Of a DNA stretch of 64,000 nt, positions 1-64,000 are shown piece after piece; position 1 is the stretch's first letter; every line of letters begins with the position of its first letter. The notes beneath the pieces were generated by a model. The model made no database searches, was not told the origin of the DNA, and saw only the letters and a list, made by a program, of their open reading frames with translations. The position numbers and the translations under genes were made by a program. The DNA comes from Impatiens glandulifera (Eukaryota > Streptophyta > Magnoliopsida > Ericales > Balsaminaceae): assembly GCF_907164915.1 (NCBI RefSeq), contig NC_061868.1:44763689-44827688 (forward strand), read 5' to 3'.

Positions 1-669
1 TACAGATCTAGATAGAGAAAGAGATTAAGAAATCTTACCTTGATAAAAAACATTATATATATATATATATATATATTATTATGAGATATATATAACATGA
101 AAAGAGAATAAAAAGGAAATATATCCTTTAATAATCTGATTATATATTTAAAAATTGTGCTGCCTCACCCTCTCAAGGTAAAATTTGATGAAATATTTTA
201 TAAAAATATTAAACGTGCCAGTGATCAGCATTAAATTTAATTGCATAAATGACTACTTTAAAATATATGAAATTATTCCCACACTAACGCGAAGGAAAAA
301 CTTGTATAGATTTATGGAATTTTCAATAATTATAGTCATTCAATATATATTATTAATAATGCTATTAGTATATATCGATTTCCATACTCTTTTTAGAAAA
401 TCAGTAGAATTGGTCGGGAGTTAATTGTTTTTTTTTGAAAAAAACTCCGATAATTTATTATGTAACATTTTTTTTCACATCATTATGATTTTTAATATAG
501 ATGTCCTTTTAAAATCAAATGTTGCATTTTGAAAGTTTAAGATTGATTTGAAACTCACAGCAAAGTAAAGGGAATTCTTATTTTCTTGACTAATTTCGAA
601 ATATAAAAACCAAAGACAAGCTAACCAATACTAGGTTACGGCTGTAAACAAAAAAAGAGAGATTCTAAA
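1..669. other. Intergenic, AT-rich
   Basis: No gene is supported here. A TA microsatellite lies at about 52-76. The stretch at about 395-480 (a GTCGGGAGTTAATTG segment followed by T-rich sequence) loosely resembles the LINE-tail-like sequence seen at 12.0 and 32.1 kb. A 79-codon open frame at 185-424 has AT-driven composition and no recognisable domain. Confidence 0.5.
602..608 (+). promoter_or_regulatory. Possible TATA box of PUR7
   Basis: TATAAAA lies 62-68 bases upstream of the PUR7 ATG, which would leave a 5' leader of about 30-40 nt. This is a position-based inference; the region is AT-rich, so chance matches are common. Confidence 0.35.
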
Positions 670-2796
670 ATGTCTGCGTTTACTGCTCCAACCTTAAACC
701 CTCCAACAAGAGCAGGTTTCTCTTCAAGAACCTTCTCAATCGCTTCTTTTTCGCCATTTTCACCGGGTAACAGAATCTCGAAAGAAGATAAATACCCATC
801 AATCTCTCTCGCCGCAATGTCGACCCACCGTTGGCAACAGCAGCGTCTCAACGCTTTAGTAGGAAGCGACCATAGTGAACAAATACTCGAATCTATACAA
901 GAATCTCTAACCAACTGTCTAACGGAGACAGATCTTCATCTTACTGTCCCTGGTCTCAAGTCCAAATCCAGAGGCAAGGTATAGTCGATTGCTATTATTT
1001 TGAATTTTGATCATCCAGTAATATTAAAGAGTTAATTCTACCTTCCGATCAGAAATTGCAATTTAATTCATGGGTTCGCATTTTATTTGAAGGTTAGAGA
1101 CATCTATGATGCAGGGGATTATCTTGTTTTGGTGACAACTGATCGACTGAGTGCATTTGACAGGAATCTTGCTTCAATTCCATTCAAAGGACAGGTTAAT
1201 ACTGCATTCATTTCTGTATCTGTAATCATAACTGTCGAGATATATTAGAAATTCATTAGTATATTTGATTCATATGTAGGTGCTCAATGAGACAAGTTTG
1301 TGGTGGTTCTACAACACTGAACACATAACCCCCAATGCTGTTGTATTATCTCCAGACAGGAATGTTACAATTGCGAGGAAATGCTCAGTCTTTCCGGTTG
1401 AATTTGTTGGTCAGTTACTTCACTCACTAAACACAATATGATATAATTTGATTTTGTTAATAATTTGATTTTGAAACTTGGCATAGTTAGAGGATATGTG
1501 ACCGGAAGCACAGATACTTCTCTATGGACAGTATATAATAAGGGTTTGCGAAATTACTGTGGCAATGTTCTTCCTGAAGGTACAGTTTTAATTCATTTGT
1601 GGCTCTCTTTGATTTAAATTTGATTTTCCACATGATTTATATAAGCAGGTTTGGTGAAAAGCCAGAAGCTTCCTGCAAATATACTCACTCCGACGACAAA
1701 GTCTGCAGACCACGATGTTCCTGTTACTCCAGATCAGGTTTTGTTTTTTGTTGTTTATGCAAAAGATGTTTGATAAACAGTGATTTTATTTTTTGGGTTA
1801 TGACTTGGTACAGATTGTTGAACAAGGATTGATGACTGAAACTGATTATGCCGAAGCAAGTAGGAAAGCTTTAAGTCTGTTTGAATATGGGCAGGTGTTT
1901 GATCTCTTTTACTCATTCCTCGAGCTGTTTGACTTCATGATTCTAATTTTGCATTCTTTTTCTATTTGAATTTTCAGAATATTGCTTCTGAACATGGATT
2001 GATATTGGTCGACACGAAATATGAATTTGGAAAGGATTCGGATGGTAAAATTGTTTTAATTGACGAGGTTAGACAAATCATCAGTCTATGGGAATCTTTT
2101 CTCTAAACATATGAACCATGAAATTTTTTAGCATTTGATTTCCATACACTATCGACAGATTCATACTCCAGATTCAAGCAGATATTGGATTGCCAGTTCC
2201 TATGAAGAACGTATTCGAAATGGTCTGGAACCTGAAAACATAGACAAGGTTCCATTATTTAAAATTGAATTTATTCCTTCGTAATACCTTTTATTTTATT
2301 TTATGCCAATGACATTTTTGAGACAACCAATTAGGAATTCTTGAGACTGTGGTTCAAAGAAAATTGCAATCCTTATGAAGACGAGGTAAGTCTAAGATAT
2401 AATTTCTCCTATTTTTAAAACTCTTTATGTATTGTAACACGTGTATATTGGGAAATACAGGTTCTTCCTGAAGCTCCAAAAGAACTTGTTTCTGAACTAG
2501 CCCGTCGGTATGTTAAGCTTTATTCTTGAATTTAAAGCAAATTTGTAAATTTATATTGATATGGTGTGTAATGGCAGATACATTTACTTGTTCGAGACGA
2601 TAACAAATTCAAAATTCGAGCTACCTGTTTTGACTGTAAGTTTTTGTACTATGGTATGGAATGGATCAAAATGAAGCTATAATGGCTTATTTATTTGATA
2701 TTTTATATGAAATTGTTTTCTTGGTAGCAGGAACCGATACATGACCGAATATCGAAAAATGTTTCAGCTGCACTTTCAACATTGCGATCAGTCTAA
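670..2796 (+). CDS. PUR7: SAICAR synthase (phosphoribosylaminoimidazole-succinocarboxamide synthase), plastid-targeted
   Basis: This enzyme joins aspartate to CAIR using ATP to give SAICAR in de novo purine synthesis, in plastids in plants. I assembled 12 exons with GT-AG borders: 670-978, 1093-1194, 1280-1409, 1487-1579, 1649-1737, 1814-1894, 1978-2067, 2159-2248, 2335-2385, 2461-2507, 2578-2635 and 2731-2796. They sum to 1,206 nt, or 401 aa plus TAA, close to the family's length in plants. Residues 1 to about 80 are Ser/Thr/Arg-rich, like a transit peptide. The catalytic domain shows [20 protein letters not shown] from 104, the signature [14 protein letters not shown] at 175-188, LVDTKYEFG at 278-286 and [10 protein letters not shown] at 299-308. 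The last intron ends in a tandem TAGCAG acceptor, so an isoform with one extra Gln before residue 381 is possible. All exons keep frame with no stops. The gene converges on PUP copy A, with 1.0 kb between the two stop codons. Confidence 0.96.
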
Positions 2797-3813
2797 CTTG
2801 AACAGAGAAAGAAGGGTAGTGTTCATTTCGTCCTCCTCTGTACAACATCAATTTTCCTATCCATTGTGATAAAATTACTATCTTTTACTTCTTACATATA
2901 TATTTAACTAATTATGTTATACTTTCTGTATATTTAACTATTTATGTTATACTTTCTGTATACATCAAAATGGATTTCTATGTCGGTTCCAATGATTTTA
3001 GAGGTTTTTTTGGGAAAAAAAAAGAGTGATTTGAAGAGACCAAGTCATGTAAGCTCAAAAAAGGATACTTTTTACAATTTAGCACCCTTTAATAGTTAGA
3101 AACTCCATGTTTATGACTGGATTGTGAACCTGTTAATCGGATAACGCTATTTTAAGGTCTGGTTCGGTTCTACTTGCATAAATTGTGCCAATTGGTTTTA
3201 TACTTAAGTCACAGTCAATTTGAGAACTGTTCAAGGGCGGGTCGCGTTCAATTTAATGTTATTAAAACCGGTTGGAGAGGGTTAAAGTGCTGATTGAACC
3301 ACCAATACATTCTAATCTAGTTATTTTGATGTGATTTTAGATGGTTAAAAAATGCAGTTTGTGGTAATAACCAATATCAAATTTTACCCATTAGCAAACC
3401 AAAGTACCTTAAATTTATTACTTTTATCAAACAAAATGCTAATAAAGTACATCAAATTATAGAAACATAGTATAGGTAACTTAAGAAAATTATTATATTT
3501 ATTAAATTCATATATTTGAAGAAGGATAGAATAATAGAATTACTTAATTTTCAGTCATTTGGTTTTTGAAACCCTAAAAGTCCAGACCTAAACAACTAAA
3601 CAGAAACATACCTAAATGTCCAAATTAAAAAAGAGTAAAAAACAAGACCAATATTAACAACACTAATTACCCATTTCTTGATGAATTGAATCTATTCTTC
3701 TTCCCATTCAATCTATTATCCTCTCTATATCTAGATAAATAACATACCATTTTACCGATATACCTTACATAAAAACCAAGGTGATCGATCAAACACATGA
3801 TTAACAAATTAAA
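2797..3813. other. Intergenic between convergent genes
   Basis: Shared 3' flank of PUR7 and PUP copy A. It holds a short imperfect tandem duplication at about 2,895-2,960 (a TTATGTTATACTTTCTG segment twice) and otherwise AT-rich sequence. No further gene is seen. Confidence 0.6.
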
Positions 3814-4978
3814 TTAAATTACATGATCTAGCTTTGATGAGGAGCTGGTGGCTGGACTTGGATTGGGTTCATTAGACTTATTAGTATTATTATTATTATT
3901 GTTATTGTATTTGGTCTCTCCATAAAAGTAAGAAACAAATCCCCATAGAGACAACACTAATGAAACACCTTTCTCCGCCTCAAACTTCTCCTTATAAACC
4001 ACCACCGCCAGCACCTCCGTCACCGGCAACAAAACCGCTATTAACACCGCCGACAGCAACGATGATCCCGTAAATATCACCCCTATCACCCCTAAGAAGA
4101 AACATTGCCATATAATTCCGTTACAAACTAAAACAACGTAGTACATTCCTTCTCCCAATTCATATCCCTTTGCTTCCCTTGGAATTGCCTGTTATTATGT
4201 CATCAAATTAGAATCAAAATATTATCTTTTATCTTAGTGATCCTACTCTTTAATAAAGTACCTGAAAATCTTTATTGATGATCATGCCGATTGTACATAA
4301 AACAGTAGCAAAGAACGACATAACTAACTGCATCTCCATTACCAATGTATACGTTACTTCAATCTTTGCCTTCTTATAAGTCAATTCAACCAACGGTAAT
4401 ATCAATGCGTACAGAGCAGCCGCCGCCACTGTCACAATGAATCCCATACAATACTCCCATTTCGTCTCTCCCTTTGGCCGATCACTTTCCGATCGCATCG
4501 CCAACACCCCTGCTCCTAACGTCAGCAAGACAATCGCGTTTACAGAAAACGGAGTGAATTTCTGTCGGACGAGGAGAAAGGCGAAGAGGGCAGTGAATGC
4601 CAGCTGCGAAGCGATGATGAGGGCAGAGGTTGAAACAGGGAGTTTCGCGACACCGTAGGCGTATAGATAGTCGTCGGCACCGGTTAGGATTCCGATTACT
4701 GAGGCGGCGAGGAAGATACGAGGAGTCATGAGGAAGAGTTTTGGGGAGGTTTTATCGAGACGGCGTCGGATGAAATTGAAGAAGAGGGGCAGGAATATGA
4801 TCGGCCAGCCGGCGGTTTCGAGACCGGAGGAGAGCCACACGCGTTTGCCGCCGCGAATGAAGTAGAGGCGGGTGATTAAAGGGCCGCCGCATGTTCCTAT
4901 GACGAGAAGAGCTGCGTTTATGATCAAGAGAAGCTTTTTTGTTTTAGTACTCATGGTTTGGTCTTTTTGATCCTGCAT
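3814..4978 (-). CDS. Purine permease, PUP1/PUP3-like (copy A)
   Basis: This is a multi-pass membrane transporter of the plant purine permease family (drug/metabolite transporter, EamA-like fold). Members import adenine, cytokinins and other purine derivatives by proton symport. Exon 1 is 4978-4262 (239 codons, ending MIINKDFQ) and exon 2 is 4188-3814 (starting [13 protein letters not shown]), giving 363 aa. The intron is only 73 bp, GT-AG, at the same phase-0 site as in copies B and C. Family marks are [72 protein letters not shown] and [13 protein letters not shown]. About ten hydrophobic segments are expected. The C-terminus after FYGETKY is a run of seven Asn, then a short Ser/Pro-rich tail that differs from B and C. 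The substrate cannot be read from sequence. It lies outside the large duplication and is the most diverged of the three copies. Confidence 0.93.
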
Positions 4979-7900
4979 GTTTGGGAGTTTGTCATAATTA
5001 ATTAGTAATTAGAGTGAGAGATTAGTGTGTGTTTAATTATAACTAAGTGTGATCATGGGGATAGGAATTAGTTAGAAATTGTTTTTGTTGTTAACTGTTT
5101 TACCGAATTATAATGAATTCTGTTTCCGGTATTAATGTCTCCCCTTAAGGGATTGTTGACGAGATTAAATGAATTACTCAGATTCAAATAATTAAAATCA
5201 TTTCATCAAAATATAATAATGAATAATTTGTTAAATTATAAAGAAATAATAATTATTCGATAGCATCTCCGCTACTCCCAAGCTCTTCTTCAAAACATGA
5301 CGAGGAAGAGCTTGGAAAAACGGAACTGCTATCAAAGGAGAAGATGATGGGGGGAGTCGCTGGTTAGTATTTGAAATCTATTCGGAATAAAAACTTTTCA
5401 CAGGTTTAGGATCAAGAGAAGCTTTTTGTTTTTGTTTTTGTTTTTGTTTTATAGATCTTTCTGCTCCTCTATAATTGGTGGTGTTGCAATGGAGACTTTT
5501 AAAGAATGGTTGTGTCATTGATAAAGTAATTCTAACTGATTCCAAAGAATAATGGTGTCATTGAAAAAGTATTACCAACTGATTCCTTTTTGAATAATTA
5601 GAGCTACTTTGATAATATGTTTTTATTGGATCTTTTTAAAATATTTATGTGATTATTGAAATAACTTTAAGAAAAGAATTATTACCTAAAAGTTAAGCAT
5701 CATGTTGATGAACGGTCAAATGTTAACCCAAAATTTATTCAAGAGAAATGTAGTTATAGGTCCCACCTTAATTGAAATGTTTTCATTAAAATCGCCATGT
5801 TTGAACATGATAGTTAATTTTTTTTCAAAAAAATAAACTTTGATTAGAAAATAGTGTAATTATTGGTTTTATTTCAATTTAAATGATGATTTTTCTTAAA
5901 GTTTACCATTTGTTTTTTACCTGGGTTGCTAGCATGATCCTCCTTTAAATTATAACGTTTTTAAATGTAAGAACTTATTAATTTGAATTATTTCAGTGGT
6001 TGAAATTTATAAAATTGAGGTGAATTAAAAATGTTTTTTAAAGATAAAATAAACATATTAAAAATTTCAAGTACATAAATATTAGGCGACAAATGAGTTA
6101 AACTAAGTTTAAGTCAACTAGAGTTAGAGTTCAACATAGTTTTTATTAACCCGACTTGAATTCGAGCTGAATTATTTACCTATAAGTTCGGTTCGACTTA
6201 AAAATTTGAACTAATATTAAATTTGAAATTTGAAAAAAAAAATTATTTAAAATTTTAACATAAAATAAAAAGAAAAAAAAATATTATTTACATATTATCA
6301 GATTAAAACAAATATATTTTCGCAAAAAAAAATTGGAAAGAAAACTAAGATTTATTTAGAAAAAAAAAAGAGAAAAAGAGCTATATATTGTTCATTAATA
6401 TCATAATTAATAATTAAGAGAGGTATTCGATTATTTATTTATTTTTACTAGAATTTGTTTAATTATTTATTTATTTTTATTAAAATTTGTTTTATTACAT
6501 TTGGATGAGACTTTAGAAAATATAAGATTAAATTACTCTAAATTTTTTTAATTTTTTCATTCGAATTCTATATTTGATGAAATATTTACTAAATTATTAC
6601 CCTTTATTTTTAAGTTTATAAAAAAATTTAAACCACTAATATTTTTGTTAAAGTTCATCCTAACTCTAAATCCGTCCATATTTACGTACCTACATAAAAC
6701 TAAAAAATAAAATAAAAATTTAAATAGTAATAATTTTTTTAAGTAAGAAGTAATATAATAATTTTATTTTTTGCTATAACAGGTTTATTTCAAGCAACCA
6801 AATCCCAAACAACAACCGGTAAATATATAACCCTAAAAATTAAAATGCACTCATCTTATTGTATCAGTCAAGTAGGACATATATCCCTTATTGGGCCGAT
6901 ATATTTTAGGGCTCAGGCCCATTTTTGAATTTTTTACAGGAAGAAGGTGAATTATTCATAATTTTCTAATTCATTATTATTTGTCTCTTATTCTTAAAAA
7001 ATAAAAAAGAATAAAAAAAAAGGTAAGACTCACATGCATACATTCGTTTCATGCATAATTTTTTTTTAATTTTCTTAAATTAATCTCAAACCGAAAACTG
7101 CTTGTAATTTTGCCCATTAATATAATGTGCTTAGTGTTGTCTAGGATTTTTAATTTCATAAAATTTATAATTAATTAATTTTAGAATCAACAACAAATAA
7201 ATTATGGTAACTGAAAAAAATAGGTTTGATCAGACCAAATACCCACAAGTTTTGGGCCAATATACTGAGAACTTCATCATGTCAGCCCAAAATGTTTTAT
7301 CAGTTATAACCCAAGTACATAATTTTTTAAATTTTTTTATTTGAATTCATATTTATTTTCAATCATTTGGTATTTGAAAAAATAAAGTTTGACTAATTTG
7401 AATCACACAAAGTCTCAAGTCAGAGATAGCTTATACTTATAGTGGAGGAGGGGGTCTATTTTCTTCTTCTTCTTATCCATGAATGCTCATTTTAATTTTA
7501 TTTGTTTACAAATTAAATAATTAATCGATCAATTCTTATATTATAAATTTGAAATAAATTATTCAAACATTACCGTTTTAATTTATTTATTAAATTACTA
7601 TAGATGATAAATTAGTTTTCACTTAAATAATTCATTTTTTAATAATTTTCAGATAAAATTGTTCTCAAATAGCCCCCACAGTAATAAGCCCTCATGCCAT
7701 AATTCAAGGAAACATTTGTCAAACTTTCACAAATATGGTTAAACAACTATTTAAAAAAGTCATGTTTATTATAATCAATTAAAAATTCGTCATCACTCTA
7801 TTGGCCAAACTAATTTAATCATTTATCTTAACATTGATATATATATAGTTGCCGTGGAAACGGTGGAATGTAGTTTTGATTTAATTAATAATAAGTTAGT

Positions 7901-9212
7901 TTTATATTATATTATGAAAATTGAACAAATTTTCAAAAAGAGAATTATTTATTGTGAGTGGTAGATGATGTACTAGTGGAGAGATTGTCACAAGAGAATA
8001 GTTGAAAGTAGAACAACATTATTAGTAAAAAAATTACTTAGTTGAAAGGAGATTTCTTTAATCATCTGAAAATGAAAAGTTAGTTCTAATTTCCAAGATC
8101 ATAATCTTCTTTCAACTTAAAAGATCATGGAGACTACGAAAAATGGAATCCATTATCGAGTTTGTGGTTCACCTATATCTTTGTGGGCTAGATCGAGTTG
8201 ATTTTTGTAATAATGAGTAATTATAATTTTAGTTGATTAGAAATTTAGTGATGTTTTATATTGTGCAAGTAGTATTCAAATAATTTATAACAAATGATCA
8301 CGTCATAATTATAACTTGAACTGAATAGAGTTTTCACTATTACATATGTTGCTACATCTTCTCAATATAATGTAATAGTGAAATTGAGTTTTATTAGGGA
8401 AAATGATAAAAGTTTAGTTTGAAATGAAAAAAAACAGGCTAGCTAGTGTGTTTGGTAGAATATACCTATCTAGGGTAATATTATCAGATGTAATTATGGA
8501 TGATTTTGAAGCATATATACCATCACACTTTGCTTGGAAGATTACATCCAAAAAACTTTTTCATACAAAGTTATTTATGTTAGATGACTTTTACACATAA
8601 AAATTGCTTCCCCATATTTTGCACCCCCCCAACATGTCCCAGATTTCTTTAGGTTCAAATATTATAAAAAAAAATATAGCTTTAATACAATACGATGTTT
8701 TTGTCTATTTTGTTTATATATATATATATTTTAAATGATACAATATAATATAAATAATAGTCGTTTAATCATAACGACAAAACAATATAAAAACACGAGC
8801 GTTCACATTGTCACTAAAGACACCCGAAATATAATAATATTAACCATTTAAAAGTAACAAAGCAAAATATGTTAACAAACGAACAAATATAACATATTTG
8901 AGTTATAATTTGTTTCTAATCTAGATTAATCAATACGTTTGTGACATTTATTTGAAAGAAAAACCTAAACAAAAAATTCATAATTCCTTGTAGCATCCTT
9001 CTATTTGGGCATTACTGGTGTCATGGTGACAAAGCTCATGATACGATTCACTATGGTCCTCCTCTTAATGAAGAGAGGTTTGTTTAAAATAAAGTAAAGA
9101 TTATCAAATTATTAGATTAACAAAGAACCCACTAAAATATCTAAAGTGCCAATAGGAAAAAAAATATTGGCATCGCACAAAAATGTAATAACGACGCATT
9201 AAATAAACAAAT
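4979..9212. other. Long intergenic spacer
   Basis: About 4.2 kb of AT-rich DNA without a supported gene, except the PUP relic at about 5.3-5.5 kb. Around 9,140-9,205 there is GCATCGCA / AACGACGCA-like sequence resembling the subterminal repeats at 25.9-26.1 kb. Large open frames are absent. Confidence 0.55.
5283..5530 (-). pseudogene. Relic of a purine permease 5' end
   Basis: The stretch 5,408-5,530 (+ orientation: GGATCAAGAGAAGC, then TCTTTCTGCTCCTC, then GTGGTGTTGCAATGGAGAC) follows in order the start-codon region and upstream leader of PUP copies B and C, with a T-rich expansion and a deletion of roughly 60 bp. A further match (CATGACGAGGAAGAGCTTGG) at about 5,296-5,315 resembles a part of PUP exon 1 further into the gene. 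No usable frame remains. I read it as the remnant of a fourth PUP copy; it is short, so some risk of over-reading remains. Confidence 0.5.
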
Positions 9213-9512
9213 TAGGATCTCAATCGATCTTGATATCTTTTCTGATATTTATTAACTAGTTTTTGACATAATTCCAGTACAGATTTATAATTAATAATTT
9301 TATCCTTTGAGAATCATATGTAAAAAATTATTTAAAATTGTTGATACCACATATTAAAGAAGATCATGCATGTAAAGATTAAATTATAATGTAAAGTAAT
9401 ATTGTAAACTAAGTACAAACTAATAATACAACAGTTCTGTATGATCAAGGATTAATTCCTCATAATATATATATATATGATGATTATTTTGTAAGCTATT
9501 AAGGAACATAAA

Positions 9513-11502
9513 TTAATTAATATTAATTGAAGTACTATTGACATCATCATGATCAGTTGGTCGTGTCTTAGCTAGCTCAGTTTCAACGACTAGTTGGTTT
9601 GAAGGATTGGGCTCATTTGACTTATTAGTATTAGTATTATTATTATTATTGTATTTGGTCTCCCCATAAAAGTAGGAAACAAATCCCCAAAGAGACAAAA
9701 CTAGTGAAATTCCTTTCTCCGCCTGAAACTTCTCCTTGTAAAACACCACCGCCAACACCTCCGTCACCGGCAACAGAACCGCTATTAACACCGCCGACAG
9801 CAACGACGATCCCGTAAATATCACTCCAATAGCCCCCAAGAAGAAACACTGCCATATCAATCCGTTGCAAACTAGAACAAAGTAGTACATTCTTTCTCCT
9901 AATTCGTATCCCTTTGCTTCCCTTGGAATTGCCTGCCACGTCATCATATCCATGCACATTTATATTTAATTAAATAAATTAGAAATAATTTAATATTTGA
10001 CTAATTGGTTGGAATGGTTTACTTGTCCATACACTATGGCCGGCTAATATATACTTCAAGGGTTGATGTTAAATATGATGTGGATGTCGATGGTGACTGT
10101 TATATTGTATTTTTATTTTATATTTTAATTTACAAGATTTTTATATGGAAAAAAAGTTAAATTTGGGCTAAATTCTCTTCACGTACATAGTCAAAAACCC
10201 TCTAAGTCACTAAAATTGGCAGTAAAAACAATTTCATTTTTTTTATTATTTTTTTGAAATTTGATATTCAAAACTCTAATTTTATTAAAATTCAATAATT
10301 AAATTATACATTTAATAATTTAACGGTCTGGTATTTGAAACGTATAAATTTAACAATAAAAACTTCAATTCAGAGATCGAATTGAGTCTCAATCAGGAGT
10401 CCCTATTTACAATCCGATCATTAATTTTAAAAAAGAATACAAATATGTTTTTGAACATTTTTAACGGTTCATGACAATACTAAAACCCGTGGACAGCTAG
10501 CAAAGTTACTTCATAGTACATACCGACATAATTATATCAATGACTTGTTTTGATATAATTTGGATTTTTATCCAAATTATATCAAAACACCTTTCGATTT
10601 CATTTAAGATTTTTGTTTATAATCCAGTAAAGACAGTCAACGATCAACAATTTTGGCTATGGATAATAGGGTCCACTCAAGCTAATTAATTATTTATTTC
10701 CATTAGTTATGGGAATTCCGTCCGGTGTGTGTGTTTTACTATGTGAGAGAGAAAGGGAGAAGAACTGATTAATTACCTGAAAGTCGTTATTGATGATCAT
10801 GCCGATTGTGCAGAAAAGGGTAGCGAAGAAGCAAATAACTAACTGCATCTCCAATACCAATGTATAAGTAACCGTTTTCTTCGCCTTCTTATAAGTTAGT
10901 TCAACCAACGGTAATATCAGTCCGTACAGAGCAGACGCGGCGATCGTCATAAAGAATCCCATATAATACTCCATTTTCGTCTCTCCCTTGGGCCGATCGC
11001 TACCGGTTCGCAGCGCCAACACTCCGGCTCCAACCGTCAGCAAAACCACCGCGTTTACGGAAAACGCGGTGAATTTCTGCCGGACAAGGAGAAACGCGAA
11101 GAACGCGGTGAATCCGAGCTGCGACGCGATGATTAGGGAAGATGTGGAGACTGGGAGTTTGGCGACGCCGTAGGCGTATAGATAGTCGTCGGCGCCGGTT
11201 AGGATTCCGATTACGGTGGCGGCGAGGAAGATGCGAGGAGTCATGAGGAAGAGCTTGGCGGTGGAAGCGGCGGATTGGCGGCGGCGGCGGATGAAACTGA
11301 TGAGGAGGGGGAGGAAGATTATGGGCCATCCGGCGGTTTCTAAGGAGGAGGAGAGCCAAACGCGTTTGCCGCCGCGAACGAAGTAGAGACGCATGATTAA
11401 AGGGCCGCCGCATGTGCCGATTGAGAGAAGGACGGCGTTAAGGATCAAGAGAAGTCTCTTTGTTTTATTGTTCATGATTGTTTCATCTTTCTGCTCCTCC
11501 AT
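9513..11502 (-). CDS. Purine permease, PUP1/PUP3-like (copy B)
   Basis: Same family and expected role as copy A: a plasma- or endo-membrane importer of purine bases or derivatives such as cytokinins. Exon 1 is 11502-10777 (242 codons, from [10 protein letters not shown] to NNDFQ). Exon 2 is 9932-9513 ([20 protein letters not shown] to STSININ, then stop). Total 381 aa; the intron is 844 bp with GT-AG borders. Hallmarks [56 protein letters not shown] and [20 protein letters not shown] are all present. The C-terminus has an Asn-rich run encoded by AAT/AAC repeats, then a tail [17 protein letters not shown] shared with copy C. A CT-rich stretch (CTCTCTCTCAC in + orientation) lies just upstream of the start. 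The exon 1 GC content is clearly above that of the surrounding spacer. It is the unit 1 partner of copy C; both frames are intact. Confidence 0.94.
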
Positions 11503-14500
11503 GATTGATGATAGATACTGTTACTCTCTCTCTCACTAGATTTCTGTAAGGATGGAAAATTCGTGGTGCTGCAATGGGGGTTTTTGAAGATGGAGTTGAA
11601 GGGATGCTTACGTCACACTCTTTCATGATTGTTTTTGAAGATAGTTTCTTGATATTATTTAAGAAAGAATTTAAATAAATAGTTTAGGTAAATGTCACGA
11701 AAATGTTAAATCAATAACTCAGACAAGGGTCTACTGTATATAGTTGAAGTTTTTTTTTCGTATTAATGAGATTACTAGATAATGACCTAGTTTTTAGAAA
11801 TGGTTGAAATTTGGATTTATGAAGATGATATGATATGCATACTTTGTGTAATATTCCAATTATTTTTTTTGATAAATTATCTGGTTGAAGAGAAATTGAC
11901 GAATTTTTAATAATCATATTTGTCTAATGTTATCAATTATAATACTATTATTATGATATTTTCTCGGATTCGTTTCTGAAAGTCTGTAGAGTCGGTTGGG
12001 ATAAATCGTTATTCTCGATAAATTACGAGTTCGATAACTTATTGAGTACCATTTTTTTATGTCATTCTTTTTTGTTGTGTGTTTAAACGATTTTGATCAT
12101 TTTTAATACATATAAACCATTTGAATTTTTTTATTTTAAACATTTTTAGGTAGTTAAAGTGAAAAAAGTGAATGTTAAGAATCAAAAGATTTTGGCTCGG
12201 CTCTGTTTCTAAATTTTATTTTTGTGTTTCATAAATCTGGAAACATACAAATCTTAATTTAATCATTGGAAACAAGTATCTCGTGATATATTTTAAATGA
12301 TAATATATAATATATATATATATAGTTTCAAACTTATCTTTGACTTAAAAATATTGTTTGTATTATAAAATTAACTAGCATTTTTTTTAAAAAATAAAAA
12401 TAAAATTTGATTATTATATATGAACTTTTGCTATTAACGCATATGTCCAAACTAGATATATATTAGTAAAATTGTAGCACTAACTAGTGTATGGAATATG
12501 GATTAATATGACTTTTTTTTAAAGTGAAAGTAGCTAATGTTAATGTTAATGGTAGTTAATTTGTGTCTTAGGCGTTTTTTAAATAATACAAATAAAATCA
12601 AACATTATTTCACATTTTCATTCACCTATCATCCATTCTATCACTAAAGTCATAACTAAAATACTTTTCATTTTAAATTATTATATTTTATTTATATATA
12701 TCAATACTATTTAAGTCTTTTTACCAAAAATAATCATTATTTTTTTAAAATTATCAACCATAATTCTTTTTTTTCTCCATTTAAAAAAAAAAAAAAAATC
12801 AATTCCAACAAAGCCTTAAATATTAAGGATACATTTTTATAAAATCTATAAGTTCGCCTTTAAGTATTTTTTTCCATTCTATCACTAAAGTCATAACTAA
12901 AATACTTTTCATTTTAAATTATTATATTTTATTTTATTTATATATATCAATACTATTTAAGTCTTTTTACCAAAAATAATAATTATTTTTTTTAAAATTA
13001 TCCACCATAATTCTTTTTTTCTCCATTTAAAAAAAAAAAAAAAAATCAATTCCAACAAAGCCTTAAATATTAAGGATACATTTTTATAAAATCTATAAGT
13101 TGGCCTTTTAAGTATTTTTTTTTAACATTTTATGTTGGCTCCAATAGTTATAATGAACTGATTAGATTAGTGTAGAGTAGTCGAGGGTAGAAGTCTTATC
13201 CAAAAAACAAAATTCTAAAGAAATAATAATTTTAAACACTTTAAATTATATTGATTAATAATTTTAATAAAAGATTAAGGGAGCTTGATTCAAACAGTAA
13301 TAATAATATGATTATAGAATAATGAGAGTGTAGTGTTAAATTAAAATGAATTTATTATAAAGAAATTATTACTATAATTTTTTAAGAAAATTAGGATTAA
13401 TATTTCAATTATATTTTTTTGTTTGATTAAAAATATAAAATATTTTTATTGTTTATATCATAATTTTTTAAAATATACAAAATATTCAAATATATAATTT
13501 AATAAAATAATTAATAAAGATATGGCGTGTTTGATTCAGTGTTTAATCTGGACATTTAATTGCGTAATAAACTGATGAAAAAAATTATAATCAAACATTT
13601 TTAGGGTTTAAATTTAATTTTTTTTTCTATTTCTCTACACTGAAAAATAAACTGGAATGAATAAATTGAATTCTGTCGAGGAGAATAAATTAAAGTAAAA
13701 AAAGCTGAATAAACTAAAATAAATAAGTTAAGTATAAGCTGAATTAAATTTATTACTTATATTTTAAATAATAATAATTACTTGATATTATTTAAATAAT
13801 TAATTTTTTTTAATAAATAAATTAAAATTATTATTATTATTATAATTATAAAAGTATGGATAATATAATTATTTAATATATATATATATATGTATGTATA
13901 TATATATATTTTATTTGTTTAAAAAAAAATATATTCATTGGATGGTGTATTATGAGGTGATCAGACACCTAAGACTAGTAGGTTCACTTGAATTTCTCAA
14001 CATTTGGTAGTTGGTAATCAAATCAATATATGAAATTAACATCATGAACGAAACACTTCAAATTATTTAGTTTATCTTTTAAAAGAATTAAATTATCCTG
14101 ACTCTAATCAAGTAATTAAGCATTAACTTCTCTCCCTCTCTTTGAATGGTCCACGCAAGCAAGAGTAAAGGGTTTCCGCACATTTATTTTCACATTTAAT
14201 ATTTAGATATTTTCTTGATTTAGTAATTAATACAAAACAAACATAACTCATTAAGTGAATTTAAGATTTATTACTGTAATGTAAATGTTCATGCTAACAT
14301 AGCCCAATGAATAAATGTCTGTCACAAATAAAACCTAGAATATAAATACGTAATAATAAAATAAAAATAAAAAATGAAAGTGTAATTTTTTTGTGTGATG
14401 ATTCTTTATATTTTAGAAACTAGCTAGATTAATTACTTTATAAAGCATATAATTAATTTCACTTGTGGAGCTAGATATTCCTAATCTTGGGTCTCATATG

Positions 14501-16258
14501 CAAGACCTTTTGGCATCACTATTATGTAGTAAATTAATTATTTAAATATTTGTACGTATATGATCAAGTGAAGGCTGAGATTCCTAGATCTTTAATTATC
14601 CTAAGAATAGTATTTTCACTGATTCTCCATTTTGGGCACTTTATTTGACATGGCATGAATCCAAACATATATATGCACCAGCTTGATATCTATCTGACTC
14701 TCATTTAGCCACTTATGTAATAGTACATTATATTAGGGACATTAGTGAGTTGAAACCCATAAAAAAAAAATTTAAGATAAATATGTGAAATTATCTTTTA
14801 ATTTAAAAAATATTTAATTTAATACATTTATTTATTTAATTTTTAGAAAAGACAAAACTTACCTTTCTTATTCTCGTTTTATCCATAATTTTTCGTTGTT
14901 ATTTTAAGTCTACCTAATTTTTTTAAGCTACCCAACTCAATTTCTAGATTCGTGCGTATGTATAAAGATCCAAAATTTCAAAATTTACAAATGCAACATA
15001 TTTGTTAATAGTAGCTTAACCTGTAGTTACGGTTCCTAGGGCATGCTATACTATCATTAAATCCAAATACTGATTATTTATAAGAATTGAAGGATTATTT
15101 TTAATGGTGTTCACATTACAGTTTTTAATTGTGAAATATTATACCAAACATAATTAAGGTTTCAGATCTTTTAAATAATTCCAACCTAATTAAATACCAT
15201 TTTAATCTCTATATAATTATTTATACCATTTAATACATTAACCAAAATATAAAATTTATTTATTATTATTTTTTATAAAAAAAAATCGTTTTATTCAAAG
15301 AAAGTTGTTTTAAAAAACGACAAAATTGAGAAAGGAAAAAAACAAAGCACCAACACACAAAAAGGCAAAAGGAAAAACAGGTCAATAAAGAGAAATAAAT
15401 TACACAAAATATTAACTCTCCACCTCATGTCCACACTTATATAGTCTGAAAATTATCAAAAAAATAACGCTGAACAAGTCAATTTTTCACTCTAAATATC
15501 CACCAAGGTGATGACTGATGGTCAAATAAATGTAAAAAATTCACTTTTTTTTTGGGTTGAATATTCATTGATTTCTCCCTATTTAAGTAATTAATCCACC
15601 ACAGAATTATTTTATCATTATATATTAAAATATTTTTAAGTTTTTTTTAAACAAAAAGACTACATTAACTTTTTTTTAATAATCAATAGATTATTTAAAA
15701 CCCATATTAAAAAACTCAAAAATAAAGAACAGTTTGTATATAATTATATTTATTTATTTTGGTGGCATATGAAAAGCTAAGGTTATTTAATAAGAGACTC
15801 CTGTGCCATATTTTTAAATTTACCAGGTCTATTTTTTTCACAAAACTAATCTACCTGGGCTAAGAGGATTTCATAAGGGTGCGATTCTCGGTTTAGCCCT
15901 ATAAATTATAAGCACATAGTGAAATAATAAATTTCATTTATTCAAACTATGGCAGCATGTAAGTGTTAGAGACTTAGAGAGTATGTAAATATAAAGAAAT
16001 CCCACTTTTATTTTATTTGAATTATTTCAAAAACTTAAAGAGAACAAGTCCTAAAAAAATAAAGATCTCAATCTTTAGAATCTCAATATTTGATTCTAAC
16101 TAATGTGACGTTTGAAATAGAAGTAAAAGTCTAACTAATTTAAAAAAAAAAAAAATGGAATTTTTAGTAGAAGTTTTTTTTTTAAATAACAATTTAAGAA
16201 ATCCTAGAGTAGACGACCTATAGGTGGGGGAGGGGCCCTCGCTCCCATTTTTCAGCCC

Positions 16259-16262
<4 letters not shown>
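11503..16262. other. AT-rich spacer of unit 1, first part
   Basis: No gene is supported. About 11,950-12,150 resembles 32,100-32,260 and the 3' tails of the LINE remnants. The parts at 12.2-13.2 kb and 13.2-14.7 kb correspond to 32.4-32.8 kb and 45.7-53.0 kb in unit 2, where they are split by the transposons listed below. Confidence 0.6.
12632..13113. repeat. Direct tandem duplication, period about 241 bp
   Basis: Two copies begin TCCATTCTATCACTAAAGTC at 12,632 and at 12,873. Both run through a poly-A tract, AATTCCAACAAAGCC, and ATCTATAAGTT. They differ by a few substitutions and short length changes. I found no second copy at the matching place in unit 2, so the duplication is local to unit 1. 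Confidence 0.8.

Positions 16263-16339
<77 letters not shown>
16263..16339. repeat. TA microsatellite
   Basis: About 38 TA units following the conserved GGGGGAGGGGCCCTCGCTCC segment. The unit 2 counterpart at about 53,383-53,397 is much shorter and joins directly to sequence found at about 17,175 in unit 1. Confidence 0.95.
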
Positions 16340-20200
<3,861 letters not shown>

Positions 20201-21984
20201 AAATATGTCACAACCCTATGCCCCTAAATAAAATTTAACAAATACATTTATTTATTAAAATAGTTTAAAACTAATTTAAAATTAAGAAATATAAAATAAT
20301 ATTTTATCCTTATATTTATATAAATTATTATTTTAATCTTTATTTTATAAGTAATTTGTATTATTAATTATATTGAAATTAATAAAATATATATATATAT
20401 ATAATTATAATATAAATGTAGTTTTAAAATAAATAATAATATTATATGATTTTTATTATTTTATATATAATTCTTTATATTTTAACTTATATAAATATAT
20501 CTTATTTATATATCAATTAAAATTTATGTATTATTATAAATATTGTATCTTAGAAAATATTGTTTGTATAAAATAAAATATTAATAATAATTACTTTAAT
20601 AAAATTATATTTGAAATTAGAATATTATAATTATGAATTAGTTTTTTTTAATTAATTTTTATAAATGAAAGTGTTAATTTATTATAAATATTTATATATT
20701 AAAAAATATTGTTTATATAAAATATAAAAAATTAAATTATAAAGAAAATGTGAGAGGCGATCACCTGATTATTTCAGCTATAAAACCAGAAAGACACAGC
20801 TTATTTTGATAAATATATATATATATATAGTTGCATTCATCTTAAGTAGAATGATGGTGTCTACAAGGTTAATTAATATTATATCTAATGATTATTTTAA
20901 TCCCGATCTCTCTCTATCTTAGTTATAATGTTAATAAATGAAATCTTATCTATCCTTAATTGGCCCAAAAAATCAACAGAAGTAGACAGATGGGTAAAAG
21001 TTTTGCATCTTATAACTATAAATTACCTTAAAAAACTATTAATTATTGACGTTATTGTATAATACTATATATTGTAATTAATTTCATAAATAATAATTAA
21101 AAAGCAAGTAAAGTGTCTCTTTTTTATTAAATTAATTACCATAAAACTATTCTAAATTTAATATTCAATATCAGTTTTAACTATAGTAAAGAATAAGTCT
21201 CAATTTAATATTCAATTAAAACTTTTTTTGTAGTGAGATTTGAAATTGACATATAACCTTCTTGTAAATTTAAGTCCAATCATTTGACATATATATCATA
21301 AATGATAATTGGAAAATATTATAAGTTTCTAGCCTTTTATCTTTTAGATTATACTTTTTTTAGTGTAGGTATCGATTATACTCACAAAACGAATAATAAT
21401 AATAATAACTGTGAACAACGTTATTGCTTCATAAAAATAAAATAAAGGACAGGTGGTTTCTAACTATCAAAAGCATGAAGCCCAATGGGCCATAGGAAAT
21501 AGATTTATTTTAGATCTCAAATCAACTTGCAATTACACATTATTATATATCACAGCATTTTTTAATTTTTATTTTTACAAGTAACAAAAGTTATATATAA
21601 GAGTACAAATATTAAGAGTATAATTCGCTCTTAAAATATTTTAAATTGAAATAGAGTTCGTGACAATGTCAGGCTATTTTCTATGTTAAAAAATAAAATA
21701 AAAATCACAATTCATTTAAAATTATTAAAATAAAGTGAAAAAACTAAACAAACATCTTTTTTAAATCAAAGTTTAGTATCACCTTATTGAACTCAAACTT
21801 TTTGAAAACCAAAACAAATAATTTTGACATATTAAATAATACTCTTTTTATTTGAGTTCAAATAATTGATTTGTAGATAACTACCTAAAAGAAATCTGAT
21901 TTGTGAAGAATGAACTAATGGTTTTCACTAGTAAAAAAAGACCCTTATGTAACGAAGGTCAGTAACAAATTTGTTAGTCCTATA
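20201..21984. other. AT-rich spacer
   Basis: Extremely AT-rich up to about 20,830, with no gene. From about 21,000 the sequence matches unit 2 from about 54,620. A CACTAGTAAAAAAAG string at about 21,928 is reminiscent of a CACTA-type terminus but has no partner that I could find. Confidence 0.5.
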
Positions 21985-22815
21985 AAATATAGGAGGTTGA
22001 ACACCATGAAAAGCTCTTCTCATGCTAGAGTTTTGATCATGATGGGTGTAAGGATGATGGGCGTAAGGAGGTTAAACCGACCATACATGATGTTATGCGG
22101 TGTGATGACATAAATTGTTTTCATGTGGAGCATTTTTATAGCTTGTATGCTGAGTTGTCTCTGTACGATTACTGTTTGGAGAAGGGGTGGAAATCCAAGA
22201 TTTCTTCTAAAATCTCGTTTTTGGCTGGAGTGTTATTTATAGTGGATTTTCACTGATTATATATATGAAAAAAATATTGTATTATGATTAGTTGTTGTCA
22301 GATGTGCCTTATGGAAGTTGAATCAACATCTCACATTCTTCTGCATTATCATGGGGTGACGAGTATTTGAAGTCTTACTTGGAGCATGAATACAATTCAA
22401 TGGTTGATGCCAGAGTCTCTCGGTGGTTGTTGGGAAGTCTGGATCGATGCAACAAATATATGACGGGACGTCTAAATCGTTGGGTTACTATCCCTATTAT
22501 CTTTTGGTGAACTATTTGGCTTGAATTTTTTTCGTATTTTCAGTGATTGTATTTGACCGATGCATATAATTTATAACGCAATTATTATAACGTTATTTAA
22601 ATTTTGTTCTGAAAAGCTCGTGGAGTCGGTTTTAGGGAGCTCATCTCCCTTCTTGAAATCTTAGGTGCATGCTAATTTTTTGTTGTATCTTTGTCTACGC
22701 TCTTATTTTTCTCTTATTGTCTTTCAATTTTTATTTTTTTTATGTCATAATTTGTATCACTGTATTTAAACTATTCCCGTTTTTTTATATATCATGAACA
22801 ATTTAAAAAAAAAAG
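21985..22815 (+). mobile_element. LINE 3' remnant with zf-RVT finger (unit 1)
   Basis: Broken + strand frames read KSKISSKISFLAGVLF and then CQMCLMEVESTSHILLHY at 22,296-22,349. That is the C-x2-C...H...H-like zinc finger found after the reverse transcriptase in plant L1-type LINEs. A long untranslated tail follows and ends in a short poly-A (about 22,804-22,815). The reverse transcriptase core itself is missing, so this is a 5'-truncated copy. A sister copy is at 55,570-56,321, so insertion preceded the segmental duplication. Confidence 0.7.
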
Positions 22816-23630
22816 ATAACAAAGAAAATTGAAATGCAGAAAAGTTTGATAGATTAATGAAGATGTAACAAAAGAATATAAATTAAAGAGTAATTAATTA
22901 TTTTGTGTAGATTGTTTTTTTGTTATTATTATAAATTTTTTATCGAAGAAATTTCATTTCATTGCAAAGAAAGTCGTAAAAGAAAGCGATAAAATTTAAA
23001 AAATAAACAAAAGACAGAACAAAAAGAGAAAAGCGTCAACACGACAACATGGTAGAAACCTTATAAAAAAAACATGACGATAAAATGTTTTGATAAGTAA
23101 TTGAAAAATCTATAAGAAGAATAACAACAAATATATTATTCATTGAACAATAGTCTACATGATTTACTTTTTATTCAACTTTTACACAATCAAGTGATTA
23201 AGAAATGTGAGTTGGAAGTGATTAACAATTATAGTAATGTAATGGTACACAATATATTCTAACACAAAAATAAACTTAGATTAGTTTGGTACACAATCTT
23301 CACAAAAAATATAGTTATGGTAACACAACTAAGACAATATATTGGCAATATTTTGTTTCTTTGTGAATTGTGTCTAATGTTTAATTATGAGTTGTTGTCT
23401 TATAAGTAAAAGGTTAAAATATCTTATTATGTTTGAAACTGGATATAGTAAACATTATAAATATTGAATTTATGTTATATAGTTATTTTATATTAATTTG
23501 TTTGACTTATATTAAGAGATTTTTTTTTTGTTTCTATAATTATCTTTTAATGTTTGTTTGACCTACATTAAAAGATACATATAACTTCCCCTGTAATTTT
23601 TAACACATTAGGATAAATAACTTCAACTGT
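22816..23630. other. 3' flank of TED7-like gene 1a
   Basis: AT-rich and conserved with 56,322-57,174 in unit 2. No gene of its own. Confidence 0.6.
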
Positions 23631-24177
23631 TTATTTCCTTGGTTCATAAGGAGCCGAATCTCCTTCTTCACCGAAAGCTTGAAAAGGCGGTGGTGACACA
23701 ACCACCGGCACCAATACTGGCACCAATAGTACCGACTTCTTCATCTTCTTGACCAAGAAGCAAACGCAGGCGGTGATGAGCGCCAATAATAAAAGTCCTC
23801 CAATAGATATGCACGCCGCGATGATTGATGTGTGGTGGCCGCCACCTATATTGTCTCGATCATGTGTTGGTGGTGGTTCGAAAGAGATGGGACTCGATGG
23901 AGAAAAGTTGAACCAATGGGAGGGAAGCAATAGGTGTAGGGTATGGAGGTGGCCAAATGGGTGGTGGTCCAGCCGGAGTTGTCACATATGTTGGTGGTGG
24001 TGGTGGTGATGGACCAACTAGAGGTTGGTTTGGTGGAGGCAGGGGCGGGAGATATACAATTTCACACCCAACTAATGGTGGTGGAGGCGGCGGTGGTGGT
24101 TCATCGCATGAACTTGGAGGAGGCGTCCGAGTGTCATTAGGGTAAGCTAGAAGTACATTTTTCCTTAGGAAAGACAT
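23631..24177 (-). pseudogene. TED7-like proline-rich membrane protein, frameshifted copy 1a
   Basis: This is the sister of the intact gene at 57,175-57,726. The start MSFLRKNVLLAYPN and the proline-rich half are intact, but an 8-bp loss near 23,893-23,900 (ACTCGGTG-type segment present in the intact copy) shifts the frame. Translation would end after 105 codons in an unrelated tail. The second half (GGGHHTSIIAACISIGGLLL membrane segment, KKMKK, acidic tail ending SAPYEPRK) remains open in another frame. The 5' flank, including a TATAAATA at 24,266-24,273, is kept, so a transcript may still be made. Either a recent pseudogene or, less likely, a truncated product lacking the membrane anchor. 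Confidence 0.85.
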
Positions 24178-24265
24178 TTTTTCTTCTCCTTAGATTGAAA
24201 AAAATAGTGTATTAAAAGATCTAATATTGAAGTAGAGTGTGGAAGAGTTGGAAACATGGGTAACC

Positions 24266-24273
24266 TATTTATA
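24266..24273 (-). promoter_or_regulatory. TATA box of TED7-like copy 1a
   Basis: TATAAATA on the - strand about 90 bases upstream of the ATG, conserved at 57,816-57,823 upstream of the intact copy. Confidence 0.6.
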
Positions 24274-26424
24274 GTGGGCAAATGCAAGACTTATAATCAA
24301 AATTATGTTAGAAGAGTTACATTAAATGCATGTTAGTATTCCCCTAAACTTGTTCATAACAATATTGTAGGGACAAGTTCCTTTCAAAACATTTTTTTTA
24401 ACATTGTAGGACATGTTATGTTGGTTGGCAATCTATTTTATCTCCTATGGGATCTTTATTCTTCAACTTGTTCTGAATACTCGAATTGATTCATCACTCT
24501 GATCCTCTTTTGTGTCTATGCGTTTAGACCATTATAATAGACTTAACCTCGAGGGAGAGTGCCTTCAAAATTAGAACCGGTGCTTAATAATAACACATCC
24601 ATACATCATATTCATATACTCAATAAAAGGAAAGAAAAAACACAAAAAAGACTAGCCTACCAAACTAATTAAAATATTTTTAATCATAGCTATTAAAATT
24701 AATTATGTTCAAACCATTCCATATTAGGCTACCAACCTACAAACAGATTAGGCTACTACCAAACAGATTAGGCTATTGACTCAACGAAAAACAAATTTAA
24801 TAAATGTTTATCCAGCATTGGAAGTTTTGAGCAACAATTAAAGATGGGACCAATCGATTTTTTACATTTAACGATGGCAAATATAACACTTACTATGATT
24901 TTTTATATTATTATTTCGAACATATTTCGACATAATTCAATGTAAGAAATGAAGACATGTCTTTAGACAATTTCATCTCATTAATAATTTGTATTGAAAT
25001 ATATAATAATTAAACTTTTAAATGAAAATTTTAATTATCACATTAGTGTAAAAAAGAATAACAGCATGGAAACATATATATATAATTTATTTTTACAATA
25101 ATTGAGACTATTGGAGTGTCAAGGTTGAAACTTAATTAGATCATTCCCTACAAGTACAAAATCATATTATTGAATGGGAGAATTGATTATAATTGAAATA
25201 ATAATACCTACAAGCTACAAAAAGATCATTAGTTCAAATAAGAAGTATATATATAGTAGCTATCAAGTGCTATGCGTCATTCCTATTCTACTAATTCTAT
25301 TACATTTTTCATATATATTTTTTTTAAATCAATACCTAAGTTCAATAAATCGATCTATTCCTATCATCTATTATTGACACTTCCACATGAACCAACTTAC
25401 TAAATATCATTAAGCCAAATTTCCAAAAATATAAGATTAATGTTAGAATAATTCAAAGAGGTATTTGAAATCAATCGGAGTGGGTGCAGAGTTAAAGTGA
25501 GATGGCCGGAGGAGAATTAGACAGAGCCTCCCTCCGAGTGAGAGAGATATAGACCAGCTACCGACCTTTAGCCAGGTTCTATTGACCTTTATATAATCGG
25601 TCATTGAGAATCGGAAGCTAGGTTCTTTTAACATAGATTAGTTTCAAGGAATTATGTGTGTTCATCGAGTTAGGGTTATTTTAAGGGAAGAATCGAAAAC
25701 CAGGTTCAGAAATAGGCATCAACCAAAGTAAGAACGCACAATTGGTGACAATTTTCAAATTTGTCATTAATACTCCTACTTTTATTGGTGAATATCAACA
25801 TCATTTTCCCTTTTGAAATTAAATTATACAAGGAGATGAGGAATTAACCTTTTATAAAGTGAAAATAGTAGGAAAATGATCCAAAAAGACGTTCGGATAC
25901 ATTGGCTGCTTTGTAGGAATAGTCGATAAAGCACCGCACCTACAACAAATAAGACTATTACCAACAGTAAAATATATTTTAGCGTCATAATAACGCGTCA
26001 CTAAAACATTTAACGACGCAAATATAGCATCGCAATAAACATGGTCGGAAAAAAATACTTAGCAACGCATGTTTTTCCGTTGTTAAAGAGAATTAAGCGA
26101 GAGTGAAAGTATTTTATTTAATTTTAATTCATAACGAAATTAGTTTATACTTAATATAAATATCATTTTAGCGACACTTTGAAAAAATAAATTTTAGCCC
26201 ATCTAATTTTATTATATATATTTTTTTAATTTCATGTTCCCTTTTCCTTTCAATATTCTGAAAAATGATATTTTACCTTCTTTATTAAATTTATCTACAT
26301 TAAATATGTGTCGACATTTATGTGCCAATCATTGTTTTGATTTCTTTAGGATCATTTTGATTTTTATTTTATTTTATGAAAAAGTAAAATAAATTCATAT
26401 TTTTTTAAAGAGCATAATATTATA

Positions 26425-26481
<57 letters not shown>

Positions 26482-27460
26482 TTAAACATTTAATTAGACT
26501 TAAAACTTCTCGTTTGACGTGCTCGAACCTAGGAATTTAAAGTTTGAAATTTAAACTATCAATATAAATTATGACATAAGTTAAAAGAGAGCATGAAAAC
26601 TAATAAACACTAAAAATGGGAAACGATATTCTACCGACCAATCAGAAAACAAGTGAATCAAGATCAAGTAGACCATGTCCATGATACCCTTTATTGCAGC
26701 ATCTCGATCATTTGGTTTAACATCTTCTTCATATCATATTTCACACCTTGTGAATTTTGTTAGCTTTTCATTCGGTCTAAACATGCATTTTACTTTTTCG
26801 AGTTTTCTTAAAGATCTTATCAAGAATTTCACTTGTTAAACTATGTATTTGGGATCAACGTACACTTTTGTTCCACATCATGACTACTAACAAACTTAGT
26901 GTGCATACGTTAAGTTTATATCTGGACCGCGTTAACGATTCTCAAGTGTGAGTAGAGCTTCGGCTGCCATATAAAAGACTTTATTCTAGTGGGAATTTTT
27001 AGATTGCTTGGCAATATTGTCTTCAAATTATGACTTGTATTTCATTCACATATTTATATCATATTCAATATTGTCACATTCGAGTTTACTATACTTTAGT
27101 GAAATTCACATTTTTAAGGAAAAAACTGGAAGAAGAAATCAAATATATTATTCCACGATAATTTTTACTTTTATTCCATTTTTGCAGGGATGCAAAATAG
27201 ATATCATGTACAGTAAAGAATATTATGACAATTTACAAATTACTTTATTATACTTTATTTTCTTTTCACCTATTTATACAATATTGTCACTTATGTTTAC
27301 GTACTATATTTTTTTTTAATGAAATTCACAATTTTAAGGAGAAAAATGGAAAAAGAAAATCAAATATATTATTGCACAATAAAGAATATTATGACAACTT
27401 ACCCTATATTTTTAACACATGAGTTAAATAAAGAATCACACATAGCATCTTCAACTTTTT
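24274..27460. other. Spacer between the TED7-like copies of unit 1
   Basis: Up to about 25,640 it matches 57,830-59,200. The stretch from about 25,640 to 27,000 has no clear match in unit 2 and includes the GCGTCACTAAA-type sequence and a TA microsatellite (26,431-26,480). From about 27,000 it again matches unit 2 (59,680-59,930). A segment is locally duplicated at about 27,107-27,240 and 27,322-27,400. No gene supported. Confidence 0.55.
25925..26110. mobile_element. Possible DNA-transposon subterminal repeats
   Basis: Repeated short motifs such as TAGCGTC, ACGCGTCACTAAA, AACGACGCAAATATAGC and GCAACGCATG in both orientations resemble the subterminal repeat regions of plant CACTA or Mutator-type elements. 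No termini or target-site duplication were found. Low-confidence inference. Confidence 0.3.
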
Positions 27461-27853
27461 CTACTTATTAATTCCTTCTTTCAATTTTGCTGATATCCGG
27501 GGAGCATAAGGAGCTGAACCTCCTCCTTCACCGCCAGCCTCATAAATCTCTCCTTCTGGCGAAGAATATGTCTCATTTACATATGATAGTGGTGGCGGTA
27601 TTTCACACTCATCCTCACAAAGAGGTGGCACAACCACAGGCACCAATACTAGCTTATTCTTTCTCTGGGCCAAGCGGCAAAGGCAGGCAGCGAGAGTGCC
27701 AAAAACAAAAGCCCTCCAAGAGATACACAAACCGCGATGATTAATGTGTGGTGGCCACCTCCTGTGGTGTGTGGATCATGTAATGGTGCTGGTGCGAAGG
27801 AGATAGGACTCAATGGAGGTTGAACCGGTGGGAGGGGAGCAATAGGTGTACGG
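27461..27853 (-). pseudogene. TED7-like gene 2a, 5'-truncated and frameshifted
   Basis: Homologous to 59,935-60,325. The remaining part encodes the end of the proline-rich region, GGGHHTLIIAVCVSLGGLLF, a basic stretch, LVPVVVPPLCEDECE and an acidic tail. A 2-base loss near 27,690 compared with unit 2 breaks the membrane segment, and an extra G near 27,498 alters the C-terminus. The coding sequence stops abruptly at 27,853, where unit 2 begins with TAGGATCTCAATC, so the duplication junction removed the start codon. It is a dead copy that never had its own 5' end. Confidence 0.88.
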
Positions 27854-28163
27854 TAGGATCTCAATCTCAATCGATCTTGATTTATTTTCTGATTTTTATT
27901 AACTAGTTTTTGACATAATTTCAGTATATATAGATTAATATAAAATGATTTTATTCTTTTAGAATTATATGTAAAAAATTATTTAAAATTGTTGATACAA
28001 CATATTAAAGAAGATCATGCATGTAAAGATGGTATTATGATGTAAAGTAATATTGTAAACTAAGTACAAAAATTAAAATACAACAGTTCTGTATGATGAA
28101 GGATTAATTCGTCATAATATATATATGATGATGATTTTTTTGTAAGCTATTAAGGAACATAAA

Positions 28164-30475
28164 TTAATTAATATTAATTGAAGTGCCCCTGCTGACATCA
28201 ACATGATCAGTTGGTCGTGTCTTAGCTAGCTCACTTTCAACGACTAGTTGGTTTGAAGGTTCATTTGACTTATTAGTATTATTATTATTATTGTTATTGT
28301 ATTTGGTCTCCCCATAAAAGTAGGAAACAAATCCCCAAAGAGACAACACTAATGAAACACATTTCTCCGCCTGAAACTTCTCCTTGTAAGCCACCACTGC
28401 CAGCACCTCCGTCACCGGCAACAAAACCGCTATTAACACCGCCGACAACAACGATGATCCCGTGAATATCACTCCGATTACCCCCAAGAAGCCGCATTGC
28501 CATATCAATCCGTTGCAAACTAGAACAAAGTAGTACATTTTTTCTCCTAATTCGTATACCTTTGCTTCCCTTGGAATAGCCTGCCACGTCATCATATCCA
28601 TGCACATTTATATTCAATTAAATAAATTATTATTATTATTAATTAATCAATTCGTATTTGTAATTTATTTATTTAACATGGTATATATCATTTAGAGGTC
28701 CCTACTACCAAAAGTCTCTGATCCTCCTGTTTCCTCACACGGGAGGGGCAGGATGGATGATAAATAAACTTTATTTATTTATATAATTAAATAAAGTTTA
28801 ATTACCATCTTCTCCTCACTCACTATGAGAGAAAACGAATATCAAAAAAGACTTAAATAAAGTTTAATTACAACAGAGACCTTTTGGTAATAGAGGATCT
28901 CGCCTCGATTGGAATGGTTTACATGTCCATGCACTATGGCCCGCTAATATATATTTCAAAGGTTTATGTTAAATGATACTTGTATTTTTTGTTTTATATT
29001 TTTATCTACAAGATTTTTATTTTTTTATTTCTATGAAAAAATTGTTAGATTGGGGCTCAATTCACTATCATAGTCAAAATCATCTCAATTCACTAAATCG
29101 GTAGTACAAAATAATTTCATATTTTAATGATATTAGACTTTTGGGATAAAAATTGTTAAAAAATAATAAATATAATTATTTAATTGATCAAAATAAAATG
29201 GACCAATAGTTAAGTTTTGGATAAATATATCCAAATAATCCAATATATTAAACAAACTCCTAGATAATAAGTTAAAAGTTTTTATAACCTTTAAAACAAA
29301 ATCTTAATTTGTATAAATTTAACAATAAAAAACCTCAATTGATGAGGTTTAAAAGATGTCAGAAATTGAACTCCCTGTTAGGAGTTGTTTGACAATTTCG
29401 AATACAAATATGTTTTGAAACTATTTAACAGTTAATGATAATACTAAAACAGTTCAAATAACCCAAATATTATCCTGTCATTATAAATCTGGGCAGCCTA
29501 ATCAAAGATACTACATACCGACATAATCATATCAATATTTTTGGATTTTTATCCAAATTAACTATTATATGAAAACACCTTTCGATTTCATTTAAGATTT
29601 TTGTTTATAATTTTATATCAATGCTCATCAGTAACGACAGTCAACGATCAACAATTTTGACTATGGATAATAGGGCCCACTTAGTCTGATTAATTGGTGT
29701 GTGTTTTACTATGTGAGAGAGAAAGGAAGAAGAACTGATTAATTACCTGAATGTCGTTATTGATGATCATGCCGATAGTGCAAAAAAGGGTAGCGAAGAA
29801 GCAAATAACTAACTGCATCTCCAATACCAATGTATAAGTAACCGTTTTCTTCGCCTTCTTATAAGTTAGTTCAACCAACGGTAATATCAGTCCGTACAGA
29901 GCAGACGCGGCGATCGTCATAAAGAATCCCATATAATACTCCATTTTCGTCTCTCCCTTCGGCCGATCGCTACCGGTTCGCAGCGCCAACACTCCGGCTC
30001 CAACCGTCAGCAAAACCACCGCGTTCACGGAAAACGCGGTGAATTTCTGCCTGATAAGGAGAAACGCGAAGAACGCGGTGAATCCGAGCTGCGACGCTAT
30101 GATTAGGGAAGATGTGGAGACTGGGAGTTTGGCGACGCCGTAGGCGTATAGATAGTCGTCGGCGCCAGTGAGGATTCCGATGACGGTGGCGGCGAGGAAG
30201 ATGCGAGGAGTCATGAGGAAGAGCTTGGCGGTGGAAGCGGCGGTTTGGCGGCGGCGGCGGATGAAACTGATGAGGAGGGGGACGAAGATTATGGGCCAGC
30301 CGGCGGTTGCTAAGGAGGAGGAGAGCCAAACGCGTTTGCCGCCGCGAACGAAGTAGAGACGCGTGATCAATGGGCCGCCGCATGTGCCGATTGAGAGAAG
30401 GACGGCGTGTAGGATCAAGAGAAATCTCTTTGTTTTATTGTTCGTCATCGTTTCATCTTTTTGCTGCTCCTCCAT
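28164..30475 (-). CDS. Purine permease, PUP1/PUP3-like (copy C)
   Basis: Duplicate of copy B. Exon 1 is 30475-29747 (243 codons, from [10 protein letters not shown] to NNDIQ) and exon 2 is 28580-28164 ([17 protein letters not shown] to TSININ, stop). Total 381 aa; the intron is 1,166 bp, GT-AG, at the conserved site. An in-frame upstream ATG at 30,538 would add 21 residues ([10 protein letters not shown]...), but copy B starts at the position chosen here, so I prefer 30,475. Exon 2 has changes at positions conserved in A and B: WQCGFLG instead of [14 protein letters not shown] instead of AEKGVSL, and KVYELGE instead of KGYELGE. These could reduce or alter function. The Asn run has seven residues, against five in B. 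The upstream flank differs from copy B beyond about 30,600, so its promoter may have changed. Confidence 0.93.
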
Positions 30476-30639
30476 GACACTGATGATACTGTTACTCTCT
30501 CTCTCTCTCACTCTAGATCTTTGGATATGGAAATTCATGGTGCTGCAATGGGGGCTTTTGAAGATGGAGTTGCAGGGGATGCTTACGCAGGTGCCACTCT
30601 CAATAATACAAGCCCTGAGGCCCCCATCTCCTTAATATT

Positions 30640-31075
30640 ATATAATATATATCTATATATATAATATATATACTAAATGACCCATATTGCCTTTATTTGG
30701 TGAAATGACCAACCCCTAAACCTTGCAAAAATACACTTTAGACAAAAATACTGACGCAATTGCACCCTAATTTGTCGAGTGTATCGTCGAGTAACAAGCG
30801 TGTCGTCGCGACCACCATCGTGAGACTCCAATGAATTAGGGTTCCGTATTCGTCGAGTGTGTTGTCGCGTGACAAGCGTGCCGTCGCGAGACGCGAGTCA
30901 CGAGACTCCAACGAATTAGGATTTCGTCACGTCAAACGAACTGGAACGGGTTATTTTCGTTATAACACACAGAGAGGAATTGGTTATTTACTCAAATTTT
31001 ATTGGCAATGTTCATTTCTCAAATAAAAGCTCTATTAGGGTCATTTCATCAAATTTCCAGTCCATGAGGAGTGCC
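30640..31075. other. GC-enriched unclassified insertion upstream of PUP-C
   Basis: Begins in a TA-rich stretch and contains CGTCGAGTGT / GACAAGCGTG / CGTCGCGAG motifs. Two imperfect copies of a segment of roughly 100 bp lie between about 30,770 and 30,935. There is no counterpart upstream of PUP-B. I do not recognise the element; a non-autonomous transposon is likely. Confidence 0.4.
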
Positions 31076-32817
31076 CCCAACATGCTATACATAAATATTT
31101 TATATTATATTTATTCATAATTAAACAATTCCTAATAAATAACCATACTCAATAACATACAATTTATCCCTCCTAATCAAATAACCTTTAACTTTAAATT
31201 CATATAATTCCAAATATAATTTTTTCTTAATAGACAATAGGTCTATAATTTTGTAAGGCTAAAGGAGAACCGCATTCGTATTCTGTAAGCTTAGATTGAA
31301 ATTCATACTCTCACTAAATTGGTATAATTTCACTTTATAATAATTTGTCTTTATGTGAATCGTTTTTACATCATTCATATTTTATCATTCAATGTCAAAT
31401 TCAGAGAAAAAAAGAAAAAATAATATTTTATCTTTTTTAAGTTAAAATTGATAATCCTTCATTATTAGAGCCAATCGAACAAAATATAATAATTTCCGAT
31501 GAGAATCTATAAATTTTTTTCTAAATCTCAAGAGTTGAATTTGATTAAACTATCTTTGAACGAGATCATGTATTGCGTATTTTTATGTGGCAACATTCTA
31601 TAAATTATGGACTATTTAAAAAACGATGTAATATATTGTTTTGGTGTGTTTAAACAATTCTTATTTTTTAATATATTATGAATTATTAAAAAAAAAAATG
31701 TGTTATATTAATTTTGTAAAAATATATTTTAATCGGTGTAGATTTGAAATTCTTGCTCTAATACATCATATTTTTTTATTTATGTTTTTTTTATTGTTCA
31801 ATCTAATTAGATATTGTTTTCTTTTAGTACAAATTATGTTTTTAGATATTATTTAAGAAATAATTTATATTATCTTAGTCGTAATTAAACGTGTCATCAT
31901 CGTTGGACTATTATTTAATTTTTGTTAATATTACTGAAATTCACTTAATGATCATGTCTTTGGAAAGTTGTAAAAAAAATTGGATTGATCAACTAATATG
32001 TTAACCCAAATTATTTTATGGTGTACTATCTGATTGAAGAAAATCACTGACTTTAAATGACCGTAGTAGTTTAATGTGTATCATTCATAATGTTATTATT
32101 ACGATGTTTTATAGGATTTGTTTCGGAAAATCCGTATAATCGGTCGTGGAGTTAATCGTTTTTCTAGAGTACTTATGAGTTCGAAAATGAGTACCATTTT
32201 TCATCTCTTTGTCGTTTTCATGTGTTGAAACAATTTTTTTCATTTTTAATATAAAATTATAATTTTAAATTTTTTTACTTTAAACATTTTTTAAGATAAT
32301 TAAAGTGACAAAAGTGAAAGTTAATGAATCAAAGATTATAAACGACTTTGATTTTAAATTTTACTTTTGTGTTTCATAAATCTGAAAACAAACAAGTCTT
32401 AATTTAATAATTGGAAACAAATATCTCGTGATATATTTTAAATGATAATATATAATATATAAGATTTCAAACTTATCTTGACTTTAATTTTATAATATAT
32501 TATAAAATTAACTAGCATTTTTTATTTTAAAAAGAAAACATTATTATTATATTTGAACTTTTTGCTATCAACGCATATGTCCAAACTAGATAATATTAGT
32601 AAAATTGTAGCACTAACTAGTGTATGGATTAACATGACTTTTTTTAAAAGTGAAAATAACCATTAATATTAATGTTAATGGTAGTTAATTTGTTTCTTAA
32701 ATATTAAGTTTACCTGTTTATTAAGCCTATAAGTTGGTCTTTTAGTACTTTTGTTAATATTTTATATCAATTAGTTTCTCCAATAGTTATAATGAACTGA
32801 TTAGATTAGGATAGTTA
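31076..32817. other. AT-rich spacer of unit 2
   Basis: No gene supported. The part from about 31,830 corresponds to 11,650-13,160 of unit 1. About 32,100-32,260 resembles the LINE-tail sequence. Confidence 0.5.
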
Positions 32818-33681
32818 TGCTAGGTTTAATACAAGGTATAAGACTGTATATATAGTATTATTGTATATACAATAAATTATAATACTTATTTGATTAGTTA
32901 CAATTTATATATACATTGATATTTAAATATAAGTTATACCTTGAAAAAAGTATAATATAATACTTATTCAAACCAGTTAAAGAAGGTATTAAAATTTTAA
33001 TTTATTTTTAATATTTTTAATCTTATTTTTTTAATATTAACACTAATTTGTTTTATTATTTTTTCATTAAAGTTTAATTATTAAGCTTTTATTATTTTTA
33101 ATTTTAGTTTATATTATTTTTTTTTTAAATAAACTTATTTTATCAATTTTAATATTTAAAATTTAAAATAATTTTTAATTTTATTTGTTTTTACAAAAAA
33201 AGTTAACGTTTATTATTATTAATTACAATTTATTATTAATTCAATCATTTAAAAAATATATATTATTATTCATATTTTAAATAAAATTATGAAATAATAC
33301 TAAATATTTATTTTTATATATTATTATTAATTTAAAATTATAACGTAATTTTATTATTATTTATTTATTTGATATAATATTAGTAATATTTAAAGTAATT
33401 ATAATAAATTTTAAATAATATTAAAATATCAAAAAGGTTAGTTAAAAATAATATTAAAAATATAATTAACAAAGATAAAAAATTATTTTATTTATATGTT
33501 TAAATTTTATAATATCTACCTAACAAAAAAAATTATAAACCTATATAATCTATATATATATAATGATGCTTAATTTTTAAAGTGTCCGGATTGCCGGGTC
33601 GAGAGTTGTGGTTAATTTGGATACTTGGGTCGGATTGTGGGTTGACCCGTTTTTAAATTTAAAACGGTTAAAAATAAAATT

Positions 33682-33755
33682 AAAAATGCTAGAGGTATGT
33701 TTCGAACTTGCAACCTAACAAAACAAGTACAACTCTTTAACCAACTAGGCTACAA
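33682..33755 (-). ncRNA. tRNA-like pol III unit in each Helitron monomer (first example)
   Basis: On the - strand, TAGCCTAGTTGG (33,752-33,741) fits the A-box consensus TRGYNNANNNGG. GTTCGAAAC (33,707-33,699) fits the core of the B box. GCATTTTT (33,689-33,682) is a possible T-run terminator about ten bases after the B box. The spacing of about 33 nt between boxes is normal for a tRNA gene. The same block recurs in almost all monomers. It does not fold into a convincing cloverleaf by eye, so it is best read as a captured tRNA or SINE head; transcription is untested. Confidence 0.45.
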
Positions 33756-36700
33756 AGACTTTACATTTTAAATTCAACACAAAATTTGATAAACGCGGGA
33801 CGTTTTAATATTAATATAAGTTCAACTTTTTAACTAACTAATCTATATATATATAATGATGCTTAATTTTTAAAGTGTCCGGATTGCCGGGTCGAGAGCT
33901 GTGGTTAATTTGGATACTTGGGTCGGATTGTGGGTTGACCCGTTTTTAAATTTAAAACGGTTAAAAATAAAATTAAAAATGCTAGAGGTATGTTTCGAAC
34001 TTACAACCTAACAAAACAAGTACAACTCTTTAACCAACTAGGCTACAAAGACTTTATATTTTAAATTCAACACCAAATTTGATAAACGCGGGACGTTTTA
34101 ATATTAATATAAGTTCAACTTTTTAACTAACTAATCTATATATATATAATGATGCATAATTTTTAAAATGTCCGGATTGCCGGGTCGAGAGCTGTTGTTA
34201 ATTTGGATACTTGGGTCGGATTGTGGGTTGACCCGTTTTTAAATTTAAAACGGTTAAAAATAAAATTAAAAATGCTAGAGGTATGTTTCGAACTTGCAAC
34301 CTAACAAAACAAGTACAACTCTTTAACCAACTAGGCTACAAAGAATTTATATTTTAAATTCAACACCAAATTTGATAAACGCGGGACGTTTTAATATTAA
34401 TATGAGTTCAACTTTTTAACTAACTAATCTATATATATATAATGATGCTTAATTTTTAAAGTGTCCGGATTGCCGGGTCGAGAGCTGTGGTTAATTTGGA
34501 TACTTGGGTCGGATTGTGGGTTGACCCGTTTTTAAATTTAAAACGGTTAAAAATAAAATTAAAAATGCTAGAGGTATGTTTCGAACTTGCAACCTAACAA
34601 AACAAGTACAACTCTTTAACCAACTAGGCTACAAAGACTTTATATTTTAAATTCAACACCAAATTTGATAAACGCGGGACGTTTTAATATTAATATAAGT
34701 TCAACTTTTTAACTAACTAATCTATATATATATGATGATGCTTAATTTTTAAAGTGTCCGGATTGCCGGGTCGAGAGCTGTGGTTAATTTGGATACTTGG
34801 GTCGGATTGTGGGTTGACCCGTTTTTAAATTTAAAACGGTTAAAAATAAAATTAAAAATGCTAGAGGTATGTTTCGAACTTGCAACCTAACAAAACAAGT
34901 ACAACTCTTTAACCAACTAGGCTACAAAGACTTTACATTTTAAATTCAACACCAAATTTATAAACGTCTATATATATATAATGATGCTTAATTTTTAAAG
35001 TGTCCGGATTGCCGGGTCGAGAGCTGTGGTTAATTTGGATACTTGGGTCGGATTGTGGGTTGACCCGTTTTTAAATTTAAAACGGTTAAAAATAAAATTA
35101 AAAATGCTAGAGGTATGTTTCGAACTTACAACCTAACAAAACAAGTACAACTCTTTAACCAACTAGGCTACAAAGACTTTATATTTTAAATTCAACACCA
35201 AATTTGATAAACGCGGGACGTTTTAATATTAATATAAGTTCAACTTTTTAACTAACTAATCTATATATATATAATGATGCTTAATTTTTAAAATGTCCGG
35301 ATTGCCGGGTCGAGAGCTGTTGTTAATTTGGATACTTGGGTCGGATTGTGGGTTGACCCGTTTTTAAATTTAAAACGGTTAAAAATAAAATTAAAAATGC
35401 TAGAGGTATGTTTCGAACTTGCAACCTAACAAAACAAGTACAACTCTTTAACCAACTAGGCTACAAAGAATTTATATTTTAAATTCAACACCAAATTTGA
35501 TAAACGCGGGACGTTTTAATATTAATATGAGTTCAACTTTTTAACTAACTAATCTATATATATATATAATGATGCTTAATTTTTAAAGTGTCCGGATTGC
35601 CGGGTCGAGAGCTGTGGTTAATTTGGATACTTGGGTCGGATTGTGGGTTGACCCGTTTTTAAATTTAAAACGGTTAAAAATAAAATTAAAAATGCTAGAG
35701 GTATGTTTCGAACTTGCAACCTAACAAAACAAGTACAACTCTTTAACCAACTAGGCTACAAAGACTTTATATTTTAAATTCAACACCAAATTTGATAAAC
35801 GCGGGACGTTTTAATATTAATATAAGTTCAACTTTTTAACTAACTAATCTATATATATATGATGATGCTTAATTTTTAAAGTGTCCGGATTGCCGGGTCG
35901 AGAGCTGTGGTTAATTTGGATACTTGGGTCGGATTGTGGGTTGACCCGTTTTTAAATTTAAAACGGTTAAAAATAAAATTAAAATGCTAGAGGTATGTTT
36001 CGAACTTGCAACCTAACAAAACAAGTACAACTCTTTAACCAACTAGGCTACAAAGACTTTACATTTTAAATTCAACACCAAATTTATAAACGCGGGACGT
36101 TTTAATATTAATATAAGTTCAACTTTTTAACTAACTAATCTATATATATATAATGATGCTTAATTTTTAAAGTGTCCGGATTGCCGGGTCGAGAGTTGTG
36201 GTTAATTTGGATACTTGGGTCGGATTGTGGGTTGACCCGTTTTTAAATTTAAAACGGTTAAAAATAAAATTAAAAATGCTAGATGTATGTTTCGAACTTG
36301 CAACCTAACAAAACAAGTACAACTCTTTAACCAACTAGGCTACAAAGACTTTATATTTTAAATTCAACACCAAATTTGATAAACGCGGGACGTTTTAATA
36401 TTAATATAAGTTCAACTTTTTAACTAACTAATCTATATATATATAATGATGCTTAATTTTTAAAGTGTCCGGATTGCCGGGTCGAGAGCTGTGGTTAATT
36501 TGGATACTTGGGTCGGATTGTGGGTTGACCCGTTTTTAAATTTAAAACGGTTAAAAATAAAATTAAAAATGCTAGAGGTATGTTTCGAACTTGTAACCTA
36601 ACAAAACAAGTACAACTCTTTAACCAACTAGGCTACAAAGACTTTATATTTTAAATTCAACACCAAATTTGATAAACGCGGGACGTTTTAATATTAATAT

Positions 36701-39700
36701 AAGTTCAACTTTTTAACTAACTAATCTATATATATAATGATGCTTAATTTTTAAAGTGTCCGGATTGCCGGGTCGAGAGCTGTGGTTAATTTGGATACTT
36801 GGGTCGAATTGTGGGTTGACCCGTTTTTAAATTTAAAACGGTTAAAAATAAAATTAAAAATGCTAGAGGTATATTTCGAACTTGCAACCTAACAAAACAA
36901 GTACAACTCTTTAACCAACTAGGCTACAAAGACTTTACATTTTAAATTCAACACCAAATTTGATAAAGGCGGGACGTTTTAATATTAATATAAGTTCAAC
37001 TTTTTAAATAACTAATCTATATATATATAATGATGCTTAATTTTTAAAATGTCCGGATTGCCGGGTCGAGAGCTGTGGTTAATTTGGATACTTGGGTCGG
37101 ATTGTGGGTTGACCCGTTTTTAAATTTAAAACGGTTAAAAATAAAATTAAAAATGCTAGAGGTATGTTTCGAACTTACAACCTAACAAAACAAGTACAAC
37201 TCTTTAACCAACTAGGCTACAAAGACTTTATATTTTAAATTCAACACCAAATTTGATAAACGCGGGACGTTTTAATATTAATATAAGTTCAACTTTTTAA
37301 CTAACTAATCTATATATATATAATGATGCTTAATTTTTAAAATGTCCGGATTGCCGGGTCGAGAGCTGTTGTTAATTTGGATACTTGGGTCGGATTGTGG
37401 GTTGACCCGTTTTTAAATTTAAAACGGTTAAAAATAAAATTAAAAATGCTAGAGGTATGTTTCGAACTTGCAACCTAACAAAACAAGTACAACTCTTTAA
37501 CCAACTAGGCTACAAAGAATTTATATTTTAAATTCAACACCAAATTTGATAAACGCGGGACGTTTTAATATTAATATGAGTTCAACTTTTTAACTAACTA
37601 ATCTATATATATATAATGATGCTTAATTTTTAAAGTGTCCGGATTGCCGGGTCGAGAGCTGTGGTTAATTTGGATACTTGGGTCGGATTGTGGGTTGACC
37701 CGTTTTTAAATTTAAAACGGTTAAAAATAAAATTAAAAATGCTAGAGGTATGTTTCGAACTTGCAACCTAACAAAACAAGTACAACTCTTTAACCAACTA
37801 GGCTACAAAGACTTTATATTTTAAATTCAACACCAAATTTGATAAACGCGGGACGTTTTAATATTAATATAAGTTCAACTTTTTAACTAACTAATCTATA
37901 TATATATGATGATGCTTAATTTTTAAAGTGTCCGGATTGCCGGGTCGAGAGCTGTGGTTAATTTGGATACTTGGGTCGGATTGTGGGTTGACCCGTTTTT
38001 AAATTTAAAACGGTTAAAAATAAAATTAAAAATGCTAGAGGTATGTTTCGAACTTGCAACCTAACAAAACAAGTACAACTCTTTAACCAACTAGGCTACA
38101 AAGACTTTATATTTTAAATTCAACACATATATATATAATGATGCTTAATTTTTAAAGTGTCCGGATTGCCGGGTCCCGGGTCGAGAGATGTGGTTAATTT
38201 GGATACTTGGGTCGGATTGTGGGTTGACCCGCCTTTAAATTTAAAACGGTTAAAAATAAAATTAAAAATGCTAGAGGTATGTTTCGAACTTACAACCTAA
38301 CAAAACAAGTACAACTCTTTAACCAACTAGGCTACAAAGACTTTATATTTTAAATTCAACACCAAATTTGATAAACGCGGGACGTTTTAATATTAATATA
38401 AGTTCAACTTTTTAACTAACTAATCTATATATATATAATGATGCTTAATTTTTAAAATGTCCGGATTGCCGGGTCGAGAGCTGTTGTTAATTTGGATACT
38501 TGGGTCGGATTGTGGGTTGACCCGTTTTTAAATTTAAAACGGTTAAAAATAAAATTAAAAATGCTAGAGGTATGTTTCGAACTTGCAACCTAACAAAACA
38601 AGTACAACTCTTTAACCAACTAGGCTACAAAGAATTTATATTTTAAATTCAACACCAAATTTGATAAACGCGGGACGTTTTAATATTAATATGAGTTCAA
38701 CTTTTTAACTAACTAATCTATATATATATATAATGATGCTTAATTTTTAAAGTGTCCGGATTGCCGGGTCGAGAGCTGTGGTTAATTTGGATACTTGGGT
38801 CGGATTGTGGGTTGACCCGTTTTTAAATTTAAAACGGTTAAAAATAAAATTAAAAATGCTAGAGGTATGTTTCGAACTTGCAACCTAACAAAACAAGTAC
38901 AACTCTTTAACCAACTAGGCTACAAAGACTTTATATTTTAAATTCAACACCAAATTTGATAAACGCGGGACGTTTTAATATTAATATAAGTTCAACTTTT
39001 TAACTAACTAATCTATATATATGATGATGCTTAATTTTTAAAGTGTCCGGATTGCCGGGTCGAGAGCTGTGGTTAATTTGGATACTTGGGTCGGATTGTG
39101 GGTTGACCCGTTTTTAAATTTAAAACGGTTAAAAATAAAATTAAAAATGCTAGAGGTATGTTTCGAACTTGCAACCTAACAAAACAAGTACAACTCTTTA
39201 ACCAACTAGGCTACAAAGACTTTACATTTTAAATTCAACACCAAATTTATAAACGCGGGACGTTTTAATATTAATATAAGTTCAACTTTTTAACTAACTA
39301 ATCTATATATATATAATGATGCTTAATTTTTAAAGTGTCCGGATTGCCGGGTCGAGAGTTGTGGTTAATTTGGATACTTGGGTCGGATTGTGGGTTGACC
39401 CGTTTTTAAATTTAAAACGGTTAAAAATAAAATTAAAAATGCTAGATGTATGTTTCGAACTTGCAACCTAACAAAACAAGTACAACTCTTTAACCAACTA
39501 GGCTACAAAGACTTTATATTTTAAATTCAACACCAAATTTGATAAACGCGGGACGTTTTAATATTAATATAAGTTCAACTTTTTAACTAACTAATCTATA
39601 TATATATAATGATGCTTAATTTTTAAAGTGTCCGGATTGCCGGGTCGAGAGCTGTGGTTAATTTGGATACTTGGGTCGGATTGTGGGTTGACCCGTTTTT

Positions 39701-40896
39701 AAATTTAAAACGGTTAAAAATAAAATTAAAAATGCTAGAGGTATGTTTCGAACTTGTAACCTAACAAAACAAGTACAACTCTTTAACCAACTAGGCTACA
39801 AAGACTTTATATTTTAAATTCAACACCAAATTTGATAAACGCGGGACGTTTTAATATTAATATAAGTTCAACTTTTTAACTAACTAATCTATATATATAA
39901 TGATGCTTAATTTTTAAAGTGTCCGGATTGCCGGGTCGAGAGCTGTGGTTAATTTGGATACTTGGGTCGAATTGTGGGTTGACCCGTTTTTAAATTTAAA
40001 ACGGTTAAAAATAAAATTAAAAATGCTAGAGGTATATTTCGAACTTGCAACCTAACAAAACAAGTACAACTCTTTAACCAACTAGGCTACAAAGACTTTA
40101 CATTTTAAATTCAACACCAAATTTGATAAAGGCGGGACGTTTTAATATTAATATAAGTTCAACTTTTTAAATAACTAATCTATATATATATAATGATGCT
40201 TAATTTTTAAAATGTCCGGATTGCCGGGTCGAGAGCTGTGGTTAATTTGGATACTTGGGTCGGATTGTGGGTTGACCCGTTTTTAAATTTAAAACGGTTA
40301 AAAATAAAATTAAAAATGCTAGAGGTATGTTTCGAACTTGCAACCTAACAAAGCAAGTACAACTCTTTAACCAACTAGGCTACAAAGACTTTACATTTTA
40401 AATTCAACACCAAATTAGATAAACGCGGGACGTTTTAATATTAATATAAGTTCTACTTTTTAACTAACTAATCTATATATATATAATGATGCTTAATTTT
40501 TAAAGTGTCCGGATTGCCGGGTCGAGAGCTGTGGTTAATTTGGATACTTGGGTCGGATTGTGGGTTGACCCGTTTTTAAATTTAAAACGGGTAAAAATAA
40601 AATTAAAAATGCTAGAGGTATGTTTCGAACTTGCAACCTAACAAAACAAGTACAACTCTTTAACCAACTAGGCTACAAAGACTTTATATTTTAAATTCAA
40701 CACCAAATTTGATAAACGCGGGACGTTTTAATATTAATATAAGTTCAACTTTTTAATTAACTAATATATAATGATGTTGAGTAAATGGATAATTAGGTCG
40801 GATTGTGGGTTGACTCACCCATAAACTTAAAATTATTAAAAATAAAATAAAAAATGTTATCCGTAATTTTTTTTCACGGTTTTTATATTATTATTT

Positions 40897-40922
40897 GTGC
40901 AAATGCACGGGCTAAATGCTAG
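40897..40922 (+). mobile_element. Helitron 3' terminus 1
   Basis: GTGCA AA TGCAC hairpin, then GGGCTAAATG and CTAG. It is followed at once by TATATATAATGATG, the start of the next monomer, giving a tail-to-head junction. The 3' module from about 40,757 is itself a shortened, diverged monomer. Confidence 0.85.
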
Positions 40923-42801
40923 TATATATAATGATGCTTAATTTTTAAAGTGTTCGGATTGCCGGGTCGAGAGCTGTGGTTAATTTGGATACTTGGGTCG
41001 GATTGTGGGTTGACCCGTTTTTAAATTTAAAACGGTTAAAAATAAAATTAAAAATGCTAGAGGTATGTTTCTAACTTGCAACCTAACAAAACAAGTACAA
41101 CTCTTTAACCAACTAGGCTACAAAGACTTTACATTTTAAATTCAACACCAAATTTATAAACGCGGGACGTTTTAATATTAATATAAGTTCAACTTTTTAA
41201 CTAACTAATCTATATATATAATGATGCTTAATTTTTAAAGTGTCCGGATTGCCGGGTCGAGAGTTGTGGTTAATTTGGATACTTGGGTCGGATTGTGGGT
41301 TGACCCGTTTTTAAATTTAAAACGGTTAAAAATAAAATTAAAAATGCTAGATGTATGTTTCGAACTTGCAACCTAACAAAACAAGTACAACTCTTTAACC
41401 AACTAGGCTACAAAGACTTTATATTTTAAATTCAACACCAAATTTGATAAACGCGGGACGTTTTAATATTAATATAAGTTCAACTTTTTAACTAACTAAT
41501 CTATATATATATAATGATGCTTAATTTTTAAATTGTCCGGATTGCCGGGTCGAGAGCTGTGGTTAATTTGGATACTTGGGTCGGATTGTGGGTTGACCCG
41601 TTTTTAAATTTAAAACGGTTAAAAATAAAATTAAAAATGCTAGAGGTATGTTTCGAACTTGTAACCTAACAAAACAAGTACAACTCTTTAACCAACTAGG
41701 CTACAAAGACTTTGTGTTTTAAATTCAACACCAAATTTGATAAACGCGGGACGTTTTAATATTAATATAAGTTCAACTTTTTAACTAACTAATCTATATA
41801 TATAATGATGCTTAATTTTTAAAGTGTCCGGATTGCCGGGTCGAGAGCTGTGGTTAATTTGGATACTTGGGTCGAATTGTGGGTTGACCCGTTTTTAAAT
41901 TTAAAACGGTTAAAAATAAAATTAAAAATGCTAGAGGTATATTTCGAACTTGCAACCTAACAAAACAAGTACAACTCTTTAACCAACTAGGCTACAAAGA
42001 CTTTACATTTTAAATTCAACACCAAATTTGATAAAGGCGGGACGTTTTAATATTAATATAAGTTCAACTTTTTAAATAACTAATCTATATATATATAATG
42101 ATGCTTAATTTTTAAAATGTCCGGATTGCCGGGTCGAGAGCTGTGGTTAATTTGGATACTTGGGTCGGATTGTGGGTTGACCCGTTTTTAAATTTAAAAC
42201 GGTTAAAAATAAAATTAAAAATGCTAGAGGTATGTTTCGAACTTGCAACCTAACAAAGCAAGTACAACTCTTTAACCAACTAGGCTACAAAGACTTTACA
42301 TTTTAAATTCAACACCAAATTAGATAAACGCGGGACGTTTTAATATTAATATAAGTTCTACTTTTTAACTAACTAATCTATATATATATAATGATGCTTA
42401 ATTTTTAAAGTGTCCGGATTGCCGGGTCGAGAGCTGTGGTTAATTTGGATACTTGGGTCGGATTGTGGGTTGACCCGTTTTTAAATTTAAAACGGGTAAA
42501 AATAAAATTAAAAATGCTAGAGGTATGTTTCGAACTTGCAACCTAACAAAACAAGTACAACTCTTTAACCAACTAGGCTACAAAGACTTTATATTTTAAA
42601 TTCAACACCAAATTTGATAAACGCGGGACGTTTTAATATTAATATAAGTTCAACTTTTTAATTAACTAATATATAATGATGTTGAGTAAATGGATAATTA
42701 GGTCGGATTGTGGGTTGACTCACCCATAAACTTAAAATTATTAAAAATAAAATAAAAAATGTTATCCGTAATTTTTTTTCACGGTTTTTATATTATTATT
42801 T

Positions 42802-42827
42802 GTGCAAATGCACGGGCTAAATGCTAG
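42802..42827 (+). mobile_element. Helitron 3' terminus 2
   Basis: Same hairpin and CTAG end as at 40,922. The preceding five monomers plus terminus copy 39,314-40,922 at a spacing of 1,905 bp. Confidence 0.85.
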
Positions 42828-45562
42828 TATATATAATGATGCTTAATTTTTAAAGTGTTCGGATTGCCGGGTCGAGAGCTGTGGTTAATTTGGATACTTG
42901 GGTCGGATTGTGGGTTGACCCGTTTTTAAATTTAAAACGGTTAAAAATAAAATTAAAAATGCTAGAGGTATGTTTCGAACTTGCAACCTAACAACAAGTA
43001 CAACTCTTTAACCAACTAGGCTACAAAGACTTTATATTTTAAATTCAACACCAAATTTGATAAACGCGAGACGTTTTAATATTAATATAAGTTCAACTTT
43101 TTAACTAACTAATCTATATATATATAATGATCCTTAATTTTTAAAGTGTCCGGATTGCCGGGTCGAGAGCTGTGGTTAATTTGGATACTTGGGTCGGATT
43201 GTGGGTTGATCCGTTTTTAAATTTAAAACGGTTTAAAATAAAATTAAAAATGCTAGAAGTATGTTTCGAACTTGCAACCTAACAAAACAAGTACAACTCT
43301 TTAACAAACTAGGCTACAAAGACTTTATATTTTAAATTCAACACCAAATTTGATAAACGCGGGACGTTTTAATATTAATATAAGTTCAACTTTTTAACTA
43401 ACTAATATATATATATATATAATGATGCTTAATTTTTAAAGTGTCCGGATTGCCGGGTCGAGAGCTGTGGTTAATTTGGATACTTGGGTCGGATTGTGGG
43501 TTGACCCGTTTTTAAATTTAAAACGGTTAAAAATAAAATTAAAAATGCTAGAGGTATGTTTCGAACTTGCAACCTAACAAAACAAGTACAACTTTTTAAC
43601 CAACTAGGCTATAAAGACTTTATATTTTAAATTCAACACCAATTTTGATAAACGCGGGACGTTTTAATATTAATATAAGTTCAACTTTTTAACTAACTAA
43701 TATATAATGATCCGGATTGTCGGGTCGAGAGCTGTGGTTAATTTGGATACTTGGGTCAGATTGTGGGTTGACCCGTTTTTAAATTTAAAACGGTTAAAAA
43801 TAAAATTAAAAATGCTAGAGGTATGTTTCGAACTTGCAACCTAACAAAACAAGTACAACTTTTTAACCAACTAGGCTATAAAGATTTTATATTTTTAATT
43901 CAACACCAAATTTGATAAACGCGGGACGTTTTAATATTAATATAAGTTCAACTTTTTAACTAACTAATCTATATATATATAATGATGCTTAATTTTTAAA
44001 GTGTCCGGATTGTCGGGTCGAGAGCTGTGGTTAATTTGGATACTTGGGTCGGATTGTGGGTTGACCCGTTTTTAAATTTAAAACGGTTAAAAATAAAATT
44101 AAAAATGCTAGAGGTATGTTTCGAACTTGCAACCTAACAAAACAAGTACAACTCTTTAACCAACTAGGCTACAAAGACTTTATATTTTAAATTCAACACC
44201 AAATTTGATAAACGCGGGACGTTTTAATATTAATATAAGTTCAACTTTTTAACTAACTAATCTATATATATATAATGATGCTTAATTTTTAAAGTGTCCG
44301 AATTGCCGGGTCGAGAGCTGTGGTTAATTTGGATACTTGGGTCGGATTGTGGGTTGACCCGTTTTTAAATTTAAAACGGTTAAAAATAAAATTAAAAATG
44401 CTAGAGGTATGTTTCGAACTTGTAACCTAACAAAACAAGTACAACTCTTTAACCAACTAGGCTACAAAGACTTTATATTTTAAATTCAACACCAAATTTG
44501 ATAAACGCGGGACGTTTTAATATTAATATAAGTTCAACTTTTTAACTAACTAATCTATATATATAATGATGCTTAATTTTTAAAGTGTCCGGATTGCCGG
44601 GTCGAGAGCTGTGGTTAATTTGGATACTTGGGTCGAATTGTGGGTTGACCCGTTTTTAAATTTAAAACGGTTAAAAATAAAATTAAAAATGCTAGAGGTA
44701 TATTTCGAACTTGCAACCTAACAAAACAAGTACAACTCTTTAACCAACTAGGCTACAAAGACTTTACATTTTAAATTCAACACCAAATTTGATAAAGGCG
44801 GGACGTTTTAATATTAATATAAGTTCAACTTTTTAAATAACTAATCTATATATATATAATGATGCTTAATTTTTAAAATGTCCGGATTGCCGGGTCGAGA
44901 GCTGTGGTTAATTTGGATACTTGGGTCGGATTGTGGGTTGACCCGTTTTTAAATTTAAAACGGTTAAAAATAAAATTAAAAATGCTAGAGGTATGTTTCG
45001 AACTTGCAACCTAACAAAACAAGTACAACTCTTTAACCAACTAGGCTACAAAGACTTTACATTTTAAATTCAACACCAAATTTGATAAACGCGGGACGTT
45101 TTAATATTAATATAAGTTCTACTTTTTAACTAACTAATCTATATATATATAATGATGCTTAATTTTTAAAGTGTCCGGATTGCCGGGTCGAGAGCTGTGG
45201 TTAATTTGGATACTTGGGTCGGATTGTGGGTTGACCCGTTTTTAAATTTAAAACGGTTAAAAATAAAATTAAAAATGCTAGAGGTATGTTTCGAACTTGC
45301 AACCTAATAAAACAAGTACAACTCTTTAACCAACTAGGCTACAAAGACTTTATATTTTAAATTCAACACCAAATTTGATAAACGCGGGACGTTTTAATAT
45401 TAATATAAGTTCAACTTTTTAATTAACTAATATATAATGATGTTGAGTAAATGGATAATTAGGTCGGATTGTGGGTTGACTCACCCATAAACTTAAAATT
45501 ATTAAAAATAAAATAAAAAATGTTATCCGTAATTTTTTTTCACGGTTTTTATATTATTATTT

Positions 45563-45588
45563 GTGCAAATGCACGGGCTAAATGCTAG
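45563..45588 (+). mobile_element. Helitron 3' terminus 3, outer end
   Basis: Same hairpin and CTAG. The next base is T and then unrelated flank begins, so this is the true outer end of the insertion. Confidence 0.85.
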
Positions 45589-45719
45589 TTTATATAATGT
45601 CTTATACTTCCAACCAAACAATAATAGTCTATATAAATTATACTCATTTATATCTCCTTATAATTTATACTTCCTTATAGTTTATATCTAATATGTTGTA
45701 CCTCGTACCAAACGCAGCC

Positions 45720-46657
45720 TTAAAGTAAAAGTCTTATCGAATAACCAAAATTCTAAAAAAGTAATAATTTTAAATACTTTAAATTAAATTGATTAATAAA
45801 TTTTAAAAAAAAAATATTATGGAAGCACTTAAAACTAGAAAATTAAAATAATAATATAAGTCATATCCTAATAACCAAAATTCTAAAGAAGTAATAATTT
45901 TAAACACTTTAAATTAAATTGATTAATAAATTTTAAAAAAAAATATTATGGAAGCACAGTTAAAACTAGAAAATTAAAATAATAATATAATGGATAAAAG
46001 TTTAGTGTTTGATTAAGACTAAGTAATCACTAATCATTATCATTACTATTATAGTGTTTGAATTTATTAAATGAAACTATTACTATAATTTTGGAAGAAA
46101 ATTAGTATTAATATTTTAATTTTATTTTTATTACTATACAATTATTATTTATTATTGTTTATATCATATTTTTTTTTTAAATACAAAATATTCAATTAAA
46201 TCATAATTTAATAAAATAATAAAGATATGACGCGTTTGATTCAGCGTTTAATGTTGCGTAATAATATGCTATAGTAAATTTGCATAATAAGCTAACGCAA
46301 AAATTTATAATTAAACACTTTTAACGTTTAAATTCATTTTTCTCTCTACTTTTCTTTACTGAAAAATAAGCTGTAACGAATAAATTGAATCTATCAAAAA
46401 TATCTATATGAGAATAAGCTTAAACAAATAAGTTGAATAAACTGAAACAAACAGTCTAATAAATTAGAACAAATAAGTTGAATAAACTGAAACAAACCAG
46501 TCTAATAAATTAGAACAAATAAGTTAACTATAATTGAATCAAACTTACCCATAAATACCTCATATCAATTGATTATATTATTTATAATTTTAAAAAAATA
46601 AAAATAAAAGAGTTGGATGATTTAAATTTGTATACTAACTTAATTTCTCAACATATT

Positions 46658-46706
<49 letters not shown>

Positions 46707-47580
46707 CCAATTAAACATAAATAACGTGAGATAATTTTTTTTAAATATTATATATATACTAATAGTTGATCAAACACATCTGAGTTAAATCTAACATTTT
46801 AGTAACCTATATTATAACCTGATACATTTTTATTAACAAATTCATATTTAATTTTTTAAATATTTTTAAAATAATTTTTTTATATAAAACTAGAGAAATG
46901 ATAGGGTAAGAAATATTAGAGTGAATTTTAGAGTTAATGACTCGCAATCTGACGTAAAAAAATAAGAAATATTTATTGATTTATTTTTTTAGTTTTCATA
47001 TTTTTCATTTTAATTAATTTATTATAATTTTATTATTAATATATATACTAATTAAAATTAATTATATAAAATAAATATTTTATTATCTATTTAAAATTAT
47101 TATTAATTATATTTTAATTTAAATAATTACTTGATATTATAACAAAATATTACTTCTCTTTCATATTCTTCATTTTCAATCTCTAATTTATTTTTTTAAT
47201 TTTATTTTAATTTTTCACCACACTAATTTTTTTTTAATATATACAAAAATAAGTAGGTAGATAAATAATGTTTTTATTTGTATTTTTAATATTTTATATT
47301 ACTAATTTTAAAATTATTTATTAAAGTTGTGTTTCTTTTTTTAAAATCTTTATAATCTTTAATCGGGTAATGGGTACCAGTCAGGGATTGAGTACTCGAC
47401 GAATCGGGGATGAGAATAAAAATAAAGATATCCCTCGAGTTCGGGGTTAGGTAGTGAAATGAAAATCGGGTTCGCGAATGAGTACTTAATTATCCGTCGG
47501 GTAAGGTACTCGTTGTCGATGGTGTATTTTTTTTATTTTAATAATAATCATTATATGGTGTATTGAGGATAGACACTTAA
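45720..47580. other. AT-rich spacer of unit 2 after the concatemer
   Basis: Matches 13,180-13,960 of unit 1 in parts. It holds a local direct duplication (45,720-45,830 and 45,850-45,990), a TA microsatellite (46,664-46,702) and, at about 47,360-47,522, a fragment related to the element at 51.1-52.6 kb. No gene. Confidence 0.55.
47360..47522 (-). mobile_element. Fragment of the GGGTACC-type TIR element
   Basis: Repeated ATCGGGTAATGGGTACC, GACGAATCGGGGATGAG and GTCGGGTAAGGTACTCG resemble, in reverse complement, the left end of the element at 51,103 (GCAACGAGTACCCC, CCCCGATTCGTCGGGTACCC). Only one end is recognisable. Confidence 0.5.
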
Positions 47581-48230
47581 GGGAACTTGTAGTAGATGTT
47601 CTATTAGGTGTTCTATATCTAAAATAAAAATAGAAAAACTAAAAATTACAACAAATTTGATCTATATCAGATGAGCTATGCTTAAAAAAATTTAGCCCAA
47701 ATGAACAGTAGTGTTCTATATATAGAACACCACTTTTCATGTTCTATATTCGAAATTGGCGGCAACATTATTCTCTCTCATCTTTTTTTCTCAAAACTGG
47801 CGGGAACATTATTATCTCTCATCTTTTTTTTTCACATAACAGAGAAAACATATGTTCTTTCCAACACTGTAGATTCTTTTCTCCTCCAAACGTAAGCTTC
47901 AAAACTTTCGTTGTAGAGACGAAAAGAGATAACGATAAGAGAGGCTTGAGCTATAGAGAGATCAAGAAAACGTTAATGCTCACAAGTTGTTTTAAATATA
48001 GACGTTGGATTTGAATTTGAAATATAGGCGTTGGAATATAGTCGTTTGAATTTTAAAAAGTAGTTACAAGTTGTTTTTTAATTTTGCAAAAAATAAATAT
48101 TTTAATGTTATAGGTATATAAATTAAAATGGTGCTATAGAGTATTTTGAATTAAGATGTTGTAAAATATATATATATATTTTTTAATATTATTTTAGGTA
48201 TAAAATTTAACACTTCTATTGCAAGTGTCC
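47581..48230. mobile_element. PIF/Harbinger-like element, 650 bp
   Basis: The left terminus GGGAACTTGTAGTAGATGTT and the reverse-complemented right terminus GGACACTTGCAATAGAAGTG align at about 15 of 20 positions. Both borders carry TAA (47,578-47,580 and 48,231-48,233). Unit 1 has an empty-site-like CACCTAAGAC at about 13,965. The interior holds a palindrome GTTCTATATATAGAAC and two GGCGG(C/G)AACATTATT segments. Short frames inside look accidental. A Tourist-type MITE is the best reading. Confidence 0.7.
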
Positions 48231-48714
48231 TAAGACTAATTTGTTCACTTAAAAAAATAAATTCTTCACATAAACACTCTCAACATTTAGCAGTTGGTTT
48301 AGTGTTTCTTCACTCTCCTAATCAAATCAATATGTTGAAATTACCGTCATGAACCGAAACACTTCAATTTTTTTTCTTTTATCTTTTAAAATAATTAAAT
48401 TATCCTAACTCTAATCAAGTAAGCGTTAAGTTATCTCCCTCTCCCCAAATTTATTTTCACATTTAATATTTAGATATTTTCTTGATTTAGTAATTAATAC
48501 AAAACAATTTTAAAAAAAAACAAATAGGTTATTTTCATTTCTTTTTAAAGTAAGATATTTTATTAAAAATATATGGGAATTCTTTTTCTTTCTTTTTTTT
48601 TTTTTTTTTTAAGAAAACTCCAATTTATACCAATTGAAAATAATATACAGGAAGTTTGTGGGGATACTTAAAAAATCACTCTGTCCGACAAAAAAAACAA
48701 ACATAATTCATTAA
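48231..48714. other. Spacer matching 13.97-14.25 kb of unit 1
   Basis: AT-rich, no gene. It ends in ATTCATTAA, the insertion point of the next element. Confidence 0.6.
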
Positions 48715-51037
48715 GGGTGTGTTTGATAACCCTGGAATTGACATTGAAATTGGAATTGGAGGGTCCAATTTCAATTCTTATGTTTGTTAGACACTTTAAT
48801 ATTAAGAATTAGAATTAGAATTCTAATGGAATTCAATATAATGTAATTTGATAGTTCTCAATTCCTATCTTTTTAGGTCGGAATTGTAATTCCAAATTAA
48901 CACGTTTTTCACATTTTTGACATGTTTAACACGTTTTTCACACATTAAACACGTTTTACACGTTTTTAACACGTTTTTTACACGTTTAATATATTTTCAT
49001 ATTTTGGCACGTTTAACACGTTTTTGGCACGTTTATCACGTTTTTGGTACGCTTAACACGTTTTTGACACATTTAACACGTTTTTCACGTCCTTGACACG
49101 TCTAACACGTTTTTGACACGTTTAACATAATTTTCACGTTTTTAACACGTTTTTGACACGTTTAACATGTTTTGACACATTTAACACGTTTTTCACGTCC
49201 TTGACATGTTTAACACGTTTTTGACACATTTAACACGTTTTTCACGTCTTTGACACGTTTAACATGTTTTGACGCGTTTAACATGATTTTCACGTTTTTA
49301 ACATGTTTAACACGTTTTTGACACGTTTAACATGTTTTTTTTTATATTTTGGCACATTTTGCACGTTTTGGCACGTTTAACAAGTTTTTCACATATTTAA
49401 CATGTTTTTGACGCGTTTAACACATTTTCACGTTTTTGACACATTTAACATGTTTTTTTACGTTTTTGACATGTTTAACGCGTTTTCACGTTTTTGACAC
49501 ATTTAACACGTTTTTTTTACGTTTTTGACATGTTTAACACGTTTTGACACGTTTTACACGTTTAACATGTTTTCACGTTTTTGACACATTTAACTCATTT
49601 TTTTACGTTTTTGACACGTTTACCACATTTTTGACATGTTTAACACGTTTTGGCACGTTTAACAAGTTTTTCACATATTTAACACGTTCTTGACACGTTT
49701 AACACGTTTTTGACACATTTAACACATTTTTTTTTACGTTTTTGACACGTTTAACATGTTTTCACGTTTTTAACACATTTAACACTTTTTTTACGTTTTT
49801 GACACGTTTACCACATTTTTGACACGTTTAACACGTTTTTCACGTTTTGGAATGTTTAACATATTTTTCACGTTTTTGACACGTTTGACACATTTTTAAC
49901 ACATTTAACACGTTTAACACGTTTTGGCATGTTTAACAAAATTTTCACTTATTTGACACATTTAACACATTTTTGATACATTTAACACGTTTTTACGTTT
50001 TTGATAGGTTTAACACGTTTTAAACCTATCAAAACGTGTGAAAAACATGTTAAACATATTAAAAATGTCAAAAACATGTTAAATGTGCCAAAAATGTGAA
50101 AACGTGTGAAAAAACGTGAAAACGTGTGAAAACGTAAAAAATGTGTTAAACGTGTAAAAAACGTGTTAGATGTGTGAAAAACGTGAAAAATGTATTAAAA
50201 CGTGTGAAAAACGTGTAAAAAAACATGAAAGATGTGTGAAAAACGTGAGAAACATGTTAAAACGTGTGAAAAACGTGAAAAACGTGTTAAAACGTGTAAA
50301 AACGTGAAAACGTTTGAAAACGTGAAAAACATGTGAAAAACGTGAAAAACGTGTAAAATGTGAAAAACGTGTTAAAACGTGTGAAAAACGTGAAAACATG
50401 AAAAACGTGAAAACATGAAAAACGTGTGAAAATCGTGAAAAATGTGTGAAAACGTGTGAAAAACGTAAAAAACGTGTTAAAATGTGTGAAAATGTGAAAA
50501 CGTGTTAAAACGTGTGAAAACGTGTAAAAAACGTGAAAACGTTTAAAGCGTGTGAAAACGTGAAAAACGTGTTAAAACGTGTGAAAAACGTGAAAACGTG
50601 AAAAACGTGTGAAAACGTGAAAACATGTGAAAAACGTGAAAAACGTGTGAAAAACGTGAAAAACGTGTGAAAATGTGAAAAAGGTGTTAAAACGTGTGAA
50701 AAACGTGAAAAACGTGTGAAAATGTGAAAAAATATCAAAAACGTATTAAACGTGCCAAAACGTGAAAACATATTTTAAAAGTTAACATTTTGAACCGATA
50801 TTTTATTTTACAAACATTGGAATTAGAATTGAATTACAATTCTATCATTTTTCCAAACATAGGAATTGGAAGTGAATTACAATTCTATCATTTTTCCAAA
50901 CATAGAAATTGAATTACAAATTCTATCATTTTTTCAAACATAGAAATTGAATTGTAATTCAATGTTAATTCTCATGGAATTAGAATTAGAATTCCAATGC
51001 CAATTCCAATTCCAATTCCCCCTCATCAAACACACCC
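48715..51037. mobile_element. PIF/Harbinger-like element with giant palindromic repeat interior
   Basis: Terminal inverted repeats GGGTGTGTTTGAT match exactly at both ends, followed by AATTGGAATTGG-rich subterminal arms. The target duplication is TAA (48,712-48,714 and 51,038-51,040). Unit 1 has the empty site CATTAAGTGAATTT at about 14,248. The interior from about 48,900 to 50,017 is an array of variants of ACACGTTTTTGACACGTTTA. At about 50,017 it switches to the reverse complement (GTGAAAAACGTGTGAAAACG), running to about 50,770. The centre is a near-perfect inverted repeat, TTGATAGGTTT (50,001) and AAACCTATCAA (50,022). No transposase. Transcripts could fold into a long hairpin. Confidence 0.8.
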
Positions 51038-51590
51038 TAAGTGAATTTAAGATTGGTTACTGTAATGTAAATAATTTTAGTTGTGGATCTAGATATTCTA
51101 ATTAGGGTTGGCAACGAGTACCCCTACTTGTCGGGTAGAAGTACCCATCCTCGAACCTGAATTTCATACTAATACTCGACTCCGAATCCGATGAGTATCT
51201 CTATTTGTATTTCATCCCCGATTCGTCGGGTACCCATTACCCGATTAAAATATAAAATTTTATTTTTTTAAATATATTAAATATTAAAAAACAAAAATGA
51301 AATATTACTTAATTTTGCATTGCATAAATGTTGAAAATATAACAATTTTATTGTTATTACTTATTGAAGTTCACTAAAAATGAGAGATAAAGTAGAAAAA
51401 GTTAACCGAGATTAGAGAGAAGTAGAAAGTTAAAAAATTGTTGAAATTGAAAACAAAAATTTTAAAGTGAGAAAACATTTTTCATTTTTTTATAAAAAAG
51501 TGAAGATTAAGAATTATGGGAAAAATAAATTATAATGATGTTGGAGTGGAGTCTGGATATAAGTAATCTAAATAATATATTTAATGTAAA

Positions 51591-52277
51591 CTAACAATTA
51601 TTTCGTGTATTTGCACGAGTAATAATATAAAAAAACCGTGAAAAAATATTATGGTAAAAATGTGACAGCATTTTTATTTTTAACCATTTTAAGTTTAAGG
51701 GCGGGTCAACCCACAATCCGACTCAAGTATCCATTTACTCTCACATTGCAAAACGATCTCTAAAACAATTGATACAGTTTGAATCCTCAACTCATTTAGT
51801 TTCACCTCTAGAGTCCACTTCTTTCCCATATTACGAGTGAAAGGAAAATGTAAGACTACCATTAGAGTAGCCCTGATGAGACTTACTATATTCATATGAA
51901 TTATGTCTCCTATCTATATAAATATGACGAAATTATTTCATTATTGTTCACTAATAATAGTGAAATCTATAGCGTAGATTCAAAATAGAATTATGGCCGT
52001 TTAAAAACTATTGATCAACTACCGCGTTTATCAAATTTGGTGTTGAATTTAAAATATAAAGTGTTATTAGTCTAGTTGGTTAAATGGTTGTACTTGTTTT
52101 GTTATGTTGCAAATTCGAACTATACATATATCATTTTTAATTTTATTTTTAACCGTTTTAAGTTTATGGGTGGGTCAACCCACAATCTGACCCAAATATC
52201 AATTTATTATCACATATATATCCAAATTAAACATAATTCTTGACCCGACAATCCAGACACTTTAAAAATTAAGCATC

Positions 52278-52308
<31 letters not shown>

Positions 52309-52310
52309 TT
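51591..52310 (-). mobile_element. Diverged single-monomer Helitron related to the concatemer
   Basis: In reverse complement it reads GATGCTTAATTTTTAAAGTG, a GTCGGGTC segment, GGATTGTGGGTTGACCC, the tRNA-like block, and CACCAAATTTGATAAACGCG, then a diverged 3' module with TTTTTTCACGGTTTTTTTAT. It ends in the small hairpin CGTG...CACG and TTAG at 51,591. Thus it has one monomer plus one 3' module. The 5' terminus is obscured by TA repeats. It looks older than the array and shows the probable ancestral layout. Confidence 0.7.
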
Positions 52311-52455
52311 TATTTATATATATTTGTAATGATGTGAAATTTTAAAATTCATTTTAATCTTTAATATATATATATATATATTAATATATTAATATATTAA
52401 TATATATATATATTAATATATTAATATATTAATATATATATATTAATATTAATAT
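52265..52455. repeat. TA / TATTAA microsatellite cluster
   Basis: Runs of TA and of TATTAATA around 52,287-52,330 and 52,363-52,452, separated by short unique sequence. Confidence 0.85.
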
Positions 52456-52607
52456 TTTAGGTATCGGGTTTGGGTTTTGTATACTCTCCATCTCCGACCT
52501 CGATCGGGTAATCATTTTCACTCCTATTCCCGAATCCGATTTAAAATACCCAAATTCAACCATCAAATATATAAAAGTATCAAGTATACGAGCACTCATT
52601 GTCATCC

Positions 52608-54551
52608 ATATTCTCAATCTTGAGTCTCATATGCAAGAACTCTTGGCACCAATATTATAAAGTAAATTAATTATTTAAATTTTGTATATGAACAAGTGAA
52701 GGTTGAGATTCCTAGATCTTTAATTATCCAAGAATAGTATTTTCACTGATTCTTCATTTTGGGCACTTGTATTTGACATGGCATAAATTCAAATATATGC
52801 ATCTATCTGCCTCTCATTTAGCCACTTTTATAGCAAGTGTATATATGTAATAGTAAATTATATTTCACTCTTTTGACTATAACCATTAAAAATTTCAACA
52901 TTTTCAAGTGCAATATACTTATCAATAGTAAGCTTAAGCTTTAGTTACTGTTGCCTACGGCATGTTATACTATCATTAAATCCAAATACGGATTATAAGA
53001 CTTTAAGGATTATTTTTAATGATGTTCACATTACAGTTTTAAATTATGATTTTATAGCTTTCTATTTATAGCTTTCTATTTACATTTTCATTTATTTCCT
53101 TTTTATAATAAGAATAGTTTGTTGAACTACAATGATTTTTATAATATACTATGTATTAATTCAAATATCAAGAGATGTTATCTAAGAAAACATAAATATC
53201 ATATTTGATTCTAACTAATAAGTTTTAAAATAGAAATGAAAGTCTGACTAACTTCATATATAAAAACAAAAAATTTGACTTTTTTCAAAAAAAAAAAAAA
53301 ATTACAATAACAATTTAAGAAATCCTAGAGTAGACGACCTATAGGTGGGGGAGGGGCCCTCGCTCCCATTTTCCAGCCCATATATATATATATATAGTTA
53401 ACTCATAAATAACCTTATCCTTACTAATAAGATAGTTCAAATTAAAATTTCGATTTATTTAAAAAGTCTTATAAAAACGAGATATGAATCACATGACTAT
53501 ATATAATTGATTTGTCAGGTTTATTTGGATCGAATTATATGAAAAATGAAAGTTTATAATTTAAAATTTTCCAACCTTACTTTACCTACCGCTTAATTAG
53601 TCTTCCAGTCTATCTCCAACCTTATCTATATATCTTCACTTCTTTTTTTTTTTTTCTCTTTCCTCATCTACTTTTCAAAAATTATTAATTGCACTGAAAA
53701 ACAAAAAGTAAAGATGGAGATGGAAAATTTGATCACTCTTTAAGTCTCACTCATGTATTAATCGAAATTTGAGACAAGTCAAAATATTTGACTATTAATC
53801 AAAAACATTGAACATAATTGATTGTGTTGGTTAAGAAGTCATTTTGAAATGGAAAAAATTATATAATTTTAAATAATAATAAAATTAAAATATTTAAATA
53901 ACAAGTTATATGATATTAGAGTACTCATCTTTAATTATCCCAATTTCATATATAAATCTCCACTCTTAGAATTATAGAGGGTTTCCTCGATTGACTACAA
54001 TATAAGAACTTGAAAGTGTAGTGTTTGGAGATAATTTTTACATTTTATATTATTCCTCTTTGAACTGATCAAAACTGCTAAAAAATAAAATTAATAGAAA
54101 AATTCAAGCTGTAAGTTTATGGGTTTTCTTCTTTTATTATATTTAATGGTATCAATGATCTATATATCATTGCAAATTTTATTGTTTTTGAACAAGTTTG
54201 GAATAGATCTGGATTTAGATCAAATATATATTTAAAAATAATTAAAATTATATATAAATATTAATAAATTTAATAACATTTATAAAAATTTAATTACGAA
54301 CTTTTTACAAATATCTCTAAATATTTTACTCTAAATCAAAATATCAATACTACGGTCTCAAATATTAAAATATTTATTTTTGTGATCTCATCTTTATTTG
54401 ATGAAGCATGTCTTTTCTGACTGATGTGACTTATATATTTGATAAATTTATATAATTAATTACATTAATAATTGGTCTAATTTTATTTTTATTTTTTCAA
54501 AATTATTTACTATCATTATTTTTCCAACATAAGTATATATATATATATTTC

Positions 54552-54582
<31 letters not shown>

Positions 54583-54979
54583 GTATATATATATATATAT
54601 ATTTCTATATATATATATATTTATTTGTATCTTATAACTATAAATCAACTTATAAAAAAAACTAAAATTAGTGACGTTAAATAATAATTAAAAAGCAAGG
54701 TGTCTCTTTTTTATTAAATTAATTACCATACAACTATTATAAATTTAATATTCAATATCAGTCTTAACTATAGTAAGATATAATCTCACTTTAGTTAAAA
54801 CATTTTTGTAGTGAGATTTGAAATTGATACATCAACTTCTTTTAAATTTAAGTCTAATCATTTAAAATATATATCATAAATGATAATTGGAAAATATTAT
54901 AATTTTCTAGACTTTTATCTTTTAGGTTAATTTTTTTTAATGTAGGTATTGATTTTACTCACAAAACAAATAATAATAA

Positions 54980-55010
<31 letters not shown>

Positions 55011-55569
55011 AATAATTGTTAACGACGTTATTACTCCATAAAAAAATAAAATAAAGGACAGGTGGTTTCTAACCCAATTAATTCAAAGTCCTTATTGCTA
55101 TCAAAAGCATAAGCCCAATGGGCCATAAGAAATAGATTTATTTTAGATCTTAAATCAACTGGGAAATACTCTATATAATACATCACAAATTTTTTAGTGT
55201 GCAAGTAATAAAAATTAGTTAAATGTCAAGAGTTTAATTTTGTACTTAAAAATATTTTAAATTGAAATTGAGTCCATGACTTGGATCATGATATTTTTCT
55301 ATATTAAAAGAAACAAAGTAAAATCATGATTCATTTAAAAGTTATTAAAATAAAGTGAAAAAACTAAACAATACATTTTTTAAATCAAAGTTTAGTATCA
55401 CCTTATTGAACTGAAACTTTGTGAAAATCAAAACAAATAATTTTCACCTCTTAAATAATACTCTTTTTATTTGATTTCAATAATTGATTTGTAGATAACT
55501 AAAAGAAAATTGATTAGTTAATTAAGGATACATTTGATAATTATACTGGCGTTTTTGTTAGTCGCATTA
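52608..55569. other. AT-rich spacer of unit 2, right part
   Basis: No gene. It matches 14.48-16.26, about 17.17, about 18.62-19.3 and about 21.0-21.9 kb of unit 1, in that order. Small TA/CT microsatellites lie at 54,535-54,625 and an AAT repeat at about 54,970-55,016. Confidence 0.6.
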
Positions 55570-56321
55570 AATATAGAATTAGGAGGTTAAACAACATTAA
55601 AAACTCTTCTCATACAAGAGTTTTGATCATGGTGGGGCGTAATGATCGAGGTTAAACCGACCATACCTGATATTATATATGCGGTGACAAGACATTAATT
55701 ATTTTCAGGTGGGCATTGTTATAACTTGTATGCTTAGTTGTCTTTGTACCATTACTTTTTTGAGAAGTTATGGGAATCCAAGATTCCTTCTAAAATCTTT
55801 TTTTTGCTAGGGTGGAATAATGGTGAATTTTTTACGGACGACATATGTATGAAAAATGTTGTATTATGATTAGTCGTTGTTAGATGTGCCTTATGGAGGT
55901 TGAATCAAAGTCTCACCTTCTTCTACATTATCGTGGGGATACGAGTATTTGGAGACTTCTTTGGAGAATGACTAGAATTCAGTGGGTGATGCATAAGTTT
56001 CTCGGTATTATTGGGAAGTCTGAATCGATGTAACAGATATAACGGGTTTAAATCGTTGGGTTACTATTGCTATTATATTTTTAATAACGACAATATTATG
56101 ACATTATCTGAAATTCATTCTGAAAAGTCCGTGGAGTCAGTTTGGAATTAGCTTATCTCCATTTTTGAAGACCTTCGTGCACGTTAATTTTTGTTGTGAT
56201 TCTGTCTAATCTCTTTTTTTATCTTGTTATCTTTTAATTTTTTATTTTTTATGTCATGTTTTGTTTCTTTATGATTAAACGATTCCCGTTTTTATATTTT
56301 GTGAATAATTTTCAAAAAAAG
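55570..56321 (+). mobile_element. LINE 3' remnant with zf-RVT finger (unit 2)
   Basis: Sister of 21,985-22,815. The finger region at about 55,878 is now interrupted by a stop (C-stop-MCLMEVESKSH...). The untranslated tail again ends in a short A run (about 56,315-56,321). Non-functional. Confidence 0.68.
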
Positions 56322-57174
56322 ATAACTAAACAAAATTAGAATGTGAGAAAAGTTTGATAGATTCATGAAGATGTAACAAAAGAATATAAATTAAAGAGTA
56401 GTTAACTATTTTGTATAGATTTTTTTTATCATTATTATACTTTATTTTTTAAGGAATTTCATTTTATTCAAAGAAAGTCATTATAAAAAACAATAGAATT
56501 GAAAAAAAGAAAGAGAAAAAAAAGACAAGAAAAAGTGAAAAACAACACCACAAAAACAATGTAGAAACCGGATAAAAAAAAACATGACAATAAAATGTTT
56601 TTGGTAAGTAAATGAAAAATATAAGAAGAATATTAACAACAAATATATTATTCATCCACAATAGTCTTTTCATGATTGACTTTTTATTCAACTTTTACAC
56701 AATCAACTGATTAAGAAATGTGAATTGGAAGTGATTACAATTATAGTAATGTAATGGTACAAAATATATTCTAACACAAAAATAAACTATAAGATTAGTT
56801 TGGTACACAATCTTCACCAAAAATATAGTTTTGGTAAGACAACTAAGACAATATGTTGGCAATATTTTGTTTCTTTATGAATTGTGTCTAATGTTTAATT
56901 ATGAGTTGTTGTCTTATATGTAAAAGGTTAAAATATCTTAATACTGTATGTTTGAAACTGGATATAGTAAACATTATAAATCTTGTATTAATGTTTATAA
57001 TTATCTTAATACTGTATGTTATATAGTTATATTTTTATATTATTTTTTTTTACCTATATTAAGAGATATTTTTGTTTCTATAATTATCTTTTAATGTTTG
57101 TTTGACTTACATTAAAAGATACATATAACTTCCCCTGTAATTTTTAACACATTAGGATAAATAACTTCAACTGT
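56322..57174. other. 3' flank of TED7-like gene 1b
   Basis: AT-rich, conserved with 22,816-23,630. No gene supported; the 75-codon frame at 56,464-56,691 is Phe-rich and arises from A/T runs. Confidence 0.6.
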
Positions 57175-57726
57175 TTATTTCCTTTGTTCATAAGGAGCCA
57201 AATCTCCTTCTTCACCGAAAGCCTCAAAAGGCGGTGGTGACACAACCACCCGCACCAATACTGGCACCAATAGTACCGACTTCTTCATCTTCTTGACCAA
57301 GAAGCAAACGCAGGCGGTGAGGAGCGCCAATAATAAAAGTCCTCCAATAGATATGCACGCCGCGATGATTGATGTGTGGTGACCGCCACCTATATTGTGT
57401 CGATCATGTGTTGGTGGTGGTTCGAAAGAGATGGGACTCGATGGAGAAAAACTCGGTGGTTGAACCAATGGGAGGGAAGCAATAGGTGTAGGGTATGGAG
57501 GTGGCCAAATGGGTGGTGGTCCAGCCGGAGTTGTCACATATGTTGGTGGTGGTGGTGATGGACCAACTAGAGGTTGGTTTGGTGGAGGCAGGGGCGGGAG
57601 ATATACAATTTCACACCCAACTACTGGTGGTGGAGGCGGCGGTGGTGGTTCATCGCATGAACTTGGAGGAGGCGTCCGAGTGTAATTAGGGTAAGCTAGA
57701 AGTACATTTTTCCTTAGGAAAGACAT
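57175..57726 (-). CDS. TED7-like proline-rich single-pass membrane protein (intact copy 1b)
   Basis: A single-exon 183-aa protein. Residues 18-106 are proline-rich with P4-P8 runs. GGGHH at 113-117 precedes a hydrophobic segment of about 27 residues (118-144), then basic KKMKK (145-149) and an acidic, Pro-containing tail ending LAPYEQRK. This order, with HHT(S/T)II...GGL...CCF-type residues before a Lys stretch, resembles tracheary element differentiation-related 7 (TED6/TED7) proteins. Those act at the plasma membrane in secondary wall formation with cellulose synthase. The assignment rests on pattern memory, not a search. There is no obvious cleaved signal peptide. TATAAATA lies about 90 bp upstream. 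It is the only one of the four related copies here with a full frame. Confidence 0.8.
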   Translation of the reverse strand: MSFLRKNVLLAYPNYTRTPPPSSCDEPPPPPPPPVVGCEIVYLPPLPPPNQPLVGPSPPPPTYVTTPAGPPPIWPPPYPTPIASLPLVQPPSFSPSSPISFEPPPTHDRHNIGGGHHTSIIAACISIGGLLLLALLTACVCFLVKKMKKSVLLVPVLVRVVVSPPPFEAFGEEGDLAPYEQRK

Positions 57727-57815
57727 TTTTTCTTCTCCTTAGATTGAAAAAAATAGTGTATTAAAAGATCTAATATTGAAGTAGAGTGTGGAAGAGTTGG
57801 AAACATGGGGTAAGC

Positions 57816-57823
57816 TATTTATA
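57816..57823 (-). promoter_or_regulatory. TATA box of TED7-like gene 1b
   Basis: TATAAATA on the - strand about 90 bases before the ATG, conserved with copy 1a (24,266-24,273) within a well-preserved 5' flank. Confidence 0.6.
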
Positions 57824-59314
57824 GTGGGCAAATGCAAGACTTATAATCAAAATTATGTTAGAAGAGTTATATTAAATGCATGTTAGTATTCCCCTAAACT
57901 TGTAACCAATTTAATAATATATTTCAATTTGTAAATCCCTTGTGCATAACAATATTGTAGGGACAAGTTCCTTTCAAAACCTTTTTTTAACATTGTAGGA
58001 CATGTTATGTTGGTTGGCAATCTATTTTATCCCCTATGGGATCTTTATTCTTCAACTTGTTCTGAATCCTCGAACTGAATCTTCGATTCATCACTCCGAT
58101 CCTCTTTTGTGTCTAGGCGTTTAGACCTTAATAATAGACTTAACCTCGAGGGAGAGTGCCTTCAAAATTAGAACCTGTGTTTAATAATAACACATCCATA
58201 CATCATATTCATATACTCAATAAAGGAAAGAAAAACACAAACAAGACTAGCCTACCAAACTAATTAAAATATTTTTAATCATAGCTATTCAAATTAATTA
58301 TGTTCAAACCATTCCATATTAGATTACCAACCTACAAACAGATTAGGCTACTACCAAACAGATTAGGCTATTGACCCAAGGAAAAACAAATTTAATAAAT
58401 GTTTATCCAGCGTTGGAAGTTTTGAGCGACAACTAGAGATGAGACCAACCAATCGATTTTTTACATTTAACGATGGTAAATACAACACTAGCGATGCTTT
58501 TTTTTTTGTCGATTATTTTCTTACTTATATTAATATTTCGACATAATTCAATGTAAGAAATGAAGACATATCTTTAGACAATTTCATCTCATTAATAATT
58601 TGTATTGAAATATATAATAATTAAACTTAAAATAAATCATTATTTTTTTTATTATCACATTAGGGTACAAAAGAATAACAGCATGGAAACATACACATAT
58701 AATATATTTTTTTAAATAAATGAGAAGAAACTATTGGGGTGCCAAGGATGAAACTTAATAATTAGATCATATCTTACTAGTACAAAATCATATTATTGAA
58801 TGGGAGAATTGATTATAATTGAAATAATAATACCTACAAGCTACACAAAGGTCATTGATTCAAATAAGAAGTATATATATAGTTGCTATCAAGTGCTAAT
58901 ATATGCTTCATTCTTATTCAACTAATTCTATTTTATATAGACTACACTTTTTTTCATATTTTTTTTAAATCAATACCTAAGTTCAATAACTCGATCTAAA
59001 CCTATAATCTATTCTTGACACTTCCACAACCAACTTATACTAAATATCATTAAGCCGAATTACCAAAAATATAATATTGTTAGAATAATTCTACAACTTA
59101 TTTGAAATTAATAGGAGTGGGTGCAGAGTTAAAGAGACGGCCCCAGCTACCAACCTTTATATAATCGGTCATTGAGGATCGGAAGCTAGGTTCTTTTAAC
59201 ATAGGATATGTTAGTTGGAGAATGTCGTCGACGTTAATAAGAAAATCATAAAAAACCCGAGAGCAACAATTATCAACATCCGCGTTAGGAGGAAACCGAC
59301 ATTGGGTTATCGTT

Positions 59315-59349
59315 ATCAACGTCGGCGTCCTCCAAACGCCGACGTTGAT
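59315..59349. repeat. Perfect 14-bp inverted repeat
   Basis: ATCAACGTCGGCGT (59,315-59,328) and ACGCCGACGTTGAT (59,336-59,349) with a 7-nt loop. CAACGTCGGCG-type hairpins occur in subterminal regions of plant DNA transposons, so this is probably an element relic. Confidence 0.7.
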
Positions 59350-59369
59350 ATTCATTACTATTAATCACT

Positions 59370-59670
59370 CTTCTAACCTAGCGACAATAAAAGGAGATAT
59401 TCTCAGCCTCCTTGAGAGGTCTTGGGTTCGAACCCGTTAGACGACAAGTTCTGCACCGGTTAAATAGTTAAGTATGTTTGTGGGTTATGTGTGTAAGCTC
59501 ATTGTGACCACATTTTCCCTCATCAAGGTAGCTTAGTGTTAAGAGTCGGCTTAAGAGACCAAAATATCACAGGATCAATTCCATCTGAAAACGTTTCGAA
59601 TTTAAGTGGATATACATGCGGTGTGGTGTGATGCTAGTTCTCTTTTAATTAAAAAAGAAATTATGACACA
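59370..59670 (+). mobile_element. SINE-like tRNA-derived sequences
   Basis: GGTCTTGGGTTCGAACCC at about 59,428-59,445 contains a perfect B-box core. A second head at about 59,526-59,585 has TAGCTTAGTGTTAAGAG (A-box-like) and GGATCAATTCC (B-box-like). The boundaries are not sharp. The stretch is absent from unit 1, so it is a later insertion. Confidence 0.45.
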
Positions 59671-59934
59671 TGTGTTTATTATATTTGTTATGAAATTCAG
59701 ATTTTTAAGAAAACTGAATAATAAAATCAAATATATTATTCCACAATAATTTTAACTTTTATTCCACTTTTACACGGATACACAATATACATACGTACAA
59801 TTAAAGAATATTATGACAACTTACCCTATATTTTTAACACATGAGGTAAATAAAGATTCACACATAGCACACATGGCACAGAGAAAGAAAATACGTATGC
59901 ATCTTCAACTTCTTCTACTTATTAATTCCTTCTT

Positions 59935-60325
59935 TCAATTTCGCTGATATCCGGGAGCATAAGGAGCTGAACCTCCTCCTTCAACGCCAGCCTCATAAAT
60001 ATCTCCCTGTGGCGAAGCATATGTCTCATTTACATATGATGGTGGTGGCGGTGTTTCACATTCTTCCTCACAAAGAGGTGGCACAACCACAGGCACCAAT
60101 ACTAGCTTCTTCTTTCTCTTGGCCAAGCAGCAAAGGCAGGCGGCGAGGAGTGCCAAAAACAAAAGCCCTCCAAGAGATACACAAACCGCAATGATTAATG
60201 TGTGGTGGCCACCTCCTATGGTGTGTGGATCATGTAATGGTGATGGTGCGGAGGAGATAGGACTCAATGGAGAAAAGCTCGGTGGTTGAAACGGTGGGAG
60301 GGGAGCAATAGGTGTAGGGTTCGAA
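59935..60325 (-). pseudogene. TED7-like gene 2b, interrupted by a hAT element
   Basis: This is the unit 2 copy of gene 2. The region from NPTPIAPLPPFQPPSFSPLS through GGGHHTLIIAVCVSLGGLLF, the KRKKK stretch, VPPLCEEECETPPPPSY and a Gly/acidic tail is open to a stop at 59,935. The 5' end of the gene is cut at 60,326, where CAGGGACGGAGCC of a hAT element begins. The frame continues into the transposon to an ATG at 60,369, creating a 144-codon chimeric frame with about 15 transposon-derived residues. The original proline-rich N-terminus should lie beyond the right end of the window. Probably non-functional. Confidence 0.85.
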
Positions 60326-60969
60326 CAGGGACGGAGCCACCCATGGGCTAGGGTGGGCTCCAGCTCCACCTAAATTAAAATCCTAAAAGAAAACATGTCA
60401 GGTGATTAAGTTATTAAAATGTGAATACGAGGTCAGGTGATCAAACCCTGGCCTCACCTTTAACATATTTTATTTTAAAATTATATTTATATAATAATTA
60501 TACATTATTTTTTATTTATTTCAATATAATTAATAATACAAATCTATGTATATATCTAATAACGCTTAATTTAAAATGTTGGAGGTGTATCACACGCTCT
60601 CTCCACAATCATTAAGAAATAAAATAAGGTAATTTCTCTTTCCTAATAATTATTTATCTTAATTATTTTCTCTCTCCAAATAATTATATATATATATAAA
60701 TTTCTTTCCTAATATATATATTTCTCTCCCTTAATTTAATTATTAAGTATTTTTTACTTTTCTTACCATATAAATATTTATATTTTTTTGCATTAATAAT
60801 ATAAAATATTTTTTATCAATAATTTTATATTAAAATATATAATATTACATAACATATTTATTTTTATATTTAATAATTACAAAATATATATATATATAAT
60901 AATATTTAAATCAACATGCACACCATTAATCTACGTTATTAATATATAATTCATATCATCAAATATTTG

Positions 60970-61048
60970 CTCTCTCCTCTCTCCTCTCTCCTCTCTCCTC
61001 TCTCCTCTCTCCTCTCTCCTCTCTCCTCTCTCCTCTCTCCTCTCTCCT
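60970..61048. repeat. CTCTCCT microsatellite
   Basis: About eleven copies of a 7-bp unit CTCTCCT. The matching site in the second duplicate (about 61,473-61,488) has only about two copies, so this expanded locally. Confidence 0.95.
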
Positions 61049-61108
61049 TCTCTTTATTTCATAATTTCTCTTTCCTAATAATTATTTATCTTAATTATTT
61101 TCTCTTTC

Positions 61109-61111
<3 letters not shown>

Positions 61112-61186
<75 letters not shown>
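61112..61186. repeat. TA microsatellite
   Basis: About 37 TA units; a second run at 61,201-61,230 follows after AAAGTTTCTTTTTAA. Confidence 0.95.
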
Positions 61187-61190
<4 letters not shown>

Positions 61191-61194
61191 TTTC

Positions 61195-61232
<38 letters not shown>

Positions 61233-61741
61233 CTCTCCCTTAATTTAGTTATTATGTATTTTTTACTGTCTTTTACCATATAAATATTTATATTTTTTTT
61301 AGACTAATAATATAAAATATTTTTTTTATCAATAATGTTATATTAAAATATATGATATTACATAACATATTTATTTTTATATTTAATAATAACAATCTAT
61401 ATATATAATAATGTTTAAAGTCAACAAGCACCACCTTAATCCATATATAATTCATATCATCAAATATTTTTTCTCTCCTCTCTCCTCTTTTTTATTTCTT
61501 AATTAAATTTTGTTTTTTCCATTATTATATATATTATATATAATATACATTTCATTATCATATATTATCAAAAACATTATTTATATTATTATTAATTCAA
61601 GATATAAACAAAAAAAAAAAAATTGGTTATAAATGAATCTAACTTCATAATTTTTATATTTATTTTATTTATATATAAATATAAACATTTTTTTTTAATT
61701 TTTATAAATGCACCTACATTCATAATTTTATATTTATTGGT

Positions 61742-61746
<5 letters not shown>

Positions 61747-61819
<73 letters not shown>
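61747..61819. repeat. TA microsatellite
   Basis: About 36 TA units within the Helitron interior. Confidence 0.95.
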
Positions 61820-61822
<3 letters not shown>

Positions 61823-62035
61823 TTTTAATCATTAATTTTATATAAATACATTTTATCTTTTATCATACATTTTTTCACTCATTATATATATATATATATA
61901 TATATAATATTTTTTTATGAGTATAAATAATTTTTATGTTAATATAAAAATTAACTAATTGATAATAAATATTAAATATAAAATATATATGCATACACAA
62001 AATAATAAAATTATTTCAACAATCATAAGTGGTCT

Positions 62036-62095
62036 AGCGGTTTAAGTGTACACATTTCATGCGGAAGACCAGGGTTCGAATCCCAATACATGCAA
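62036..62095 (+). ncRNA. tRNA-like sequence with A and B boxes
   Basis: TGGTCTAGCGGTTTAAG fits an A box, and GGGTTCGAATCCC about 40 nt later is a perfect T-arm/B box. A CAT triplet lies where an anticodon might be, but the anticodon stem does not pair well by eye. It sits inside the Helitron, so a captured tRNA or SINE head is more likely than a working tRNA gene. Confidence 0.45.
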
Positions 62096-62139
62096 AATTT
62101 TAAACAAATCATAGGCATCTGAAAGTGTGATGTTGGAAT

Positions 62140-62830
62140 TAGTGGTTGATTTGACGAGCATTTAAATGTCTGAGTTCACGAGATGGAGGTTAGGTGGTTG
62201 GTATGACGAGCATTTGAAATTGTGAGGTCACGAGATGAAGGTCGGGTAGTGGGTGCTTTGTCGAGTGTGACGTCGGAATTAGTGGTTGGTTTGATGAACA
62301 TTTGATAGTTTGAGGTCACGAGATGGAGGACGGGTGGTGGGTAGTTTGTCGAGTGTGAGGTTTGAATTAATGGTTGGTATGACGAGCATTTGAAATTGTG
62401 AGGTCACGAGATGGAGGTCGGGTGATGGGTGGTTTGTCGAGTGTGACGTCAGAATTAGTGGTTGGTTTGACGAGCATTTGAAAGTGTGAGGTCACGAGAT
62501 GAATGTCGGATGGTGGTTAATGGTTGGTTGGTTTGACGTTGGATAAGAGTTTGTGATCAATTTGAGGATTTGGTTGTTGAATTGTTGAAGTGAGAGTAAA
62601 AGAGAGGCTGACTAAGATTGGTGAGTGGTTTATTGAGGTATAGAGGCATATGAAAAAGTGTGAGTCACAAAATGATGGTCAATTGGAGGGTTATTGGTTG
62701 AGTTTGACGAGCATTTGAAAGTGTGAGGTCACAAGATAAAGGTCGGGTGATGGGTGGTTTGTCGAGTGTGAGGTTGAAATTAATGGTTGGTTTGACGAGT
62801 ATTTGAAAGTGTGAGGTCACGAGATGAATG
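62140..62830. repeat. 88-bp minisatellite
   Basis: TCACGAGATG recurs at 62,228, 62,316, 62,404 and 62,492, and TCAC(A/G)AGAT at 62,729 and 62,817, each step 88 bp. Each unit includes GACGAGCATTTGAAAGTGTG, GGTCGGGTGGTGGGTGG and TTTGTCGAGTGTGA. A longer segment (62,497-62,710) recurs, diverged, at 62,822-63,080, a spacing of about 325 bp. Confidence 0.85.
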
Positions 62831-63335
62831 TTGGATAGTGGTTGGTTTGATGTTGGATAAGAAGTCTGTGATCAATTGGGGGATTGGTTGTTGATTTGTT
62901 AAAGTGGAAATAAAAAAAGGTTGAATAAGATTGGTGAGTGGTTTGTCGAGAGATGGAGTCATATGAAAAGTGTGAGTCATAATTAAGGTCGACTAAGATT
63001 GATGAGTGATTTGCCGAAGGGATAAAAATTGCATATAAAAAAATATGAGTCACAAGATGAGGGTCAATTGAGCGGTTAAGTGAGTGCCGAAGGGATATAA
63101 TATAAGTTAATATTAAGTTTAAAATAAAACTTAATTTATCTAAAATATTTATAAATAAATAATATTTTATATATATTTTCATCCGTGCAAATGCACGGGA
63201 TTCATGCTAGTTATTTATAAGGGTAAAATATAAAAATTAAAATAATAATAATAGTGTTTTATATTTCTTAATTTTAAACTATTTCAAAAATTTATAAGAA
63301 AATATAAATTAATGTTAATAAACAAGTTAAAATAA

Positions 63336-64000
63336 AGAATTTGATATCCCTACTCAAGAACTTAACAAATCTCCTAGAATTGATGCTGATGTAAATTCTA
63401 TTAAAATTGATCCAACATTACGTATTCCGATATGGAAATATTCTTTTAATCAAAGGGATGAAATTAGACGAGCTTATATCAAGATAGGGTCATATCAACC
63501 TATTACGGATGAGTACCCGCCGACCAAATTTGGAAATCAAAATCGACGGTTCCAAAGTCATTGATTTAAAAAATTTACTTGGTTAGAATACTCTCCTTTG
63601 AAAGATGCTGCTTTTTGTTTCCCATGTTTCTTGTTTTAACATAAGCAACCTTAAAACCTACATTTACAATAGATGGATTCAAATATTGAAAACGAGTTAA
63701 TGATGAGGATAGATGCTCTTTTGTTATGCATATAGGATATAATATTTCACCACATAATAGGACATAATAGGGCAGTGGAATATCTTGATAATCTAATCAA
63801 TATCCTTGTCATATTGACAAAATACTAAATGCACAGTTTTCAAATGAAAAACAAAATAACAGATTACGGCTTACAACCACTATTGAAAGCACTCGGTGAC
63901 TCACTTTGCAAGCGTGTGCATTGAGAGAGCATGCCGAGTTTCTATCTTCTAATAATCGTGGAAATTTTATTGAAAAAAAGCGGAACATAGAAAGTTAAAT
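63336..64000 (+). pseudogene. Decayed hAT transposase (ZMYM/TTF-type), partial
   Basis: The + strand frame reads FDIPTQELNKSPRIDADVNS, DPTLRIPIWKYSFNQRDEIR, AYIKIGSYQPITDEYPPTKF, RRFQSH-stop-FKKF, and TWLEYSPLKDAAFCFPCFLF. These are hallmarks of the TTF zinc-finger domain of plant ZMYM1-like hAT transposases. Downstream fragments (AVEYLDNLIN, a diverged ACALRGHDE-type region near 63,915, NNRGNFIE-like near 63,950) continue with stops and frameshifts to the window end. No intact frame; inactive as read. It shares family with the - strand relic at 19.4-20.2 kb but is a separate insertion. Confidence 0.82.

Follow-up and report, generated by a model that had tools for sequence, protein, structure and literature searches.

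A tandem array of Helitron 5' regions with three identical 3' ends in Impatiens glandulifera

A tandem array composed of 40 copies of a Helitron 5' region and interrupted or closed by three complete Helitron 3' ends occupies positions 33549–45588 of the window, i.e. the whole 64,000-nucleotide stretch of Impatiens glandulifera DNA analyzed here. The array is a real structure, and its terminal sequences point to the non-autonomous canonical Helitrons as the right family. A BLAST search of the window with one monomer located all 40 units within 33549–45430, while TRF reported a repeat of about 293 bp extending from about 33546 to 45436, with scores up to 6120 against a threshold of 50, so chance is no explanation for the array. 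The 40 monomers of about 293 bp counted in an earlier, sequence-only reading were thus found again: 24 are exactly 293 bp long, the remaining 16 range from 232 to 297 bp, and on average the monomers diverge from their consensus by 1.1%. The same reading assigned a single start sequence to every monomer, which does not hold as a universal rule, as the proposed 20-mer is exact in 23 of 40 monomers; TC is nonetheless the start of 35 of the 40, with A as the preceding base in 34 of these 35.

All parts of the array lie on the plus strand. Block A (33549–40764) consists of m01–m25, tandem 5' regions of about 293 bp each (the tails of m05 and m16 are truncated), and is followed by the first 3' module (40765–40922), which starts with TATATAATGATGTTGAG and carries the palindrome and CTAG at its end. 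Block B (40923–42669) comprises m26–m31, of which m26 lacks its first six bases and resembles a chimera, its 5' part being similar to m32 and its 3' part to m20; together with the second, identical 3' module (42670–42827) it makes up a single unit of 1905 bp (40923–42827). Block C (42828–45430) comprises m32–m40, among which m32 also lacks the first six bases, m36–m40 are close to m21–m25, and m33–m36 are without a close partner. The third 3' module (45431–45588), identical to the other two, ends at the right border of the array, CTAG^T (the caret marks a junction).

Canonical Helitrons begin with TC and end with CTRR; here, TC is present at the left border and CTAG at the end of all three 3' modules. 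These modules, located by BLAST with a 3' piece, are 158 bp long and identical throughout, and they end precisely where complete 3' ends had been placed (40,922, 42,827 and 45,588). Each of the three contains GTGCAAATGCAC, then ten bases, then CTAG, the terminal sequence being GTGCAAATGCACGGGCTAAATGCTAG. The outer borders, ATAA^TCTATA on the left and GCTAG^TTTATA on the right, reduce to A^TC and CTAG^T, so that the element, as read from the occupied site, sits between an A and a T and has not duplicated its target. Thus, the earlier statement that the outer borders obey the A/T insertion rule is upheld, and the TC starts of the monomers, together with CTAG in three of three modules, bear out the combination of Helitron-type termini with a 5' end that serves as the monomer of a satellite.

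Canonical Helitrons also have a stable hairpin close to the 3' end. In the 3' end of the array, the GTGCA/TGCAC palindrome ends 10 nt upstream of CTAG. Folded as single-stranded DNA, this end reaches -3.2 kcal/mol and is equalled by 71 of 200 shuffles, compared with -6.5 kcal/mol (3 of 200) for the 3' end of a neighbouring Helitron (63167–63210) and -5.6 kcal/mol (15 of 200) for that of a degenerate relative in the same window. The one monomer tail tried folds at -0.6 kcal/mol, with 154 of 200 shuffles equally good, so no terminator of its own is evident in the monomer tail. The hairpin of Helraiser, a Helitron from bats, is called a transposition terminator in the relevant passage of PMC5876387, according to which its deletion lowers the efficiency of transposition. 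Since the Helraiser hairpin acts in this way, the weak terminator hairpin of the array could have favoured aberrant copying, or it could be a mere mark of decay.

Block duplication is demonstrated within the array, while crossing-over is read from a single chimeric monomer; growth of the array after its first amplification, which had been suggested earlier, is thereby substantiated as block duplications plus a probable crossover chimera. With gaps left out, m02–m12 differ from m13–m23 (lag 11) by 7 substitutions in 3155 sites (0.2% divergence) and m20–m25 from m26–m31 (lag 6) by 7 substitutions in 1747 sites (0.4%), and at both lags the multi-monomer blocks are more alike than adjoining monomers, a pattern typical of higher-order satellites. 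An exact repeat of 1260 bp at an offset of 1905 spans several monomers as well as one of the 3' modules and one inner junction, and another one, of 1196 bp at an offset of 3163, spans several monomers. None of 2000 shuffles of the monomer order contained a pair of 5-monomer blocks as close as the observed one (0.0007 vs 0.0034 for the lowest shuffled value). Block C does not simply repeat the last part of block A, since m33–m36 have no close partner (best value 0.022 substitutions per site, median 0.027); a direct copy is seen for m36–m40 only, which are 0.55% apart from m21–m25. If plants accumulate about 7e-9 substitutions per site and year, and with gene conversion ignored, the age of the array would be, very roughly, near 1–2 million years and that of the block duplications near 0.1–0.3 million years.

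Both inner junctions read CTAG^TATATATAATGATG (also written CTAG^TATATATAATG). The inner 3' ends are indeed joined to the next 5' region, as the sequence-only reading had it, but that region is short of its first six bases (TCTATA). Neither of the two inner 3' ends exhibits a CTAG^TC junction, and TCTATA^TC is absent from the listed junctions. The two junctions appear to trace back to one, because m26 looks like a crossover product of m32 and m20. Like m32, it starts short and carries T at alignment column 39; like m20 and m09, it has C at position 224 and the deletion at 248. It is free of the two-base deletion at 180–181 and of the A at 258 that are found in m32, and carries one private substitution, at 164. 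A crossover between m32 and m20, yielding the 1905-bp block B, is probable, judged from these few sites. In the simplest reading, only one primary junction, where block A meets block C, then calls for an explanation.

The origin that we somewhat favour, at slightly better than even chances, is that truncated 5' ends, already arrayed in tandem, inserted into the TA-rich start of a sibling element and that unequal crossing-over followed. According to this scenario, both the middle and the 3' part of a non-autonomous canonical Helitron would have gone missing from a template, and the remaining 5' unit of 293 bp would have multiplied into a tandem array with one terminal 3' end. This first amplification may have proceeded by rolling-circle copying of a circle devoid of the 3' terminator, or by nesting and subsequent crossing-over. 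The resulting element with many 5' ends (block A) would have inserted between A and T within the TA-rich 5' start of its sibling (block C), and unequal homologous crossing-over would have produced both block B and the 11-monomer duplication within block A. An A^T insertion into the TA run with which block C begins yields exactly the sequence of the inner junction, i.e. CTAG^T and then the rest of the TA-run 5' end. The left flank of the whole array, CCTATATAA (33540–33548, plus strand), hints at a remnant of the 5' end of an outer Helitron and may represent the start of the element that was interrupted. Outside the array, the window has 6663 A^T sites, and CTATATA, a motif picked post hoc, lies within the 10 nt preceding 21 of them. 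Against the nested insertion, whose left half is thus hinted at and no more, speak the absence of TCTATA^TC from the listed junctions, the non-discriminating alignment score of the joined flanks (3505 of the 6663 control A^T flanks score as high), and the outer right flank, TTTATATAATG, which, when joined to the left one, also resembles a 5' start. In a further reading, which we consider doubtful, the whole array with many 5' ends is itself mobile: a Helitron with a decayed terminator hairpin would amplify its 5' end during transposition and insert into the TA-rich starts of its own siblings, and arrays would grow through repeated self-targeting and then crossing-over.

The main rival to nested insertion is a tandem duplication mediated by microhomology, which would have joined the right flank TTTATATAATG to the monomer start TATATAATG and thus generated the inner 3' ends, with unequal crossing-over afterwards and with transposition limited to the first insertion. 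The nine bases TATATAATG are common to the right flank and the monomer starts, so such a duplication could yield a nearly identical inner junction, and duplication of blocks has occurred in the array anyway. The expected product is, however, CTAGTTTATATAATGATG, while both inner junctions read CTAGTATATATAATGATG, which is one base off (T predicted vs A found), and m32–m35 are not near-copies of m17–m20. We regard this explanation as possible, with a chance of roughly one half of that given to the nested insertion.

The sequence-only reading ascribed the inner 3' ends to rolling-circle replication that fails to stop, which would run past the 3' terminator and leave concatemers with several complete 3' ends. 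The array's hairpin, which by both energy and shuffles is weaker than the hairpin of the Helitron nearby (see above), speaks for this mechanism, yet it predicts CTAG^TC, which is seen at neither inner junction, and the two junctions appear to be of common descent. Therefore read-through of the 3' end is disfavoured, and we rejected the read-through concatemer as an unlikely source of these ends. Tandem arrays are also prone to assembly errors, and the length or the order of the array could in principle stem from a misassembled shorter repeat; but many monomers carry private substitutions, the deletions in m05, m16 and m35 differ from one another, the blocks are arranged in a clear pattern, and the window of 64,000 nucleotides is without a single N, all of which makes an artefact very improbable.

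The window contains two relatives. The degenerate one (51584–52298, minus strand) exhibits the un-arrayed layout, i.e. a single 5' unit (277 positions at 79% identity), a middle of 282 bp, which has no other match within the window, and a 3' part (79% over 157 positions). The second Helitron (61396–63210, plus strand) has similar ends, A^TCTATATATATAATAATG ... GTGCAAATGCAC..CTAG^T; 23 bp at its start match five monomer starts at 91% and 39 bp at its end match the three 3' modules of the array at 82%. Its 5' end (from 61396) is repeated about 509 bp upstream, with 82% identity over 100 positions (region 60741–61520), and inspection by eye indicates that about 130 bp of its upstream flank are repeated too; the region has the appearance of a simple tandem duplication that took in the flank together with the 5' end. 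A minisatellite with units of 44/88 bp is internal to this Helitron (62142–62979). As to the array itself, its 3' module has 74 bp in common with monomer positions 70–143 (81% identity with that monomer) and begins with a shortened TATATAATGATG, thus the last unit of the array looks like an internally deleted Helitron. Elsewhere in the window, two long minisatellites, inverted relative to each other and matching at 75% over 771 positions, form a foldback-like structure of about 1.9 kb (48897–50768). The list of ORFs of 110 aa and more, inspected by eye, includes purine permease-like ORFs, apparently from three gene copies (3814–30538); their likeness was judged by eye except for the ORF at 10690–11502 (minus strand), 90% of which aligns at 100% identity with a protein named for Impatiens glandulifera.

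A tRNA-like stretch is present in the monomers (33549–45430) on the minus strand, with TAGCCTAGTTGG, which we take to be the A-box, and AGTTCGAAACA, presumably a B-box-like motif. As 70 of 200 shuffles fold equally well, we treated this stretch as a captured or decayed piece. The monomer as an RNA gene was considered and rejected: a search of 33400–46000 against Rfam gave no hit up to E = 1, ARAGORN identified no tRNA in the window, and the fold is no better than that of shuffled sequences. In a comparison made for one monomer, the 23 bp that end one base before the next TC match the tRNA-like stretch at 20 of 23 positions, and none of 1000 single-base shuffles was as good; it is as if the original insertion site had been another tRNA-like copy.

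Arrays of truncated Helitrons have been reported from plants by Xiong, Dooner and Du (Xiong et al. 2016, Plant J), who found numerous arrays in 27 plant genomes, as summarised in a passage of the review PMC12628747; according to the same passage many of them combine multiple 5' ends with just one 3' end, and the arrays comprise several to several hundred repeats and are ascribed to a circular template that had lost the 3' terminator. They are also cited in passages of PMC5148889 and PMC5876387. The present array agrees with that description in its truncated monomers, in its many 5' ends with one 3' end and in the number of units, block A alone (25 5' units and one 3' module) having the complete layout; it differs in having three 3' ends, which we ascribe to further insertion, or to duplication, plus unequal exchange. 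It shares its window with the purine permease-like ORFs. The claim that such an array is unusual is therefore a weak one, given the plant arrays of up to several hundred repeats summarised in PMC12628747. FoHelis of Fusarium oxysporum, as portrayed in the excerpted part of PMC5148889, similarly have multiple 5' termini per 3' terminus, attributed to self-insertion; in contrast to the present array, they are Helitron2-like elements whose duplicated 5' pieces are few and short (31–85 bp in the examples, typically below 200 bp). Maize Helitrons acquire multiple termini through nested insertions (PMC3288121, in the portion consulted), and resemble the array in having several termini by nesting; the example has three 3' termini, and the main text of that article nowhere uses the word 'tandem'. 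Titles and the starts of abstracts revealed no work on this plant that links Impatiens and Helitron, and no Helitron literature with tRNA-like, SINE or tandem that deals with such a structure; no nuclear genome paper for Impatiens glandulifera was recognized by title among the matches listed.

Thus, the array fits those already reported in other plants and adds an example from Impatiens. What it adds beyond that is an order of events that can be read, and 3' ends that can be accounted for without read-through. It offers a legible example of how a transposon end becomes a satellite, in which monomer-specific substitutions reveal much of the sequence of events, i.e. amplification, gain of a second 3' end and crossover, and it shows that the recurrence of 3' ends in an array of this kind does not necessarily imply rolling-circle read-through.
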